A stretch of DNA of 64,000 nt from a virus. Shown in pieces: positions 1 through 64,000 of the stretch. The notes beneath the pieces were generated by a model that made no database searches, was not told the origin of the DNA, and worked only from the letters and a program-made list of their open reading frames with translations. Both the position numbers and the translations under genes were made by a program. Position 1 is the first letter of the stretch. Every line of letters begins with the position of its first letter. The stretch lies in the IMG/VR virus record IMGVR_UViG_3300032116_000035, positions 1 through 64,000 of that record. One strand, given 5' to 3'.

Positions 1-3000
1 TTTGCTGCTGCTAATGCTGCATATATTCAAGCAAACTCAGGATTCATTCAGTCCAACGCCGCATTCAATCATGCAAATGCAGGATTTATTCGTGCAAACA
101 ATTCACTCAATGCAAACGTTGGTGGTCAAGTTACTGGTGATGTTGTCATTGTTGGTAATCTTACATCAAATACTTTAACAACAACGGGTTCAAATGGTAG
201 CATTACAGGTGCTAATGCTATCTTCTCAAATTATTTCTTTGGTGCAAACGGTACAGTAGACCTGTATGTCTACACATCATATGCTTTCGCAAATGCCAAT
301 GGTGCTTTTGCTAGAGCCAATGCTGCCTTTGCAAACGCTAACGGTGCTTTTGCTGCTGCTAACGCCGCATACATTCAGGCTAACAGTGCATTTATAAAAA
401 CGAATGCCGCTTTTGATCACGCCAATGCGGCATACATCTCACAGAATGCAACTGGTCAGTATGCTAATGCTGCATTCATTTGGGCAAATGCTGCGTACAA
501 TCAAGCAAATACTGACAAAGCAAACTTAGTTAATAGTGGCTTCACTGCTCAATTACATTCAAATGGTGCATTTGCTCTTCCCGGCACTTTAATATTCGGA
601 CCTTCCAAAGGAAGAATTACCAATCAGGGTGATGGAGTATTATCAATAACAGCAAATGCACAAAGTGGTAATACTGGAATATATTTGGATAATGCTAGTC
701 AAGCAGTGCTGTATGGTAAAACTAGCGTTCTTATTCAGACGAATCAAGGTCTTTTTGATTCACCAACAAGAAGTTTCACGTTCACTCAAGATGGTACAAT
801 AACATTACCAGCATCACGTGGAGATATCGGTAGAAGTGGTTTCCCGAATGGTATTGATTTATATAACAATAACGGTGGCGCTGGTTATGTAAGAATGAAT
901 TTTGCCGACGAATCGGTTATGTGGGTTGATCCGGGTGGCGCACATATTCAAACCACTGGAACTACAAGCAATACATGGGACTTTGGTACAGATGGCCAGA
1001 TAAGATTTCCGGATTCTACAAAACAATTCACAGCATTCATTGGCTATGGTATTGATAATGTTGCAAGAGATACTTCAAACTCAGCATTCATTCGTGCTAA
1101 CAATTCATTAGACGCAAATCTTGGTGGTACAGTTACCGCTAATGTTGTAATTGATGCTAATCTAACTACACAAAATGTATTTGTTGGTTCGTATATTGAT
1201 CTAAACACATCATCTTCTGTACCACCAAGAAATGAAGGTCGTATTTTTTACGACAATGATCAAAAAACTTTAGCATACAACAACGAATCTGATAACACGA
1301 TTCAACTTGGTCAAGAAACAGTAATTCGTGTATGGAACAATTCTGGTACCACGATTGACAGAGGCAAAGTTGCCCGTATAGGTGGTGATGCATCAGCAAA
1401 TGGCTTCCCTGCTGTTGCACTTGCTTCTGCTGACATTGCTGCAAATGCAGAAGTTGTTGGTGTTACTTCAACTGCAATTGCAAATAATGATTATGGTTAT
1501 GTAACGATACATGGTAAAATCAGAGGACTTAACACTTCATTATTGGCTGCTGGACAAGAGTTGTTCTTGTCAGATACGCCGGGTGAATATCAAACAACTC
1601 CTCCAGTGCCGCCAAGTATACCAATGGCAGTTGGTTATGTTACTCTGTCAGACGTAACAGACGGTTCAATTCTCGTCTATTCACATTTGATGGAAGGCAA
1701 GAATAAAACAAATGGTGCTATTCTGTTTGGTCGTAATGGTGCAATTGATCAAGACCCAACTAAACTGTATTGGGATTATGCCAACGACCGTTTAGGCATT
1801 GATACAGACAGCCCACAAGCAAACCTACACGTTGCTGGTGATGGTTTGTTCACAGGTAATCTGACTATCACAGGCAATCTTGTAATTAGTAATGCTCAAA
1901 CAATTACTACGGACCAATTGTTTGTTGGTGGTAACAATGTAATTCTGAGTGCCAATGTTACTGGTACACCAACACTCAATGCCGCAATCATTGTCAATCG
2001 TGGTTCATCACCAAACGCATATATTCTTTGGGATGAAACTGTTAATGAATGGTTAGCATATGAAGGATCGGGTGAACCCGGCCATATTATTCTTGCAAAT
2101 AAAACTGCGAACAGTTGGGCAGTATATGACACGTTTGAAGCATACGAAAAAGAGTTTTATCCTATTGGTGCGAATCTTGCAAACAGTACAAATGAACACG
2201 CTAAAGCGGGATTTGCGACAGCGAACATTGCAGAGAACTTAGCAACTGCAAGTTTTAAACATGCAAACTCCGGATTCATTCAGGCAAACTCATCGTATGT
2301 TCATGCGAATGCGGCTTATCTATCGCAAAATGCAACTGGTCAATATGCCAATGCGGCATTTATACATGCGAACTCTGCATATCAGTCACAGAATGCTACA
2401 GGTCAATACGCTAATGCTGCGTTTACTGTAGCCAACGGCGCATTTATTCATACCAACTCCGCATTCGGTCATGCCAACGCAGCATATCAGTCACAGAATG
2501 CGACTGGTCAATATGCAAATGCGGCATTTATACATGCTAACAGTGGTTACATTCATGTCAACTCAGCCTTTGATCATGCCAATGCTGCTTACATAAGTCA
2601 AAACTCAACTGGTAATTATGCCAACGCTGCTTTTGCAAATGCAAATGCTGGTCTTGCGATGGCCAATGCCGCTTTTGCCAATGCTAATGGTGCATTCGCT
2701 TCTGCTAATGCGGCGTTCAACACAGGTAATTCGGCATTTATTCAGGCTAATGCATCGTTTGACCATGCCAATGCAGCCTTTGCGGCGGCAAACAATGTAT
2801 TCCCACAAGTACAGCCCGCATACGATACTGCCAACTCAGCATTTATACATGCTAATGCATCGTTTGATAAAGCAAATACGGCCGATCAAAATGCACTATC
2901 TGCCGGATCATATGCTAACTCTGCGTTTGTACACGCCAACGCTGCATTTGCTTCTGCAAACAATGTAGCACCACAGGTACAACCGGCGTTTAATACCGCC

Positions 3001-4635
3001 AATGCGGCATTCATTCAAGCCAATGCGTCATTTATCACAGCAAACAACGCTGATGCAAATGCTTCGTCTGCTGGTGTATACGCTAATGGTGCATACGCCC
3101 ATGCGAATGCTGCGTTTGCTGCTGCTAATAATGTAGCACCGCAAGTTCAGCCGGCGTTTCATACCGCCAATGCAGCATTCATACAAGCCAATGCTGGCAT
3201 ACTTCATGCACAGTCAGCCTTTCATCACGCAAATGCTGGATTTGATGCTGCTAACACTGCTGACGATAAAGCAGTAACGGCAAGTAACCGTGCAAATGCG
3301 GCATTTATCGTTGCGAATGCTACGACGATTCAAGCGAATGCTGGTTTTGATCATGCAAATTCTGGATTTGTGCAGGCAAACTCTGCATTCTTCCATGCAA
3401 ATAGTGGATTCATTCAAGCGAATGCATCATACAATCAAGCGAATGCATCATTCATTGTAGCGAATGCAACTTCGTCACAGGCCAATGCAGCATTTGACCA
3501 TGCGAATGCGGCGTTTGCTTCAGCAAATAATGTAGCACCACAAGTACAACCAGCATTTAACACTGCAAATTCTGCGTTTATACAAGCAAATGCTGGTATT
3601 CTTCATGCACAGTCGGCGTTTAATCATGCCAACAGTGGTTTCATTCACGCCAATTCATCATATGTTCATGCGAATGCGGCATTCAATGCGGCGAATAATG
3701 CATCCGATCCTTGGGTTCGTGGTCAAGCAAATGCTGCCTTTATTCAAGCAAATGCTGCATTTGACAAAGCAAATACGGGTGCTAATGCTGAAGTCACAAC
3801 ATTTAACACAACATCAAATGGTGCTGTTTCTACTTACGCTTTAGGATTTACACCTGCATCTAACAGTGCGGTGATTGTTTCAATTGGTGGTATTGTTCAA
3901 ACTGAACTTGTGGATTATATTGTAACTCGTTCAAATAATTCCATTTCATTTAATGAACCTCCACCTGCTGGTCAATCCATTCGTGTGGCAGGATTTAATA
4001 ATGTAGTACCTTATTTCTTAGACATTGCGAATTCTGCTGGTGCTGTAGTATCAACATACAGTGCTGTTGGTGATGGTTCAACTCAAGCATTTAGTATTGG
4101 ATTTAGACCGGAATCAAACAAAGCCATTTTTGTTTCTATTGGTGGTATTTTACAACCCGAAACTGCGTATACCGTAACTCCATCAACAAACACAGTTACA
4201 TTTGTCACTGCGCCAGGTAATAATGAAAACATTCGAATTGTTGGCTTTGAAAAAATTAATCCTTATTATATTCAATATGTAAGTTCAAATGTCTCTGTAT
4301 CTGTATTTGAAACAATATCAACTGGTACAACTGCTACATTTAACTTAGGATTTAATCCTCAGGCCCGTGAAACACTTATTGTAACAATTGACGGTATTGT
4401 CCAGTCTATAAATGATTATACTGTAAATACCGCTTTACAGACAATTACATTAGATGAAATTCCTGCTAATGGTGAATTGGTGCGTGTTGCCACTATGTAC
4501 ACAACGGCAAACGCATTTGTTATTCCAGATGGCAGCATAACTTCACAAAAATTGAGTACATCACTTAATACATCGATTCAGTCTGCGGCGACAACAGGTA
4601 AAGCAATTGCAATGTCAATTGTATTTGGTGGCTAA
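1..4635 (+). CDS. Giant repeat-rich tail fibre protein, 5' end outside window
   Basis: The reading frame is open from the first base of the window to the stop at 4633-4635, giving 1544 visible residues; the true start lies upstream, and the first possible start inside the window (TTG at 685) is only an internal codon. The protein alternates (i) long seven-residue repeats of the type ANAAFxx, (ii) a non-repetitive globular region at about 1290-1720, and (iii) three related beta-rich modules of about 80 residues near the C-terminus. It ends in a short hook (DGSITSQKL) and the tail IVFGG. Such alanine/asparagine-repeat proteins are known as long fibres of T4-like phages from aquatic bacteria. 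A role as a distal or side fibre is inferred. It heads a block of fibre-related genes. Confidence 0.8.
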   Translation, partial: FAAANAAYIQANSGFIQSNAAFNHANAGFIRANNSLNANVGGQVTGDVVIVGNLTSNTLTTTGSNGSITGANAIFSNYFFGANGTVDLYVYTSYAFANANGAFARANAAFANANGAFAAANAAYIQANSAFIKTNAAFDHANAAYISQNATGQYANAAFIWANAAYNQANTDKANLVNSGFTAQLHSNGAFALPGTLIFGPSKGRITNQGDGVLSITANAQSGNTGIYLDNASQAVLYGKTSVLIQTNQGLFDSPTRSFTFTQDGTITLPASRGDIGRSGFPNGIDLYNNNGGAGYVRMNFADESVMWVDPGGAHIQTTGTTSNTWDFGTDGQIRFPDSTKQFTAFIGYGIDNVARDTSNSAFIRANNSLDANLGGTVTANVVIDANLTTQNVFVGSYIDLNTSSSVPPRNEGRIFYDNDQKTLAYNNESDNTIQLGQETVIRVWNNSGTTIDRGKVARIGGDASANGFPAVALASADIAANAEVVGVTSTAIANNDYGYVTIHGKIRGLNTSLLAAGQELFLSDTPGEYQTTPPVPPSIPMAVGYVTLSDVTDGSILVYSHLMEGKNKTNGAILFGRNGAIDQDPTKLYWDYANDRLGIDTDSPQANLHVAGDGLFTGNLTITGNLVISNAQTITTDQLFVGGNNVILSANVTGTPTLNAAIIVNRGSSPNAYILWDETVNEWLAYEGSGEPGHIILANKTANSWAVYDTFEAYEKEFYPIGANLANSTNEHAKAGFATANIAENLATASFKHANSGFIQANSSYVHANAAYLSQNATGQYANAAFIHANSAYQSQNATGQYANAAFTVANGAFIHTNSAFGHANAAYQSQNATGQYANAAFIHANSGYIHVNSAFDHANAAYISQNSTGNYANAAFANANAGLAMANAAFANANGAFASANAAFNTGNSAFIQANASFDHANAAFAAANNVFPQVQPAYDTANSAFIHANASFDKANTADQNALSAGSYANSAFVHANAAFASANNVAPQVQPAFNTANAAFIQANASFITANNADANASSAGVYANGAYAHANAAFAAANNVAPQVQPAFHTANAAFIQANAGILHAQSAFHHANAGFDAANTADDKAVTASNRANAAFIVANATTIQANAGFDHANSGFVQANSAFFHANSGFIQANASYNQANASFIVANATSSQANAAFDHANAAFASANNVAPQVQPAFNTANSAFIQANAGILHAQSAFNHANSGFIHANSSYVHANAAFNAANNASDPWVRGQANAAFIQANAAFDKANTGANAEVTTFNTTSNGAVSTYALGFTPASNSAVIVSIGGIVQTELVDYIVTRSNNSISFNEPPPAGQSIRVAGFNNVVPYFLDIANSAGAVVSTYSAVGDGSTQAFSIGFRPESNKAIFVSIGGILQPETAYTVTPSTNTVTFVTAPGNNENIRIVGFEKINPYYIQYVSSNVSVSVFETISTGTTATFNLGFNPQARETLIVTIDGIVQSINDYTVNTALQTITLDEIPANGELVRVATMYTTANAFVIPDGSITSQKLSTSLNTSIQSAATTGKAIAMSIVFGG
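2170..3790 (+). repeat. Heptad-type ANAAF repeat region of the fibre gene
   Basis: Codons spell a phrase of seven residues, roughly A-N-x-A-F-x-x, repeated dozens of times. Longer units are superimposed: a phrase containing SQNATGQYANAAF occurs several times around 2310-2620, and one containing ANNVAPQVQPAF recurs at about 2795, 2960, 3130 and 3530. The same phrases occur at 1-500. A seven-residue period with A and F at fixed places suits a trimeric coiled or helical rod. This is an inference from periodicity only. Confidence 0.8.
3786..4500 (+). repeat. Three tandem beta-rich fibre modules
   Basis: Three consecutive stretches of about 80 residues share the pattern S-T-(Y/F)-x-LGF-P-(A/E)-x-I-V-(S/T)-I-(G/D)-G-I-(V/L)-Q, followed by a strand ending in (I/V)R(V/I)-(A/V)-G-F or VRVA. 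They look like duplicated beta-sandwich domains near the C-terminus of the fibre, a usual position for receptor-facing or assembly modules. Confidence 0.6.
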
Positions 4636-4636
4636 C

Positions 4637-4644
4637 TCTAAATA
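4637..4644 (+). promoter_or_regulatory. Possible T4-type late promoter (TCTAAATA)
   Basis: This is a variant of the TATAAATA late box, 18 bases before the ATG at 4663 and just after the fibre stop codon. The same TCTAAATA appears before the tail tube gene. It partly reuses stop-codon sequence, so it could be coincidence. Confidence 0.35.
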
Positions 4645-4662
4645 AACAAAAAATGAAATAAA

Positions 4663-5196
4663 ATGACGCAAAGAATAAACACTAATAGATTTGCCAATAC
4701 TTCGGTTACTGGAGCCAAAATAGCCGTTGGTACAATTACGGGTAATTTGGTTGCTAATAACACGATTGCTTCTGTAAAACTTGCTCCAGTAAATCGTTTA
4801 TTGGAAAATGCTAATTTGATTTCAAGTTCAACAAGCGGTAATGTAAATGTATCACTTGATGACAATTCAGTTTATTATGTAACCAGTAATGTTGCTGATA
4901 ATGTTACTTTTAATATTCGGGTAAGTCCAGAAACTACTTTAAATAGTTTTATGGCAAACGGTCAATCAATTACTACAGCATTCATATTGACACAAGGCTC
5001 CACACAGTTCTTGGCCAATTTGGCAATTGATGGTGTTTATCAATCAGGCAATACAAGATGGAGTGGTAACACTAGACCGACTTATGCAGCATCACTTACG
5101 AATCAACAATTAGATGTTTATACCTTCACATCAATTAAAACAGGATCCAATGCGTTTTCAGTTTTAGGATCAAGAACATCATATGGATTTGGTTAA
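4663..5196 (+). CDS. Fibre-associated beta-rich protein, paralogue of the next gene
   Basis: A 177-residue protein of unknown function. The N-terminal 45 residues consist of short repeats of the form G-x-I-x-G-N-x-(V/I)-A-N-N. A segment rich in beta strands follows (GNVNVSLDDNSVYYVTSNVADN), then a C-terminus ending SYGFG. The next gene has the same architecture, with clear matches in the NVTFN, GQ-I-T and (V)YTF/SF segments, so the pair arose by tandem duplication. Position directly behind the giant fibre suggests a fibre-tip or fibre-attachment part. No good Shine-Dalgarno site precedes the ATG. Not recognised as a named family. Confidence 0.7.
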   Translation: MTQRINTNRFANTSVTGAKIAVGTITGNLVANNTIASVKLAPVNRLLENANLISSSTSGNVNVSLDDNSVYYVTSNVADNVTFNIRVSPETTLNSFMANGQSITTAFILTQGSTQFLANLAIDGVYQSGNTRWSGNTRPTYAASLTNQQLDVYTFTSIKTGSNAFSVLGSRTSYGFG

Positions 5197-5200
5197 TTAA

Positions 5201-5758
5201 ATGTCAGATCAAAAAGTAGAATCAGGTCGTATTGCAGATGGTGCAATTATTGGAAACAAAATTGCAGGTAATGCCGTTCGTGCAAACAATATTGTAGCAG
5301 GTCAAATTGCAGGCAACACTCTTGCTGCAAACCTTCACATATCTTTGAGTCAAGTTCTTGAATCTGCAAATGTATACTCCGTTGCTGTTGGTGGTAATGT
5401 AAACATTGATTTAGAAAACAATACTGTTTATTTCTTTTCTTCAAACACAACAGCAAATGTAACTTTTAATTTTAGAGCGAACACACAAAATACTCTTGAT
5501 TCACAGTTGACTATTGGACAAACAATTACTGCGGCAATTTTATTGAAGCATGGTGCAACGAGATATCGTGCCAATGTTTATGTTGATGGTACTTTACAAA
5601 ATCCTTGGTGGGCAGGAAATTCAGCTCCTGGTTTTTCTACTACACAACAAGAATCCATTGACATATATTCATTTAATATTTTAAAAACGGCAGCAAATGT
5701 TTACACAGTATTAGCGGCAAATAGTAATTTTCAAAGAGCGTTAAATCAAAACCCCTAA
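5201..5758 (+). CDS. Fibre-associated beta-rich protein, second copy
   Basis: A 185-residue tandem paralogue of the preceding gene, starting four bases after its stop codon. The N-terminus is a clean run of hook repeats (DGAIIGNKIAGNAVRANNIV) in which isoleucine/valine and Asn/Gly recur about every five residues. The body matches the preceding protein strand for strand (GNVNIDLENNTVYFFSS; NVTFNFR; GQTITAAILL). The repeats would suit a small beta-solenoid or clasp to a fibre. Function is inferred from context only. Confidence 0.7.
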   Translation: MSDQKVESGRIADGAIIGNKIAGNAVRANNIVAGQIAGNTLAANLHISLSQVLESANVYSVAVGGNVNIDLENNTVYFFSSNTTANVTFNFRANTQNTLDSQLTIGQTITAAILLKHGATRYRANVYVDGTLQNPWWAGNSAPGFSTTQQESIDIYSFNILKTAANVYTVLAANSNFQRALNQNP

Positions 5759-5766
5759 GGTGTAAA

Positions 5767-5907
5767 ATGATACAAAAAGTTGAAACTGGAATAATACAAG
5801 TTCGTGCAGTTACAGGCAATTTGATTGCAAATAACGCCGTTAGCGCAAACAACATCGTTTCACCACCCGACATTTTTGACGATGCGTTTTTATTCGGTGG
5901 AATGTAA
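5767..5907 (+). CDS. 46-residue mini-paralogue carrying only the hook module
   Basis: Small gene starting ATGATACAAAAAG and ending TAA at 5905-5907. Its N-terminus (VETGIIQVRAVTGNLIANN) is the same hook repeat seen at the start of the two preceding genes, but the beta-rich body is missing. It finishes in DDAFLFGGM, echoing the FGG and YGFG ends of the neighbouring fibre proteins. The stop codon overlaps the start of the glycine-rich gene by one base (TAATG), so the two are probably translated together. It may be a capping or attachment peptide, or a shrunken paralogue. The conserved motif and tight packing argue that it is real. Confidence 0.65.
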   Translation: MIQKVETGIIQVRAVTGNLIANNAVSANNIVSPPDIFDDAFLFGGM

Positions 5908-8354
5908 TGCCTTTGTTGTCAACTTTTGCGGTTGGTTCTTTACCTGGGATTCTTGGCAGAGGCATCTCTGCTAGTGCTGCCATAGTTTCATATACAGTCA
6001 CAAGAATATTCACTCAAGCAACAACATGGGTAGCACCTTCGGGTGTGACATCTGTTGATTATCTTTTAGTCGCCGGTGGTGGAGGTGGTGGTTCTTTTGG
6101 TGGTGGCGGTGGTGCCGGTGGAGTTTTACAAGGCATCGGTTTTTCTGTAACGCCGGGTCAATCATACACAATTACAATAGGTGGTGGAGGTGCTGCCGCT
6201 ACCAGTTCCGATAATGGTATAAACGGAAGCAACGGCTCCAACTCAGTATTCGGTTCACTAACAGCGATAGGTGGTGGTGGCGGTGGAACAAGAAATGGCA
6301 ATCCATATGCTGGACAACCTGGGTTTTCGGGTGGCTCTGGTGGTGGTGGCGCAAATTCTGACCCTGCTTTTAATGCACCTGGGGGACTAGGTACTCCAGG
6401 ACAAGGAAACAATGGAGGTGCTGGTGGTTCTGGTGTAAGCGGTACACCAAATTATGGTCATGGTGGCGGCGGTGGTGCTGCTAACACTGGTCAAAACGGG
6501 AAAGCAAATGGTGCTTTTGGTGCAGCAGGTGGTGCGGGAATATACTCTACTATATCTGGTGCCAATGTAGCATATGGTGGCGGCGGTGGTGGAGGTGTAT
6601 ACACAAACGGCACTGTAGGTGGCGGTGGTATTGGTGGTGGTGGTAATGGTGGGGGTAATTATCCCGGTGCGCCGCCAGTGCAAAGTGGCACAGCAAATAC
6701 TGGCGGTGGCGGTGGCGGCGGAGCTTACACAGCGGCAGGTGGGGCAGGTGGGTCCGGCATCATCATCATTCGCTATACAGAAACCGCAGGTGTCAATGGT
6801 GTATATGTATTTGCAAACACTGGTCAATTAGTAATACCCCCCGGCGTTACTAATATTGACTATCTATTAATTGCTGGAGGTGGAGGTGGTGGTGGTCGTA
6901 TTGGTGGTGGCGGTGGTGCTGGCGGTTTATTGCAAGGTACAGGTTATGTAGTAGCACCCGAACAACTTTACACAATTCAGATTGGTGGAGGTGGCACGGC
7001 GGGTGCTCCTGGTGTCGGTAGTAATGGAGTAAACACAGTTCTTTCTGCTGGAAACACAGTAACTTCTTCTGTTCTTTTGACTGCAATAGGTGGTGGGGGA
7101 GGTGCTGCAACAGACAGTGGATATGGACAATCCGGTGGTTCTGGTGGTGGTAATGGCAGAGGTTTAAATAATTCAACGCCAGGAGGAAGAGGCACACCAG
7201 GTCAAGGATTCGATGGTGGTGCCGGTGGAAGTGCGGTTGGTGGTGGCACTGATCGTTCTGGTGGAGGAGGTGGTGGCGGTGGTGCTGGCTTTGGCAGCCC
7301 GTCAGGAACATCCTCAAATGGTGGCATAGGAATTTTCTCATCAATTACTGGTGCTAATGTTGGTTATGCCGGTGGTGGTGGCGGTGGTGCATATTTAAAT
7401 CCAACAAACACACCATTTGGACATTTTATTTGTGGCGGTGCAAATGGCGTAAATTCTCCATCGGCGGCAACTGGAGGTGTTGCTGTATCTAATCGTGGTG
7501 GTGGTGGCGGTGGTGGTGGATATACTGGTGAACCTGGAACTGCTGGTGGTGCTGGTGGCTCAGGTTTTGCTGTTATTAGAGTATCGGCTTTACAAAATAA
7601 ATTTACTGTTTTCTCTAACACCACAACATGGACAGTACCAACAGGCACAACAAGTCTTGAATACCTAATCGTCGCTGGCGGTGGTGGAGGTGGAGGTTCT
7701 GTTGCAGGTGGCGGTGGTGCTGGTGGATTTCTTACAGGCACAAATTTAGCAGTATCTCCGGGACAAGTTTATACAGTTGTCGTTGGAGGTGGTGGTGGAG
7801 GTGGTCCATCACAAGTAGCGGGAACAAATGGATCAAATTCAGGCGTTTTTAGCACATCACCAGTGTCTAGTTTGTGGGCAACCGGTGGAGGTGGTGGTGC
7901 TACTGGTGCTCCAAGCAGTGGCACATTTGCAAGAAGTGGTGGTTCTGGTGGAGGAGGCACTTCTTATCCTGGACAACCGGCAGGTCTAATAGCCGGCGCA
8001 CCTGGAACACCAGGTCAAGGAAACAGCGGCGGAAATGGTGCTAATGATGCTGGCGGTGGCGGCGGTGGTGCAGGAGGAGCAGGACAGAATGGTGCAGTTG
8101 GTGGAGGCGGTGGCACTGGTGGTGTAGGATTATTTTCAACACTTTCTGGTTCGAGTATTGGATATGCCGGTGGTGGCGGTGGTGGTAGCGGAAACAGTGG
8201 AGGAACTGCTTCTCAAGGCGGTAGTGCTGGTGCTACAAATGCGGCAGCCGCAGCAAATACCAACTCCGGTGGTGGTGGAGGCGGCGGATGGCTGTATTCT
8301 GGTGGTGCCGGTGGTGCTGGTGGTTCAGGTGTAGTCATTCTCAAATGGACTTAG
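5907..8354 (+). CDS. Glycine-rich three-repeat adhesin-like protein
   Basis: An 815-residue protein built from three copies of a roughly 260-residue unit, each opening with a segment like FTxxTTWxxPxGVTSVDYLL, followed by VAGGGGGG, long polyglycine runs, a VxPGQxYTIxIGGGG strand and a LFS(T/S)(I/L)SG motif. Polyglycine repeats of this kind occur in Pfam-type glycine-rich domains and in phage receptor-binding adhesins such as S16 gp38, where they form packed polyglycine helices. By context this is the likely receptor-binding or fibre-tip protein. It overlaps the mini-hook gene by one base. Long proline-rich open frames on the opposite strand are mere shadows of the GGT/GGC codons. Confidence 0.75.
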   Translation: MPLLSTFAVGSLPGILGRGISASAAIVSYTVTRIFTQATTWVAPSGVTSVDYLLVAGGGGGGSFGGGGGAGGVLQGIGFSVTPGQSYTITIGGGGAAATSSDNGINGSNGSNSVFGSLTAIGGGGGGTRNGNPYAGQPGFSGGSGGGGANSDPAFNAPGGLGTPGQGNNGGAGGSGVSGTPNYGHGGGGGAANTGQNGKANGAFGAAGGAGIYSTISGANVAYGGGGGGGVYTNGTVGGGGIGGGGNGGGNYPGAPPVQSGTANTGGGGGGGAYTAAGGAGGSGIIIIRYTETAGVNGVYVFANTGQLVIPPGVTNIDYLLIAGGGGGGGRIGGGGGAGGLLQGTGYVVAPEQLYTIQIGGGGTAGAPGVGSNGVNTVLSAGNTVTSSVLLTAIGGGGGAATDSGYGQSGGSGGGNGRGLNNSTPGGRGTPGQGFDGGAGGSAVGGGTDRSGGGGGGGGAGFGSPSGTSSNGGIGIFSSITGANVGYAGGGGGGAYLNPTNTPFGHFICGGANGVNSPSAATGGVAVSNRGGGGGGGGYTGEPGTAGGAGGSGFAVIRVSALQNKFTVFSNTTTWTVPTGTTSLEYLIVAGGGGGGGSVAGGGGAGGFLTGTNLAVSPGQVYTVVVGGGGGGGPSQVAGTNGSNSGVFSTSPVSSLWATGGGGGATGAPSSGTFARSGGSGGGGTSYPGQPAGLIAGAPGTPGQGNSGGNGANDAGGGGGGAGGAGQNGAVGGGGGTGGVGLFSTLSGSSIGYAGGGGGGSGNSGGTASQGGSAGATNAAAAANTNSGGGGGGGWLYSGGAGGAGGSGVVILKWT
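5970..8351 (+). repeat. Three glycine-rich protein repeats
   Basis: Copies begin near 5998, 6800 and 7595. Each carries the aromatic opening strand, then GGGGGG blocks. The DNA is a degenerate GGT/GGA/GGC run, which could recombine and change copy number. Confidence 0.7.
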
Positions 8355-8369
8355 AATAAATAAACAACT

Positions 8370-9323
8370 ATGGCAACTATAAACACAAGACAACAGTTCA
8401 AAGACTACTGCTTACGCCGACTTGGTTGGCCAGTCATTGAAATTAACGTAGATGATGATCAAGTTGATGATCGTATTGATGACGCACTCGGTTTTTGGCG
8501 TGACTATCATTACGATGGAACAGAAAAACTGTTCATGAAGCATCAGATTACACAAGAAGATATTAATCGCAAATGGATTTATTGTCCAGATGCGGTACAG
8601 TTTGTCACAGGTATTTTTCCGTTTGACCAATCAAACGCATCAATCAACATGTTTGACTTGCGTTATCAGTTGCGTCTGCACGATCTTTACGACTTTACAT
8701 CTGTATCATATGTGTCATATGAAATCACGATGCAGCATTTACGCACACTGAACTTATTATTTTCTGGTACACCTCAATTCAGATTTAACCGTCATCAAAA
8801 TAAAGTGTTCTTAGATATTGATTGGACTAGGGATGTACAACCTGGTGATTGGGTTGTAGTTGAGTGCTATCGTACAGTTCAGCCTGAAACGGTTGTATTG
8901 ACGGGTACAGTAACGGGTTCACCATCATCAAACACAATAATTGGTTACGGCACAAAGTTTGACCAAGAAATCGTGCCGTTTGATTTCATTACAATTGGTG
9001 GAGAGTCAAAACAAGTTGGCAATATTGAGTCACCAACAAGCCTAACACTGATTGGTCCGCCATCAACAACACACAATAATTCGGCTATTCAAATTGAAGG
9101 CACAACTGATGTATGGAATGACCGTTTTCTGAAGCAGTTAGCCACAGCAAAAATCAAACAACAATGGGGCAACAACCTCAAAAAGTTTGAAGGCATTCAA
9201 ATGCCTGGTGGTGTGACACTGAATGGTCAAAAGATTTACGATGAAGCGTCGGAAGAAATTAAAGAAATGGAAGAACAGATTTACATGATGGGTTCACTGC
9301 CGTCAGAAATCTTTACAGGCTAA
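8370..9323 (+). CDS. gp13: Neck protein gp13-like
   Basis: A 317-residue protein (about 309 in T4) with the gp13 N-terminus: a short helical start (TRQQFKDYCLRRLG), then DDQVDDRIDDALGFWRDYHYDG and the TEKLFMKHQIT segment. In T4, gp13 and gp14 form the neck that seals the filled head and receives the tail. It directly precedes gp14, gp15 and the terminase genes, as in T4, and its stop overlaps the gp14 start (TAATG). The start follows the glycine-rich gene by 15 bases. Confidence 0.88.
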   Translation: MATINTRQQFKDYCLRRLGWPVIEINVDDDQVDDRIDDALGFWRDYHYDGTEKLFMKHQITQEDINRKWIYCPDAVQFVTGIFPFDQSNASINMFDLRYQLRLHDLYDFTSVSYVSYEITMQHLRTLNLLFSGTPQFRFNRHQNKVFLDIDWTRDVQPGDWVVVECYRTVQPETVVLTGTVTGSPSSNTIIGYGTKFDQEIVPFDFITIGGESKQVGNIESPTSLTLIGPPSTTHNNSAIQIEGTTDVWNDRFLKQLATAKIKQQWGNNLKKFEGIQMPGGVTLNGQKIYDEASEEIKEMEEQIYMMGSLPSEIFTG

Positions 9324-10228
9324 TGACTACTAATTTTTATTTCAATAATTTCCCGTCAAAGTTGGGTGGTGGCAATGTCATCACCCCTGAACAACTATTG
9401 GTTGAAAATCTTGTTATTGAAGCACTCAAGATTTATGGCTTGGATGTTTATTATCTACCACGCACAACACGTGATCAAGTAGACTATCTGTTTGGTGAAG
9501 ATGTTCTCAAAGAATATCGCACTGCACATCCAATTGAAATGTATTTGGAAAATGTAAATGGTTTTGATGGTGATCAAGACTTTATATCTAAGTTTGGTTT
9601 AGAGATTCGTGACGAAGCAACATTGCTTGTCTCACGACTGAGATTTAGATATGCAGTCAATGGTCTGACAAGACCTCTTGAAGGTGATTTGATTTATATA
9701 CCAATGACCACAAGTTTCTTTGAGATTACTAGTGTAGAATCAGAGAACGATCAAGCAATGTTTTATACATTAGGTCGTGGTCGTGGTGGTAATGTGTATG
9801 TGTATGCTTTGAAAATGAAACAGTTTTATTTCTCAAGTGAGATCATTGAAACTGGTATTGATGAAATTGATGGAAACATTCGTAATTACTATCCCAAACT
9901 TCGTATCTCATTAGGTTCAGGTTCAGGTAAATTCTTAAATGATGAAATTGTATATCAAGGTTCATCACTATCAACTTCTACAGCACAAGCATTAGTTTAT
10001 GACTTTCAACCAAATGCATATATTGATGTCTACCGTATGCAAGGTGATTTCACATCATCAGCGAACGTACACGGTAACACAAGCAGCGCACAGTGGACAG
10101 TAACACTAGCGTCTGATGCACCAACACAAAATACACCATTTGAAGACATCATTGACAACGCTCGTATTGAAGCAGCAAGTGATGGTATCATTGACTTTAC
10201 GGAAGTTAATCCGTTTGGAGAACCGTAA
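9323..10228 (+). CDS. gp14: Neck protein gp14-like
   Basis: A 301-residue protein. The segment LLVENLVIEALKIYGLDVYYLPRTT followed by FGED is the recognisable gp14 signature (T4 has LVAESIQMRGVECYYVPRE followed by FGED). gp14 completes the head-tail connector with gp13. It is slightly longer than the T4 protein (256). Overlaps of one base at both ends (TAATG) indicate translational coupling with gp13 and gp15. Confidence 0.88.
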   Translation: MTTNFYFNNFPSKLGGGNVITPEQLLVENLVIEALKIYGLDVYYLPRTTRDQVDYLFGEDVLKEYRTAHPIEMYLENVNGFDGDQDFISKFGLEIRDEATLLVSRLRFRYAVNGLTRPLEGDLIYIPMTTSFFEITSVESENDQAMFYTLGRGRGGNVYVYALKMKQFYFSSEIIETGIDEIDGNIRNYYPKLRISLGSGSGKFLNDEIVYQGSSLSTSTAQALVYDFQPNAYIDVYRMQGDFTSSANVHGNTSSAQWTVTLASDAPTQNTPFEDIIDNARIEAASDGIIDFTEVNPFGEP

Positions 10229-11229
10229 TGTTAGGTAATGCACAATTTTATCACCGCACCATTCGTAAGATGGTCGTTGTGTTTGGTACAATGTTTAACG
10301 ACCTTGAGATTGTTCGTTACACACAAGCAGGTAATCCAAAAGAAAAACTTAAAGTACCATTGTCTTATGGACCAAAAGAAAGATATCTGACACAGATTAC
10401 TTCTGATCCAAATTTAGTTAAGTCGGTTAACTCTGTTATACCAAGAATGTCATTTAATCTTGACAGTCTTGAGTATGATGCAAGTCGCAAACAGATTTCT
10501 ACATTACAAAATTTTGCTGCTGTTACAAACACCGGTGTTGCAACACAGTATTTGCCTGTGCCATACAACTATGAATTTAGTTTGTCTATCTATGTTCGTA
10601 ATACAGAAGACGGCACACAAATACTGGAACAAATTTTACCATTCTTCACACCAGATTTTAGTGTTGTAGTAGATTTTATTCCTCAAATGGGACAGAAGTA
10701 TACGGTGCCTATCATATTGAATTCTGTCGCATCTACCGTTGAGTATGAAGGTGGCATGGGTGACGGCACAACAAGAATCATTATTTGGGACTTAACATTC
10801 ACTGCTAAGAGTTTCATTTGGCCACCAGTTAAAACTGGCAAACTTATTAATCAAGCCAACACAAACATCAACATTGACCTCACATCTAAACAAATACAGA
10901 AGGTCTATGTTGACTATGCAAATGGTAACAATGTGTTTACTACCGGTGAAACGATTCGTGACAGTGCAAATGGATTCTTTGGTACGGTAGAATACTTCAG
11001 TAACACTTCACTCGGTACACTTGTAATTACTGGAGGCAATGAATACATTAAACCAGGATACACACTTACAGGTGATTACTCTGGTGCAAGATACAATGTA
11101 TCCACATTAGACAGCACTTCAATTAATGCTGCTGCTGTAATAGTTGAACCTAATCCAACAACTGCCGCACCGCCTTCTGATTTTGGATTCATTGAAACAA
11201 TTAGAGAATGGCCTGATACTTTATCATGA
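10228..11229 (+). CDS. gp15: Proximal tail sheath stabiliser / tail completion gp15-like
   Basis: A 333-residue protein. The opening FYHRTIRKMVVVFGTMFNDLEIVR, then KVPLSYGPKERYL and a ..VIPRMSFNLDSLEYD segment match the T4 gp15 pattern (VPITYASKEHF, ILPRINLHLVDFSY). gp15 forms the hexameric tail terminator that joins the tail to the neck. An extra C-terminal region of about 60 residues relative to T4 contains a beta-rich FFGTVEYF...TGDYSGARYNVST segment of the kind appended to many virion proteins. It overlaps gp16 by four bases (ATGA). Confidence 0.88.
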   Translation: MLGNAQFYHRTIRKMVVVFGTMFNDLEIVRYTQAGNPKEKLKVPLSYGPKERYLTQITSDPNLVKSVNSVIPRMSFNLDSLEYDASRKQISTLQNFAAVTNTGVATQYLPVPYNYEFSLSIYVRNTEDGTQILEQILPFFTPDFSVVVDFIPQMGQKYTVPIILNSVASTVEYEGGMGDGTTRIIIWDLTFTAKSFIWPPVKTGKLINQANTNINIDLTSKQIQKVYVDYANGNNVFTTGETIRDSANGFFGTVEYFSNTSLGTLVITGGNEYIKPGYTLTGDYSGARYNVSTLDSTSINAAAVIVEPNPTTAAPPSDFGFIETIREWPDTLS

Positions 11230-11627
11230 AAAAACTAAACAAAAACTTATCTGAAATCTTTGATGTGGAACCCATTGAAGAGAAATTCATTGAAACTTTG
11301 CCTGTTGCCGTAAATGACAACGCTAATCAAATTGATGCCGATGCTGAATTTGCCCGCACAAACATGCGTTCATTAATTGACAATGGCAATAGAGCATTAA
11401 CTGAACTGGCATCAGTTGCAAATCAATCAGAGTCACCAAGAGCATATGAAGTCTTAGCCACAATGATGAAAAATCTGGCTGAGATGAACAAAGATTTGTT
11501 GGAACTTCAGAAACGGAAAAGAGAGCTTGCACCCCAATCTGAATCCGCAAAAGGAGTCAACATAGATAAAGCAGTGTTTGTTGGCTCCACCAACGAATTA
11601 CTCAAAATGATTAAAGGAAATAAATAA
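11226..11627 (+). CDS. gp16: Terminase small subunit gp16-like
   Basis: A 133-residue protein. The central segment FARTNMRSLIDNGNRALTEL followed by SPRAYEVLATMMKNLAEMNKDLLELQK is the helical coiled-coil core of T4 gp16 (T4: SPRHMEVFATLMGQM). The small terminase subunit recognises phage DNA and stimulates the gp17 packaging motor. The acidic N-terminus and charged C-terminus are short compared with T4 (164 residues). In most T4-like phages gp17 follows directly; here a ferritin-like gene sits between them. Confidence 0.88.
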   Translation: MKKLNKNLSEIFDVEPIEEKFIETLPVAVNDNANQIDADAEFARTNMRSLIDNGNRALTELASVANQSESPRAYEVLATMMKNLAEMNKDLLELQKRKRELAPQSESAKGVNIDKAVFVGSTNELLKMIKGNK

Positions 11628-11631
11628 AATT

Positions 11632-12066
11632 ATGGAACAACTAATCGAACAGATGAAGGTTATTTTGGGTACAAACTTTGGTTTGTACTTCAAAGCACAC
11701 ACCTTCCATTGGAATGTAGAAGGTCCTGACTTTGCACAGTATCATGGTTTCTTAGGAGACTTTTATGAAGCAGTGTTTGATCAGACCGATCCGATTGCCG
11801 AACACATTCGTGCTTTAAATTCATATGCTCCTACAACTTTGGCAAGAATGATGGAACTATCAAAGGTGCAAGACATCGTTGCTATTCCTTCACCGCTTAT
11901 CATGATGTCCGAACTTGCTGCCGATAATGATAAGTTCATTATGGAACTACGTGCTGGTATTGCAATTGCTGACGCTGCTGACGAACCTGCTGTAGGTAAC
12001 TTCTTACAAGACATTTTAGATGCTCATCAAAAACATGGTTGGATGCTGAAGAGTTTTACACGATAA
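11632..12066 (+). CDS. dps: Dps/ferritin-like DNA-protection protein
   Basis: A 144-residue single-domain protein. The segment FKAHTFHWNVEG is the classic Dps motif, and the downstream DPIAEHIRAL matches the D-x3-E ferroxidase helix. By spacing, His26, His38, Asp53 and Glu57 line up with E. coli Dps His51, His63, Asp78 and Glu82; the residue matching Asp67 is Gly42, with Asp43 beside it. Dps proteins form 12-subunit shells that oxidise and store iron and protect DNA. It lacks the long basic N-terminal tail used by E. coli Dps for DNA binding. It lies between the two terminase genes, 4 bases from gp16 and 3 bases from gp17, so it is probably co-transcribed with packaging genes late in infection. 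Confidence 0.82.
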   Translation: MEQLIEQMKVILGTNFGLYFKAHTFHWNVEGPDFAQYHGFLGDFYEAVFDQTDPIAEHIRALNSYAPTTLARMMELSKVQDIVAIPSPLIMMSELAADNDKFIMELRAGIAIADAADEPAVGNFLQDILDAHQKHGWMLKSFTR

Positions 12067-12069
12067 ATT

Positions 12070-13701
12070 ATGGATGACGGGTACCTTGGTAATGCACGGC
12101 TCAAACGAGTCGGTGTTGAAATATCCTACACTGAAGAGCAACTAAAAGAGATTGTAAAATGCACCGAAGATCCGGTGTATTTTATTCGTACCTACGTTAA
12201 GATTGTCAACGTAGATAAAGGTCTTGTTCCTTTTGAGATGTGGCCATTTCAGGAAGAAATGGTCAATCAATTTCATAACAATCGTTTTGTCATTGCAAAG
12301 ATGCCACGACAGGTTGGTAAAACAACCACGACTGTTGGTTACATGCTGTGGTCTGCACTGTTCAACGAAGAATTTGTTATTGGTATTCTTGCCAACAAAC
12401 TTCAACTTGCACAAGACATTCTAGCCAAGATACAGAAAGCCTATGAGTATTTACCCATGTGGCTTCAGCAAGGTATCATCAACTGGAATAAACGATCAAT
12501 TGAATTAGAGAACGGTTCAAAGATTTATGCGTATGCAACATCAGCAGCAGGTGTCCGAGGTGGTTCATACAATCTAATCTTCCTTGATGAATTCGCATTT
12601 GTGCCGCACAACATGGCAGTAGACTTTTTTACTTCTACTTACCCTGTTATTTCATCTGGTAAGACATCTAAAGTAATTATTGTTTCTACGCCAAACGGCT
12701 TGAATCTGTTCTATAAGATGTGGACAGATGCGATTGAAAAACGTTCAACTTACAAAACACTAGAAATCCACTGGTCAATGGTGCCAGGTCGTGATGAAAA
12801 GTGGAAAGAAGAAACGATACGAAATACTTCTGAAGAACAATTCCGTCAAGAGTTTGAGACAGAATTTATTGGTTCTTCAGCAACATTGATTTCTGGTTCT
12901 AAATTGCGCTCATTGGCGTTCTATGATCCAATGCGTATTGAAGACGATGGCCACTTGTTTGTGTATGAAGACCCACGACCAGGTAGAATATACATTGCTA
13001 CAGTGGATTGTTCAGAGGGTGTTGGTATGGACTATCACACCATCAATGTTTTGGATGCTACAGAAGCACCGTATAAACAAGTTGCACGATACCGCAACAA
13101 TAAATTGCCGCTATTGTTCTTACCTACAGCAATTTATGCTTTAGCAAACCGTTACAATCAGGCTTATGTGCTAATTGAAACCAACAATGTGGGTCAGCAA
13201 GTGGTAGATATTCTGCATTATGACTTAGAATACGAGAACATCTATAAGTTAGAACATCATCACATCAAAGGTCAGAGCATCTCCGCTGGTTTCAAACGCT
13301 CAGTTGCTTTTGGTGTAAAGACGACCAAATCAGTCAAGAAAATTGGTTGTGCTAACTTGAAAACGCTGATTGAGAACGACAAACTCATTATCAACGACTT
13401 TGATACCATCGCAGAACTGAATACTTTTGTTCGTACAAGAGATACCTATGCAGCCGAAGAAGGTAACAATGACGATATCGTAATGGGTTTAGTGCTTTAT
13501 GCTTGGCTGACAGCACAGACTTTCTTCAAAGACGAAACAAGAATTGACATTCGTAAGATTATGCTAGAAGAACAGAACATTTTGGGAGAAGAAAGTATGC
13601 TGCCGTTCGGTTTTATTGAAGACGGACTGCGTAGAGAGATGGAAGTGGAAGATGGAGACATGTGGGAGCCACCAGCGGGTTATTTATCATCAAGTTTGTA
13701 A
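12070..13701 (+). CDS. gp17: Terminase large subunit gp17-like
   Basis: A 543-residue DNA-packaging motor (T4 610). The ATPase half has a Walker A-like PRQVGKTT (residues 79-86) and a Walker B LIFLDEFAF with Asp173-Glu174. The nuclease half begins around VDCSEGVGMDYH and carries further acidic residues at ETNNVG and NNDDIV. This ATPase drives DNA into the prohead through the gp20 portal and cuts it with its nuclease. It is preceded by gp16 and the Dps-like gene and followed by a promoter-like gap before the sheath gene. It shows no intein or intron. Confidence 0.95.
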   Translation: MDDGYLGNARLKRVGVEISYTEEQLKEIVKCTEDPVYFIRTYVKIVNVDKGLVPFEMWPFQEEMVNQFHNNRFVIAKMPRQVGKTTTTVGYMLWSALFNEEFVIGILANKLQLAQDILAKIQKAYEYLPMWLQQGIINWNKRSIELENGSKIYAYATSAAGVRGGSYNLIFLDEFAFVPHNMAVDFFTSTYPVISSGKTSKVIIVSTPNGLNLFYKMWTDAIEKRSTYKTLEIHWSMVPGRDEKWKEETIRNTSEEQFRQEFETEFIGSSATLISGSKLRSLAFYDPMRIEDDGHLFVYEDPRPGRIYIATVDCSEGVGMDYHTINVLDATEAPYKQVARYRNNKLPLLFLPTAIYALANRYNQAYVLIETNNVGQQVVDILHYDLEYENIYKLEHHHIKGQSISAGFKRSVAFGVKTTKSVKKIGCANLKTLIENDKLIINDFDTIAELNTFVRTRDTYAAEEGNNDDIVMGLVLYAWLTAQTFFKDETRIDIRKIMLEEQNILGEESMLPFGFIEDGLRREMEVEDGDMWEPPAGYLSSSL

Positions 13702-13704
13702 AAA

Positions 13705-13712
13705 ACTAAATA
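13705..13712 (+). promoter_or_regulatory. Possible late promoter (ACTAAATA) before sheath gene
   Basis: A TATAAATA-like box just behind the gp17 stop, 44 bases before the gp18 start. A good Shine-Dalgarno site (AAAGGAG, 13744-13750) lies between. Spacing allows an untranslated leader of about 35 bases. Confidence 0.45.
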
Positions 13713-13756
13713 GACAATAAAAAGAATATTGACCCAACAATAAAAGGAGAAATCCA

Positions 13757-15445
13757 ATGGCATTTCAATTATCACCTGGAGTGAATGTATCAGAGATCGA
13801 TCTGACTACAGTTATTCCTTCAGTTGCCACTTCTACTGGCGCTTTTGCAGGACCTTTTAATTGGGGACCATGTGGTGTAGTCACAACTATTTCCGATGAA
13901 GTTCGTCTAGTGGACACATTCGGTAAACCAGATAGCGTAAATTATGAATATTGGTTCTCCGCAGCGAACTTCCTAGCATATGGTAACAATCTAAAAATCG
14001 TTCGTGCCACACCAGGTGGTGCTAACAACGCTACTGCAAATGGTGGTGCTTTAGTAATCAGAAACGAAGACGACTGGACAGACAATCACAGCGGGTATGC
14101 CGATGGTGCATACGGTGGTTGGGCAGCAAAATTCCCTGGTGCATTAGGCAACTCATTAAAAGTTTCCGTGGCAGACTTGGGAACATTTGCAACATGGCCA
14201 TATCGCTCACAATTTAACGCAAACACTGGAACATCATCATACGTTGCAAGCCGTGGTGGTGCAAACGACGAAGTTCATATTGTTGTCGTTGACGAAGATG
14301 GTTTGTGGTCAGGTACAGCAGGTACAGTTCTTGAAAAATACGCATTCGTTTCAAAAGCATCAGATGCTAAAGATGATTCGGGTAATAGCAACTACTATAA
14401 GAATGTTATTTCAAATAAATCAAAATATGTATGGTGGGTTGCACATCCAGCAACAGCAAATCTGAGTTCTGGTACTGCATGGGGTTCTACTGCTAACGCA
14501 TCGGCATTCAAAACAACAACAGCAAATGTAGAATACTCGTTCTCAAATGGTGCAGATGGCTCAGTAGGTTCATCACAAATCACTTCTGGTTGGGACCTGT
14601 TTAAGAATGCTGAAGCAGTTGATGTATCATTGCTCGTAACTGGTACAGGTAACAGCACAATTGCTACACATGTTATTAGCAATGTTGCAGAAACTCGTAA
14701 AGACTGTGTTGCATTCATTTCACCAGAAAAAGCAGACGTTGTTGATAATGCCGGAACTGAAGCAACCGATGTTACAGCATTCCGTGATGCATTGACATCA
14801 TCTTCATATGCAGTAATTGATTCTGGATACAAATATCAATACGACAAGTACAACGATGTTTACCGTTGGATTCCATTGAACGGTGATATTGCCGGTCTGT
14901 GTGTACGTACAGATAACGAACGTGACCCTTGGTTCTCACCTGGTGGTATGAATCGTGGTCAAATCAAAAATGTAATCAAACTTGCTTGGAATCCAACTAA
15001 AGCAGAACGTGATACACTGTATCTAAAAGGCATTAACCCTGTTGTTTCTTTCCCAGGTGAAGGTACTGTTCTGTATGGTGACAAAACAATGCTTGCAAAA
15101 CCAAGCGCATTTGACCGCATTAATGTTCGTCGTTTGTTTATCACAATTGAAAAAGCAATTGCACGTGCAGCACGTTTCTCTCTGTTTGAATTCAACGATC
15201 AGTTCACACGTGCCCAGTTTGTCGCTCTTGTAGAACCCTACCTGCGTGATGTTCAAGGTCGTCGTGGTATCACAGACTTCCGTGTAGTCTGCGATGACAC
15301 TAATAACACAGCAGAAATTATTGACCGTAATGAATTTGTTGGTGACATTTACATCAAACCTGCTCGTTCTATCAACTTCATTCAACTTAACTTCGTGGCA
15401 GTACGCACAGGTGTAAGTTTCAATGAGGTAGTAGGTTCAGTCTAA
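13757..15445 (+). CDS. gp18: Tail sheath protein gp18-like
   Basis: A 562-residue contractile sheath subunit (T4 659). The N-terminus QLSPGVNVSEIDLTT is the typical sheath opening, and the C-terminal third (YLRDVQGRRGITDFRVVCDD followed by DIYIKPARSINFI) is the conserved sheath domain that packs around the tube and links neighbouring subunits. The middle domain is variable. Preceded by AAAGGAG and followed at once by the tube gene, as in T4. Confidence 0.95.
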   Translation: MAFQLSPGVNVSEIDLTTVIPSVATSTGAFAGPFNWGPCGVVTTISDEVRLVDTFGKPDSVNYEYWFSAANFLAYGNNLKIVRATPGGANNATANGGALVIRNEDDWTDNHSGYADGAYGGWAAKFPGALGNSLKVSVADLGTFATWPYRSQFNANTGTSSYVASRGGANDEVHIVVVDEDGLWSGTAGTVLEKYAFVSKASDAKDDSGNSNYYKNVISNKSKYVWWVAHPATANLSSGTAWGSTANASAFKTTTANVEYSFSNGADGSVGSSQITSGWDLFKNAEAVDVSLLVTGTGNSTIATHVISNVAETRKDCVAFISPEKADVVDNAGTEATDVTAFRDALTSSSYAVIDSGYKYQYDKYNDVYRWIPLNGDIAGLCVRTDNERDPWFSPGGMNRGQIKNVIKLAWNPTKAERDTLYLKGINPVVSFPGEGTVLYGDKTMLAKPSAFDRINVRRLFITIEKAIARAARFSLFEFNDQFTRAQFVALVEPYLRDVQGRRGITDFRVVCDDTNNTAEIIDRNEFVGDIYIKPARSINFIQLNFVAVRTGVSFNEVVGSV

Positions 15446-15448
15446 ATA
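15441..15448 (+). promoter_or_regulatory. Possible late promoter (TCTAAATA) before tube gene
   Basis: The box overlaps the gp18 stop codon and lies 23 bases before the gp19 ATG, with AGGAG between them. The same TCTAAATA box precedes the gene at 4663. Confidence 0.45.
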
Positions 15449-15471
15449 AAAGAGAAACAGGAGAAAATTAA

Positions 15472-16017
15472 ATGGCATTTAACGTAAATCAGTTCCGTTC
15501 ACAATTAACAGGTGACGGTGCCCGCCCAAATCTATTTGAGGTAAGTATGCCGTTTCCTGCGTTCTCAATACCAGGAAACGCACAAACAAAAATGACGTTC
15601 ATGTGTAAGACAGCACAACTTCCAGGTTCAACTCTGGGTGTTGTACCTGTACAATACTTTGGCCGTGAATTAAAGTTTGTGGGTAATCGTACTTTTGCTG
15701 ATTGGACAGTAACAATCATCAACGATGAAGACTTTATTGTTCGCAATGCATTTGAACGTTGGATGAATGGCATCAATAGCCACAATCTAAACGTTCGCAA
15801 TCCAGTTGCAACTACACCATTAGGCTACACACAAGATGGTGAAGTTACGCAATTTGGTAAAGCGGGTAATACTATCAAAAAATATAAATTTGTAGGAATG
15901 TTCCCTTCTGACATCACTCCAATTGATGTTGATTGGGGTTCAAATGATACGATTGAAGAGTTTTCTGTAACGCTAACCTACCAGTGGTGGGAAGCAGTTG
16001 CAGACGGTGTGGTCTAA
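15472..16017 (+). CDS. gp19: Tail tube protein gp19-like
   Basis: A 181-residue tail tube subunit (T4 163). Conserved features are the start FNVNQFRSQL-(T)GDGARPNLFEV, the CKTAQLPGSTLGVVPVQYFGRE strand region and the RTFADWTVTIINDEDF segment, ending in TYQWWE. Stacked hexameric rings of this protein form the inner tube through which DNA passes. It lies between the sheath and portal genes and is followed by an intrinsic terminator. A second, more distant tube-fold protein is encoded at 22614. Confidence 0.95.
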   Translation: MAFNVNQFRSQLTGDGARPNLFEVSMPFPAFSIPGNAQTKMTFMCKTAQLPGSTLGVVPVQYFGRELKFVGNRTFADWTVTIINDEDFIVRNAFERWMNGINSHNLNVRNPVATTPLGYTQDGEVTQFGKAGNTIKKYKFVGMFPSDITPIDVDWGSNDTIEEFSVTLTYQWWEAVADGVV

Positions 16018-16018
16018 G

Positions 16019-16042
16019 AGTAGGGCATTTGCCCTACTTTTT
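16019..16042 (+). terminator. Intrinsic terminator after tail tube gene
   Basis: A perfect 8-base stem AGTAGGGC / GCCCTACT with an ATTT loop, followed by five T residues. It starts two bases after the gp19 stop and separates the tail genes from the head genes. Confidence 0.85.
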
Positions 16043-16060
16043 AATATAGGATGATTTTTA

Positions 16061-17728
16061 ATGGCAATTAAACTTTTCGGCTTTACAATAGGCTCGAAGG
16101 ATGTCGTCAAGGCTGAAAAGCCTGAGCAGGCATCCTTTGCGCTGCCTTCCGCAACCGTAGATGATGGTGCGGTTACCGTTACGCAAAATGCGTATTACGG
16201 TACATATGTTGATCTTGAAGGTTCTGTTCGCAACGAAATAGAACTTATCACACGATATCGTGAGATGTCAAATCACCCAGAATGTCAAATGGCAATTGAT
16301 GAAATCGTCAATGAAGCCATCACACATGATGATCAGGGTAAAGTAGTTGACATCGTGCTTGACAATCTAAAACAACCTGAAACAATCAAAAAGAAAATTA
16401 TTGAAGAGTTCAACAATGTATTGAAGATGTTGAACTTTAGTAATTTGGCCGATGATGTTTTCAAACGTTGGTATATTGATGGCCGTGTTTTTTATCATAT
16501 CGTAGTCAACGATAAGAATCCTAAAGAAGGTATTCAAGAACTTAGATACATTGATCCACGCAAGATTCGTAAAGTGCGTGAGATTAAGAAAGACCGTGAT
16601 CCAAAAACAGGAGCAATGGTTGTTGTATCGGTTGCTGAATACTATGTCTACAATGATCGTGGTACCACGACACAGACATTTACATCAAACGTAGGTCAAG
16701 GTATTCGTATTGCACCAGATGCTATCATCAATGTGAATTCTGGTTTGATGGATGCTAAGAATACATTTGTTATTTCATATCTACACAAAGCAATCAAGCC
16801 ACTCAATCAGTTGCGTATGATTGAAGATGCGATTGTTATCTACCGTATTTCAAGAGCGCCAGAACGCCGTATTTTCTACATTGACGTTGGTAACTTACCA
16901 CGTGGTAAAGCAGAACAATATCTGCGTGACATCATGATCAAGTACCGTAACAAATTAGTTTACGATGCCAACACAGGTGAAATTCGTGACGAACGTAAGC
17001 ACATGTCAATGCTTGAAGACTTCTGGCTGCCACGCCGTGAAGGTGGTAAGGGTACAGAGATTACTACATTGCCTGCTGGTCAAAACTTAGGTGAACTAGA
17101 AGACGTAAAATATTTTCAAAAGAAACTTTTACAATCTCTAAACGTACCATATTCAAGACTTGAATCACAAGAAGGTGGGTTAGCAGGTCTTGGTCGTTCA
17201 CAAGAAGTTACCCGTGATGAATTAAAGTTTGCCAAGTTTGTCATTCGTCTGCGTAATAAATTCTCACAAATCTTTGACGAAGCATTGAAAGTACAACTGG
17301 TACTCAAAGGTATTTGTACACGTGAAGAGTGGGATAAATTCAAAGAAGACATCTACTACGACTTCCGTAAAGACAATAACTTTACCGAACTGCGTGAAGC
17401 AGAGTTGCTACAAAATAGATTGCAAATGGTAAGTCAAGTTGATCCATTTGTTGGTCGTTACTTCTCTAACAATTATGTGATGAATAAGATTCTCATGATG
17501 ACGGATGAAGAAATTGAAGCAATGCAGGAAGAGATTCAAAAAGAAAAAGACACATTGCCTGATGACATGCAAGGTCCTGTTTTAGGTGGACCACCACAAG
17601 GTGCTGAACCACAAGCAGAGCCAGAAGATAATACGGTAGAAAATGCCGAAGAAGAAGAGTCATTGACACCTGGTTTAGATGATGAAGTAAGTAAATCGGT
17701 TGTCAGTATAAATAATAGACGCAGATAA
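16061..17728 (+). CDS. gp20: Portal protein gp20-like
   Basis: A 555-residue portal subunit (T4 524). Recognised by RNEIELITRYREMSNHPECQ near the N-terminus, then DEIVNEAI, PERRIFYIDVGNLP and KYRNKLVYDA, and QSLNVPYSRLESQEGG. Twelve copies form the ring through which the gp17 motor loads DNA, and on which the prohead is initiated. The C-terminal 70 residues are very acidic (ENAEEEESLTPGLDD). This is the first gene of the head cluster after a terminator. Confidence 0.95.
   Translation: MAIKLFGFTIGSKDVVKAEKPEQASFALPSATVDDGAVTVTQNAYYGTYVDLEGSVRNEIELITRYREMSNHPECQMAIDEIVNEAITHDDQGKVVDIVLDNLKQPETIKKKIIEEFNNVLKMLNFSNLADDVFKRWYIDGRVFYHIVVNDKNPKEGIQELRYIDPRKIRKVREIKKDRDPKTGAMVVVSVAEYYVYNDRGTTTQTFTSNVGQGIRIAPDAIINVNSGLMDAKNTFVISYLHKAIKPLNQLRMIEDAIVIYRISRAPERRIFYIDVGNLPRGKAEQYLRDIMIKYRNKLVYDANTGEIRDERKHMSMLEDFWLPRREGGKGTEITTLPAGQNLGELEDVKYFQKKLLQSLNVPYSRLESQEGGLAGLGRSQEVTRDELKFAKFVIRLRNKFSQIFDEALKVQLVLKGICTREEWDKFKEDIYYDFRKDNNFTELREAELLQNRLQMVSQVDPFVGRYFSNNYVMNKILMMTDEEIEAMQEEIQKEKDTLPDDMQGPVLGGPPQGAEPQAEPEDNTVENAEEEESLTPGLDDEVSKSVVSINNRRR
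17707..17714 (+). promoter_or_regulatory. Late promoter TATAAATA before the prohead core genes
   Basis: A perfect T4 late box inside the last codons of gp20, 25 bases before the ATG at 17740, with AAGGAAGG between. It would drive the prohead core, protease and scaffold genes once gp55 is made. Confidence 0.7.
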
Positions 17729-17739
17729 GGAAGGTTATT

Positions 17740-17940
17740 ATGGAATTAAAAGATATTGTCAACAATATTGCCGCTGGTGATAGCGCCGCCGCAAAAGAAG
17801 GTATAGAAAATGTTTTATCCGCAAAAGCGTTCGATGCGCTCCAAGGCCGTAAGCAAGAAATGGCTGCAACTTTATTTGGCGGGAAAGAGCAAGGCGACGA
17901 AGAAGTTACCGACAGTGAAGAAGCCGTAGAGCAAGAATGA
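17740..17940 (+). CDS. gp67: Small prohead core protein (gp67 position)
   Basis: A 66-residue acidic protein directly behind the portal gene, the place of gene 67 in T4. N-terminus MELKDIVNNIAAGDSAAAKEGIE and C-terminus rich in Glu/Asp (DEEVTDSEEAVEQE) resemble small core proteins of T4-like phages. In T4, gp67 is needed for prohead core assembly and is degraded by gp21. Assignment rests mainly on position, length and acidity. The stop overlaps the next start (ATGA). Confidence 0.65.
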   Translation: MELKDIVNNIAAGDSAAAKEGIENVLSAKAFDALQGRKQEMAATLFGGKEQGDEEVTDSEEAVEQE

Positions 17941-18596
17941 AATCATTACTTGAATTTAAATCTATCGTAGAAGAAGAGAAGCAAGACTACTCTAAGTTTG
18001 ATGCACTTGTTCGTGCTGGTCTTGCAAACAAAGCACAGTTGGCTCGTATTCACAAAATCTTGGATAAGATGGGTGAAGAACGCCCACAGTTCAACAGTGC
18101 TGATCGTGAGATCATGCGTAATCTTTTCAATCGCATGGTAGATTTAGTTTCAAGTAAACAGATTTACGGTAAAGCAAGACAAGCAGTTCGTGAGGAAGTG
18201 GAACTTGAAGAAGCACGTATGGATACACCATTGGTACCAGACCCTCCAGTGGTTTTGGTAATCAAACGTAAAGCGGTAAGATTGTATCCAGACGGCACAC
18301 GTATTGCTCTGTATTGGAGTGATAAAATAAAAAGAGCATTTAGCATTCCTTATGGTCCAATGGTTGATGCTCCAGTTCAAGCAGAAGAATACATTAAAGA
18401 ACTAGTAGAAGCAGAAGAATTGATGCTGAATGATGGCAATACAATTTCTCTAAACGAAGAAACAAAACAACAAATCATAAACACATACGGTCAGTTAGAA
18501 GAAGATAGTAAAGAAATCTTTTGGCAACAACTAACTGAATCTGTAGCAACATTCGGAAAACTATATGAGTTTTGTAGAACTAATTCTGCAAAATAG
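17937..18596 (+). CDS. Head-cluster protein of unknown function
   Basis: A 219-residue protein not recognised. It is mostly helical and charged (EEEKQDYSKFDALVRAGLAN; DREIMRNLFNRMVDLVSS), with a central proline-rich beta patch (PLVPDPPVVLVIKRKAVRLYPDG) and an acidic helical C-terminus. It sits between the gp67-like and gp68-like genes and overlaps them by 4 and 32 bases, so it is co-translated with prohead core proteins. A core or scaffold accessory role is inferred from context only. Confidence 0.6.
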   Translation: MKSLLEFKSIVEEEKQDYSKFDALVRAGLANKAQLARIHKILDKMGEERPQFNSADREIMRNLFNRMVDLVSSKQIYGKARQAVREEVELEEARMDTPLVPDPPVVLVIKRKAVRLYPDGTRIALYWSDKIKRAFSIPYGPMVDAPVQAEEYIKELVEAEELMLNDGNTISLNEETKQQIINTYGQLEEDSKEIFWQQLTESVATFGKLYEFCRTNSAK

Positions 18597-19026
18597 ATTA
18601 GACGAAGCCAAAGAGTTAATCTTTGAACGTCTGAACGACATTGCTTCTGTTCGTATGGAAGAAGCAAAGCCATATGTCGTTGATGCAATGTTTGAAGAGA
18701 TTGAAGTTGACGAAGAAGTGTTAGAGGAAGCGGCTAAGAAACGCAATCCAAACATTCAAAAGATGGGTCGTATTACAAAGGTACGCCGCCGCATTCGTCG
18801 CAATAAAAAAGGTAGAATTGTTGTACAGAGAAATGTACGCAAATCAGGAATAAAAGGTTACCGTATTTCTGGTAATACAATAAAGCGCATACCTGCAACA
18901 GTAAGATTACGCAAAGCACGTTTGTTAAAACGTTCTTGGAAAACAACAAGAAAAAGTAAACTAAGACGCACGTTGATGAAAAGAAAAATGTCAATGCGTC
19001 GTCGTCAAGCTATGGGACTAAAATAA
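18565..19026 (+). CDS. gp68: Prohead core protein with very basic C-terminus (gp68-like)
   Basis: A 153-residue two-part protein. The first 55 residues are acidic and helical (VELILQNRLDEAKELIFERLND) like the start of T4-type prohead core proteins. From about residue 58 the chain is extremely rich in Arg and Lys (VRRRIRRNKKGR and KRKMSMRRRQAMG), with almost no acidic residue. The gp68 call comes from gene order (67-x-68-21). The ATG at 18565 is preferred because the conserved N-terminal helix starts there, although it overlaps the upstream gene by 32 bases. The basic tail could bind DNA or neutralise the acidic scaffold; this is inference. Confidence 0.6.
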   Translation: MSFVELILQNRLDEAKELIFERLNDIASVRMEEAKPYVVDAMFEEIEVDEEVLEEAAKKRNPNIQKMGRITKVRRRIRRNKKGRIVVQRNVRKSGIKGYRISGNTIKRIPATVRLRKARLLKRSWKTTRKSKLRRTLMKRKMSMRRRQAMGLK

Positions 19027-19027
19027 A

Positions 19028-19390
19028 ATGCCATTTGAAATTACGAATACTCTAAGAGGTTCATCAATTGTACGAGCAGTGGATCCTGGTACATACACGA
19101 TCACTCTCAATAATTTAAGAGCAAATGCTACAACCGAAACTGTTACCGCCGCCGACATTAAACATGTTTTGTGGTCAACAAATGGTAACATCCGTATCAC
19201 ACGAAATGGTATACCTTTGTTAGCACTCCAAAATGGTGGTGACATGGATTTTGATTCTTATGGATATTCGGTCGCAAACAATAACACTCAAAGCATTGTA
19301 ATTGAAATCAATACTGGCGGCACAATTATTTTACACTTGGCCAAGTATGCAACATACAATGTTGATCCATATACAGGAGTATCAATCTAA
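19028..19390 (+). CDS. Small beta-rich head-cluster protein
   Basis: A 120-residue protein predicted to be nearly all beta strands (SSIVRAVDPGTYTITLNNL; DIKHVLWSTNGNIRITRNG; QSIVIEINTGGTIILHLAK). Genes of this size and pattern occur near the protease gene in aquatic T4-like phages, but I cannot name a family with certainty. The stop overlaps the protease start by one base (TAATG). A minor capsid or decoration role is possible; it might equally be an assembly factor. Confidence 0.6.
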   Translation: MPFEITNTLRGSSIVRAVDPGTYTITLNNLRANATTETVTAADIKHVLWSTNGNIRITRNGIPLLALQNGGDMDFDSYGYSVANNNTQSIVIEINTGGTIILHLAKYATYNVDPYTGVSI

Positions 19391-20040
19391 TGAAACTTAT
19401 TAAAGAACATATTGAGAATGTAAGATATCTTACCGAAAAAACAGAAGACGGTAAAAAGAATCTTTACATTGAAGGTATATTTTTGGTTGGCGATGCAGTC
19501 AACCGTAACAATCGTATGTACAAAATGGACACACTTCGCAATGAAGTTGAACGATATACCGAAGAGTATATCAACACAAATCGTGCGCTTGGTGAACTGG
19601 GACATCCAGATACACCATCACTGAATCTAGAACGTGTGTCACACAAGATTACAAGTTTGGTAGAGAATGGTAATACATTTGTCGGTAAAGCACTCATCAT
19701 GGAAACACCATATGGTTTGATCGCCAAGAATCTCATTGAGTCTGGTGTCGGTCTTGGTGTTTCATCACGTGCTTTGGGTTCTGTCGTAATGACAAAAGAA
19801 GGTTATAATCTAGTACAAGATGACCTGCGCCTTGCAACTGCTGCTGATATCGTTGCTGACCCTTCTGCTCCCGGTGCTTTTGTTCAGGGCATCATGGAAA
19901 ACAAAGAATGGATGTTCGTAGAGGGTAAGTTTGTCGAGTCACATATTGACTATGCTAAACAGCAAATTCGTAAAGCATCACGCAGAGATGTTGAATCTGT
20001 CGGATTACAACTCTTCGAAAACTTCCTACGAAAACTTTAA
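19390..20040 (+). CDS. gp21: Prohead maturation protease gp21-like
   Basis: A 216-residue serine protease (T4 212). The conserved blocks are GVFLVGD-type start (EGIFLVGDAVNRNNRMY), ALGELGHPD with the catalytic His72, and GVGLGVSSRALG containing the catalytic serine (Ser125 or Ser126). ADIVADPSAPGA follows. gp21 is activated inside the prohead and cleaves scaffold and capsid proteins after (L/I)-x-E. It sits between the core genes and the scaffold gene as in T4. Confidence 0.93.
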   Translation: MKLIKEHIENVRYLTEKTEDGKKNLYIEGIFLVGDAVNRNNRMYKMDTLRNEVERYTEEYINTNRALGELGHPDTPSLNLERVSHKITSLVENGNTFVGKALIMETPYGLIAKNLIESGVGLGVSSRALGSVVMTKEGYNLVQDDLRLATAADIVADPSAPGAFVQGIMENKEWMFVEGKFVESHIDYAKQQIRKASRRDVESVGLQLFENFLRKL

Positions 20041-20044
20041 AATT

Positions 20045-20052
20045 TATAAATA
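20045..20052 (+). promoter_or_regulatory. Late promoter TATAAATA before scaffold gene
   Basis: A perfect T4 late box four bases after the gp21 stop codon, 22 bases before the gp22 ATG, with AAGGAGAT as ribosome site. One of the cleanest late promoters in the window. Confidence 0.8.
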
Positions 20053-20074
20053 AGAAATCATAAGGAGATATTCA

Positions 20075-21169
20075 ATGGCAACAAACAAACTCATGGAAGC
20101 AGCGGCAGAAATTCTTGCAGGAAGCAAGTCATCTGCTCCTGGTATGCCAATGCCTAAATTAACTCAGAATACACCTCCAGGCAATCCTGGAACACCTGAA
20201 GACTTAGGCGGTCCTACACCACAGAACAACAAACCTACTGATGATTCTAACAAGTTGTCAAGCAAAGGTAGTGCTAAGAGTGCAACAGCACCTACAACTA
20301 AGCCTTCTGCTGCATCAAGCGATGTTCAACTTGGCGACAAGAACATGAAAGCGGGTACAGGTACAGCAATGATGCCTGAACAAACCAACGAAGAAGAAGA
20401 ACTGATTGATGACGAATCAGCAATCGCAGAAATGAAAGCACAAATGAAAGAAGATGTTGCTTCATTGTTTGCTGACGATTCAAACATTTCAGAAGACTTC
20501 AAAGTAAAGGCTGCTACAATCTTTGAAGCACGTGTATTTGACCGTGTTGCACAGATTCAAGAACAAATGGAAGCAGAATATGCTGGCATGTTAGCCGAGG
20601 CTCTTGAAGAAATCAAATCTGAACTTACAGAAAAGGTAGATGATTACCTAAACTACGTAGTAGAGCAGTGGATGCAAGAGAACGAAATCGCTATTGAAAG
20701 CGGTCTGCGTTCCGAAATCACTGAAGACTTTATTGCTGGTTTGCGTAATCTGTTTGCCGAAAACTACATCAACGTTCCAGAAGATAAAGTCGAACTGGTA
20801 GATGAACTTGCATCTAAAGTCGAAGAACTGGAAGTTAAATTGAATGAAGAAATTGAAGCCAATATTCAGTACAAGAAACAACTTACTGAAGCAATTAAAG
20901 TACAACTAGTAAATGAAGTTTGCGAAGGTCTCACAGCAACTCAAGTAGAAAAAATCAAGTCACTTGCAGAGAGTGTTGAATTCTCCACAGAGGAAGAGTT
21001 CGTAGAAAAACTTGAGACAATTCGTGAGAATTACTTCCCATCAGGCGTTAAAAAAGCCGATGTTGCACAACTTCATGAAGAAGTAGAAGACGATGGTAGC
21101 GAAAAGAAAGTATCCGCTGATCCATACGTTGCTTCGGTTGTTAATGCAATTTCAAGAACAAAAATTTAA
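20075..21169 (+). CDS. gp22: Prohead scaffold core protein gp22-like
   Basis: A 364-residue highly acidic, helical protein (T4 269) that forms the internal scaffold on which the capsid assembles and is then digested by gp21. The first 110 residues are rich in Pro, Thr, Ser and Asn and look disordered. The rest is coiled coil (DEAEIEAN-type heptads such as VELVDELASKVEELEVKLNE). A strong ribosome site (AAGGAGAT) precedes it and gp23 follows, so the call is secure by order and composition. Confidence 0.88.
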   Translation: MATNKLMEAAAEILAGSKSSAPGMPMPKLTQNTPPGNPGTPEDLGGPTPQNNKPTDDSNKLSSKGSAKSATAPTTKPSAASSDVQLGDKNMKAGTGTAMMPEQTNEEEELIDDESAIAEMKAQMKEDVASLFADDSNISEDFKVKAATIFEARVFDRVAQIQEQMEAEYAGMLAEALEEIKSELTEKVDDYLNYVVEQWMQENEIAIESGLRSEITEDFIAGLRNLFAENYINVPEDKVELVDELASKVEELEVKLNEEIEANIQYKKQLTEAIKVQLVNEVCEGLTATQVEKIKSLAESVEFSTEEEFVEKLETIRENYFPSGVKKADVAQLHEEVEDDGSEKKVSADPYVASVVNAISRTKI

Positions 21170-21172
21170 ATA
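21165..21172 (+). promoter_or_regulatory. Possible late promoter (TTTAAATA) before capsid gene
   Basis: Overlaps the gp22 stop codon, 21 bases before the gp23 ATG, with AAGGAGAT between. It has one mismatch to TATAAATA. Confidence 0.5.
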
Positions 21173-21193
21173 ATAAACTAAGGAGATACAAAG

Positions 21194-22537
21194 ATGTATT
21201 TGTCTGAAAATCTACAAAACAAATGGGAAGGTGTACTGGATCATCCAGATATGCCAAAAATTGCTGACCCATATCGTAAAGCCGTTACAGCGGTAATTCT
21301 TGAGAACCAAGCTCAAGAAATGATGAAAGAAGCAGGTATTCTGAGTGAAACTGGTTCACCAACTAACTTTGCTGGTACAGGTGGTTTTAGTGGCGGTTCT
21401 GCTGCTGCTGGTCCAGTTGCTGGTTTCGATCCAATCCTGATCAGCCTGGTTCGTCGTTCACTGCCTAACCTGATCGCTTATGACGTTTGCGGCGTTCAGC
21501 CAATGACAGGTCCTACAGGTCTGATCTTTGCAATGCGTACTAAGTATGCATCACAAGGCGGTAACGAAGCATTCTACAACGAAGCAAACACAGCATTCTC
21601 GGGTGCTAACGGTGCAATCGTTGCTTCTTCAATGACAATCGCTGGTAACACAACAGATTATCTGTTTACAGGTAACGCTGCTCCAACTGGTGCTATGACA
21701 ACTGGTTCTGCTGAAGCACTGGGTGATGGCGCTGCTGGTAACACATTCCAAGAAATGGCATTCTCAATTGAGAAAGTCACTGTAACAGCCCGTACACGTG
21801 CGCTGAAAGCAGAATACTCAATGGAACTGGCACAAGACTTGAAAGCAGTTCATGGTCTTGACGCTGAAACAGAACTGGCTAACATTCTGTCCGCTGAAAT
21901 TCTTGCTGAAATCAACCGTGAAGTTATCCGTACAATCTACAAGATTGCTAAGCCAGGTTGCCAAGCAGGTACAACAACTAGAGGCGCATTCAACCTTGAC
22001 ACAGACTCAAACGGTCGTTGGATGGTTGAAAAGATCAAAGGTCTGGCATTCCAGATTGAGCGTGAAGCAAACCAAATCGCTAAGACAACCCGTCGTGGAA
22101 AAGGTAACATCGTTATCTGTTCTTCAGACGTAGCATCTGCTTTGGCGATGGCTGGTATCCTTGACTATAACTCAGCACTTGCTGGTCAAGTATCACTGAC
22201 AGTTGACGATACTGGTAATACATTTGCTGGTACAATCTTCGGTCGTATCAAAGTTTACATCGATCCATACTTCCCAGTTGGTTCGACATCCGAATTTGCT
22301 GTAGTTGGTTACAAAGGCACAAACGCATACGATGCTGGTATGTTCTACTGCCCATACGTACCGCTGCAAATGGTTCGTGCAGTTGATACTGGTACATTCC
22401 AGCCAAAGATTGGCTTCAAGACTCGTTACGGTCTGGTAGCAAATCCATTCGCAGAAGGTACAGATCAAGGCCTCGGCGCTCTGACAACACAGAGCAACAA
22501 CTACTACCGTGGCTTCCGTATTGCAAACCTGATGTAA
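21194..22537 (+). CDS. gp23: Major capsid protein gp23-like
   Basis: A 447-residue capsid subunit (T4 521), with the signature FDPILISLVRRSLPNLIAYDVCGVQPM followed by TGPTGLIFAMR, and the C-terminal block YYRGFRIANLM. The first 52 residues form a removable delta domain; a gp21-type site (L-S-E followed by T, after Glu52) lies close to the expected place of cleavage. GC-rich, regular codon choice (CTG, GGT, CGT) compared with neighbours suggests selection for high expression. Strong AAGGAGAT ribosome site. Confidence 0.97.
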   Translation: MYLSENLQNKWEGVLDHPDMPKIADPYRKAVTAVILENQAQEMMKEAGILSETGSPTNFAGTGGFSGGSAAAGPVAGFDPILISLVRRSLPNLIAYDVCGVQPMTGPTGLIFAMRTKYASQGGNEAFYNEANTAFSGANGAIVASSMTIAGNTTDYLFTGNAAPTGAMTTGSAEALGDGAAGNTFQEMAFSIEKVTVTARTRALKAEYSMELAQDLKAVHGLDAETELANILSAEILAEINREVIRTIYKIAKPGCQAGTTTRGAFNLDTDSNGRWMVEKIKGLAFQIEREANQIAKTTRRGKGNIVICSSDVASALAMAGILDYNSALAGQVSLTVDDTGNTFAGTIFGRIKVYIDPYFPVGSTSEFAVVGYKGTNAYDAGMFYCPYVPLQMVRAVDTGTFQPKIGFKTRYGLVANPFAEGTDQGLGALTTQSNNYYRGFRIANLM

Positions 22538-22566
22538 TTAAATAACCACCGTAGAGTGGGATTTAG

Positions 22567-22594
22567 AGAGGCTCCTTCGGGAGCCTCTTTTTTT
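22567..22594 (+). terminator. Strong intrinsic terminator after major capsid gene
   Basis: A perfect 9-base stem AGAGGCTCC / GGAGCCTCT with a TTCG tetraloop, then a run of seven T residues. It closes the head operon. Confidence 0.95.
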
Positions 22595-22613
22595 ATGGTG
22601 CATAAATAAGAGT

Positions 22614-23153
22614 ATGACAGTCCTTACACGTAACCCTACAAATCCAAATTCGTTACAGCCGAATAAGTTTACGCTGAATCTGGCTCGTACACCGAATCTG
22701 CAATACTTTACTCAAACAATTTCTTTACCTGGTCTTTCTACTTCAGAAATTCCTGTACAGAACCCATTTGTTGAACTGTATGCTCCTGGTGAAAAAGCAA
22801 TCTATGATGTGTTGAATGTTACCTTTATTGTTGATGCTGAAATGTTGTCGTGGTTAGAAGTACATGACTGGCTTCGTGCAGTAACATTCCCAACTGAGTA
22901 TGAAGAATATCAGAATTTGTCAAAACTAAATCAATTTGCTTCAGCAATACCAACAAAGACTCCACAGTATTCTGATGGTGCAGTGACTATTCTTTCTGCA
23001 TCAAACAAACCTTATTACCGTTTCAACTTCAAAGATTTATTTCCAATTTCACTATCTGGTTTTGTTATGTCTTCTACTGACACACCAGATACAATCATCA
23101 CAGCAGACGCTACATTCAGATTTACCTATTATAACGTAGAAAAATTATTTTAA
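22614..23153 (+). CDS. Tail-tube-fold protein, probably gp3-like tail terminator
   Basis: A 179-residue protein (T4 gp3 176). The pattern TQTISLPGLSTSEIPVQNPF, then VTFIVDAEMLSWLEVHDWL, parallels the tube protein at 15472 (AQLPGSTLGVVPVQ, then VTIINDEDFIVRNAFERWM), so both share the tube fold. In aquatic T4-like phages the gene between gp23 and uvsY is usually annotated as gp3, the tail completion and sheath stabiliser that caps the tube. The gp3 name therefore rests on position, length and fold. A CATAAATA box lies only five bases before the ATG. Confidence 0.6.
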   Translation: MTVLTRNPTNPNSLQPNKFTLNLARTPNLQYFTQTISLPGLSTSEIPVQNPFVELYAPGEKAIYDVLNVTFIVDAEMLSWLEVHDWLRAVTFPTEYEEYQNLSKLNQFASAIPTKTPQYSDGAVTILSASNKPYYRFNFKDLFPISLSGFVMSSTDTPDTIITADATFRFTYYNVEKLF

Positions 23154-23159
23154 TTGTGA

Positions 23160-23165
23160 TATACT
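23160..23165 (+). promoter_or_regulatory. Extended -10 promoter candidate for uvsY
   Basis: TATACT preceded by TGA gives an extended -10 (TGnTATAAT-type). No good -35 is visible. Transcription would begin around 23172, inside the hairpin that holds the ribosome site. Confidence 0.35.
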
Positions 23166-23180
23166 CCTAATAGGAGGTAT
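23161..23180 (+). promoter_or_regulatory. Hairpin containing the uvsY ribosome binding site
   Basis: ATACTCCT (23161-23168) can pair with AGGAGGTAT (23172-23180) leaving one bulged G and a three-base loop. The right arm is the AGGAGG ribosome site of uvsY, four bases from the ATG, so pairing would hide it. Confidence 0.4.
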
Positions 23181-23183
23181 AAT

Positions 23184-23618
23184 ATGAGCAAACTTGACGA
23201 AGTATTACAAATGTGGACTGCGGATTCTAACATTGACCGCACTGAACCAGGTAAAGCACTGATTGATATTCCCAAACTTCACTCAAAGTATCTGAACATT
23301 CTTTCTTCACATCGGTTACTAGCCAAAGAAGCAGAGTTCAACTACAACAAATGGCGTAAGTTGAAATGGGAATACTATACAGGTAGACTTGATGATGAAG
23401 ATTTGACCAAATATGGTTGGCAGCCATTTCCATTTACACTCAAATCTGAGATCAATACATACTTAGAAGCGGATGAAGATATCAATAAGTACCTTGCAAA
23501 GAAGTTGTTGCATGAAGAAATTGTTGAAGTCTGTCAGGCAATATTAAAAGAATTGAACAACCGAACATGGGAACTTCGTTCATTCATTGACTGGGAAAAA
23601 TTCATACAAGGTGTTTGA
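23184..23618 (+). CDS. uvsY: UvsY recombination mediator
   Basis: A 144-residue protein (T4 137). The segment KLHSKYLNILSSHRLLAKEAEFNYNKWRKLKWEYYTG followed by KYGWQPFPFTLK is the UvsY signature. UvsY helps the UvsX recombinase load onto single-stranded DNA covered by gp32. A very strong ribosome site (AGGAGG) precedes it and may be masked by a hairpin. The neighbour is UvsW, its usual partner in recombination-dependent replication. Confidence 0.92.
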   Translation: MSKLDEVLQMWTADSNIDRTEPGKALIDIPKLHSKYLNILSSHRLLAKEAEFNYNKWRKLKWEYYTGRLDDEDLTKYGWQPFPFTLKSEINTYLEADEDINKYLAKKLLHEEIVEVCQAILKELNNRTWELRSFIDWEKFIQGV

Positions 23619-25092
23619 TTTAATATTATATAAACAAAATGAAGCATTCATCAGGTTTACGTGTGAGAAAAGTGTCGCACAAGAACTTGCAGACTACTTT
23701 ACATTCTTTGTACCTGGTTATCAATTCATGCCAGCGTACAAGAATCGTCTTTGGGATGGTAAGATAAGACTTGCTGACCTACGAACATACACTATCTACC
23801 ATGGACTTGTACCTTACATTGAAAAGTTCTGTGAAGAAAGAGGTTACAAACTTGAGGTTGATGCTGCTGTAAACAATACAGAGAGTTTTTCAGCATTGGA
23901 GGCCAATGAGTTTTTGGAGCAACTTCATTTGGACAAGACCATTATAACAGAAGGTGTAAGGGAGTATCAATACAAAGCATTCATTACTGCCGTAAGAAGA
24001 AAGAGAATGTTGTTGTTATCACCCACTGGTTCAGGTAAGTCTCTGATACAGTATCTTATTCTTCGGTATTTACAATACAAAGATTACAGAAAAGGATTAC
24101 TGATTGTACCAACAACATCACTTGTTGAGCAAATGTATTCCGATTTCAAGTCATATGGTTATGATGCAGACACTTATTGTCATCGTCAGTATTCAGGCAA
24201 AGAGAAGCACACAGATAAGTTTCTAACCATTACCACATGGCAATCTATCTACAAGAATCCACCAGAATACTTTGAGCAATTTGATTTTGTATTGGGTGAT
24301 GAAGCACATCAGTTCAAAGCAAAGTCATTGACTACCATTATGACTGGTCTGAAGAATGCATCATATCGTATTGGTTGCACAGGTACAGTTGACGGCACAC
24401 AGACTCACAAACTAGTGTTAGAAGGACTATTTGGTCCTGTGTATCAGTCTACCACTACTGCTAAACTGATTGAGAATAAACAACTGGCAGACTTCCGTAT
24501 TAAGTGTCTGGTACTGAAATATTCTGAAGAGGTGTGTAAACTCTCTAGAGGTTGGGATTATCAATCTGAGATAGACTACATAGTAAGAAGTACCGCAAGA
24601 AATGAATTCATACGTAATCTTGCATTGTCACTTGAAGGCAACTCACTTATACTATTCAATCTAGTAGAGAAGCATGGTAAACATCTACACAAGATGATTG
24701 AAGAAAAGGCCACCAATCGTCATGTGTTTTTTGTTTATGGTGGCACAGACGTTGATGTCCGTGAACAAGTTCGTGCTATTACCGAAAAACAAAACAATGC
24801 CATTATCGTGGCATCATACGGTACCTTTAGTACGGGTATCAACATTCGCAATCTACATAATGTCATCTTTGCATCACCGTCTAAGTCAAGGGTTAGAAAT
24901 CTACAATCAATTGGTAGAGGTCTAAGAATAGGTGATAACAAAAGTGAAGCAGTTCTCTATGATATAGCCGATGACTTTCGTATAGGTAAACATGTAAACT
25001 ATACCTTGCAACACTTGCAAGAACGTGTTAGGATATACGATGAAGAAAAGTTTAAGTACAAGTTTTACAATATAGAGGTCAAGAATGCATAA
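23611..25092 (+). CDS. uvsW: UvsW-type RNA-DNA / branched-DNA helicase
   Basis: A 493-residue SF2 helicase with Walker A LLSPTGSGKS, the DEAH-type box GDEAHQFKAK, motif III GCTGTVDG, and motif VI QSIGRGLR. The N-terminal domain (EKSVAQELADYFTFFVPGYQF...NRLWDGKIRLAD) is the UvsW-specific DNA-binding domain. It resolves R-loops and branched DNA. No ATG is available: a TTG at 23587 or the GTG at 23611. The GTG is chosen because it aligns with the T4 start and gives an 8-base overlap with uvsY, the same arrangement as at 48922. Confidence 0.92.
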   Translation: MFDLILYKQNEAFIRFTCEKSVAQELADYFTFFVPGYQFMPAYKNRLWDGKIRLADLRTYTIYHGLVPYIEKFCEERGYKLEVDAAVNNTESFSALEANEFLEQLHLDKTIITEGVREYQYKAFITAVRRKRMLLLSPTGSGKSLIQYLILRYLQYKDYRKGLLIVPTTSLVEQMYSDFKSYGYDADTYCHRQYSGKEKHTDKFLTITTWQSIYKNPPEYFEQFDFVLGDEAHQFKAKSLTTIMTGLKNASYRIGCTGTVDGTQTHKLVLEGLFGPVYQSTTTAKLIENKQLADFRIKCLVLKYSEEVCKLSRGWDYQSEIDYIVRSTARNEFIRNLALSLEGNSLILFNLVEKHGKHLHKMIEEKATNRHVFFVYGGTDVDVREQVRAITEKQNNAIIVASYGTFSTGINIRNLHNVIFASPSKSRVRNLQSIGRGLRIGDNKSEAVLYDIADDFRIGKHVNYTLQHLQERVRIYDEEKFKYKFYNIEVKNA

Positions 25093-25501
25093 CGTCAAAC
25101 TTATAAGAATGCAATCTGGTGAAGATATCATGGCTTCTATGTTTGAAGAAGAGAATTCTGATCAAATACAAATCAACGATCCTATGCGTATTGTGTTTCG
25201 TCGTTTACCTACAGGTCAAACGGTCATGATGATGATGCCATGGTTACCAGTAGAGTTGATCAAAGAAAACTCTGCGATGATTTATTATTCAGACATCGTG
25301 ACTGTTGTAGAGCCTAAAGAATCAATGATACGATACTATGACAAACTTGTTGAGCGAACAATTGAAGAGATGGCAGATTCAGATAAGATGATTGATAATC
25401 TCTTAGAAGAACAAGAGCAAGAAGAAGAAGATGTGCAACATCAAATCATAGAAGAAGTTATTCAAAGCATACAAGAAGCAAAGAATAAAAAACTTCATTA
25501 A
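25085..25501 (+). CDS. Small Sm/Hfq-like beta protein with acidic tail
   Basis: A 138-residue protein. The first 75 residues form a pattern of short beta strands (VKLIRMQSGEDIMASMFEEE; QINDPMRIVFRRLPTG; MMMMPWLP; YSDIVTVVEP) like the Sm-like small proteins common in T4-like phages. The last 60 residues are a glutamate-rich helix (LLEEQEQEEEDVQ). It overlaps the uvsW stop by 8 bases. An RNA- or protein-binding role is a guess; the fold call needs structure prediction. A second protein of similar pattern is encoded at 50515. Confidence 0.6.
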   Translation: MHNVKLIRMQSGEDIMASMFEEENSDQIQINDPMRIVFRRLPTGQTVMMMMPWLPVELIKENSAMIYYSDIVTVVEPKESMIRYYDKLVERTIEEMADSDKMIDNLLEEQEQEEEDVQHQIIEEVIQSIQEAKNKKLH

Positions 25502-25515
25502 TAGGAATTTTTGTT

Positions 25516-27036
25516 ATGTCAAAAGTGGTGACATTTGTGATACCAAGCAGTGCCAAGCAGGCCTATCAGGACCTGTCACAAAAATATTCGGCTATTGAGC
25601 CGCCGACATGGGCACTCCTTTTGGCGCAAGCAGTTCGTAAAGAAGGACATGATCCTTGTATCTTAGACTTTGATGCGGACCCATCACCAGACCTTGAGCA
25701 TTCGGCTCATCGTATCTCTGCTACGAATACAGACATAGCAGTGTTTGTTCTTTATGGACAAAATCCAAACTCAGGCACCACAATGATGATTGGTGCATCA
25801 AGACTAGCAAGACAACTCAAACTCATTCGGCCTTCAATCAAAACTGTATTCATTGGCTCTCATGCATCTGCATTGCCGTATGATGTGATTGGTTTACCTT
25901 ATGTTGATTTTGTATTCATCAATGAAGGTGTATATGGTTTACTAGACCTACTTCAAACAAACTACAAAGATCACTTGGATAAAGTTCGTGGTCTTGTTTA
26001 TAAGAAGCATGGCTTTGCTGCAACAGGTGCACCAGGAGAAATTGTCAAAACAGAAGACATGGATCGTGTAATGCCTGGTTATGCATGGGATTTGCTACCA
26101 AAGAAAACAAATCTTTTAGACAAGTACAGGGCACATTATTGGCATACAAACTTCTTAGATGAAGATCGTACACCGTTTGCCGCAATCTCAACATCATTAG
26201 GCTGCTCATTTGGTTGCAACTTCTGTATGATCAACATCGTGAATCGTACATCGTATCAGCAAGGTACAGTATCGTCAGACTCACGTGGTATGCGTTTCTT
26301 TTCACCAGAATTGATGCTCAAAGAATTTGAGTTTCTGTGGGAAAACGGTGTGCGTACAGTTCGTTTGACTGATGAAATGTTCTTTCTGAACAAGAAATAC
26401 TATGTGCCTATTTTACAAGGTCTTGTTGATCGTGGTATGAAGTTTAACTTTTGGGCATATGCACGTGTTGATTCTGTTCGCAAGGATCAACTTGAACTAT
26501 TTAAAGAAGCAGGTGTTAATTGGCTTGCACTTGGTATTGAAGCAGGTAATCCACAAGTTCGTTTAGAGATTGATAAAGGTCGCTTTAAGCAAGTTGACAT
26601 TCGTGAAGTTGTACAAGATATCAAAGATGCAGGCATCAACGTACTTGGTAATTACATGTTTGGTTTTCCAGAAGACACACAAGAAACAATGCAAGAGACA
26701 CTTGACCTTGCACTTGAGTTGAATTGTGAACATGCAAACTTCTATGCAGCAATGGCATTACCTGGCAGTCCACTATACATGGAAGCAATTAATAATAAAT
26801 GGGAATTGCCAGAGACATTTGAAGAGTTTGCATTTCTTTCATATGATTGTAAACCACTCAGAACAAAAGCACTAACTGGTGCTGAAGTTTTAAAGTTTCG
26901 TGATGAAGCATGGCACAAATACTTTTCACATGAACCATTTCTAAATCTTGTTGAGAATAAATTTGGCACACAATCAAGACAGAACATTCAAGAGATGTCA
27001 AAGATTAAATTGAAGAGGAAGATACTAGGTGACTAA
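25516..27036 (+). CDS. B12-binding-type radical SAM enzyme
   Basis: A 506-residue protein. The N-terminal 150 residues look like a cobalamin-binding (Rossmann-like) domain (EPPTWALLLAQAVRKEGHDPCILDFDAD; VFIGSHASALP). The catalytic domain carries the [4Fe-4S] motif C-x3-C-x2-C at Cys230, Cys234 and Cys237 (CSFGCNFC). TDEMFFL and the GIEAGNPQVR segment are typical of the B12-radical SAM family. Substrates are often carbons that need methyl transfer or rearrangement. It heads the sugar cassette ending at 31247 and overlaps the next gene by 8 bases. The substrate is unknown; a sugar or sugar-nucleotide is inferred from neighbours. Confidence 0.85.
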   Translation: MSKVVTFVIPSSAKQAYQDLSQKYSAIEPPTWALLLAQAVRKEGHDPCILDFDADPSPDLEHSAHRISATNTDIAVFVLYGQNPNSGTTMMIGASRLARQLKLIRPSIKTVFIGSHASALPYDVIGLPYVDFVFINEGVYGLLDLLQTNYKDHLDKVRGLVYKKHGFAATGAPGEIVKTEDMDRVMPGYAWDLLPKKTNLLDKYRAHYWHTNFLDEDRTPFAAISTSLGCSFGCNFCMINIVNRTSYQQGTVSSDSRGMRFFSPELMLKEFEFLWENGVRTVRLTDEMFFLNKKYYVPILQGLVDRGMKFNFWAYARVDSVRKDQLELFKEAGVNWLALGIEAGNPQVRLEIDKGRFKQVDIREVVQDIKDAGINVLGNYMFGFPEDTQETMQETLDLALELNCEHANFYAAMALPGSPLYMEAINNKWELPETFEEFAFLSYDCKPLRTKALTGAEVLKFRDEAWHKYFSHEPFLNLVENKFGTQSRQNIQEMSKIKLKRKILGD

Positions 27037-27628
27037 GCAAGAACTTATAGAATTTGAAGAGAAGATGGCAGAGCATTTTAATAATGCTCGTATTCGTGCG
27101 CCAATTCATCTTTACTATGGCAATGAAAATGAACTGATTAAAATCTTTAAAGATATTCGTTCAAAAGATTGGGTGTTCTGTTCATGGCGTTCACACTATC
27201 AATGTTTGCTGAAAGGTGTACCACCAGAACAAATAGAAAAAGATATTTTGGAAGGCAAATCAATTTCACTGTGCTATCCAGAATTCAATATCTACTCATC
27301 AGCAATCGTTGGTGGTAACATACCAATTGCTGTTGGTGCTGCAATGGCTATGAAGAGAAAAAAGATTGATACAAAAGTTTATTGTTTTGTTGGTGACATG
27401 ACTGCTGAATCGGGCGTCTTTTCTGAGAACTTAAAGTACAGCATGGCTAATAATTTGCCTATCAAGTTTATTGTTGAAGACAATGGTAAGTCAGTGTGTA
27501 CAGACACGATGAAGACATGGGGTTTAAATCAATCATTATACAAACATCTTGACCAAGAATACATTTATTACTATGAATATGAAACCAAATATCCACATGC
27601 TGGTGCAGGAATGAGGGTGCAATTTTGA
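27029..27628 (+). CDS. Thiamine diphosphate enzyme, cofactor-binding (alpha-like) half
   Basis: A 199-residue protein resembling the ThDP-binding half of transketolase or pyruvate dehydrogenase E1-alpha. The ThDP motif runs from Gly122-Asp123 (GDMTAESGVFSENLKYSMAN) to Asn152 (IVEDN), the usual spacing of about 30. VFCSWRSHYQCLLKGV parallels the E1-alpha RSHG..L..G block. It is shorter than E1-alpha (about 320) and lacks its C-terminal part. Its partner follows at once with a four-base ATGA overlap. Together they could make a small heteromeric enzyme that transfers a ketol or acyl unit. Confidence 0.82.
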   Translation: MTKQELIEFEEKMAEHFNNARIRAPIHLYYGNENELIKIFKDIRSKDWVFCSWRSHYQCLLKGVPPEQIEKDILEGKSISLCYPEFNIYSSAIVGGNIPIAVGAAMAMKRKKIDTKVYCFVGDMTAESGVFSENLKYSMANNLPIKFIVEDNGKSVCTDTMKTWGLNQSLYKHLDQEYIYYYEYETKYPHAGAGMRVQF

Positions 27629-28155
27629 AATACTTTGAAGAACTCAAAGCAGCAATGGAGATGCTGTCAAAAGATTCACGTGTAATGTTCATGGGTCAAG
27701 CAGTTGAGTATGCTGGCACTGCCATGACAAACACATTGAAAGATGTACCAAAAGAACAGTTGTTAGAAATGCCTGTGTTTGAAGACACACAAATGGGTAT
27801 GACACTTGGTCTTGCACTTGCTGGTTTTATTCCTGTGAGCATTTATCCACGATGGAATTTTTTAATCTGTGCAACAAATCAACTTGTCAATCATGTTGAT
27901 AAAATTACGATGATGTCTGATTACAAACCACGTATCATCATTCGTACAAGTATTGGCTCAGAAAGACCTTTGCACCCACAACACCAACATGTCGGTGATT
28001 ACACCGATGCTTTTAGAATGTTGTGTGAAAATGTTGATGTGATAAGACTAGAAGAACCAGAAGATATTATGCCTGCATATACAAAGGCATATGAAAGAAA
28101 AGATGGTATTGCTACGATACTTGTAGAGTACGGAGACTACTATAACGAAAAATGA
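27625..28155 (+). CDS. Thiamine diphosphate enzyme, pyrimidine-binding (beta-like) half
   Basis: A 176-residue protein matching the pyrimidine-binding domain of transketolase/E1-beta: MFMGQAVEYAGTA near the start, MPVFEDTQMGMTLGLALAGFIPV with the acidic residue expected to activate ThDP, and HPQHQHVGDYTDAF, similar to the QHS block of E1-beta. The C-terminal domain of true E1-beta (325 residues) is absent, which points to a synthase-like carboligase, not a dehydrogenase complex. It overlaps both neighbours (ATGA), so all are co-translated. Confidence 0.82.
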   Translation: MKYFEELKAAMEMLSKDSRVMFMGQAVEYAGTAMTNTLKDVPKEQLLEMPVFEDTQMGMTLGLALAGFIPVSIYPRWNFLICATNQLVNHVDKITMMSDYKPRIIIRTSIGSERPLHPQHQHVGDYTDAFRMLCENVDVIRLEEPEDIMPAYTKAYERKDGIATILVEYGDYYNEK

Positions 28156-29135
28156 TTATATCTAGAACTCCTTATCGTCTTTCTTTGTTTGGTGGTGGTA
28201 CAGATTATCCAGCATGGTATCAAAACAGACCTTCTAAGGTCATATCTGCTGCCATGGCACACTACTGCTATATAAGTTTAAAGAAGTTACCGCCTTACTT
28301 TGACTATGTGAATAGAGTTATCTATTCTAAAATTGAAAGCGTATCAGATATTTCACAAATAGATCATCCTTCTGTAAGGGAGTGTTTGAAATACTATGAT
28401 ATACCTAATGGGATTTCTATTAGCCATGACGGCGATTTACCTGCTCGTTCAGGCATTGGATCAAGTTCTTCATTTACTGTTGGATTGATTCACGCCATAC
28501 TGGCTTCAAAGAAAAAATTGCCAACGCCGTATGGTCTTGCAATTGATGCTATCAATATAGAACAGAACTGTATTGGTGAGTCTGTTGGTGTACAAGACCA
28601 AATCATGGCGGCTTATGGTGGCATTCGTGTCATTGAATTATCTGATGAGGGTATCAATGTTCGTGACCTAAGAATTAAAGATGATTATACACTCAACCTA
28701 GAAGAACATATCATGCTAGGTTTTTCAGGCATTGATAGATTTTCAAGTGTTCACGCCAAACACCAAATTGATGCTATCAAAGAGGGTAAGTCTACAAAGT
28801 TATTGGAAGAAATAACTTCAGTCACAAATAATGCATTGTATATTTTTGAAAATCATGGTAAAATAGAAAACATAGGTGAGTTGTTAGACTATCAGTGGAA
28901 ACGGAAAAGAGAACTCACGGATAGTGTTACAACTAGTTACATAGATACAATATACAATAAAGCAATGAATGCTGGTGCATACGGTGGTAAATTGATGGGT
29001 GCGGGTGGTGGTGGATTCTTTATGTTTCTTGCACCGCCTGATGCACATGAGAAGATAAGACAAGCAATACCAGAAATTAATGTATGGGTGCCCTTCAGAT
29101 TTGATTTTGAAGGCTCTAAAATTATAATGGAGTGA
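28152..29135 (+). CDS. GHMP-family sugar kinase (heptose-7-phosphate kinase-like)
   Basis: A 327-residue GHMP kinase. Motif 1 is SRTPYRLSLFGGGTDYPAW, motif 2 the ATP loop PARSGIGSSSSFTVG, and motif 3 GGKLMGAGGGGFFMF. The GGGTDYP start and overall length match HddA-type D-glycero-D-manno-heptose 7-phosphate 1-kinases and related sugar-1-kinases. It would phosphorylate the anomeric carbon of a sugar before nucleotidyl activation. The nucleotidyltransferase for this cassette is not adjacent; one candidate lies at 63072. Confidence 0.85.
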   Translation: MIISRTPYRLSLFGGGTDYPAWYQNRPSKVISAAMAHYCYISLKKLPPYFDYVNRVIYSKIESVSDISQIDHPSVRECLKYYDIPNGISISHDGDLPARSGIGSSSSFTVGLIHAILASKKKLPTPYGLAIDAINIEQNCIGESVGVQDQIMAAYGGIRVIELSDEGINVRDLRIKDDYTLNLEEHIMLGFSGIDRFSSVHAKHQIDAIKEGKSTKLLEEITSVTNNALYIFENHGKIENIGELLDYQWKRKRELTDSVTTSYIDTIYNKAMNAGAYGGKLMGAGGGGFFMFLAPPDAHEKIRQAIPEINVWVPFRFDFEGSKIIME

Positions 29136-29137
29136 GA

Positions 29138-30313
29138 ATGAAGTATCCTTTAATGTCAGACAATATTACTAGAGAAGATTTAGATTTGGTAATAGAACAT
29201 CTTAAAAAAGATAATCCTAAACTTACAAATGGTCCTGAGTGCCGTGCTTTTGAAGAAGCATGGAGTAAATGGCTTGGTGTAAAATATTCTGTGTTTGTCA
29301 ACTCAGGTGCTTCTGCTAATCTATTGTCAATGACAATGTTGAAGATCAAACATCCAGAAGGTGGTGAAGTGATTGTGCCACCATTCACATGGGTATCTGA
29401 TATCGCATCTATTATTCAATGTGGTTTCACACCAGTATTTGTTGACATTGATTTGGATACACTTGGCATGAATGATTTTGGCATACTCAATGCAATCACT
29501 GATAAAACAAGAGCAGTGTTTATTACGTATGCACAAGGTTTTGATTGTTTATCTGACAGAGTATTGGAAGTTCTACGTCATCGTAGCATACCTTTGATTG
29601 AAGATGTCTGTGAATCACATGGTGCAACACACAACGGTAAACTGTTGGGTAGTTATGGTTGGATGTCTAACTTCTCTTTCTACTTTGCACATCACATGTC
29701 TACCATTGAAGGTGGTATGGTATGTACAAACGACCCTGAAGTATATCACACAGTTCGTATGCTTCGTTCACACGGTATGGTTCGTGAGTGTGCATCAGAA
29801 GAAATGTCCGAGAAGTATAAGGCAGAGTACCCTGAGTTGAACTCTGACTTTATCTTTGCCTATCCAGCATACAACATGCGTAACAATGAGATTGGCGGTA
29901 TACTTGGTCAAAATCAGTTGAAACATTTGGATGAAAATGTTAGACTACGTAATGAGAATCTATTTTACTTTTTGGCTAAACTAGACCAGAAAAAGTATAA
30001 GGTTGATTTTAGATTGATTGGTTGCAGCAACTATGCCTTTAACATTGTATTGCAGCCAGAGTATGCAAACAAAGAGTTTGCTCAAAGATTGATGGGTAAG
30101 ATGCGTGATGAACAAATTGAGTTTCGTCGTGGTTCTGCTGGTGGCGGCAATCAACTGCGTCAACCATACTTGAAGAACATTGTGCCAGAAGATCATTACA
30201 AGAACTTTCCAAACACTGATCACATGCACTTTTATTCGTTCTACATTGGTAACTATCCAACATTAAGTAAGATGGCAATTGACGAAATCACAACTGTACT
30301 GAATAGGGTATAA
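29138..30313 (+). CDS. DegT-fold sugar 3-dehydratase-like enzyme (His in place of catalytic Lys)
   Basis: A 391-residue PLP enzyme of the DegT/DnrJ/EryC1 fold. Markers are the cofactor loop NSGASANLLS, PPFTWVSDIASIIQCGFTPVFVDID, and EDVCESHGA. At the internal aldimine site the usual FSFxxxK is FSFYFAHHMSTIEGG, so His185 replaces the lysine. That substitution marks the ColD and RfbH/E1 branch, which removes the 3-hydroxyl from NDP-4-keto-6-deoxysugars instead of transaminating. Length matches ColD (388), not RfbH (437). The ATG at 29138 is preferred over GTG 29132 because GGAG lies five bases upstream. Overall reaction is inferred. Confidence 0.85.
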   Translation: MKYPLMSDNITREDLDLVIEHLKKDNPKLTNGPECRAFEEAWSKWLGVKYSVFVNSGASANLLSMTMLKIKHPEGGEVIVPPFTWVSDIASIIQCGFTPVFVDIDLDTLGMNDFGILNAITDKTRAVFITYAQGFDCLSDRVLEVLRHRSIPLIEDVCESHGATHNGKLLGSYGWMSNFSFYFAHHMSTIEGGMVCTNDPEVYHTVRMLRSHGMVRECASEEMSEKYKAEYPELNSDFIFAYPAYNMRNNEIGGILGQNQLKHLDENVRLRNENLFYFLAKLDQKKYKVDFRLIGCSNYAFNIVLQPEYANKEFAQRLMGKMRDEQIEFRRGSAGGGNQLRQPYLKNIVPEDHYKNFPNTDHMHFYSFYIGNYPTLSKMAIDEITTVLNRV

Positions 30314-30314
30314 T

Positions 30315-31247
30315 ATGAACATATTGGTGACTGGCGGCGCTGGCTATATTGGCTGCATTTTAACAGAGTATTTACTTCAGACAGGACATGAAGTGACTGT
30401 CATTGACAACTTCATGTACAAGCAAACTGGACTGAATCATCTTTGTGAAAACAAAAAACTTACCATTGTAAATGGAGACATTCGTAATCCATATCATATG
30501 ACGCCTCTGTTGAAAAAAGCAGATGTTGTTATACCACTTGCAGCACTTGTTGGTGCGCCGCTGTGTAATAAAGATGTTGTTGGTGCAGACACGACAAACA
30601 AAGATGCAATGTTCTGGATGTTAAATGCTGTTTCAAATGAACAGCGTATCATTATGCCTACAACCAATTCAGCATATGGCACAGGTGATGAAAACAATTT
30701 CTGCACAGAAGAATCACCACTGCGGCCAATCTCTAAGTATGCGATTGATAAGGTTGCAGTAGAAGAAAGATTGATGGAGCGTGAGAACTCAATCAGTTAC
30801 CGTCTTGCTACCGTGTTTGGTATGTCACCACGTATGCGTTCAGACTTACTAGTAAATGATTTGGTCTATCGTGCAGTCAATGATGGCTATGTAATTATCT
30901 TTGAAGGTCATTTCAAACGTAACTACATTCATGTACGTGATGTATGTGAAGCATTCTTACATGCACTCTTTCAGTTTGATTACATGAAGAGCAATATCTA
31001 TAATGTAGGTTTGTCATCGGCAAATGTATCTAAACTAGAACTCTGTGACATTATCAAGAAACATATTCCTACTTTCACAGTGGTAGGGGGTGATATCAAA
31101 AAAGACCCAGATCAACGTAACTATATTGTGTCAAATGAAAAACTAGAATCAACAGGTTGGGCACCTTATCATACACTAGATGATGGTGTAGAAGAACTTA
31201 TCAAGGGCTATACATACTTGAAGAATAACATTTACGGTAATGTATAA
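30315..31247 (+). CDS. NAD-dependent sugar-nucleotide epimerase/dehydratase (extended SDR)
   Basis: A 310-residue protein with the Rossmann motif TGGAGYIG at the N-terminus, the GDIRN segment, a catalytic Ser/Thr region (TTNSAYGTG) and Y-x3-K (KYAIDK), as in the extended SDR family of NDP-sugar epimerases, 4,6-dehydratases and 4-reductases. RLATVFGMSPRMR is the usual substrate-side helix. It starts right behind the dehydratase gene and its stop overlaps gp55 (TAATG). It may supply the keto sugar to, or reduce the product of, the preceding enzyme. Confidence 0.85.
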   Translation: MNILVTGGAGYIGCILTEYLLQTGHEVTVIDNFMYKQTGLNHLCENKKLTIVNGDIRNPYHMTPLLKKADVVIPLAALVGAPLCNKDVVGADTTNKDAMFWMLNAVSNEQRIIMPTTNSAYGTGDENNFCTEESPLRPISKYAIDKVAVEERLMERENSISYRLATVFGMSPRMRSDLLVNDLVYRAVNDGYVIIFEGHFKRNYIHVRDVCEAFLHALFQFDYMKSNIYNVGLSSANVSKLELCDIIKKHIPTFTVVGGDIKKDPDQRNYIVSNEKLESTGWAPYHTLDDGVEELIKGYTYLKNNIYGNV

Positions 31248-31786
31248 TGACAACAGCAAATCATTACGTTAATAATGCAGATTTTCTAGCAGCACTTGTT
31301 AAGTATCGTACAGAATGTGCCACTGCTAAAGAAGAAAATAAACCAGAGCCAAAGATACCAGATTACATTGGCGAATGCTTTCTAAAGATTGCAGAACACC
31401 TATCACGTAAGCCAAACTTTATTTCATACACATACCGTGATGAGATGATATCAGATGGTGTTGAAAACTGTCTGATGTATTTTCGTAACTTTGATCCTGC
31501 CAAATCAAAGAATCCATTTGCTTACTTCACACAGATAATTTACTATGCTTTTCTGCGTAGAATTATGCGTGAGAAGAAGCAACTGTATGTGAAGTATAAA
31601 GCCACACAACAGTTTGGTTTGCTTGATGAGGGTGAGATGTATGAAGATGAAAATGGTAACATGAAGCAGTTTGAGTTGTATGATAACATCTCAGAGTTCA
31701 TTCATAACTTTGAGGAAAATAAGAAAAAGAAAAAAGAAAAGAAGTCGGAGGGTCTTGAACAATTTCTAGATGATGATGTAGAGTAA
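31247..31786 (+). CDS. gp55: Late transcription sigma factor gp55-like
   Basis: A 179-residue protein (T4 185). The stretch YVNNADFLAAL, IGECFLKIAEHLSRKPNFISYTYRDEMISDG and NFDPAKSKNPFAYFTQIIYYAFLRRI match T4 gp55 block by block. It replaces the host sigma factor on RNA polymerase and recognises TATAAATA, several copies of which precede structural genes here. The clamp gp45 encoded at 43214 activates it. The C-terminus (KKKKKEKKSEG..FLDDD) likely holds the clamp-binding tail. It directly follows the sugar cassette with a one-base overlap. Confidence 0.93.
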   Translation: MTTANHYVNNADFLAALVKYRTECATAKEENKPEPKIPDYIGECFLKIAEHLSRKPNFISYTYRDEMISDGVENCLMYFRNFDPAKSKNPFAYFTQIIYYAFLRRIMREKKQLYVKYKATQQFGLLDEGEMYEDENGNMKQFELYDNISEFIHNFEENKKKKKEKKSEGLEQFLDDDVE

Positions 31787-31790
31787 TATT

Positions 31791-32867
31791 ATGAAAATAT
31801 GTGTGCTTGGTGATACTCACTTCGGTATGAGAGGTGATTCTTTAGACTTTCATAAATACATAGAGAAGTTCTACGATAACGTGTTCTTCCCCTACTTAAA
31901 GGATCACAATGTTACAACCGTTGTACAACTTGGTGATCTTTTCGACCGCCGTAAGTTTATTAACTTCAATTCACTCTATCTATGTCGTAAATATTTCTTT
32001 GATAAACTACAAGAAAATGGCATCACGTTCATCACATTCCTTGGTAACCATGATGTCGCTTTCAAAAACACCCTTCAGGTTAACTCCTCAAAGTTACTTC
32101 TAAACGGTTATGATAATGTTACTGTACTGGATACTTTTACTACAATGCAGTTTGGCGGCATTGATATTGACCTGGTACCTTGGATATGTGACGATAACGA
32201 AGTTGAAATCACTCAAAGACTAAAAGACTCCAAATCACAAATCGTTTTTGGTCATTTTGAAATAGCAGGCTTTGAAATGGATCGTGGTAATATTTGCCAT
32301 GAGGGTATTGACAAGGCACTGTTTAACAAGTATGATATAGTTTTGTCTGGTCATTTTCATCATCGTTCTGATGATGGACACATTTACTACGTTGGTTCAC
32401 CAAATGAAATGACATGGGCAGATTATAATGACCCACGTGGCTTTGTCATCTTTGACACACATACCCGTGAACAAGAGTTTGTCAAGAACCCATACAGAAT
32501 GTTTTACAAGTTAAATTATAATGATGAACTAGAAAATTTCGCTGAAGGTTATAAACCAACATTCATGGACTATTCGATCTATGAGGGTTGTTATGTCAAG
32601 GTGGTTGTGATCAACAAACTAAATCCATTTTTGTTTGACATTGTGATTGATAGTATATACAAAGCCGGTGCTGCCGATATATCTGTCGTTGAAGATTTCA
32701 CCGATACAACAACTGATATTGACCAAGAATTAGTTGATCAGGCAGAAGATACCATGACAATACTTTCAAAGTATATCGATAACTTGACAATCAATGTAGA
32801 GCCTGTTAAACTAAAAAGTATTATGCAGGAACTTTATGTTGAGGCACTGAGTACCACTACTGAATGA
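31791..32867 (+). CDS. gp47: Recombination nuclease subunit gp47-like (Mre11 family)
   Basis: A 358-residue metallophosphoesterase (T4 339). The ordered metal-binding motifs are LGDTHFG, QLGDLFDRR, LGNHD, and GHFHHRS. With gp46 it forms the Mre11/Rad50-like complex that resects DNA ends for recombination-dependent replication and helps degrade host DNA. It overlaps gp46 by four bases (ATGA) as in T4. Confidence 0.95.
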   Translation: MKICVLGDTHFGMRGDSLDFHKYIEKFYDNVFFPYLKDHNVTTVVQLGDLFDRRKFINFNSLYLCRKYFFDKLQENGITFITFLGNHDVAFKNTLQVNSSKLLLNGYDNVTVLDTFTTMQFGGIDIDLVPWICDDNEVEITQRLKDSKSQIVFGHFEIAGFEMDRGNICHEGIDKALFNKYDIVLSGHFHHRSDDGHIYYVGSPNEMTWADYNDPRGFVIFDTHTREQEFVKNPYRMFYKLNYNDELENFAEGYKPTFMDYSIYEGCYVKVVVINKLNPFLFDIVIDSIYKAGAADISVVEDFTDTTTDIDQELVDQAEDTMTILSKYIDNLTINVEPVKLKSIMQELYVEALSTTTE

Positions 32868-34570
32868 TATTATTTAAAACACTGCGTTGGAAAAATCTGT
32901 TAAGTACCGGTAATTACTTTACCGAAATAGCACTAAACAGTAACGCTAATACATTAATTGTAGGTACGAATGGCTCTGGTAAGTCAACGATGCTTGACGC
33001 CTTGTGTTTTGGTTTGTTTGGTAAACCTTTTCGTGCAATTAACAAACCAAATCTTGTAAACTCAATCAACAATCGGGATGCTGTAGTTGAAATAGAGTTT
33101 TCAATTGGTAGCAAAGAGTTCAAGATTGTTCGTGGTATCAAACCAAACATCTTTGAAATCTACCAAGATAAAGTTTTGCTGAATCAAGATGCGGCTGTAA
33201 GAGATTATCAAGACTACCTAGAGAGGTTTATTCTCAAACTAAACTACAAGTCTTTCACACAGATCGTTATTCTTGGTTCAGCATCGTTTACGCCGTTCAT
33301 GCAGTTGTCTTCTGCCGACCGTAGAGCAATTATTGAAGACTTGTTAGACATTCAGATTTTCTCTACAATGAATGGTCTAATCAAAGAAAGATTGTCAAAC
33401 AATAAAGACCTGACGGTAGCAAAAAAGAGTGATATATCTTTGTTGATGCAGAAGTATCAATTGAAGAAAGAGCATCAAGATAAACTCAATCAAGATAATG
33501 AAGCAAAGGTAAAAGAATATGAGGAAGAGATACTTCTGCACAGAGAAACCATTCGCACCTTACATGGTGACATTGACAGCTTGGAACAAACCAAGCAGAC
33601 CTTATCCGAAGTCTGTGCTAAAATTCCTGAAAATGAAAAGAAGATTACTGCGTTTAAAAAAGTTGAGTCACAAATTGAGAGCAAGATATCCAAAGTGGGA
33701 AATGATAGAAGTTTCTATGAACACAATGCTGATTGCCCAACCTGTAGGCAGGCCATTACCATGGAGTTTAAAGAAGGGCAACTCACAGAACTTGGCACAA
33801 AAGAACACGAACTTGCTAGTGCTTTGACGGAATTACAAACAAAAATTACAGATCAAGAAAATGTAGTTGCTGAACTGCGTGAAAAAGAAAAAGAACTATC
33901 AAATGTACGCATTCAATTGGCGACAACACAGACTGGTGTCAAAGGTTTGAATGATTCAATTATCAAACTAGAAAAACAAATCAAACAAATACAAAAGCCA
34001 AAAGAAGACGTTGATGAGGATGAATTAGATACCATCAAGAAAGAGGTTGAACAAGCACAAGATGAACTGAAGCAGTTGTTGGATGATAAAGCATATTACG
34101 ATGTTGCTTCTTCATTGTTGAAAGATACCGGCATCAAAACAAACATCATCAAGCAATATTTGCCAGTAATAAACAAATTGGTGAACAAGTATCTGACAAG
34201 TATGGATTTCTTTGTGAACTTCAATCTTGATGAGTCATTCAAAGAAACAATTAAGTCTAGGCATCGTGATGAATTTTCTTACCATAATTTTTCAGAAGGT
34301 GAGAAACAGCGTATTGATATGGCATTGATGTTGACATGGAGAGCAGTTGCAAAACTAAAGAACTCCACCAATACCAATCTATTGATACTTGATGAAGTGT
34401 TTGATTCAAGTTTAGATACAAGTGGCACAGAAGACTTGATGAAGATATTACATACACTTGAAGGTGTAAATCTGTTTGTCATCAGCCATAAAGGTGACAT
34501 ACTACAAGATAAGTTTGCAAATACAATTAAATTTGAGAAAGTCAAAAATTTTTCAAGGATGGTGAAATGA
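32864..34570 (+). CDS. gp46: Recombination ATPase subunit gp46-like (Rad50 family)
   Basis: A 568-residue SMC/Rad50-type protein (T4 560). N-terminal Walker A GTNGSGKST, a long coiled coil interrupted by the zinc hook CPTC (Cys291 and Cys294), the ABC signature FSEGEKQRIDMAL, and Walker B LLILDEVFDSSLD. It works with gp47 in end resection. Overlaps of four bases at both ends indicate coupled translation with gp47 and the deformylase. Confidence 0.95.
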   Translation: MILFKTLRWKNLLSTGNYFTEIALNSNANTLIVGTNGSGKSTMLDALCFGLFGKPFRAINKPNLVNSINNRDAVVEIEFSIGSKEFKIVRGIKPNIFEIYQDKVLLNQDAAVRDYQDYLERFILKLNYKSFTQIVILGSASFTPFMQLSSADRRAIIEDLLDIQIFSTMNGLIKERLSNNKDLTVAKKSDISLLMQKYQLKKEHQDKLNQDNEAKVKEYEEEILLHRETIRTLHGDIDSLEQTKQTLSEVCAKIPENEKKITAFKKVESQIESKISKVGNDRSFYEHNADCPTCRQAITMEFKEGQLTELGTKEHELASALTELQTKITDQENVVAELREKEKELSNVRIQLATTQTGVKGLNDSIIKLEKQIKQIQKPKEDVDEDELDTIKKEVEQAQDELKQLLDDKAYYDVASSLLKDTGIKTNIIKQYLPVINKLVNKYLTSMDFFVNFNLDESFKETIKSRHRDEFSYHNFSEGEKQRIDMALMLTWRAVAKLKNSTNTNLLILDEVFDSSLDTSGTEDLMKILHTLEGVNLFVISHKGDILQDKFANTIKFEKVKNFSRMVK

Positions 34571-35145
34571 GTGAGATACTAACAATTGATACTGCCGCTG
34601 GCTTACAACAAATAGAGAAAGTAAATCCTTTGCCTGTACATGGTGAAGATTACTTTATGTTGAGTGTTCCTATACCTGAGTATAAAGGAGACTTTCCTAA
34701 TCCCGCAATTGTTCATTTGGCAAAACGTTTGCGTACTACCATGAAATTGTATTCTGGTTTAGGATTGTCTGCAAACCAATGCGGTGTTGCTGAGAGAATG
34801 TTTGTTATTGGTATGGACGACTTTCAACTAACATGCTTGAATCCTAAACTAAAAATAATGTCTGCCAATAAAGTAAAAGAAAAAGAAGGATGCTTATCTT
34901 ATCCAGGTCTGTTTTTAAATGTAGAAAGACCTGATTGGATTGAAGTTGAATTTCTTAATGAGCATGGTGAAAAACAAGAAATGAGACTTGATGGATTAAC
35001 GGCTCGTTGTTTTATGCATGAAATGGACCACATGAATGGAATTCATTATACGAACTATGTGAAGCCCGTAGCACTGAGAATGGCAAGACAAAGAGCAACT
35101 AAACTTGTGAAAAAAATTATTCGTAATAGCAAAAAAAATGGATGA
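34567..35145 (+). CDS. def: Peptide deformylase
   Basis: A 192-residue enzyme with all three motifs in order: GLGLSANQ (64-71), EGCLS (107-111, metal-binding Cys109), and HEMDH (151-155, two His ligands and catalytic Glu152). It removes the formyl group from new protein N-termini. Deformylases are frequent auxiliary genes in marine T4-like phages, where they are thought to keep up host or phage protein maturation. The N-terminal 25 residues are longer than in minimal phage forms. It overlaps its neighbours by 4 and 8 bases. Confidence 0.93.
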   Translation: MSEILTIDTAAGLQQIEKVNPLPVHGEDYFMLSVPIPEYKGDFPNPAIVHLAKRLRTTMKLYSGLGLSANQCGVAERMFVIGMDDFQLTCLNPKLKIMSANKVKEKEGCLSYPGLFLNVERPDWIEVEFLNEHGEKQEMRLDGLTARCFMHEMDHMNGIHYTNYVKPVALRMARQRATKLVKKIIRNSKKNG

Positions 35146-36466
35146 GAAAACATTTGTAGAGCAACAATGGCAAGAATGGCAGGACAAAAATCCCGCCAGT
35201 TCTTTTTCCGATATTGATGTTGATTACCTGCGTGAAAAAGTTATACGTGAGTTGACTTATGTTTCACAAATGGATGTCAAAGAGTATACTTTGTATCAGA
35301 AATGGTGTGAAGTACAAGACAAATATCCTAGTAGAGAAGTTTCAACATTGTTTGGTGTTGAGAAACAACTAATTGATTTGTCACAAGCGGCATCTATTGA
35401 GGATGTCAAATCAAATATTTGGGTGCCAGAATCCGCTGAAGACTATTTGAATCTTAAACCTGTTCTAGAGTATACCGATGATTCTGGTGAAATTACAAAA
35501 ACTGGTATTGATGGTTCTTCAGTAACAATCACAAAGAAAAGAAACAAGAAACTACCAGAAACTTGGAATACGATTCGTACATTCATCTCTACGATGAAAA
35601 ACAATTCCAATATCGGTCGTAATCTAAACTTTATTGTCAAAGACGATGTTACTGGTAAATATCTTGGTGTGATTTGTATCTCATCAGATTTTCTTGATCT
35701 GACACCACGTGATAACTTTATTGGTTGGTCACGTGAACGTAAGACACAAGGTGCTATGATTAATCATACTGCTATTGGTTCTACGATTGTACCTTTTCAA
35801 CCACTAGGCTTCAACTATGTTGGTGGTAAACTACTAGCATTGTTGTGTCTGTCAGATGAAGTGCAAAATATCTGGAAAAGAGTTTATGGTGATGTGCTTG
35901 TTGGTGTTACCACAACTTCTCTTTATGGTAAAACTAAGGCGGGTGGTTTATCACAGTATGATAATCTAGATCATTGGCAGCCAATGGGTTTCACCTCTGG
36001 TTCTGTTTCATTTGAACCAGAAAAAGATACACGATATGAGATTCGTGAATGGCTGAAAAAAAATCACACACGCAAATACTTTGAATGGTATGAAGCGGTA
36101 AAACCAAGTGGTCAGCCACACAAACGTGACCATAAGAATCGTTCTTTGAACTTTACTTATTCACAACTGAAAGTGCCTAAAGAACTCATTCGTTCTGAAC
36201 ATGCACGTGGCATTTACTTTAGTTCATTGTATACAAACACAAACGATTTTCTTTGTGACCGAATCAAAGAAAGTGAATTAGTCAAGGCCTTTCCTACTGA
36301 CTACGATTCATTAGTTGGTATCTGGAGAGACAAACATGCCAAAGGTCGTATCAAACAGTTGATGAAGAAAGACAATGTATCTTATGAAACACTGTTTTAT
36401 GATGACTTAATTGAACTATCGTGGGAAGAGACCAAGGCTAAGTACCTACCGCAGGTCGGTCGTTAG
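35138..36466 (+). CDS. DUF4338 (DruA-like) protein
   Basis: A 442-residue protein. The middle (NIGRNLNFIVKDDVTGKYLGVICISSD; NHTAIGSTIVPFQPLGFNYVGGKLLALL; GVTTTSLYG; QYDNLDHWQPMGFTSG) looks like DUF4338, the family of DruA from the Druantia anti-phage system. No other Druantia component is visible. The N-terminal 110 residues are helical. Phage members could counter host defence, exclude rival phages, or act on DNA; the biochemical activity of this copy is unknown. The family call is from memory of the motif pattern and should be tested by profile search. It is followed by the promoter-rich island. Confidence 0.55.
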   Translation: MDEKTFVEQQWQEWQDKNPASSFSDIDVDYLREKVIRELTYVSQMDVKEYTLYQKWCEVQDKYPSREVSTLFGVEKQLIDLSQAASIEDVKSNIWVPESAEDYLNLKPVLEYTDDSGEITKTGIDGSSVTITKKRNKKLPETWNTIRTFISTMKNNSNIGRNLNFIVKDDVTGKYLGVICISSDFLDLTPRDNFIGWSRERKTQGAMINHTAIGSTIVPFQPLGFNYVGGKLLALLCLSDEVQNIWKRVYGDVLVGVTTTSLYGKTKAGGLSQYDNLDHWQPMGFTSGSVSFEPEKDTRYEIREWLKKNHTRKYFEWYEAVKPSGQPHKRDHKNRSLNFTYSQLKVPKELIRSEHARGIYFSSLYTNTNDFLCDRIKESELVKAFPTDYDSLVGIWRDKHAKGRIKQLMKKDNVSYETLFYDDLIELSWEETKAKYLPQVGR

Positions 36467-36478
36467 CAAAAAAGCAAC

Positions 36479-36507
36479 TTGACAATCTCCAGCATACCAG
36501 TTATAAT
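36479..36507 (+). promoter_or_regulatory. Perfect sigma70 promoter P1 (TTGACA-17-TATAAT)
   Basis: TTGACA at 36479-36484, a 17-base spacer and TATAAT at 36502-36507, followed by GG. It lies just behind the DUF4338 gene and would give a transcript starting near 36514, ahead of the 30-codon leader ORF. Confidence 0.9.
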
Positions 36508-36536
36508 GGTGTGTACAGTTTGATATGGAGGTATTG

Positions 36537-36629
36537 ATGTCTTTTTTGCAACACTTTTCTGATGTGCTTGACAAACCCCGTCAAACCATATATAATGGTT
36601 ACTCAGTGATTGACGAGGTTATCAAATGA
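36537..36629 (+). CDS. 30-residue leader ORF upstream of the VWA gene
   Basis: An ORF too short for usual gene calling, encoding MSFLQHFSDVLDKPRQTIYN followed by GYSVIDEVIK. It has a strong ribosome site (TGGAGG, 36525-36530) with good spacing, and its stop overlaps the start of the VWA gene (ATGA). Promoter P2 lies wholly inside it, so transcripts from P1 carry the leader while those from P2 carry only its end. It could be a coupling leader that controls translation of the next gene, or a genuine micropeptide. No homologue is recognised. Confidence 0.55.
   Translation: MSFLQHFSDVLDKPRQTIYNGYSVIDEVIK
36568..36596 (+). promoter_or_regulatory. Perfect sigma70 promoter P2 (TTGACA-17-TATAAT)
   Basis: TTGACA at 36568-36573, a 17-base spacer, TATAAT at 36591-36596 followed by GG. 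It gives a start near 36603, about 23 bases before the VWA gene ATG. The element is coding sequence of the leader ORF at the same time. Confidence 0.9.
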
Positions 36630-38914
36630 GTAACATTCAAAATCAAAAGTCCGGTCTGGCCAAACTCATGGCCACCGAGAATCTTATCGTTCAACATGCC
36701 AAAGTTCCAACGGCAATGTTTGATCCTAAAAATCGTGTTCTAACCTGTCCTATTTGGGAACAAATGTCAGGCGACCTTTATGACTTGCTAATGGGTCATG
36801 AAGTTGGTCACGCTATTGATACTCCTGCCGATGGTTGGCATGGTGCTGTACATGAACGTGGTGCAAACTACAAAGGCTTTTTGAATGTAGTTGAAGATGC
36901 ACGTATTGAAAAACGACAAAAGCGCCGTTATCCTGGTCTGCGCCGTTCGTTTGTCAACGGTTTCAATGAACTCATGGACAAAGACTTCTTTGGTCTGGCT
37001 GGTCGTGATGTTAATACAATGTCGTTCATTGACCGTTTGAACATCTATTCAAAATCTGGCTACACCATTCCTGTTGCATTCAATGCAAAAGAACAGGAGT
37101 TTGTTGAACGTGTTCAGACCTGTGAAACATGGGATGATGTTCTCAAAGTTACCAATGAGATTTGGGACTATTCAAAAGAAGAACAGTCTCAGACTAATAT
37201 GCCTCAAGATAATTTTGAGTCCGATGAGGGTGATGAAGATTATGAAACCCAACCTGGTTCAAATGAAGGTGATGCTGAGACTGATGGCGAAGGTGAACAA
37301 AAATCTAAGACTAAAGCCAAAGGTGAAGATGGTGATCAAGAAAATGAATCGGCATCAAACGCTAGCCAAGATGGTGAAGAGGAAGGTGATGATGAGGGTG
37401 AAGACAAAGATGGTGTAAATCGCACCAAAGAATCTCAGAGTGTACGTGAGGATCAAACTCCCGAACCACGGTGTGAGACTGATGAAAACTTCCGTCAGAA
37501 TGAAGGCAAACTCATTGCGAAACATGCACGTGAGTATGTTTATGTTGATATACCTAAGCCGAATCTGACAAAGATTGTCACACCAGCAAAACGTGTACAG
37601 GAAGTTCTGACTGAAGAGTTTTCAAAACAGCGACCTTCTGACTATCAATCAATTGCCAATACTTTGTACAATGATTTTCGTCGTAAGAATGAACGATTCA
37701 TTTCATTGTTGGCAAAAGAATTTGAGATGCGTAAGGCTGCCGATAAGTTTTCTAAAGCGAAAACATCGTCAACTGGTGACATTGATGTAAGCCGTGTTTT
37801 CAAATATCAGATTGATGATAACATTTTCAAAAAAGTTATGCGTGTGCCTAAAGGTAAATCGCACGGCTTGATTTTGTTGCTTGATAAGTCTGGTTCAATG
37901 TCAGAGAATCTTGGTGCATCATATGAACAGATACTTGTGTTGGCTACCTTCTGCCGCAAAGTAAACATTCCATTTGCAGCATATGGTTTCGGTAATGCTG
38001 ATCATGTTCGTGAAACGATTGACTACCGTGAAGAACCTGGTACAGGTAAATCTTATGGTTGTTTCTCTGAAAACAATCGTGAGATGCACTTGTCTTCGGT
38101 GTATCTTCGTGAGTTAATTAACTCAAAGATGAGTAACTCAGAATTTTCTAAGGCAACAAAGAATATTCTGTGTCTCATGAATGCTTGGTCTGGTGGTCGT
38201 TATTCTAGAGGTGCTAATTTTTATCGCCCACAATCCGATTCACTGTCCAATACACCGTTGACTGAGGCGATGATTGCTTGCCAATCAATTATCAAAGAGT
38301 TCCGCACTGTGAACAATCTTGATATTGTAAACTTGTGTGTGGTTCATGATGGTGATGCTGATGATATCAATTCATATCACAAACCGAATGAAGGTGAAAG
38401 CATCAATGGCAACCGAAACTTCTTCAGTACAAATTATCAGAACGTTTTTCTATGTGATAAGAAAAACAAAATTCAACAAGCGGTACCTGAAGGTGATGAT
38501 GGTATTCGTATTGCCATTAGTAATTGGTTGACGAAAACAACCGGTGTAAAAATCATCGGCTTCTATTTGTCGCCCAACTACATGATGAAAAATGCTGTAC
38601 GCCGCCGTTTGTTTAATGATGAAATTAATGAACTGCGTAAATCACCACGTGAGAATTACTATCAATTGAAAGATGCGTATTCAAAGTACATGAAATTGAT
38701 TCGCAAAGATAAGTATCTTGAATCAAAGAATGTTGGCTATGAATCATTCTTTATTCTACCAGGTGGTAGTGATTTGAATATTGAGGATGAAGACTTTGAG
38801 GCACCAACAAAAGTTACCACCTCAACTTTGACCAAGGCGTTCAGTAAGTATACCAAAAATCGTCAAGTCAACCGTGTTCTGGTATCACGTTTCATCGGTA
38901 TGATAGCAGTTTGA
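36626..38914 (+). CDS. Metallopeptidase-like / VWA-domain protein (CobT-like)
   Basis: A 762-residue protein in three parts. The N-terminal domain has a zinc-peptidase motif HEVGH (58-62) followed by EDARIEKRQKRRYPG, as in the peptidase-like part of CobT and related VWA proteins. Residues about 195-290 are a very acidic low-complexity linker. The C-terminal half is a von Willebrand A domain with a MIDAS motif DKSGS (Asp420, Ser422, Ser424). Its neighbour is the matching AAA+ ATPase. MoxR/VWA pairs act as chaperone-like remodelling machines; CobT proper is a cobaltochelatase subunit, but no CobN is present. Two perfect sigma70 promoters precede it. Confidence 0.85.
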   Translation: MSNIQNQKSGLAKLMATENLIVQHAKVPTAMFDPKNRVLTCPIWEQMSGDLYDLLMGHEVGHAIDTPADGWHGAVHERGANYKGFLNVVEDARIEKRQKRRYPGLRRSFVNGFNELMDKDFFGLAGRDVNTMSFIDRLNIYSKSGYTIPVAFNAKEQEFVERVQTCETWDDVLKVTNEIWDYSKEEQSQTNMPQDNFESDEGDEDYETQPGSNEGDAETDGEGEQKSKTKAKGEDGDQENESASNASQDGEEEGDDEGEDKDGVNRTKESQSVREDQTPEPRCETDENFRQNEGKLIAKHAREYVYVDIPKPNLTKIVTPAKRVQEVLTEEFSKQRPSDYQSIANTLYNDFRRKNERFISLLAKEFEMRKAADKFSKAKTSSTGDIDVSRVFKYQIDDNIFKKVMRVPKGKSHGLILLLDKSGSMSENLGASYEQILVLATFCRKVNIPFAAYGFGNADHVRETIDYREEPGTGKSYGCFSENNREMHLSSVYLRELINSKMSNSEFSKATKNILCLMNAWSGGRYSRGANFYRPQSDSLSNTPLTEAMIACQSIIKEFRTVNNLDIVNLCVVHDGDADDINSYHKPNEGESINGNRNFFSTNYQNVFLCDKKNKIQQAVPEGDDGIRIAISNWLTKTTGVKIIGFYLSPNYMMKNAVRRRLFNDEINELRKSPRENYYQLKDAYSKYMKLIRKDKYLESKNVGYESFFILPGGSDLNIEDEDFEAPTKVTTSTLTKAFSKYTKNRQVNRVLVSRFIGMIAV

Positions 38915-38918
38915 TAAC

Positions 38919-38946
38919 ATACCACCGCTTGACAAAGTGGTGGTAT
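38919..38946 (+). promoter_or_regulatory. Long hairpin carrying the -35 box of promoter P3
   Basis: A 12-base stem ATACCACCGCTT / AAGTGGTGGTAT (one G-U pair) with a GACA loop. The P3 -35 hexamer TTGACA spans the top of the stem and the loop. No T run follows, so it is not a standard terminator; it may be a DNA operator or a transcript-end stabiliser. Confidence 0.65.
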
Positions 38947-38957
38947 CCTTATATAAT
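38929..38957 (+). promoter_or_regulatory. Perfect sigma70 promoter P3 (TTGACA-17-TATAAT)
   Basis: TTGACA at 38929-38934, a 17-base spacer, TATAAT at 38952-38957 followed by GG. It lies in the 75-base gap between the VWA and AAA+ genes and allows independent early expression of the ATPase. Confidence 0.9.
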
Positions 38958-38989
38958 GGTAGTTCCTAAAGTGATGGAGAATTTATATT

Positions 38990-40171
38990 ATGACAAGTCG
39001 TGCTAATAAACGTCAGGCTTTTATTGATGCTCTTAATGCAACTGGTAAGGCTGAGGTATCGTTGTCAGAAGTGAAAGACATTGCCTCCGATGCTGGTCTG
39101 GCGATTCCCTACTGGTTCACTAACGATGAGAGTAATAAGGTCAAACGTGGTGTATATCGTGTTCCTGGCGCCTCTGGTGCTACACCAGCCATCAGTCTGG
39201 CTGCACAGGTAATACCTATGGCAAAACCCGAACCTGTGCAAGGTAATCGTATTGCAAATGTGACAACTGATCTTGAACTTGAGAATCTGGTTCCTTTTCA
39301 ATATGACAACTATGTTCCTTTTGGCAACTTTGATGATGTGTTGTCAATTGTGAAATCAAAACAATTCTTCCCTGTGTTCATCACTGGTCAATCTGGTAAC
39401 GGTAAGACCATGAGTATTGAACAGGCTTGCGCCAAAGCAAAACGCAAATTCGTTTGCGTATCAATGACACCTGATTCTGATGAGAGTGATTTGCTTGGTA
39501 ACTATGTTCTGATCAACGGTCAAATGGAATGGCGTGACGGTCCTGTGACTGTGGCAGCCCGCCAAGGTGCTGTACTCTGTATTGATGAGATTGACTACGG
39601 CGCTCAGAATCTTTCCTGCTTACAACGGGTACTTGAGGGTAAGCCATTCTTGCTAAAGAAAAAGAATGAACTGGTTACACCTGCGCCAGGTTTTACCGTG
39701 TTTGCTACCGCTAACACAAAAGGTAAAGGCTCTGAAGATGGTCGCTATATGTTTACCAATGTATTGAATGAGGCGTTTCTTGAGCGTTTCCCAAATACAA
39801 TGGAGCAAGAGTTTCCACCTGCACGTATTGAAGAAAAAATTATCAACAAAGAACTTGATTCAGTCGGTCGTTCTGATGATGTATTTGCCAAAAATCTAGT
39901 TACTTGGGCTAATACGATTCGTAATACCTTTGCTGATGGTGGTTGTGATGAGGTTATTTCAACCCGCCGTTTGGTACACATTGTGAAAACATTCGGTATT
40001 TACGGTGATAAGAAAAAAGCGATTGAGTATTGCTTGAATCGTTTTGATGCCGATACTAAGATTACCTTCCTTGATCTGTATACTAAGATTGATGCTGGTA
40101 TTGATCCTAGTGAATTGGTATCAACTGAACAGATTGAACCGGTAACAACTTCTGAAGAACAGCCGTTTTAA
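38990..40171 (+). CDS. cobS: MoxR/CobS-like AAA+ ATPase
   Basis: A 393-residue protein. After an N-terminal region of about 120 residues containing a winged-helix-like start (TGKAEVSLSEVKDIASDAGL), the AAA+ core has Walker A GQSGNGKT (about 133-140), Walker B LCIDEID (about 193-199), sensor 1 FATANTKGKG and an arginine-finger region FLERFPN. CobS-like proteins are frequent in T4-like cyanophages, with the VWA protein as partner. With the upstream gene it probably makes a ring that remodels a protein or complex. The cobaltochelatase role is unlikely without CobN. Target unknown. Confidence 0.85.
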   Translation: MTSRANKRQAFIDALNATGKAEVSLSEVKDIASDAGLAIPYWFTNDESNKVKRGVYRVPGASGATPAISLAAQVIPMAKPEPVQGNRIANVTTDLELENLVPFQYDNYVPFGNFDDVLSIVKSKQFFPVFITGQSGNGKTMSIEQACAKAKRKFVCVSMTPDSDESDLLGNYVLINGQMEWRDGPVTVAARQGAVLCIDEIDYGAQNLSCLQRVLEGKPFLLKKKNELVTPAPGFTVFATANTKGKGSEDGRYMFTNVLNEAFLERFPNTMEQEFPPARIEEKIINKELDSVGRSDDVFAKNLVTWANTIRNTFADGGCDEVISTRRLVHIVKTFGIYGDKKKAIEYCLNRFDADTKITFLDLYTKIDAGIDPSELVSTEQIEPVTTSEEQPF

Positions 40172-40174
40172 TTC

Positions 40175-40203
40175 TTGACAGAGGCTTAGTCCTCTGTTAG
40201 GAT
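40175..40203 (+). promoter_or_regulatory. Sigma70 promoter P4 (TTGACA-17-TAGGAT) before nuclease gene
   Basis: Perfect -35 at 40175-40180, a 17-base spacer and a weaker -10 TAGGAT at 40198-40203. A 7-base inverted repeat ACAGAGG / CCTCTGT (40178-40184 with 40191-40197) fills most of the spacer, a good place for a repressor. Transcripts would start near 40210 and meet a terminator at once. Confidence 0.65.
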
Positions 40204-40210
40204 TATATTT

Positions 40211-40252
40211 GTGTCACTGAACAAACAATGTTTAAGTAAGTGACACTTTTTT
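40211..40252 (+). terminator. Terminator/attenuator in the nuclease leader
   Basis: A perfect 8-base stem GTGTCACT / AGTGACAC followed by six T residues. The 20-base loop can pair internally (AACA with TGTT). It starts about one base after the expected P4 start site and ends 40 bases before the nuclease ATG, so it could also close the ATPase transcript. Confidence 0.8.
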
Positions 40253-40256
40253 AAAC

Positions 40257-40273
40257 TCTGACTACTGGTCAGA
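40257..40273 (+). promoter_or_regulatory. Palindrome in nuclease leader
   Basis: TCTGAC / GTCAGA, a perfect 6-base inverted repeat with a five-base centre, between the attenuator and the ribosome site (TAGGAG). It could be an operator or small RNA hairpin. Nothing shows which. Confidence 0.4.
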
Positions 40274-40292
40274 AACTAAACTAGGAGAAATT

Positions 40293-41669
40293 ATGAAATA
40301 CAATACACTGCATTGCTATAATGCATCCTTCAAACTTATTGATCCGCAACTTTTTGACTTGCGTAAAAAAACAGGTCTAGACCTTTCCTTTCAATCATCT
40401 GCACGATGGTCTGATGATACAAAAACCGCATTTGTAACATCACTTGTTACAGGCATGGCACCATCAAAAATTGTTCTTTGTAATGTCGAGAAGTGCCTTG
40501 AAAATGTTATCGAGGGTTCAGATGACTGGAAATACTTCAAATATTGGCAAGACCAAGGATATGAATGGATTTCAATTGACGGTAACAACCGCACCATTAC
40601 TATCAATGAATTTTTAGAAGGCAAAATTTCCATTGCACATGGAGATTATACACTGCCTAATGGTACAACGGTACACGTTGATAAAACCTGCGACAATTAT
40701 AATACATTCAAGAAAATTTTCCGCAAATATGTTGATGAGTATGTGCAAGTGGCTTATGTTGCATATACGAATGCTACACGTTATGATATGACACAATTGT
40801 TTTTGAATATCAATGACGGTGTATCTCTTAACTCACAAGAAAAACTAAATGCTATTCTAGTTCCTTTTTCGGGTTGGGTTCGTGATCGTGTTAAAGAACA
40901 CTATCCAGTTTTGAAAAAAGTTTTTCCAACAGAGAAACAATTTGTTCGCCGTTCTATTGATGACTTTATTGTTTCAATGGCAATTTACTCAACGTTTGGC
41001 ACCCAAAAAACAATTCAATTGGGTGAAAAGAAAAAAGCCTATGAAGATGACTCTGCGGTATCACGTGGTACAAATCGTGCAGAGAAACGCATTGAAGAAG
41101 TTCTGCGCCTTGTGAAAAAATATGCTGATGATGGTTTTAAAAACTCATCAACATTATTCAATCTTTATATGTTGACTACACATATTCAAGACAACAACAT
41201 GAAAATTTTGAATGAAGGTGATTTTTTCAAGTGGTTTATGGCTACAGAGAATCGTTTGATTGCAAATGATAAACCAATCATGACAACTTCAGGTGGTGAA
41301 TCACGTACTTATAGTTCATGTAATGATACCATGTCTGCACCAGAATTGACTGCACGTAAAGATACTTTGTTGCGTGAGTTCAATAAAGTTGATTGCCTTG
41401 GTAAACTTGTGACTGCACGTGATAAAGAACGTTTTTATACACAAGCACAGAAGTATGAATTATGGTCAAAACAAGGTGGTGTTTGCCCTAAAACTGGTAA
41501 AGAAATTCCAGAACATGAGATCAACAATCACAAAAAGTGGCAAGCCGATCACATTCTACCACACGATCTAGGTGGTGAAACTACTATTGAAAACGGTCAA
41601 CTTGTTTGCGCTGAATACAACAATAAAAAAGGTAATCGTTGGTCTGATCAAGCGGTAACATTTGCTTAA
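40293..41669 (+). CDS. DUF262-HNH nuclease (GmrSD-like architecture)
   Basis: A 458-residue fusion. The N-terminal part is DUF262/ParB-like with the DGNNR variant (Asp96-Arg100, ISIDGNNRTITINEFLEG) of the DGQQR motif, followed by FLNINDGVSLNSQEKLNA, typical of DUF262. The C-terminal part is an HNH nuclease: ADHILPHDLGGETTIENGQL then EYNNKKGNR, with His420 in the catalytic strand. GmrSD-type enzymes of this kind use nucleotides in DUF262 and cut modified DNA. In a phage it could destroy rival phage or host DNA. Leader with promoter, attenuator and palindrome suggests tight control. No immunity partner recognised. Confidence 0.82.
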   Translation: MKYNTLHCYNASFKLIDPQLFDLRKKTGLDLSFQSSARWSDDTKTAFVTSLVTGMAPSKIVLCNVEKCLENVIEGSDDWKYFKYWQDQGYEWISIDGNNRTITINEFLEGKISIAHGDYTLPNGTTVHVDKTCDNYNTFKKIFRKYVDEYVQVAYVAYTNATRYDMTQLFLNINDGVSLNSQEKLNAILVPFSGWVRDRVKEHYPVLKKVFPTEKQFVRRSIDDFIVSMAIYSTFGTQKTIQLGEKKKAYEDDSAVSRGTNRAEKRIEEVLRLVKKYADDGFKNSSTLFNLYMLTTHIQDNNMKILNEGDFFKWFMATENRLIANDKPIMTTSGGESRTYSSCNDTMSAPELTARKDTLLREFNKVDCLGKLVTARDKERFYTQAQKYELWSKQGGVCPKTGKEIPEHEINNHKKWQADHILPHDLGGETTIENGQLVCAEYNNKKGNRWSDQAVTFA

Positions 41670-41686
41670 TTTTTCACTATTGCCTA

Positions 41687-41714
41687 AGAGAGTGTTGACA
41701 CACTCTCTTTTTTT
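41687..41714 (+). terminator. Intrinsic terminator after the nuclease gene, overlapping promoter P5
   Basis: A perfect 9-base stem AGAGAGTGT / ACACTCTCT with a TGAC loop and a run of seven T residues. The loop and flanking stem bases form the -35 box TTGACA of P5. Confidence 0.92.
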
Positions 41715-41723
41715 GTATATACT
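41695..41723 (+). promoter_or_regulatory. Sigma70 promoter P5 (TTGACA-17-TATACT) embedded in a terminator
   Basis: TTGACA at 41695-41700 sits on the loop of the upstream terminator, the spacer is the right stem arm and T run, and TATACT is at 41718-41723. Transcription would begin near 41730 and read the pseudoknot-like leader and the HTH gene. Confidence 0.85.
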
Positions 41724-41732
41724 ATTAACTAT

Positions 41733-41773
41733 GTAGAGAAAAGTCGCCTCTACTATTCATTTTTCGTGCGACT
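41733..41773 (+). promoter_or_regulatory. Predicted H-type pseudoknot in the HTH gene leader
   Basis: Stem 1 pairs GTAGAG (41733-41738) with CTCTAC (41748-41753). Stem 2 pairs AGTCGC (41742-41747), in the loop of stem 1, with GCGACT (41768-41773). Loop 1 is three A residues, there is no gap between the stems, and loop 3 is 14 bases. AATTTTT and the ribosome site (GGAG, 41783-41786) follow. No known riboswitch consensus is recognised. Confidence 0.5.
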
Positions 41774-41794
41774 AATTTTTATGGAGTAAATTGA

Positions 41795-42058
41795 ATGTCT
41801 GCTAAAGAGAAAATTCTAAAGTTCCTTTCTAAGGACGGTCCTTACAATACCTTGACTTCTGCACAAGCACGTGCCCGTTTCGGTATCGTAAACGTTGGTG
41901 CCCGCATTGAAGAACTTCGTGCTGAAGGCTACTGCATCTATACCAACAAGAAAACTCTTGCTGATGGTCGTCGTATCACTTACTACAAACTCGGCAAACC
42001 AACCAAAGAAATGGTTGCTATGGCACATGCTGTTCTTGGAGCAGAAGCGTTTGCCTAA
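41795..42058 (+). CDS. Small helix-turn-helix protein
   Basis: An 87-residue protein. SAKEKILKFLSKDGPYNTLTSAQARARFGIVNVGARIEELRAEGYCIYTNKK is the HTH_39-type winged-helix pattern (AQARARFGI-N-x-x-ARI-x-ELR). A DNA-binding regulator role is inferred. It lies right after the nuclease gene, has its own promoter, a structured leader and its own terminator, so it is a monocistronic early gene. It may control the nuclease or itself through the palindromes nearby. Confidence 0.8.
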   Translation: MSAKEKILKFLSKDGPYNTLTSAQARARFGIVNVGARIEELRAEGYCIYTNKKTLADGRRITYYKLGKPTKEMVAMAHAVLGAEAFA

Positions 42059-42077
42059 ATTAGGCTAGAAACTGGTG

Positions 42078-42117
42078 GAGTGAGAGCATATATATTATGT
42101 GTTCTCACTCTTTTTTT
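42078..42117 (+). terminator. Intrinsic terminator after the HTH gene
   Basis: Stem GAGTGAGA / TCTCACTC extended inwards by G-U, C-G and A-T pairs across an AT-rich loop, followed by seven T residues. Confidence 0.9.
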
Positions 42118-42128
42118 ATGGATAAATT

Positions 42129-42944
42129 ATGCAATTACAAGTTAACCTTGAAGAACTGAGAAAGAATAAACTGTTCGTGGCTACACCAATGTATGGTGGT
42201 ATGAATCACGGTTTGTATATGAAGTCTTGCCTTGACTTACAAACTATCATGATTCGTTATGGCATTGAAACAAAGTTTTCTTTTCTCTTCAACGAATCAC
42301 TCATCACAAGAGCAAGAAACTATTTGGTAGATGAGTTTCTACGCACAGATTTTACACACATGATGTTCATTGATTCGGACATTCACTTTGATCCGAATGA
42401 TATCGTAGCACTGATGGCATTAGATAAAGATGTTATTGGTGGTCCTTATCCCAAGAAGTCAATCAACTGGGGCAACATTGCGGAAACAGCCCGCAAACAT
42501 CCAGACCTGAATCCAAAAGAACTTGAGAATCTTGTTGGTGAATACGTATTCAACGTAGTAAAAGGCACACAACAATTCCAAGTATCCGAGCCATTAGAAG
42601 TAATGGAAATTGGTACAGGTCATATGATGATCAAGCGTCAGGTGTTTGATAAGATGAAAGAAGAATATCCTTTCATTCGTTATAAGCCCGATCATATTGG
42701 TCAAGCACATTTCGATGGCTCACGTTACATTCATGCATACTTTGATACCGTGATTGACACAACTGATTCATGTGTTGGTGGTGGCTCTGAGCGTTATCTG
42801 TCAGAAGATTATATGTTCTGTCAAATGTGGCGCAAGATGGGTGGAAACATTTGGTTGTGTCCTTGGATGAGAACTCAGCATATCGGTACATACGCATTTA
42901 CTGGCAACATGCCCGCTGTTGCTCAGTATACCGGTAGACTTTGA
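42129..42944 (+). CDS. GT-A-fold glycosyltransferase
   Basis: A 271-residue protein. The start LFVATPMYGGMNHGLYMKSCLDL and the metal-binding DSDIHFDPNDIVAL are typical of GT-A transferases (GT2-like, of the kind with a D-x-D motif). LSEDYMFCQMWRKMGGNIWLCP parallels the C-terminal ED acceptor-site region. The donor and acceptor are unknown; modified phage DNA, a virion protein, or host surface glycan are all possible. The ATG lacks a clear ribosome site. Its stop overlaps the next start (TTGA). Confidence 0.82.
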   Translation: MQLQVNLEELRKNKLFVATPMYGGMNHGLYMKSCLDLQTIMIRYGIETKFSFLFNESLITRARNYLVDEFLRTDFTHMMFIDSDIHFDPNDIVALMALDKDVIGGPYPKKSINWGNIAETARKHPDLNPKELENLVGEYVFNVVKGTQQFQVSEPLEVMEIGTGHMMIKRQVFDKMKEEYPFIRYKPDHIGQAHFDGSRYIHAYFDTVIDTTDSCVGGGSERYLSEDYMFCQMWRKMGGNIWLCPWMRTQHIGTYAFTGNMPAVAQYTGRL

Positions 42945-43210
42945 TCGACTACAAATACAGTGAAGACCGTATTCTTGAAGAGTTAAAAAAATACATCGAC
43001 AAGACATACGGTCAACACTACTCACTAAACAAATTCCAAACTTCAGAATTCATTATAGACTGTGGGCACGGTGAAGGATTCTTTATTGGAAACATCATGA
43101 AGTATGCACAGCGTTACGGCAAAAAGAACGGCTATAATCGAGATGACTTGTTAAAAGTTGTACACTATGCTATAATGGCCTTACATAATCATGACTTGAC
43201 GAGGAAATAA
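42941..43210 (+). CDS. DUF3310-type small protein
   Basis: An 89-residue protein. GFFIGNIMKYAQRYGKKNGYNRDDLLKVVHYAIMAL is the DUF3310 core (also called SaV-like; sometimes labelled nucleotide kinase without proof). It begins with TTG overlapping the stop of the glycosyltransferase, since no ATG is near and the N-terminus lines up. Function unknown. It contains promoter P7 for the clamp gene. Confidence 0.75.
   Translation: MIDYKYSEDRILEELKKYIDKTYGQHYSLNKFQTSEFIIDCGHGEGFFIGNIMKYAQRYGKKNGYNRDDLLKVVHYAIMALHNHDLTRK
43148..43176 (+). promoter_or_regulatory. Sigma70-type promoter P7 before the sliding clamp gene
   Basis: TTGTTA at 43148-43153, a 17-base spacer and TATAAT at 43171-43176 followed by GG, inside the end of the DUF3310 gene and 37 bases before the clamp ATG. 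Confidence 0.65.
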
Positions 43211-43213
43211 ATC

Positions 43214-43894
43214 ATGAAACTTTCAAATGAAACTCTGTCTGTATTGAAAAACTTTGCCAGTATTAATCAAGGCATTCTTTTCAAACCAGGCAAAACAATT
43301 CGTACCATTTCTACTCATAAGAATATTCTTGCTGAGGCTGTTGTCTCTGAAGAAATTCCAAAAGAGTTTGGTGTATATGATCTGAACAACTTTTTGTCCG
43401 TTCTTTCACTACACAAAGAAGAACCTGTGATTGACTTTGATGAGGCAAATGTTCTCATCTCTGGTCTACAAGGTCGCAGCAAAATCAAATATCGCTTCTG
43501 TGCATCAAGCATGATCGTTGCTGCACCAGATAAGAATCTGGAACTCAACAATCCAGAAATCAAATTTGATTTGAGTGCAGAAGACTTTGATTGGATTCTT
43601 CGTGCTGCCAATGTCCTTTCTTCACCACATATTGCTATTGAATCTGATGGTAGTAAAGTTTCTGTAACTGCATTTGATTTGCAGAATGATGCAGCACACA
43701 CAGAATCTCTTGAAGTGTCAAAGAGCAATGGTGACAAGTACAAGATGCTGTTCAAAACAGAGAATTTGAAGATGCTTGCTGGTGCTTATTCAGTAACTAT
43801 CTCTTCAAAGGGTATTGCACACTTCAAACACAAATCAATGAGCATTCAGTATTGGATTGCAACTGAAGCAGGCTCAAAATATGAGAAAGGTTAA
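43214..43894 (+). CDS. gp45: Sliding clamp gp45
   Basis: A 226-residue clamp subunit (T4 228). MKLSNETLSVLKNFASINQGILFKPG and KTIRTISTHKNILAEAVV are near-identical in pattern to T4 gp45, and the C-terminal SIQYWIATE strand is conserved. The trimeric ring tethers gp43 to DNA and, with gp55, activates late transcription. It is the first gene of the replication cluster 45-44-62-regA. Confidence 0.96.
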   Translation: MKLSNETLSVLKNFASINQGILFKPGKTIRTISTHKNILAEAVVSEEIPKEFGVYDLNNFLSVLSLHKEEPVIDFDEANVLISGLQGRSKIKYRFCASSMIVAAPDKNLELNNPEIKFDLSAEDFDWILRAANVLSSPHIAIESDGSKVSVTAFDLQNDAAHTESLEVSKSNGDKYKMLFKTENLKMLAGAYSVTISSKGIAHFKHKSMSIQYWIATEAGSKYEKG

Positions 43895-43896
43895 TC

Positions 43897-44112
43897 ATGG
43901 GTAAGTTTGTTATTTTTACAAATGCATCACTAAACCACGATGGTGATTCAATCGCTATCAATAAAGACATTGTTGCATCAGTCTTTGAACTAATTCAGCC
44001 AGATTCAAATGCACAACTACAACCAAGAACTGTTATTTACGGTGTCAATAATATTGATTGGCAAGTTAAAGAACCATATCTTGAAGTGCTTGCAAAATTG
44101 AACGCTGACTGA
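43897..44112 (+). CDS. Small protein between clamp and clamp loader
   Basis: A 71-residue protein not recognised. It contains beta-strand-like ends (MGKFVIFTNASLN; RTVIYGVNNIDWQV) and a central helix. It starts two bases after the clamp stop and lies before the clamp-loader promoter, so it is co-transcribed with gp45. Similar small proteins with no known role are common here. Confidence 0.55.
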   Translation: MGKFVIFTNASLNHDGDSIAINKDIVASVFELIQPDSNAQLQPRTVIYGVNNIDWQVKEPYLEVLAKLNAD

Positions 44113-44118
44113 TATAAT
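44090..44118 (+). promoter_or_regulatory. Sigma70-type promoter P6 before clamp loader gene
   Basis: TTGCAA at 44090-44095, 17-base spacer and TATAAT at 44113-44118; start expected near 44125, 26 bases before the gp44 ATG. Confidence 0.6.
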
Positions 44119-44150
44119 ATATTACATTATGATTTTTGTGAAAGGTTACC

Positions 44151-45080
44151 ATGGAACATCTTCTATGGACAGAAAAGTATCGGCCACGAACAGTGGAAGA
44201 ATGTATTCTACCAGAACGTTTGAAAGCAGTGTTTCAACAATACGTAAACCAGAAAGAGATGCCAAATCTCCTTCTGGCTGGTGGGGCGGGTGTGGGCAAG
44301 ACGACAATCGCCAAAGCCATGTGCAACGAAATCGGTTGCGACTACATGGTAATCAATGGTTCTGATGAGAACGGCGTCGATACAATTCGTGTCAAAATCA
44401 AAAACTATGCATCATCGGTTTCACTTTCTGGTGGCCGTAAGGTTGTCATTCTAGATGAAGCAGATTATCTAACACCAAACGCACAAGCAATTCTGCGTAA
44501 TGCGATTGAAGAGTTTGCTGCAAACTGTTCTTTCATTTTCACCTGCAACTATAAAAACAAAATCATTGATCCACTACACAGTCGTTGTGCGGTCATTGAA
44601 TTTGGTTTGAAGAATGGTGAAAAAGCGCAAATGGCTTCTGCGTTTTTCAAACGCATCACACACATACTTGATACAGAGAAAGTTGAATTTGACGAAAAGG
44701 TAATTGCCGAAGTAGTCAAGAAACACTTTCCAGATTTTCGTCGTGTTATCAATGAACTTCAACGCTATTCCAAACTCGGCAAGATTGATGTAGGCATCCT
44801 CTCTCAGATTGGTGATATTTCTCTAACACAGATTGTCAAACATTTGAAAGAAAAAGACTTTACGTCCGTCCGTAAATGGGCAGCAACGTCGGAAATTGAT
44901 AACACGACATTCTTTCGCAAACTCTATGATGCTTTGTATGACATTGCAAAGCCTCAGAGTATACCACAAGCAGTCTTAATTCTTGCTGACTACCAATACA
45001 AGCAAGCATTTGTTGCTGACCATGAAATCAATCTTGTTGCTTGCCTGACAGAAATCATGGCTAACGTGGAATTCAAATGA
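44151..45080 (+). CDS. gp44: Clamp loader large subunit gp44
   Basis: A 309-residue AAA+ ATPase (T4 319). Features: LWTEKYRPRTVEECILP at the N-terminus, Walker A GGAGVGKTT, DEAD-like Walker B VVILDEADYL, SRC motif (HSRCAVIEF) with the arginine finger, and sensor 1 FTCNY. Four copies plus one gp62 open the clamp. In T4 gp62 follows immediately; here the restriction-modification pair lies between. Overlaps that pair by four bases (ATGA). Confidence 0.96.
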   Translation: MEHLLWTEKYRPRTVEECILPERLKAVFQQYVNQKEMPNLLLAGGAGVGKTTIAKAMCNEIGCDYMVINGSDENGVDTIRVKIKNYASSVSLSGGRKVVILDEADYLTPNAQAILRNAIEEFAANCSFIFTCNYKNKIIDPLHSRCAVIEFGLKNGEKAQMASAFFKRITHILDTEKVEFDEKVIAEVVKKHFPDFRRVINELQRYSKLGKIDVGILSQIGDISLTQIVKHLKEKDFTSVRKWAATSEIDNTTFFRKLYDALYDIAKPQSIPQAVLILADYQYKQAFVADHEINLVACLTEIMANVEFK

Positions 45081-45646
45081 TACCTTTTGATACCTTATTT
45101 AAAGATGGCAAACTCAACAAGTTTATGGAAGAAAAGTCTAAAAACTTGTGGGAAGGCACACTCTTTGAAAAGTATCCATTGATATCCAACAAAAACAAAG
45201 GCGCCTTGGGAGAGAAAATAGTAGGTAAATACATGACATTACTAAACTGTTCTGTAAGAGAAAGAAAAAATTCAGGACAGGATTTTTTAATTGATGGTTA
45301 TAAAACCGAAGTTAAAATTAGTTTAGCACATGAAACAGTACACAATCAATTTGCGCTTAATCACATTTCAATAAAAAAAGATTGGGAAAGATTGATCTTT
45401 CTTGGAGTCAACTATGATCTTTCAAAGTCAAAAATGGTATTCTTCAAGAAACAAGACTTTATTGACCATATGGACAACACACCTTCTCCTTTGTTTAAAC
45501 ATCAACAAGGTGGTGAAAAAATAAAGAATGACGATTACATTTTGATGGGTAATTTTGATAATTTTTTTGATTTGGATTTTGTCTACGACATTTCTGAATG
45601 GAAAAATAAGGAAGAACTAAGAGGTCTAGAATTTTGGTTGAAATAA
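45077..45646 (+). CDS. Putative PD-(D/E)XK restriction endonuclease
   Basis: A 189-residue protein paired with a DNA methyltransferase. The fold signature is visible: GALGEKIVGKYM with Glu46 in the first helix, then GQDFLIDGYKTEVKIS with Asp69, Glu78 and Lys80 (D-x8-E-x-K). The following HISIKKDWERLIFLGVNYD fits the usual next strands. Type II-like endonuclease is inferred from the pairing and motif. It overlaps gp44 by four bases and the methyltransferase by 13. The DNA here is clearly more AT-rich than the flanking clamp-loader genes, suggesting recent transfer. Confidence 0.75.
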   Translation: MIPFDTLFKDGKLNKFMEEKSKNLWEGTLFEKYPLISNKNKGALGEKIVGKYMTLLNCSVRERKNSGQDFLIDGYKTEVKISLAHETVHNQFALNHISIKKDWERLIFLGVNYDLSKSKMVFFKKQDFIDHMDNTPSPLFKHQQGGEKIKNDDYILMGNFDNFFDLDFVYDISEWKNKEELRGLEFWLK

Positions 45647-46635
45647 AAGACTTTTTGAATATCAGATATAGTACCAGAAATCTTTCCGATGAACAATTTG
45701 AGGGTATAGTCAATGACTTAGCCACTCAATTAGAAGGTATAGATTACAAAACACTTTATACTGAAGAACAACTAAGGACAGATTGGAACAATTTGATTCG
45801 TTGGTTTTCAAATGAAAACACCATCAATTCAACTTCAAGAATTGGAATGAAATTGTGTGAACACTTTTTCCCAAACTTCTATAAAATAGAAGACAATCGT
45901 GGTAAAAGTTTTGCCAACAGTTGGACTGCTGAAAATCTGCAAAAAATTTTACGTTGGAATAGAAAGAGTCATAGCACACCATATCTTTCAGAACTAAAAC
46001 GTGGAGTTTATTTTTGTTGTGGTCTAACCAAAAGTACAATGTATAGACCACAAATGGCAAAACTTTTGTGTTTGAAATATAAACCAAAAATAGTTTTAGA
46101 CCCATGTGCTGGTTGGGGTGGAAGAATGTTAGGTGTGGTTTCAAGTGGTGCAAGATACATTGCTTTTGAACCAAATACAGAAACTTATAAAAATTTACAA
46201 AGACTGATTAAGTTTTTAAATATTGAAGATAAAGTTACAATCATATGTGATGATGCTTTAAATATGGCTAACTATAATTTACCTAAAGTGGATATGGTTT
46301 TGACCAGCCCACCCTATTTTGATGTTGAAGTTTATACTAAAGAGTCAACTCAATCAATAAACAATGTAACTAACTATGAATCCTGGATTGCAGAGTTTCT
46401 CAAACCTTTGATTGAAAAATCACTAAGCCATTTGAAAGAAGATGGTGTGAGTTGTTGGAACGTCGGTAAAGTCGGAAATAAAAACATGATAGATGATGTT
46501 AAGAATGTTCACTTTGAAAAACATTATTACGTTTTTGATAAATTCTCACTGGTCAGCAGCAAAAGGCAGGCATTGCAGAATGAACTTAAAAATGAGAAAA
46601 GTTTAGATGACACGGTGATTTTTAAATATGAGTAA
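45634..46635 (+). CDS. DNA methyltransferase (SPPY type)
   Basis: A 333-residue class I DNA methyltransferase. SAM-binding motif I is DPCAGWGGRMLG (starting Asp156), then IAFEPN (motif II), and the catalytic motif IV TSPPY (224-228), the form seen in N4-cytosine and N6-adenine enzymes. The N-terminal 130 residues are probably for target recognition. The TTG at 45634 is preceded by AAGAGG and overlaps the endonuclease by 13 bases. It would protect phage DNA from the partner nuclease. It overlaps gp62 by 8 bases, so the pair is fully built into the clamp-loader transcript. Confidence 0.87.
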   Translation: MVEIKDFLNIRYSTRNLSDEQFEGIVNDLATQLEGIDYKTLYTEEQLRTDWNNLIRWFSNENTINSTSRIGMKLCEHFFPNFYKIEDNRGKSFANSWTAENLQKILRWNRKSHSTPYLSELKRGVYFCCGLTKSTMYRPQMAKLLCLKYKPKIVLDPCAGWGGRMLGVVSSGARYIAFEPNTETYKNLQRLIKFLNIEDKVTIICDDALNMANYNLPKVDMVLTSPPYFDVEVYTKESTQSINNVTNYESWIAEFLKPLIEKSLSHLKEDGVSCWNVGKVGNKNMIDDVKNVHFEKHYYVFDKFSLVSSKRQALQNELKNEKSLDDTVIFKYE

Positions 46636-47014
46636 TCCATTTGACTATGCAACTGCCATCCTACAAACTAAGAAGCAAATGATTGTAGATGATATAACCG
46701 AGAAAGACTATGCTCCTTTTCTGGTCAACCGAGCCTTGTCTCAACACAAGGATTGTCTGGCCTTTGCGAATGAGATGAATAGTAGGCACTACCTTGAAAA
46801 GAAACTACAATTTGACTATTTGCTAAATACCGTCAGGTCTATGAAAAGACCGTTTGCGAAGTGGGCTAAGGCTGAAAAAAACGATGATTTGGAATGTGTC
46901 AAACTGGTCTATGGCCTGTCCGATTCCAAAGCACGTGAGGCTTTGAGACTTCTCAGCAAAGAACAAATCCAAAAACTAAAAGAAGAAACCCTGACGGGTG
47001 GGTTAAGGAAATGA
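46628..47014 (+). CDS. gp62: Clamp loader small subunit gp62-like
   Basis: A 128-residue protein (T4 187; shorter in aquatic relatives). FLVNRALSQHKDCLAFANEMNSRHYLEKKLQFDYLLN is the conserved core, and KRPFAKWAKAEKNDDLECVKLVYG follows. It forms the fifth subunit of the gp44/gp62 loader. It now starts inside the methyltransferase end, so its translation may depend on it. Confidence 0.9.
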   Translation: MSNPFDYATAILQTKKQMIVDDITEKDYAPFLVNRALSQHKDCLAFANEMNSRHYLEKKLQFDYLLNTVRSMKRPFAKWAKAEKNDDLECVKLVYGLSDSKAREALRLLSKEQIQKLKEETLTGGLRK

Positions 47015-47015
47015 C

Positions 47016-47420
47016 ATGGTTGATTTATCAAAGTTTGTTGAAGTCGTTCTTTCAAATCAAGATGACTTTTTAAAAATTCGTGAGACACTCACAAGAATCG
47101 GTGTCTCAAGTCGTAAAGAGAGGGTGCTGTATCAGTCTTGCCATATTCTACATAAACAAGGTAAGTATTATATCGTACACTTCAAAGAATTATTTGCATT
47201 AGATGGTAAGCTATCAACAATTACCGAAAATGATATACAAAGACGTAACGCTATTGCCAATTTACTTGAGGAATGGGGCTTGCTAAAGATTGTAAACTAT
47301 GATATAGTAGAGAATAATATGGCACCAATTCATCAAATTAAGATTATTGCTTTCAAAGAAAAAGATGAATGGGAACTAGTTGCTAAATATAACATAGGTA
47401 AAAAAGGTAGAACTGAATAA
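47016..47420 (+). CDS. regA: Translational repressor RegA
   Basis: A 134-residue protein (T4 122). The DDFLKIRETLTRIGVSSRKERVLYQSCHILHKQGKYYIVHFKELF block is RegA. It binds AU-rich ribosome sites of early phage mRNAs and represses its own synthesis. Its place after gp62 is as in T4. The next T4 gene, gp43, is displaced here to 50823. Confidence 0.95.
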   Translation: MVDLSKFVEVVLSNQDDFLKIRETLTRIGVSSRKERVLYQSCHILHKQGKYYIVHFKELFALDGKLSTITENDIQRRNAIANLLEEWGLLKIVNYDIVENNMAPIHQIKIIAFKEKDEWELVAKYNIGKKGRTE

Positions 47421-47432
47421 CGGTGATGCATC

Positions 47433-47615
47433 ATGAGCAAAGTGAAAAACAATGCGATTAAACTGGTTAACAAGTACACCAAAGAAGAGGTGTACACACG
47501 GAATTACGATGATGTGATAAAAGAAGGCAATAATGAGTTCATTAAAGTCTTCAATCAAAGTAATCCACAAAGAACTTATCTTGTCAATCGTACAGCATTT
47601 GCGATTGCCAAGTGA
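47433..47615 (+). CDS. 60-residue small protein after RegA
   Basis: Not recognised. MSKVKNNAIKLVNKYTKEEVYTRNYDDVIKEGNNEFIKVF is mixed alpha/beta and basic; it could be a small Sm-like or RNA-binding protein but no motif decides. It has no strong ribosome site, and a hairpin follows at 47609-47650. Confidence 0.5.
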   Translation: MSKVKNNAIKLVNKYTKEEVYTRNYDDVIKEGNNEFIKVFNQSNPQRTYLVNRTAFAIAK

Positions 47616-47650
47616 GTCGTGATGCCTTCGGGGTCACGTAATTTTACTTG
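47609..47650 (+). promoter_or_regulatory. Hairpin upstream of Hsp20
   Basis: Outer arms CAAGT / ACTTG and inner arms CGTGA / TCACG fold around CCTTCGG. It lies between the small gene and the Hsp20 ribosome site (AAAAGGAG). It lacks a proper T run, so its role as terminator or as a leader thermosensor is open. Confidence 0.3.
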
Positions 47651-47667
47651 CTTAAAAGGAGAAAACT

Positions 47668-48153
47668 ATGACTATTACTCGTATTAGTCCTTTACTACAT
47701 CATACTCTTGGCTTTGATCGTTTCTTTGATGACATTGAGAAGTTGTTGTCTGCTACGCCAGCACAACATACTGGAAATACTTTTCCGTATCACAATATTA
47801 TCAGAGTAGATGACAATCGTTACATTATTGAACTTGCGGTTGCAGGCTTCAGTAAAGACGACATTGAAATTACCAGAGAAAAAAATACTTTGGTAATCAA
47901 AGGTAATAAAGAAGATGAAGATATGGGACAAGCAGAATATCTACACAGAGGTATTGCTGCACGTAACTTCACAAAAACAATTACCATTGCTGACACTATT
48001 GAAGTACATAGTTCAGAACTCAAAGATGGTATTCTGCGTGTTGGTCTTATTAATGTTATTCCAGAACATCAAAAGCCAAAACGCATTGAAATTGGTAATG
48101 AACTGAAATTTTTTGAGCCTAAACTTCTACAAGAAGAAAAACAGGCTGCATAA
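47668..48153 (+). CDS. hsp20: Small heat-shock protein Hsp20
   Basis: A 161-residue IbpA-like chaperone. RISPLLHHTLGFDRFFDDIEKLL precedes an alpha-crystallin domain (YHNIIRVDDNRYIIELAVAGFSKDDIEI; GRGIAARNF-type HRGIAARNFTKTITI) ending in DGILRVGLINVIPE, and a short tail. It binds unfolding proteins without ATP. Hsp20 genes are common in marine T4-like phages near the replication cluster. It has a good ribosome site (AAAAGGAG). Confidence 0.95.
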   Translation: MTITRISPLLHHTLGFDRFFDDIEKLLSATPAQHTGNTFPYHNIIRVDDNRYIIELAVAGFSKDDIEITREKNTLVIKGNKEDEDMGQAEYLHRGIAARNFTKTITIADTIEVHSSELKDGILRVGLINVIPEHQKPKRIEIGNELKFFEPKLLQEEKQAA

Positions 48154-48155
48154 AC

Positions 48156-48177
48156 AGTGGGGCGCAAGCCCCACTTT
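48156..48177 (+). terminator. Hairpin after Hsp20, weak terminator
   Basis: A perfect 8-base stem AGTGGGGC / GCCCCACT with a GCAA tetraloop, followed only by TTTG. It begins two bases after the Hsp20 stop codon and probably ends or stabilises that mRNA. Confidence 0.6.
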
Positions 48178-48186
48178 GAAGGATAC

Positions 48187-48765
48187 ATGATGGACAAAGA
48201 CCTACGATCATATCTCAAAATCTATTCCGATTGGCTCACACCAGAAGTGTGTCAAGAAACTGTTGACGAACTTGAACTAGTTGAAGGACAGTTTCAGACG
48301 CACCAGTTCTACGACTATCAGAATAATTCTAATCATTCGTATGAGCATGAACTTGCTGTTACATGGTCAAATGTAAAGCACAAAGAGTACATCATGCAAA
48401 GAATATGGGATGGCTTGCAGAGATATCACAAAGAACTTACTGATTGGGGTTGTAATTGGTATCAATCTTGGCAAGGATTCACTGAAGTTCGTTTCAACCG
48501 TTATCGTGAAGATACACAAATGAAACTTCACTGCGACCACATTCATTCAATGTTTGATGGTCAACGTAAGGGTATACCAACACTTACTATTCTTGGTGGT
48601 TTGAATGGCGGCTATGATGGTGGTGATTTGGTATTTTGGCAAGACACTCCTATAACTTTGAAGTCTGGTGAGATTATGATTTTCCCATCAAACTTCCTTT
48701 ATCCACACAGAGTCGATCTGGTGACGAAAGGCACACGATACTCTTATGTTGCTTGGACATGGTAA
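48187..48765 (+). CDS. 2OG-Fe(II) oxygenase
   Basis: A 192-residue protein. Iron ligands are in HCDHIH (H-x-D) and the later YPHRV; GGDLVFW, PSNFLYPHRV and the final GTRYSYVAW strand are typical of phage prolyl-hydroxylase-like enzymes. Start at ATG 48187 with AAGG upstream is chosen over GTG 48157, which lies in a hairpin. Substrate unknown. The stop overlaps the next small gene (TAATG). Confidence 0.82.
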   Translation: MMDKDLRSYLKIYSDWLTPEVCQETVDELELVEGQFQTHQFYDYQNNSNHSYEHELAVTWSNVKHKEYIMQRIWDGLQRYHKELTDWGCNWYQSWQGFTEVRFNRYREDTQMKLHCDHIHSMFDGQRKGIPTLTILGGLNGGYDGGDLVFWQDTPITLKSGEIMIFPSNFLYPHRVDLVTKGTRYSYVAWTW

Positions 48766-48929
48766 TGAAATCAAATTCAAACTTTAAAATGGGCAAAGAA
48801 CTGAAGGTTCTACTTTCAGGTCTTTCTGGTAAAAACAAGACTGACTACAAGCGTGAGATGATTCAAGCAATCATTGCTCCACGAATTGAATTCAAGAAGA
48901 AGAAAAAAGAAGAGGTGCAAGGTGACTGA
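48765..48929 (+). CDS. 54-residue basic small protein
   Basis: Starts by overlapping the oxygenase stop (TAATG) and ends TGA inside the start of the next gene. The sequence MKSNSNFKMGKELKVLLSGL then SGKNKTDYKREMIQAIIAP ends in a lysine run (FKKKKKEEVQGD). It is tightly packed on both sides, which supports reality. No family recognised. Confidence 0.6.
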   Translation: MKSNSNFKMGKELKVLLSGLSGKNKTDYKREMIQAIIAPRIEFKKKKKEEVQGD

Positions 48930-49737
48930 TCTGTTGATGGTAAGTCACTTTCATAAAGACTTTCCTTTTAATCATGAATCCTCTTGGCTGAAAGCAGCAT
49001 ACGCTGGTTCTCATGCGCCATACAAGTGGCAACCACCAGGTCCCGGCAATTGGATCAACACATCACAACATAAAAGTGTATATGGCTATCGTCACTATTA
49101 CAGCATGTGTAGTGAAGATGAGTTTCTTCGTGCATTAGCACAACAAGCATCCGAGTATTACTTGTGGCATAATGGTCGTGCAGACTTCATTGGCTGTACA
49201 ACATATCGTCGTTATTTGGACTTCAAAGGTGACTTGGGTAAAAATATTCTGAAATCATCGTTGCCGGCCACACAAGAAAGTGCTAATTACATGTCATCCG
49301 ATGAACAGAAGGCGGCCGCACTCAAACTACTTGAGACACACGATGCGATTACGAATCACATCACACCATTGCCATACTCAGTTCGTAATCAGTATCTACA
49401 GTCACAACCAGCAGAGTATTTGAATCTGTTTTTAGAGGGTATTGAAAAGTTATTACCTGATTACAGAGACAAGATGAGTTGGTGGGATGACAACGGCGCC
49501 AGTTTTGAAACATGTTATGTCATGCGTAAGCAACTGTTCAGAAAATATGCTTCTGAGTTATTTGAACTTTTAGAATATGTGTGGCAGAACACAAGCAGAG
49601 TATATCCAACAACTACAACAACATCTGAGCCATTGCCTTGGAGATATCCAGGTTTTTTAGGTGAAAGATTTTTACCATTCTTCCTACACGCCAACAACGT
49701 AAACGTGGCTAGAACGTCACTTGTCATTTTGGAATAG
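48922..49737 (+). CDS. DUF4422-like glycosyltransferase
   Basis: A 271-residue protein. The block YYSMCSEDEFLRALAQQASEYYLWHNG then ADFIGCTTYRRYLDFKGD resembles the (D)YIGLxHYRRYF motif of DUF4422 glycosyltransferases of capsule and LPS loci; YPTTTTTSEPLPWRYPGFLGERFLPFFL is also typical. The GTG at 48922 is chosen: AGAGG lies upstream and it overlaps the small gene by 8 bases, the same pattern as uvsY-uvsW. Acceptor unknown. Confidence 0.7.
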   Translation: MTDLLMVSHFHKDFPFNHESSWLKAAYAGSHAPYKWQPPGPGNWINTSQHKSVYGYRHYYSMCSEDEFLRALAQQASEYYLWHNGRADFIGCTTYRRYLDFKGDLGKNILKSSLPATQESANYMSSDEQKAAALKLLETHDAITNHITPLPYSVRNQYLQSQPAEYLNLFLEGIEKLLPDYRDKMSWWDDNGASFETCYVMRKQLFRKYASELFELLEYVWQNTSRVYPTTTTTSEPLPWRYPGFLGERFLPFFLHANNVNVARTSLVILE

Positions 49738-49789
49738 TCGGAACGATTTTTTCGTCGTGCGCCATGCATGAAGTGAGTGCTTACTTATA

Positions 49790-50284
49790 ATGAAAGAAAA
49801 ATACGTAAAAGCCCATATGAAAGCGGCCAGCGTTTATGCTGAACTTTCAACTGCTCGTAGATTACATGTAGGTTGTGTAATCGTCAAAGACAATACCATC
49901 ATTGGTATCGGATATAACGGCATGCCATCTGGTTGGGATAACAACTGTGAAGAAACTTTATATGTCCTCAAAGATGAATGTTATGAGACACCGGAATGGA
50001 TGATTGCCAATGGTTATACCGAAACTGCTCATGGTTGGACACGGTTAACGTCTAAACCAGAAGTTCTACATGCCGAATCTAATGCTATTGCTAAAGTTTC
50101 TCGGTCAACAAACTCAAGTGATGGGGCAACAATGTTTATTACCCACGCACCGTGCTTGGAATGTGCTAAGATGATATATCAGTCAGGAATCAAGGAGGTT
50201 TACTACAAAAACGCCTACAGAAGTGATTCAGGTATCAATTTTCTAAAAAAATGTGAAATTAAAGTTATTCAATGTGAGGAGTAA
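49790..50284 (+). CDS. cd: Deoxycytidylate deaminase
   Basis: A 164-residue dCMP deaminase (T4 193). Zinc ligands and catalytic Glu are in HAESNAIA (H-x-E) and APCLECAKMI (P-C-x2-C). RLHVGCVIVKDNTIIGIGYNGMPSG is the substrate-binding part. It makes dUMP from dCMP for dTTP synthesis. The 52-base gap before it has no promoter I can see; the ATG lacks a clear ribosome site. Confidence 0.93.
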   Translation: MKEKYVKAHMKAASVYAELSTARRLHVGCVIVKDNTIIGIGYNGMPSGWDNNCEETLYVLKDECYETPEWMIANGYTETAHGWTRLTSKPEVLHAESNAIAKVSRSTNSSDGATMFITHAPCLECAKMIYQSGIKEVYYKNAYRSDSGINFLKKCEIKVIQCEE

Positions 50285-50287
50285 ATT

Positions 50288-50518
50288 ATGAGCAATATCA
50301 CAAAAGTAGCAAAACAATTGGCTGAAGCCAATCCTAAAATCTCTAAAGCATACAAGTATGATCTTGTGATGCGTGAGTTTGACAACAAGGTTGAATTGAT
50401 CGGTCTTGTTGATGATCCAACATATGACATTGCCGATTTTGTCGGTCGTGAAATGTTGTTTCCAAAAAAGTGGGTAACACTTGATGTTTATGAACCAACT
50501 ACAAGGGTATCTGTATGA
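50288..50518 (+). CDS. 76-residue hypothetical protein
   Basis: Not recognised. An N-terminal helix (NITKVAKQLAEANPKISKAYKYD) precedes two or three strands (NKVELIGLVDDP; KKWVTLDVYE). It lies between dCMP deaminase and the polymerase, with three bases before it and a four-base overlap (ATGA) with the next gene. Confidence 0.55.
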   Translation: MSNITKVAKQLAEANPKISKAYKYDLVMREFDNKVELIGLVDDPTYDIADFVGREMLFPKKWVTLDVYEPTTRVSV

Positions 50519-50823
50519 GTGAAATAGTTTGTATCACATTTAAAACACATCAAACAATCATTGGTGAAGTAGTTGATAAAGGTGAGATTGGTGTAAAAGT
50601 AAAAAACCCAATGCAAGTCATTGCAGTGCCACCACGTTCAGCAAGTGATCCGGGTGGTGTTGGCTTTGCGCCATATCTTGCTTTTGTTGAAGAGTTTGAT
50701 AAAGGTATTACTTTCAATAATAATGACATTCTAACAACCAATACACCCGTTTCTGATTTGCTGGCACAATATAGAAAAATGTTTAGCCGAATTGAAATTG
50801 CACCACCTGGTCTTGTGATTTAA
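50515..50823 (+). CDS. Small Sm-like beta protein next to DNA polymerase
   Basis: A 102-residue protein with strands IVCITFKTHQTIIGEVVDKGEIGVKVKNPMQVI followed by a proline-rich turn and FAPYLAFVEEFDKGITFNNNDILTT. The pattern (short strands, KTxxxIIGEV, NPMxV) resembles the protein at 25085 (RMQSGEDIMASM, NDPMRIV), so the two may be distant paralogues of an Sm-like fold. Overlaps the polymerase start by one base. Confidence 0.55.
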   Translation: MSEIVCITFKTHQTIIGEVVDKGEIGVKVKNPMQVIAVPPRSASDPGGVGFAPYLAFVEEFDKGITFNNNDILTTNTPVSDLLAQYRKMFSRIEIAPPGLVI

Positions 50824-53351
50824 TGAGTAAATATTATACGAATGTTTGCGTCCACGGCAATCACATACTTTTTCGTGGAGTGAACAACGGTCGGAGAGTT
50901 AAGACAAAGGTCAAATACTCTCCGACTTTGTTTTTGCAGTCTAATAAACAAAACCAATGGCGTTCATTGTTCAATGAGCCATTGGAACCTATGACTTTTG
51001 ATACTATTCGGGAGGCACGTGATTTTGTCAAACGTTACGAAGATGTTTCAAACTTTAAAATCTACGGCAATACACGCTATGAATACGCATTCATTGCTGA
51101 CAATTTTAGAGGGATTGTTGATTGGGATATTTCTCATCTCTCTGTCGCTTTCATAGACATTGAGGTTGGTTCTGAAAATGGATTTCCTGATCCATACAAG
51201 GCTACTGAGCCTATTACAGCAATCGCTATTCATCAATTGAATGGCGGTACTACGGTTTATGGTTGTGGTGATTATGAGGTAAAAGGTGAAGAAACATACA
51301 TTAAGTGTGAAGATGAAATCAATCTTTGTGAACGGTTTATTGCTGATTGGTCAAGCGACCATCCTGACGTTGTTACTGGTTGGAATATCAAGTTCTTTGA
51401 TATTCCTTACCTTGTCAATCGTTTCTCACGTTTATTTGGGGATGATGTAGTAAACAAGTTGTCACCATGGTCTGTCTATTCTGAAAGAAAGACTGTGTTC
51501 AAAGGCAAAGAGCAGATTGTTTATGATCTGGTCGGCATTTCTGTTCTTGATTATCTTGAACTGTACCAATGGTATGCACCTGGTGGTAAAAACGCCGAGA
51601 ACTATCGTCTAGATACAATCGCCAGTGTAGAACTTGGTGAAAGCAAACTATCATATGATGAGTATGATAATTTACATCAACTCTATAGACTTGATCATCA
51701 AAAGTTTATTGAGTATAACATCAAAGATGTGCATCTGATTTTGAAACTGGAAGATAAACTAAAACTGGTTGAACTTGCACTGACTCTGGCGTATGACACC
51801 AAGTGTAACTATGATGATGTATTTGCACAAACAAGAATGTGGGATGCACTGATCTACAACTATCTACTTGATAAGAAGATTGTTGTGCCACCACGCCGTA
51901 TTGCCAAAAAGAGTGAAGCATTTGAAGGTGCTTATGTCAAAGAACCAAAAATTGGTTTACATAATTGGGTCGCATCATTTGACTTAAACAGTCTGTATCC
52001 GCATTTGATTATGCAATACAACATCTCACCAGAGACCTTGATTGAGAAAGATGATTATACTGATGATATGCGCCGTATTTCAACACAGGCATCGGTAGAA
52101 AGTTTGCTTGACCAAAAAATTGATACGAGTGTGATGAAAGATGTGACAGTTACACCAAATGGTCAATTCTTTCGTACAGACAAGCAAGGTTTTCTACCAG
52201 CAATGATGATTGAGATGTATGAAGACCGTAAAAAGTTTAAGAAGTTGATGTTGAAAGAACAGCAAGATTATGAAAACGAAAAAGACAAAGGTAGAAAAAA
52301 AGAAATTGAGAAGTTAATTGCAAGATACAACAATCTACAACTTGCAAAGAAAGTTTCGCTAAACTCTGCCTACGGTGCAATGGGTTCTCAGTATTTTAGG
52401 TTTTATGATTTGCGCCAAGCACTTGCTGTTACACAAGCGGGTCAACTCTCTATTCGTTGGATTGAAAACAAACTCAACGATTATTTGAATAAAATTCTAA
52501 AATCTAATACTGACTATGTTATTGCTTCGGATACAGATTCAATCTATCTTAATCTTGGTCCACTGGTTGACTCTGTGTATAAAGAAAAACCAGAGGCTCA
52601 GAAAGTTATCGCCTTCATGGACAAAATCTGTGAAGAGAAAATTCAACCATATATTGATAAGAGTTATCAAGAACTTGCTGAATATGTTCATGCGTTCGAC
52701 CAAAAAATGCAGATGAAACGTGAAGGCTTGTCCGATAAAGGTATCTGGACTGCAAAGAAACGTTATATTCTAAATGTGTACAACAACGAAGGTGTTCAGT
52801 ATGCAAAACCAAAAATCAAGGTCATGGGTCTTGAGATGGTCAAGTCATCTACACCTACCGCTGTACGTGCCAAGATGTATCAATTGGTTGATTTGGTTGT
52901 AAACACCGACGAAGAAACGGTACAAAAGTTTGTTGCCGACTTTAGAGAAGAGTTTCGTAAGTTACCTGTTGAAGATATTTCTTTTCCACGTGGCTGTAAT
53001 GGCTTGAAAGAATATGCGGATTCTGTTACAATATACAAGAAAGGCACACCTATTCATGTGAAGGGTGCAATACTGTATAATCATTTCCTTAAACAGCACA
53101 ATCTGATGACTAAGTATCCTTTGATACAAGAAGGTGAAAAGTTGAAGTTTACCTATCTCAAAACACCAAACCCTTTCAGAGATATGGTTGTTTCATTTCC
53201 AACAAGATTGCCAAAAGAGTTTGAGTTGCAAGAATATATTGATTATGAAACACAGTTTGAAAAAACATTTCTTGAACCGATTAAATTGATTCTTGATTGT
53301 ATCGGTTGGCAAACAGAGAAGCAATACACACTTGAGAGTTTCTTTTCATGA
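50823..53351 (+). CDS. gp43: DNA polymerase gp43 (family B)
   Basis: An 842-residue replicative polymerase (T4 898). Exonuclease: FIDIEVGSENG (Exo I), GWNIKFFDIPYL (Exo II), YNIKDVHLI (Exo III). Polymerase: SFDLNSLYPHLI (motif A), KKVSLNSAYGAMG (motif B), ASDTDSIYLNL (motif C). The C-terminal peptide (TLESFFS) has the hydrophobic clamp-binding look. The gene is intact, with no intron. In T4 it follows regA; here about 3.4 kb of accessory genes intervene. Confidence 0.97.
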   Translation: MSKYYTNVCVHGNHILFRGVNNGRRVKTKVKYSPTLFLQSNKQNQWRSLFNEPLEPMTFDTIREARDFVKRYEDVSNFKIYGNTRYEYAFIADNFRGIVDWDISHLSVAFIDIEVGSENGFPDPYKATEPITAIAIHQLNGGTTVYGCGDYEVKGEETYIKCEDEINLCERFIADWSSDHPDVVTGWNIKFFDIPYLVNRFSRLFGDDVVNKLSPWSVYSERKTVFKGKEQIVYDLVGISVLDYLELYQWYAPGGKNAENYRLDTIASVELGESKLSYDEYDNLHQLYRLDHQKFIEYNIKDVHLILKLEDKLKLVELALTLAYDTKCNYDDVFAQTRMWDALIYNYLLDKKIVVPPRRIAKKSEAFEGAYVKEPKIGLHNWVASFDLNSLYPHLIMQYNISPETLIEKDDYTDDMRRISTQASVESLLDQKIDTSVMKDVTVTPNGQFFRTDKQGFLPAMMIEMYEDRKKFKKLMLKEQQDYENEKDKGRKKEIEKLIARYNNLQLAKKVSLNSAYGAMGSQYFRFYDLRQALAVTQAGQLSIRWIENKLNDYLNKILKSNTDYVIASDTDSIYLNLGPLVDSVYKEKPEAQKVIAFMDKICEEKIQPYIDKSYQELAEYVHAFDQKMQMKREGLSDKGIWTAKKRYILNVYNNEGVQYAKPKIKVMGLEMVKSSTPTAVRAKMYQLVDLVVNTDEETVQKFVADFREEFRKLPVEDISFPRGCNGLKEYADSVTIYKKGTPIHVKGAILYNHFLKQHNLMTKYPLIQEGEKLKFTYLKTPNPFRDMVVSFPTRLPKEFELQEYIDYETQFEKTFLEPIKLILDCIGWQTEKQYTLESFFS

Positions 53352-53893
53352 AAAATATACGTGTAATCAGAACTGGTATTAATGTCTCAAAGATATTGAA
53401 ACAGTTGCAGCAGTATCCAGAAGACTGGGGCAACCAAAAAAAAGTAAAAGGCACTGAACAACTTGACCATGAGAAGTACATTGTTACAACCGATGTACTT
53501 CAGTTGGTTATGGCAGGTTTGGAAAGAGAAGAACAATTTGTTGGTGATAGTGAACTTTGTATTCCAACACCGGCATACAAGCATCACACAGAAATCATAA
53601 GTTTTGTCAAAAGACATTTTAAAAAGTTTTGTCGTTGTGGTTTTTTGAAATTAGGTGTTGGTCAAACAGTTGGTAGACATATAGATGAAGGTACTTATTA
53701 TCTGACAAAGGATCGTTATCATCTATCAATACAAGGTAGATACGAATACTTTGTTGGTGATGAATCAGTTATTGTTGAACCAGGAACTTTACTTTGGTTT
53801 AATAATAAGGCATTACACGGAACACTCAATGTCGGTGACGTTGATAGGATAACTTTTGTTTTTGATGTACCACACTCTAAAAACAATCCATGA
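53348..53893 (+). CDS. Aspartyl/asparaginyl beta-hydroxylase-like 2OG-Fe(II) protein
   Basis: A 181-residue protein. KLGVGQTVGRHIDEG supplies the first histidine; RYHLSIQGRYEYFVG, PGTLLWFNNKALHGTLNVG with the second histidine, and DRITFVFDV match the Asp/Asn beta-hydroxylase family. Its substrate is unknown. It overlaps the polymerase by four bases (ATGA) and the next gene by four. Confidence 0.72.
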   Translation: MKNIRVIRTGINVSKILKQLQQYPEDWGNQKKVKGTEQLDHEKYIVTTDVLQLVMAGLEREEQFVGDSELCIPTPAYKHHTEIISFVKRHFKKFCRCGFLKLGVGQTVGRHIDEGTYYLTKDRYHLSIQGRYEYFVGDESVIVEPGTLLWFNNKALHGTLNVGDVDRITFVFDVPHSKNNP

Positions 53894-54801
53894 CACATGT
53901 AATATTACCATTTTTGACTGCTCTTGCTTTATCGGGTATTGCTGCATATTACTCGGTGATTGGTCTTGCACAGATATTTCCAGGTTCATACTGGCCTATC
54001 ATCATTATGGGTTCTGTGCTTGAAGCAGCAAAACTGGTAACTGTGTCGTGGGTATACAATCATTGGAAAACAACATTCTCTGCACTCAAACTTTACTTCC
54101 TCATTGCTGTGGTTCTGTTGATGGGTATTACATCAATGGGAATCTTTGGGTATCTTTCAAAAGCACACATTGAACATTCAAGCACAATAGCACCACAAGC
54201 AGCAAAGGTAGAAATCTATGATGAAAAGATCAAAGTTATTCAATCGCAAATTGAGAGGAACAACAAGAACCTTAGTCAGTATGATGAGGCTGTCGATCAA
54301 ATTATGGGCAGAACGAAAGATGAAAAGGGGGCTGAACGGGCGAACCAAATTCGTAAAGCCCAACAGAAAGACCGTGAGAGAATCATTGCTGAGACTAAGA
54401 GGCTACAAAAAGAAATACAGTTACTCACGGAAGAGAAGCTCCCTTTATCCTTGGAAGTTAAAAAGGCTGAATCGGATTTGGGGCCTATAAAATATGTGGC
54501 AGAAGTAGTTTATGGCACACAAGATCGTGACTTGATTGATAAAGCAGTACGATTGGTTATCTTCATCATCATTATTGTATTTGACCCACTTGCTGTGTTA
54601 TTATTGATAGCAGCAAATCAAACATACCGCAGAATTAGAGAAGATAAAGGTGAGATTGAACCGATCAAAAAGGCAGTAAAGAAGAAAAAACTTGACAGCA
54701 CACCGTCACGCACGTTAGAATCATTCTTTGTGGATGATAAGCACACGGTAATACCAAAAGACAAAATTGCAGATATTGGAGATATGAATGAGCGTACTTG
54801 A
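53890..54801 (+). CDS. Membrane protein with central coiled coil
   Basis: A 303-residue protein. Predicted membrane segments: about 5-27 (ILPFLTALALSGIAAYYSVIG), 33-55, 67-90 (LYFLIAVVLLMGITSMGIFGY) and 221-243 (AVRLVIFIIIIVFDPLAVLL). Between the third and fourth is about 115 residues of charged coiled coil (EIYDEKIKVIQSQIERNNKNL). The C-terminus is basic. Similar membrane proteins are present in aquatic T4-like phages near uvsX. Function unknown; a holin is unlikely given size and place. Confidence 0.75.
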   Translation: MTHVILPFLTALALSGIAAYYSVIGLAQIFPGSYWPIIIMGSVLEAAKLVTVSWVYNHWKTTFSALKLYFLIAVVLLMGITSMGIFGYLSKAHIEHSSTIAPQAAKVEIYDEKIKVIQSQIERNNKNLSQYDEAVDQIMGRTKDEKGAERANQIRKAQQKDRERIIAETKRLQKEIQLLTEEKLPLSLEVKKAESDLGPIKYVAEVVYGTQDRDLIDKAVRLVIFIIIIVFDPLAVLLLIAANQTYRRIREDKGEIEPIKKAVKKKKLDSTPSRTLESFFVDDKHTVIPKDKIADIGDMNERT

Positions 54802-55849
54802 TAAACTAAAAAAAGCATCAACGATTAAAGAGACATCGGTGCTTTCTAAATCAAAGTTTTTTACCGATAAAGATATGATTCAAACTGATGTGCCTATCAT
54901 TAACGTGGCACTATCAGGTAATTTAGATGGTGGTTTGACACCAGGTCTAACGATGTTTGCTGGTCCATCAAAACATTTTAAAACCGCATTTGCTTTACTC
55001 ATGGCAAAATCATACATGAAGAAGTATGAAGACGCTGTTGTTCTGTTTTATGATTCTGAGTTCGGCACACCACAAAGTTATTTTGACGCATTCGGTATTG
55101 ATACTGAAAGAGTGTTACACACACCAATTACCGATGTTGAACAATTGAAACATGATATCATGAATCAGTTGCAAAATATTGAAAAAGATGATAAAGTGAT
55201 TATTGTGCTTGATTCGATTGGCAATTTGGCTTCAAAGAAAGAAGTTGAAGATTCAATTGAAGGTAAATCTGTTGCTGACATGAGCCGAGCAAAACAGATG
55301 AAATCTTTGTTTCGTATGGTCACACCACATTTGACAATCAAAGACATTCCAATGATTGTTGTCAATCACACATACAAAGAGATTGGTATGTATCCTAAAG
55401 ATATCGTTGGTGGTGGCACAGGTTCTTATTACTCAGCAGACACAATCTGGATTCTTGGTCGTCAACAAGACAAAGATGGTACAGAAATTGTCGGCTATAA
55501 CTTCATTATCAACGTAGAAAAAAGTAGATATGTCAGAGAAAAATCCAAAATACCTGTTACTGTATCCTTTGACGGTGGTATTAACAAGTGGTCTGGCCTA
55601 TTGGATATTGCACTCGAAGGTAATTTCGTCACTAAGCCAAGCAATGGTTGGTACGCTAAAGTAGATCAAGAAACTGGTGAAGTTCTTGAGAAGAAACGTT
55701 TTGCTGATACTCAAAATGAAGAGTTCTGGAAAGATATTCTTGCAAATGAAAGTTTCAAAGAATATGTAAGGAAAAAATATGAAATCACTTATAGCAGCAT
55801 TCTTGGAGAAGATGCCGTTTTGGAAGAAGAAGATGAAGCCACAAATTAA
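54788..55849 (+). CDS. uvsX: RecA-like recombinase UvsX
   Basis: A 353-residue recombinase (T4 about 390). Walker A is GPSKHFKT, Walker B VIIVLDSIGN; VNVALSGNLDGGLTPG and the DNA-binding loop region (VVNHTYKEIGMYPKDIVGGGTG) follow. It carries out strand exchange and starts recombination-dependent replication with UvsY and gp41. It overlaps the membrane-protein gene by 14 bases. Confidence 0.95.
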   Translation: MSVLDKLKKASTIKETSVLSKSKFFTDKDMIQTDVPIINVALSGNLDGGLTPGLTMFAGPSKHFKTAFALLMAKSYMKKYEDAVVLFYDSEFGTPQSYFDAFGIDTERVLHTPITDVEQLKHDIMNQLQNIEKDDKVIIVLDSIGNLASKKEVEDSIEGKSVADMSRAKQMKSLFRMVTPHLTIKDIPMIVVNHTYKEIGMYPKDIVGGGTGSYYSADTIWILGRQQDKDGTEIVGYNFIINVEKSRYVREKSKIPVTVSFDGGINKWSGLLDIALEGNFVTKPSNGWYAKVDQETGEVLEKKRFADTQNEEFWKDILANESFKEYVRKKYEITYSSILGEDAVLEEEDEATN

Positions 55850-56144
55850 TGAAGATTTCACACTTCTTGATTCTGATGATGGATTTAAAACTGGTGTTGG
55901 CATACTAAAGGGTCCGTATCAGGGAGTTCTTTATCATTATGGTAAAGTTAGACTATCTGAAGAAGAAGACCATGCTAAGATGACTTTTTCTTATACAATA
56001 GTCACTTCACCACAAATACCGATTGATGATTTAACGCAGGACACCGAGTTTCATACACTCATTGGTGACATATTAACTGAAATTTTAACCTCAAAGAATT
56101 ATGAAGCGCCTAGAGACTACGATCCTGAAGAATTTGATATTTAA
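55779..56144 (+). CDS. Small protein overlapping uvsX
   Basis: A 121-residue protein not recognised. The body (LLDSDDGFKTGVGILKGPYQGVLYHYGKVRLSEEEDHAKMTFSYTIVTSP) is a beta-rich domain conserved in pattern with small proteins behind uvsX in related phages. Two starts are possible: ATG 55779 with AAGGA at good distance but 71 bases inside uvsX, or ATG 55833 with 17 bases of overlap, giving MKPQINEDF. It overlaps gp41 by 44 bases. Confidence 0.6.
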   Translation: MKSLIAAFLEKMPFWKKKMKPQINEDFTLLDSDDGFKTGVGILKGPYQGVLYHYGKVRLSEEEDHAKMTFSYTIVTSPQIPIDDLTQDTEFHTLIGDILTEILTSKNYEAPRDYDPEEFDI

Positions 56145-57507
56145 TGAGGACTATACAAGAAAGATTATTCCTTTTTTAAAGACTGAATACTTCACAGACT
56201 CAACAGAAAAAAATCTGTTTGAGGAAATAAACGACCACATAAATCAGTTCAAACATCTTCCAACCTACGAATCACTTGTCATCAATTTTACAGAATCACG
56301 TAAACTGACCGAAGAACAGGTCAGAAAAGCCGTTGAGATGATTCGTGAAATCAATGCAGACAAAACTGATCCTACAGATGTAGATTGGCTCATCAAGCAA
56401 ACTGAAAAGTTTTGCCAAGACAAAGCAATCTATAATGCCATCATGAAGTCTGTTAAGATTCTTGATGATAGGGAAAATAAAGAAGATAAAGGTATGATAC
56501 CAAAGATGTTATCTGATGCACTTGGTGTATCATTTGATAACTCTGTTGGTCATGATTATATTGATGATTCAGATAATCGTTTTGATTTCTATCATCGTCA
56601 TGAAACAAAGATTCCTTTTGACCTTGATTTGTTCAACAAGATTACCAAAGGTGGTCTACCAAAGAAAACATTGAACATTGCACTTGCTGGTACGGGTGTT
56701 GGTAAATCATTGTTCATGTGTCACGTTGCAGGTTCTTGTTTGGCACAAGGTCTGAATGTTTTGTATATCACGATGGAAATGGCTGAAGAACGAATTGCTG
56801 AACGTATTGACGCCAATCTATTGAACATTGATATTGCTGACCTGAACTCTATCAGTAAACAAGATTATGACCGCAAGTTCTCTGCATTGAAAGTCAAAAC
56901 ACATGGTAAACTCATCATCAAAGAGTATCCAACAGCAGCAGCCTCAGCACTACACTTCCGTGCTTTGTTAAATGAATTGCAACTAAAAAAGAGTTTCAAA
57001 CCTGACATCATTTTCATTGACTATCTTAACATTTGTGCAAGTGCCAGAATCAAACCTGGTGCTAACGTAAATAGTTATTCTTATATTAAGGCTATTGCGG
57101 AAGAACTCAGGGGTCTTGCGGTTGAGTTTGAAGTGCCGATAGTATCGGCTACACAAACGACCCGTTCCGGCTTCACCTCCAGCGATCCTGGTCTTGAGGA
57201 TACTTCAGAGTCCTTTGGCTTACCAGCGACCGCAGACTTTATGTTCGCCTTGATAAGTACCGAAGAGTTGCAACAATTGAATCAGATACTAATTAAGCAA
57301 CTAAAGAATCGCTACAATGATCCGAATTATTTCAAGCGGTTTGTAGTGGGTATTGACAGAGCCAAGATGAAACTGTATGATGTGGAACAGTCAGCACAGG
57401 ATGATTTGGTAGATACCGGACAAGTTGATGACAAACCTCTGAACAGTTTTGGTGACCGTGAACGTCAGTCTGGGATGAAGAACAAGTTTGGAGGATTCAA
57501 AGTATGA
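56101..57507 (+). CDS. gp41: Replicative DNA helicase gp41
   Basis: A 468-residue DnaB-type helicase (T4 475). N-terminus ETTILKNLIFNEDYTRKIIPFLKTEYF aligns with T4 gp41. Walker A GTGVGKSLFMC, Walker B DIIFIDYLNIC, the H4 motif SATQTTRSG, and the arginine finger region follow. It unwinds DNA with primase gp61, which is not in this window. It overlaps the upstream gene by 44 bases and the oxygenase by four. Confidence 0.95.
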   Translation: MKRLETTILKNLIFNEDYTRKIIPFLKTEYFTDSTEKNLFEEINDHINQFKHLPTYESLVINFTESRKLTEEQVRKAVEMIREINADKTDPTDVDWLIKQTEKFCQDKAIYNAIMKSVKILDDRENKEDKGMIPKMLSDALGVSFDNSVGHDYIDDSDNRFDFYHRHETKIPFDLDLFNKITKGGLPKKTLNIALAGTGVGKSLFMCHVAGSCLAQGLNVLYITMEMAEERIAERIDANLLNIDIADLNSISKQDYDRKFSALKVKTHGKLIIKEYPTAAASALHFRALLNELQLKKSFKPDIIFIDYLNICASARIKPGANVNSYSYIKAIAEELRGLAVEFEVPIVSATQTTRSGFTSSDPGLEDTSESFGLPATADFMFALISTEELQQLNQILIKQLKNRYNDPNYFKRFVVGIDRAKMKLYDVEQSAQDDLVDTGQVDDKPLNSFGDRERQSGMKNKFGGFKV

Positions 57508-58067
57508 GTTACGTGAAAACATATGATAATGTTTTACCACCAATACTTTGTCGTAATACAATAGATAAATTTGAAAAAAATGTTGACCAACAAGAGAATG
57601 TCGTGCTTGACGGTCATCGCTCATTTACAGAAATCAACTTGAATCAAAATTCAAGCACGTGGAAGAAAGAGATAGATTATCTTATGTCTACTCTACACAC
57701 CTATATTGAAGTTTATAAGAAAGATGTTGGTGTGGATGATATGGCTTGGCCAGAAGAATATGGTTTTGAAGAATTGAGGATGAAACGGTACTTTCCTAAC
57801 GATAAAGATGAAATACAGTTTCATGTAGATGTAGAGAATCATGATTCCGCACGAAGATTTCTTGTGTTTTTCTGGTATCTAAATGATGTTATGGAGGGTG
57901 GAGAAACTGTATTTCAGTTGAATAAGAACGTGCCACCTAAGATCAAAGTTCAGCCTAGAGAAGGTAAATTGCTCATATTTCCACCTTTATGGACACATCC
58001 ACACATTGCAAGTCGGCCAGTAGACAACACCAAATACATTATTGGAGGATATCTACACTATCTGTGA
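57504..58067 (+). CDS. Prolyl-4-hydroxylase-like 2OG-Fe(II) oxygenase
   Basis: A 187-residue protein. Iron ligands FHVDVENHD (H-x-D) and TH-PH in LWTHPHIASRPV; RRFLVFFWYLNDVMEGGETVF and PREGKLLIFPP are classic P4H strands. These enzymes are common in marine T4-like phages; substrates are unknown. It starts inside the gp41 end (ATGA). Confidence 0.88.
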   Translation: MSYVKTYDNVLPPILCRNTIDKFEKNVDQQENVVLDGHRSFTEINLNQNSSTWKKEIDYLMSTLHTYIEVYKKDVGVDDMAWPEEYGFEELRMKRYFPNDKDEIQFHVDVENHDSARRFLVFFWYLNDVMEGGETVFQLNKNVPPKIKVQPREGKLLIFPPLWTHPHIASRPVDNTKYIIGGYLHYL

Positions 58068-58070
58068 TAA

Positions 58071-58078
58071 TATAAATA
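58071..58078 (+). promoter_or_regulatory. Late promoter TATAAATA before 58106
   Basis: Perfect T4 late box four bases after the oxygenase stop, 27 bases before the ATG at 58106, with AAAGGGTG between. It would place the nuclease-like and ligase-like genes and their followers under late control. Confidence 0.75.
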
Positions 58079-58105
58079 CTCTAATAACCACTGAAAGGGT
58101 GTTTA

Positions 58106-58846
58106 ATGAGTGCTGCTTCCGACAAGTTTGAAAATGATGTCGCTAAGAACATCAACAAAATTCCAGGTATCAAAGCCTTGAGGCCAAAAGTTAGTACGGA
58201 GTATTCGGATGTTAAAATTGAGATTGATAAATTCAAAGGTGAAAATGCCATATGGTTAGAAGTGAAAATGTCACACACAGACAATCTTTCCAATCCACGT
58301 GTTTTTTACGAAAAAGGTAAATGGCATACCACCTATACAACACCCGCTGCAAAACACACTGTAGACATCCTCAATAAATCCGCACAGGCAAAAAAATTCA
58401 TTAAAGACATTGCAAAGTTTTCTGGTATACCTGAAAAAGTAATAAAAATACCTACGAATAAAGGTGGTCTAAAAGAAGAAGGTGCTGTGCCATTGAGTGT
58501 TATGAAAGCATATTTTAGTCAACCAAGCATTAATCGCTACATTGCTAATGAAGAAAATTACAATCTCGGTGATGTCGTAACAGAGCATTATACAATTGGT
58601 AAAGCAAAACCAGCATACTATATGCAGGCGGGTGATGATTTTTATATGGTATCAAAAAAGAATCCACTTAAAATAAAAGGTATTCCTGCTCTAAGTGGCT
58701 CAGGTGATTTCAAAGTTCGTGTATCTACACGTTCAGAATTTTATGAAGTGCAAGCCGAAATAAAAATTAAGAAAATGCCAGACAGTAAATTTTCCGTGGC
58801 ACCAGGTACAAAAAAACAAAACCCATTTCTAAGCATGTCAAAATGA
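58106..58846 (+). CDS. PD-(D/E)XK nuclease-like protein
   Basis: A 246-residue protein. FENDVAKNINK (Glu9), then EYSDVKIEI with Asp35, then AIWLEVKMSHTDNLSNPRVFYEKGKW with Glu52 and Lys54 fit the PD-(D/E)XK fold. The remaining half is not recognised. It is coupled to the next gene (ATGA) and expressed from a late promoter, which suggests a function in packaging, DNA repair or host-DNA degradation. The catalytic activity is inferred from motif spacing only. Confidence 0.6.
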   Translation: MSAASDKFENDVAKNINKIPGIKALRPKVSTEYSDVKIEIDKFKGENAIWLEVKMSHTDNLSNPRVFYEKGKWHTTYTTPAAKHTVDILNKSAQAKKFIKDIAKFSGIPEKVIKIPTNKGGLKEEGAVPLSVMKAYFSQPSINRYIANEENYNLGDVVTEHYTIGKAKPAYYMQAGDDFYMVSKKNPLKIKGIPALSGSGDFKVRVSTRSEFYEVQAEIKIKKMPDSKFSVAPGTKKQNPFLSMSK

Positions 58847-60066
58847 AATTCATGGATTACATAAAAGAGAGTAAAGAAGGCAAGAATGTTCACCTTGAAC
58901 ATCTTGAAGATAATGTATTAAACGCCGGTGTATCGGGCGCACGTGAAGCAATAGAATTTCTCCGTTCTTTACGCAATATGCTTGCTGGTCACACAGGCTC
59001 AAAATTAAATGTGACTACAAAATGGGATGGTGCGCCTGCTATCTTTGCTGGCACAAATCCAGAAAACGGTAAATTTTTCGTTGGTACGAAATCAGTATTT
59101 GCAAAAAATGCAAAATTGAATTATACTGATGAAGACATTGACGAAAATCATCCTGGTGAGGGTTTAAATCAAAAACTCAAACTTGCATTGGCATTCTTGC
59201 CTAAGTTGGGCATCAAAGGTGTTTTGCAAGGCGACATGATGTTCAGCAAAGGCGACATCAAAAAAGAAACTATTGCGGGTGAAGAATATATTATCTTTCA
59301 GCCAAACACAATCGTATATGCTGTGCCAGTAAAATCAAAGTTAGCACAAACAATGTTAGCGGCACAGATTGGTGTGGTGTTTCACACATCATACTCCGGT
59401 AAAACATTAGAGACAATGAAAGCATCATTCAACATTGATATTGGTCATTTAAAGACTACAAAAGATGTTTGGTTTCGTGATGCATCGTTTACTGATGCGT
59501 CTGGTTCTGTCACGTTTACTGAAGAAGAGACAGCAGCAATCACATCTATTCTTTCAAACGCAGGTAGAGTTTTCAACACGATACCTGCATTGACATTGAA
59601 TCGTATTGCTGCATCGGATGTTTTTCTTACACAGATCAAAACATTCAACAACACGAAAGTTCGTGAAGGCAAAAAGATTGCTGACACCAGAGTTCATACA
59701 CAAGAGTTAATTAACTACGTAGAAGCAAAACTGAACAAAGAAATTCTGGCAGCAAAGAAAGAAGACACAAAACAAAAACGCATCAAAGAGAAAAATGAAG
59801 TGATGCGTTTCTATCGTTCAAATGCGATTCAACTGAAACAAATATTTGATCTAATGAATCTGATTGTTGATGCTAAGTTGATGATCATTCGTAAGTTGGA
59901 AACTATCAAGAGCATTGGCACATTTGTTCGCACTGACGATGGCTTCCGTATTACTGCACCAGAAGGTTTCGTTGCTGTTGATCATCTTGGTAAAGCATTG
60001 AAACTGGTAGATAGACTTGAGTTCAGCAGACAAAACTTTAACGCACAGAAGGCATGGGACAAATGA
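58843..60066 (+). CDS. Conserved phage protein with ligase-like KWDG motif
   Basis: A 407-residue protein like the DUF6267 proteins of T4-like phages (recalled from pattern). A KxDG motif (Lys60-Gly63, KWDGAPAIFAG) is followed by FFVGTKSVFAK, GVLQGDMMFSKGD and EYIIFQPNTIVYAVPV in the order of motifs I, Ia, III and IIIa of the covalent nucleotidyltransferases (DNA/RNA ligases and capping enzymes). The C-terminal 150 residues are helical and basic. If the motifs are real, Lys60 would carry the nucleotide. Its nuclease-like partner overlaps upstream. Function remains unproven. Confidence 0.6.
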   Translation: MKFMDYIKESKEGKNVHLEHLEDNVLNAGVSGAREAIEFLRSLRNMLAGHTGSKLNVTTKWDGAPAIFAGTNPENGKFFVGTKSVFAKNAKLNYTDEDIDENHPGEGLNQKLKLALAFLPKLGIKGVLQGDMMFSKGDIKKETIAGEEYIIFQPNTIVYAVPVKSKLAQTMLAAQIGVVFHTSYSGKTLETMKASFNIDIGHLKTTKDVWFRDASFTDASGSVTFTEEETAAITSILSNAGRVFNTIPALTLNRIAASDVFLTQIKTFNNTKVREGKKIADTRVHTQELINYVEAKLNKEILAAKKEDTKQKRIKEKNEVMRFYRSNAIQLKQIFDLMNLIVDAKLMIIRKLETIKSIGTFVRTDDGFRITAPEGFVAVDHLGKALKLVDRLEFSRQNFNAQKAWDK

Positions 60067-60335
60067 GTTACGACATCAATAAAATTTTAGCAGAGTATGG
60101 TGATGATGATTTTGGTTTCAGCACAGTTGATGAAGTTGAATATCAAGCAGTCATTGCGGAGAAAGATGAAACTGTTGAAGAGTATAAAGCAAGACTTCAG
60201 CAAGTAGAAAAGATCATTATGCCATTTCTGACAAATCTGTACAAGACAGCAAGTCAACCATACATTCATTGGCCAAATCGTGGTCCAATTATTGAGAAAC
60301 AAATGCAAAAAGTATTGCAATTGACGAGGGGATAA
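60063..60335 (+). CDS. 90-residue hypothetical protein
   Basis: Not recognised. MSYDINKILAEYGDDDFGFSTVDEVEYQ, then a coiled-coil helix (DETVEEYKARLQQVEKIIMPFL) and a tail with a tryptophan-proline motif (YIHWPNRGPIIE). Such small acidic-helical proteins lie behind the preceding gene in related phages. The ATG at 60063 (ATGA overlap) is preferred to ATG 60054. Ends where the Fe-S carrier starts. Confidence 0.6.
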   Translation: MSYDINKILAEYGDDDFGFSTVDEVEYQAVIAEKDETVEEYKARLQQVEKIIMPFLTNLYKTASQPYIHWPNRGPIIEKQMQKVLQLTRG

Positions 60336-60658
60336 TGGTTACAATATCTGACACTGCTGTAAAGAAAATTAAATCTATCATTGCTGAAGAAGACCCTTCA
60401 CTCAAACTACGTGTGTTCGTTCAGGGTGGTGGTTGTTCTGGTTTCCAATATGGCTTCTCAATAGAAGAATTGCCGGCAGCAGATGATGACTTTACATTTG
60501 AAAGAGATGGTATTGGAGTTGTTATAGATAGTATGAGTATGCAATACATGAATGAAGCGGTGATTGATTATAAAGAAGATATGATGGGTGCTTCATTTAC
60601 AATCAAAAATCCAAACGTAACTGCAACGTGTGGTTGCGGTTCTTCATTCACGATATGA
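60335..60658 (+). CDS. erpA: A-type iron-sulfur carrier (ErpA/IscA-like)
   Basis: A 107-residue protein with the three conserved cysteines Cys34 (GGGCSGFQYGF) and Cys99/Cys101 (TCGCGSSF). A-type carriers pass Fe-S clusters to target enzymes. The ErpA name fits length and the AxxCGCGSSF end; IscA or SufA cannot be excluded. In this window two gene products may need Fe-S: the radical SAM enzyme and perhaps host targets. It overlaps the next gene by four bases. Confidence 0.9.
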   Translation: MVTISDTAVKKIKSIIAEEDPSLKLRVFVQGGGCSGFQYGFSIEELPAADDDFTFERDGIGVVIDSMSMQYMNEAVIDYKEDMMGASFTIKNPNVTATCGCGSSFTI

Positions 60659-60840
60659 AAACATTCAAAGATTATTTAAAGGCAAACAAAGACAGCAGAC
60701 AAGAGTTTGTATCTAAGGCCGGCGGAGGTGAGTGGGGAAGACCTGAACTCACTGCTAAATATCTTGATGACACTCCTGGTCAAAGCACACAACAATATAA
60801 AAAGTTTACAGGAAGTTGGAAAGAAACTGACATAAAATAA
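60655..60840 (+). CDS. 61-residue hypothetical protein
   Basis: MKTFKDYLKANKDSRQEFVSKAGGGEWGRPEL, then YLDDTPGQSTQQYKKFTGSW. It is not recognised; several such small proteins with a MxTFxxYL start occur among late or virion genes of T4-like phages. Start at ATG 60655 gives an ATGA overlap with erpA; a GTG at 60628 would extend it but overlaps more. Confidence 0.55.
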   Translation: MKTFKDYLKANKDSRQEFVSKAGGGEWGRPELTAKYLDDTPGQSTQQYKKFTGSWKETDIK

Positions 60841-60855
60841 ATCACTGGAGATATT

Positions 60856-61698
60856 ATGAAAGATGTGATCGTGGGATGCTCAACAAATTATGACTGGGCA
60901 AAATTAAAATATTGGATTAATTCCATCAATGAATCAGGCTTTGAGGGTGATAAAGTTCTGATTCTCATGAACTGCGATAAAGAAACTGCACAGAAGGTAA
61001 CTGACGCAGGCTTCTCAATCATAGCGTTCAATCAAGACAAAGACGGCAATCTAACTTATCAGTCTCAACTGATGGTGCATGTTGAGCGTTTCATTCACAT
61101 TTACAAACTGCTCAAAGATAATGACTATCGTTATGTAATTACCACAGATGTACGAGATGTTATCTTTCAAAAGAACCCTGTTACATGGTTAGAAGAAAAT
61201 CTATCCAAACAAGAAGATTTGGTATTTTCTTCCGAAAGCATGAAATATAAAGATGAGCCATGGGGTCGTGAGAATCTAACACAGTGTTATGGTCAAGGCA
61301 TCTACGAAGATTTTAAGAACAACACGATCTTTAATGTCGGTGTTCTTGCTGGTCGTGGTTATGCAATGAGGGATTTGACTTTGCAGTTGTTTCTAAACTG
61401 CATCAACAGACCAATACCAATCGTTGATCAAGCAGTATTCAATGTAATGATTTCAAGACACCCATATATTGATTCGTCAATGTACACTCAGTCAGAATAT
61501 GGTTGGGCATGTCAACTTGGCACAACTGCCGATCCAAGTAAGATTGATCAATTCAGACCACATCTTTTAGAACCATCACCGAAATTAGAAGGTGACAAGG
61601 TTGTAACTTCAACAGGAATAGAGTATACTATTGTACATCAGTATGATCGTGTGCCAGAATGGAAGAAAGTGATTGAGGCAAAATATGACGACAAATAG
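60856..61698 (+). CDS. Glycosyltransferase with D-x-x-D motif
   Basis: A 280-residue protein with a Rossmann-type start (DVIVGCSTNYDWAKLKYWINSI) and RYVITTDVRDVIFQKNP holding the metal-binding acidic residues, followed by NVGVLAGRG and a VDQAVFN motif, all typical of GT-A glycosyltransferases acting on nucleotide sugars. Good ribosome site (CTGGAG). It heads the right-edge glycan cassette. It overlaps the methyltransferase by 14 bases. Confidence 0.78.
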   Translation: MKDVIVGCSTNYDWAKLKYWINSINESGFEGDKVLILMNCDKETAQKVTDAGFSIIAFNQDKDGNLTYQSQLMVHVERFIHIYKLLKDNDYRYVITTDVRDVIFQKNPVTWLEENLSKQEDLVFSSESMKYKDEPWGRENLTQCYGQGIYEDFKNNTIFNVGVLAGRGYAMRDLTLQLFLNCINRPIPIVDQAVFNVMISRHPYIDSSMYTQSEYGWACQLGTTADPSKIDQFRPHLLEPSPKLEGDKVVTSTGIEYTIVHQYDRVPEWKKVIEAKYDDK

Positions 61699-62365
61699 AA
61701 TTAAAGAATTATTTTGGGACTTAGAAAAGCCATCTACAAAATGGTCAGGTTACTTTGATGTTTATGAAAGACACCTAAAGAAGTTTGTAGGTAAAGCACC
61801 ACGCATCTTAGAAATCGGTGTGCTTGGTGGTGGTTCAATTGAAATGTGGCTAAAGTATTTTGGTCCTGATACTTCAGTTGTGGCAGTTGATATCAATGAA
61901 GAGTGTTTGAAATATGAATACAACGGTGATGTTAAAGTTGTGATGGGTGACCAAGGTGACGCTGCCTTCTGGTCAGAATTCTTGAAAACACAAAACAATT
62001 TTGATATTGTGATTGATGACGGCTCTCATGTAATGAATCATCAAATCACTACATTGAACAGTGTATTTACACACATCAAAGAGGGTGGTGTTTATATTTG
62101 TGAAGACACTCACACAAGTTATTGGCCACAGCCATGGGGTGGTGTATTCCGTGGTGCTGGCACATTTACTGAACACTGTAAGCGTGTGACAGATATTGTG
62201 AATCAACAACACTTTCAAGGCTCACCAATTTCTGATGAAGCACTTGCGGTGTATAACAATCTTTATTCTGTATCATTCTATAACAGCATGGTCGTGATGG
62301 AAAAAGAACAACTGAAGACATTCGGCATTACAGACAACAAAGCAAATGTGGGGCGTGACCTATGA
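61685..62365 (+). CDS. SAM-dependent methyltransferase (sugar O-methyltransferase-like)
   Basis: A 226-residue class I methyltransferase: motif I LEIGVLGGGSIEMW, acidic VVAVDIN, FDIVIDDGSHVMNHQ and GGVYICEDTHTSYW. The DDGSH motif is typical of the Methyltransf_24/macrocin-O-methyltransferase-like enzymes for sugars. Start at ATG 61685 (GAGG upstream) preferred to TTG 61673. It is flanked by glycosyltransferases, so methylation of a glycan is inferred. Confidence 0.82.
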   Translation: MTTNRIKELFWDLEKPSTKWSGYFDVYERHLKKFVGKAPRILEIGVLGGGSIEMWLKYFGPDTSVVAVDINEECLKYEYNGDVKVVMGDQGDAAFWSEFLKTQNNFDIVIDDGSHVMNHQITTLNSVFTHIKEGGVYICEDTHTSYWPQPWGGVFRGAGTFTEHCKRVTDIVNQQHFQGSPISDEALAVYNNLYSVSFYNSMVVMEKEQLKTFGITDNKANVGRDL

Positions 62366-63075
62366 AGATAGCACTCTGTATCTCTGGCCAACCAAGAATG
62401 TGGGAAAAAGGCTTTGAGTATCACAATCTAAACATTATCAAAAACAACGATGTAACTGTGTTTCTGCATTCGTGGGAAATGCCAGCAGAAGAAATGCAAA
62501 ATATTTCAGAGAAATATAATGCACATAGTTTCATCACATCACCAAATCCCACAATTGATTTATCAAAATACACAAACACACCGCCACCATCACCAAACTG
62601 GAAAGTTAAAGATGGTCGCATGTCAACATGGGCGCAGATGTTTGCAATTTACGAATGTATGCGTACAAAGCGTGAGTATGAAGAATATCACAACATGAAG
62701 TTTGATTGGGTTGTTCGTTCACGGTTTGATTTTGCAATTAATGCTCGTATTCCTTTTGACACATTGAATCCGAACAAACTATACATTCCAAACTGTCGTA
62801 TGTCACCTAATCGTGATTTTGGTAATGATCAGTTTGCGTTTTCATCCTCAGAAAACATGGACAAGTATTCATATGCATATCAACACTATGATGAATTCTA
62901 CAATAATGGTGTGCAGTTCATGATGGAAGACTTTATGAGTGCCAACTGGAAACGATACGGTCTTGTTGGTGAAAATCTAGTATACTGTGATGTCAATCAT
63001 CCATTCTCACCTGGTGAGTATAATGGCACATGGCATTCACTGTTACGAAATGATATGGAAGAATGGTTGAAATGA
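62362..63075 (+). CDS. Glycosyltransferase-like protein (CISGQPR family)
   Basis: A 237-residue protein. MKIALCISGQPRMWEKGFEYHNLNI, VFLHSW and the RSRFDFAI motif (a D-x-D variant) match a family often found in capsule loci and in marine phage glycan cassettes. GENLVYCDVNHPFSP near the C-terminus is also typical. Donor and acceptor unknown. Overlaps of four bases on either side. Confidence 0.65.
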   Translation: MKIALCISGQPRMWEKGFEYHNLNIIKNNDVTVFLHSWEMPAEEMQNISEKYNAHSFITSPNPTIDLSKYTNTPPPSPNWKVKDGRMSTWAQMFAIYECMRTKREYEEYHNMKFDWVVRSRFDFAINARIPFDTLNPNKLYIPNCRMSPNRDFGNDQFAFSSSENMDKYSYAYQHYDEFYNNGVQFMMEDFMSANWKRYGLVGENLVYCDVNHPFSPGEYNGTWHSLLRNDMEEWLK

Positions 63076-63794
63076 ATCTCATAATCTGTATGGCGGGATA
63101 TAACACCCGTTTTCATGATGTTGGCTTTGACATACCAAAATATCTTTTGCCTTGGAATGACAAGACAATCATATATGATATTTTGAAGAATCTTGGTTGG
63201 GTTACACAACTGATTCTTGTGGCCAATAAAAGAGACATTTATTTCAAAGATCAACTTGTTGAAGCAATCAAACCACTTGGTTGGAATGAAAGCAATATTC
63301 TATACATTGGTGACACAAAAGGCCAAGCACACACAGCAGCAATTGGTATTGAACAACTGAACAACAAATATTTACCAACGTTCGTACACAATGCAGATAC
63401 AATTATTAAAGGTCGTCGTATAGATTTTATTGCTGATGACTTAACCGCAAAGCATGATGCATATATTGATGTTTTTGTGGGCAACTCACCAAAGTATTCT
63501 TATGTTCGTGCATTTGAAAATACGGTAATTGAAATTGTAGAAAAGAAACAAATCTCACCGTATGCATCATCAGGCTTCTATGGTTTCCTGACGGGTCATC
63601 TTTATCTAGAATATTATAACAAGTTAGCCGAAAAAGATGGTGAATTATATATTGCAGATGTGATACAAAGTATGATACAATCTAATAAACAAGTATTCAT
63701 GAATCCTCTTGGTAGTAACCAAGAAACGATTGTTTTAGGCAGTCCTCAAGAATACGGAATTGAGATAGCAAGGCAAACATTAGGTGCAAAATGA
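63072..63794 (+). CDS. Sugar-phosphate nucleotidyltransferase-like protein
   Basis: A 240-residue protein. LIICMAGYNTRFHDVGFDIPKYLLPW is a clear version of the nucleotidyltransferase motif (G-x-G-T-R-F, then P-K-x-L-L-P), with the first glycines replaced by Tyr-Asn. FVHNADTIIKGRR replaces the usual D-x-D region (Asn-Ala-Asp). Substrate unknown; could activate a sugar for the same cassette. ATG 63072 (ATGA overlap) is preferred to ATG 63063. Confidence 0.7.
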   Translation: MNLIICMAGYNTRFHDVGFDIPKYLLPWNDKTIIYDILKNLGWVTQLILVANKRDIYFKDQLVEAIKPLGWNESNILYIGDTKGQAHTAAIGIEQLNNKYLPTFVHNADTIIKGRRIDFIADDLTAKHDAYIDVFVGNSPKYSYVRAFENTVIEIVEKKQISPYASSGFYGFLTGHLYLEYYNKLAEKDGELYIADVIQSMIQSNKQVFMNPLGSNQETIVLGSPQEYGIEIARQTLGAK

Positions 63795-64000
63795 AAACTA
63801 TATCATTGAAAGGTGGCTCACTCAGTAGAACTTACTGGCTACCAGATGAGAAGATCGTTCGTAAAGAAATTTCACGCATAGAAAATCGTGAATATGGTTT
63901 TATGCGTTGGTATTCTCAGTTAAAGAAATTACAAGAATACAATACACTATATCCTGGCTTGTTTCCTAAAGTTGTGAATGTAGATTCAAACAAAACAACT
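63791..64000 (+). CDS. Phosphotransferase-like protein, truncated by window end
   Basis: Open from ATG 63791 (ATGA overlap with the upstream gene) to the last base; 70 visible residues. MKTISLKGGSLSRTYWLPDEKIVRKEISR, then EYGFMRWYSQLKKLQEY and PGLFPKVVNVD, resembles the N-lobe of aminoglycoside-phosphotransferase-like kinases that follow nucleotidyltransferases in capsule loci. The ATP-site lysine would be in VRKEI. Low certainty without the rest of the gene. Confidence 0.5.
   Translation, partial: MKTISLKGGSLSRTYWLPDEKIVRKEISRIENREYGFMRWYSQLKKLQEYNTLYPGLFPKVVNVDSNKTT

Follow-up and report, generated by a model that had tools for sequence, protein, structure and literature searches.

Gene order between the deformylase and clamp genes

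The genes that lie between the deformylase and clamp genes of a T4-like aquatic phage, in its replication region, raise the question of whether they work together as one system of anti-defence or inter-phage competition, as a sequence-only reading had guessed, or serve separate functions side by side. We analyzed a window of bases 1 to 64000 of a 133,235-base virus record and compared it with loci drawn from IMG/VR. The gene order was gp47, gp46, deformylase, DruA-like, VWA, MoxR, DUF262-HNH, HTH, phrog_1574 (at 42129), DUF3310, clamp, and gp44, and the five genes previously called between deformylase and clamp proved to be real open frames with correct coordinates.

In the IMG/VR loci, VWA and MoxR, usually followed by HTH, kept a constant order, while the genes found on the two sides of the pair varied. 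The locus is made up of a constant cobT/cobS-like pair, a small HTH gene, and two exchange slots that flank the pair: slot A, between the deformylase and VWA (cobT) genes, and slot B, between the MoxR (cobS) and HTH genes. Slot A was bordered on the left by the peptide deformylase gene (34567..35145, + strand; Pfam PF01327, 2.8e-37), which was constant in relatives, and slot B on the right by a gene for a small winged-helix HTH_39 protein of 87 aa (41795..42058, + strand; Pfam PF14090, 2.3e-9), which was syntenic in most relatives.

The pair between the slots encodes a CobT-like VWA protein of 762 aa (36626..38914, + strand; full-length match to phrog_459, 1.2e-185) and a MoxR/CobS-like AAA+ ATPase of 393 aa (38990..40171, + strand; phrog_249, 5e-99; AAA_5, 3e-20). 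The VWA protein has the architecture of a phage 'peptidase' family, i.e., N-terminal HExxH and ED-R motifs, an acidic linker, and a C-terminal VWA domain with MIDAS (DxSxS ... D), and residues H58, E59, H62, E90, D91, R93, D420, S422, S424, D575, and G576 were invariant across 15 relatives. In MoxR, the Walker A and B motifs, R268, R328, and R329 were invariant (numbered by the first sequence of alignment A4). As neighboring phrog_459 and phrog_249 genes with MIDAS/HExxH and Walker motifs, the two belong to the phage CobT/CobS-like pair, for which we found matches in 463 (VWA, cobT) and 536 (MoxR, cobS) phage records. This pair is near-core in T4-like cyanophages and pelagiphages; cobST belongs to the cyanophage core genome, with cobT usually misannotated as a peptidase (PMC8651126), and cobS and cobT are listed in pelagimyophages and cyanomyophages alike (PMC7029224). 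The families, their adjacency, and their place between gp46/deformylase and clamp are the same in those phages and here, and nothing essential differs, although here an extra nuclease gene is inserted after CobS. The idea of four non-core genes in one accessory island had to be given up: VWA and MoxR are near-core, and most relatives keep the genes in the order VWA-MoxR-HTH. We regard the MoxR/VWA pair as a separate, ancient phage function.

Strong host-type promoters had also been ascribed to most of these genes, and this was borne out except for the DruA gene. Sigma-70-type promoters on the + strand preceded VWA (two consensus sites with 12/12 positions, at 36479..36507 and 36568..36596, the latter conserved upstream of VWA in relatives), MoxR (38929..38957, 12/12), and HTH (41695..41723, 11/12), and a site with 10/12 positions lay before the nuclease gene at 40175. 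The perfect TTGACA-17-TATAAT arrangement occurred at three sites in the 64 kb, all before VWA (two) or MoxR (one), with 0 expected by chance. Among relatives, a promoter with at least 11/12 positions was found before VWA in 83/116, MoxR in 102/146, and HTH in 78/107, versus 31/740 random stretches. The nuclease gene had such a promoter in 5/22 relatives; the DruA gene had none, here or in any of 62 relatives (0/62). The late T4 promoter TATAAATA showed no enrichment.

DruA-like genes and DNA-modification cassettes alternate in slot A

Slot A of the window holds a gene for a DruA-like protein of 442 aa (35138..36466, + strand), which shares 8 nt with the deformylase gene. Its membership in the DruA family (DUF4338/PF14236) was clear from Pfam (71.9 bits versus a cut-off of 27, 6.5e-20; 72.7 bits in the genome search) and from PADLOC (DruA, 2.3e-18). 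Its nearest named relatives were in the Pelagibacter phages Mosig (59%) and HTVC008M (55%), where DruA, peptidase, and CobS follow in the same order; in Mosig, deformylase lies ahead of DruA and a MazG gene separates DruA from the peptidase, and in HTVC008M the gene ahead of DruA is listed as hypothetical. DruA-like proteins are also reported from Synechococcus phages (PMC12774648).

Of the 94 rows in a MoxR tree, 59 had the DruA-like gene in slot A, and 30 of the remaining 35 had TAGT (PF20691, 8e-45), a C5 DNA methylase (PF00145, 2.5e-52), or an N6/N4 methylase (PF01555, 1e-6). A DruA-less slot A commonly combined TAGT, a TET-associated glycosyltransferase, with a methyltransferase, or the C5 DNA methylase with both an Asn-synthase/QueC-like protein and a methyltransferase, or else contained the N6/N4 DNA methylase. 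Close relatives carried, for instance, TAGT and a methyltransferase (L098:1590-3590), an N6/N4 methylase and a 266-aa protein (L103:6757-9128), or a C5 methylase and a QueC/Asn-synthase-like protein (L108:7167-9857). Some DruA-less loci in a more distant branch had no modification genes in slot A but instead 2OG-Fe oxygenases or ClpP. In relatedness-aware pairs, DruA and the modification cassette changed in opposite directions in 6.6/8 supported pairs and in the same direction in 0 (sign test, p 0.016). Such mutual exclusion follows in part from the nature of a slot, which usually accommodates a single cassette; the informative part of the result is that 30/35 alternatives were DNA-modification genes.

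A proposed GNAT fold for the DruA-like protein

In earlier work, DUF4338 was classed as a GNAT domain (PMC10853773). In an AlphaFold2 model of the DruA-like protein (pLDDT 77), the order of helices and strands fitted a GNAT fold, and almost all of the top 50 Foldseek matches in the PDB were GNAT proteins or acyltransferases, the best with an E value of 0.01 and none at or below 0.001. These matches are weak, and a GNAT fold is likely rather than proven. No solved-structure relatives of DruA were found by sequence. The best structural matches of the model were giant-virus proteins in BFVD (A0A3G4ZXG3 from Faunusvirus, E 1.7e-14; A0A5K0UAJ3 from Yasminevirus, E 2.6e-11). Identity of the DruA-like protein among relatives was ~70-76%, where that of VWA was ~45-50%, and such high conservation is as expected of an enzyme.

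The DruA of Druantia type I (PF14236/DUF4338) is homologous to the phage protein over nearly the entire Pfam domain, and an invariant G-G-K-L, T-x-S, and R are common to the phage DruA-like and plasmid Druantia DruA proteins. However, overall identity to Druantia DruA was only ~20%, and the phage gene stands alone in a replication region. No Druantia type I system was found around it: the DruE marker MZB/DUF1998 was absent from the 133 kb record (possibly incomplete), and there were no Druantia neighbors. Mom of phage Mu, known for a GNAT-like adenine modification, is, like the DruA-like protein, thought to be GNAT-like, and the annotation 'methylcarbamoylase mom' is given to one cyanophage relative; yet there was no profile-profile match (HHalign against 11 Mom proteins, probability <1%, with shallow profiles of Neff 1.5 and 3.0), and we rejected homology to Mom.

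The slot B nuclease was seen only with DruA-like genes in this phage branch

Slot B of the window holds a gene for a protein of 458 aa (40293..41669, + strand) that joins a DUF262-like (ParB/Srx-type) region to a Cas9-like HNH nuclease domain. The HNH domain scored above its cut-off (28.8 versus 21.4 bits, 1.4e-6) and matched Cas9 HNH (1.6e-11; PDB Cas9 HNH, 2e-11). The GmrSD_N/DUF262 domain, with 21.3 bits (3.3e-4), was under the cut-off of 33.2, and the IDGNNR and ND..LN.QE motifs were kept in relatives of the nuclease. N-terminal DGNNR-type DUF262 motifs and a C-terminal HNH in a single chain are also found in GmrSD, SspE, and BrxU, which read DNA modification. The window nuclease differs from these in falling under the Pfam GmrSD_N cut-off and in that its close members were found, in the searches done, only in viruses. 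A bacterial source was considered and rejected: the sole genome-contig match, a Prochlorococcus single-cell contig, has the same size (83,794) as a viral contig in the set (compare L284) and is probably viral.

Slot B was usually empty, the empty site being a short gap of mostly ~130 nt, and the nuclease was missing in most relatives. At two loci (L041:9269-10396 and L042), the gene in this place encoded a protein of 376 aa (phrog_15918) that has a GQHR-like motif but neither HNH nor a Pfam match. Locus L102, with an N6/N4 methylase in slot A, had a different slot B nuclease with a clear GmrSD_N domain (5e-14, 53.3 bits). We did not retain the proposal that this alternative nuclease (B_461) always goes with an N6/N4 cassette, as it was found at just four loci, with slot A readable in one contig (L102).

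The DruA-like gene was present in 16/16 nuclease-bearing rows of the 94-row tree versus 43/78 others (Fisher 3.5e-4, ignoring relatedness). With loci found only via the DruA query removed, it was present in 12/12 nuclease loci versus 13/48 (Fisher 3.7e-6, ignoring relatedness). The relatedness-aware sign test for HNH and DruA had 2.9 to 0 informative pairs, too few, with p 0.25. No nuclease member of at least 41% identity was seen with TAGT, C5, or N6/N4 genes in slot A, though such loci are common among close relatives. In L222, the DruA and HNH genes were direct neighbors with no VWA/MoxR between them, and in L252, L255, and L260, which have a cyanophage-like setting, they lay within ~1-3 kb. 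Ahead of the L222 pair (L222:3793-7311) lay a gene for a possible adenine methylase of 177 aa, with an NPPW motif and no Pfam hit.

Nuclease relatives with 44-47% identity adjoined a MoxR gene, without VWA and without DruA, in L225 and L227. DruA was found in only 8/36 records with HNH relatives, picked mostly among distant ones (24-33% identity), and was absent from a 138 kb record with an HNH relative. A universal HNH-DruA linkage is ruled out, distant nuclease relatives being mostly without DruA; in this phage branch, the nuclease was seen only with the DruA-like gene.

A possible self-marking position with an optional nuclease

The explanation that we tentatively prefer, and to which we give somewhat less than an even chance, is that slot A is a position for marking self DNA and slot B takes an optional, modification-sensing nuclease that spares DruA-marked DNA. 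Close relatives put glycosylation or methylation genes in DruA's place, and the DruA-like protein would be a GNAT-type transferase adding a group to phage DNA, which supposes both GNAT chemistry and DNA as the acceptor. By analogy with GmrSD, SspE, and BrxU, the DUF262-HNH protein would sense DNA modification and leave DruA-marked DNA intact. It would cut otherwise-marked DNA, e.g., that of glycosylating or methylating close relatives present in the same cell; alternatively, it would cut DNA without the mark, e.g., that of the host. What is known of DUF262-HNH enzymes speaks for rival marks as the target. DruA and HNH as a working pair are plausible. The proposal of anti-defence or inter-phage competition survives in this narrowed form, for DruA and DUF262-HNH, given that the nuclease occurs only with DruA in the branch and that DruA's position is taken by modification cassettes; for the AAA+/VWA pair as part of such a system, we found no support here.

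The phage has an N6/N4 methylase elsewhere (45634-46635; MTase_II, 3e-10; PF01555, 1e-7), so DruA would not be its only DNA-modifying enzyme, and a simple model with DruA as the only self-mark is weakened. This 333-aa methylase and a 189-aa type II restriction-enzyme-like protein (PADLOC, 8e-5) form a two-gene insert between gp44 and gp62 (45077-46635), which is possibly a restriction-modification pair carried by the phage; in other relatives with the region visible, no such methylase was seen between gp44 and gp62. Assignment of 45077-45646 to gp62 is wrong, gp62 being 46628-47014. The window also encodes a methyltransferase-like protein (phrog_21658, 61673-62365) and a DUF4422 protein (48874-49737).

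A serious alternative, though itself doubtful, is that the DUF262-HNH gene is independent and optional, perhaps mobile like homing endonucleases, and that its match with DruA reflects shared lineages and ecology; the DruA-like protein may still modify DNA in that case, but it would not act jointly with the nuclease. On the tree, the nuclease showed 16 presence/absence changes for 16 bearers, typical of a mobile gene, and the short empty site, the distant family members without DruA, and the sign test for HNH and DruA are consistent with this. The lack of TAGT, C5, or N6/N4 cassettes beside its closer members, where such loci are common, argues against independence, as does the DUF262 domain, which homing enzymes, to our knowledge, do not usually contain.

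Other explanations and implications

The MoxR/VWA pair could act as a cobaltochelatase (CobST) that raises cobalamin supply, with the slots unrelated to it. We think this unlikely. The label of phrog_249, 'porphyrin biosynthesis', agrees with such a role, and viral CobST using host CobN has been proposed (PMC8651126). However, the NCBIfam CobS equivalog score was 68 bits versus a cut-off of 559, so the pair did not pass as a cobaltochelatase, and no CobN subunit was found in the 133 kb phage record that the search covered. Moreover, both large- and small-subunit ribonucleotide reductase genes are in the record, which points to a class I, B12-independent enzyme. A cobalamin role of the pair is weakly supported.

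It is distinctly unlikely that the phage uses its DruA-like protein as a decoy for, or an inhibitor of, a putative host Druantia type I, with the single DruA copy poisoning the complex of the host. Over the Pfam domain the protein is truly homologous to Druantia DruA, and the record has no other sign of a Druantia gene, but its very high conservation in different phages and the presence of DNA-modifying enzymes in its place in others suggest catalysis on DNA, and Druantia in the hosts is a supposition. The first guess, a single new conflict system made up of all four genes, is very improbable and largely refuted by distribution. In its favor, the genes are neighbors on the same strand, and conflict systems with MoxR-VWA pairs are known. 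Against it, the families were distributed independently among relatives, VWA-MoxR-HTH occurs with or without DruA and HNH (VWA-MoxR lacking both in most phages), the slots change while the pair stays, L222 has DruA and HNH side by side, and the promoters are separate.

A broader reading, in our judgment rather unlikely, is that DruA proteins are a novel class of GNAT-type enzymes that mark DNA bases, that T4-like aquatic phages carry them as one allele of an exchangeable self-mark position, together with a nuclease destroying DNA with the marks of rival alleles, and that the same activity would explain DruA in Druantia type I. DruA is, as far as could be found, a defence protein without an assigned activity, and its exchange for glycosyl- or methyltransferase cassettes at one position in many aquatic phages makes DNA modification by DruA cheaply testable. 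The occurrence of the nuclease only with DruA in this branch makes it possible, as a second test, to ask whether closely related phages compete by way of DNA modification; if the broader reading is true, such phages would fight via interchangeable DNA chemistry.
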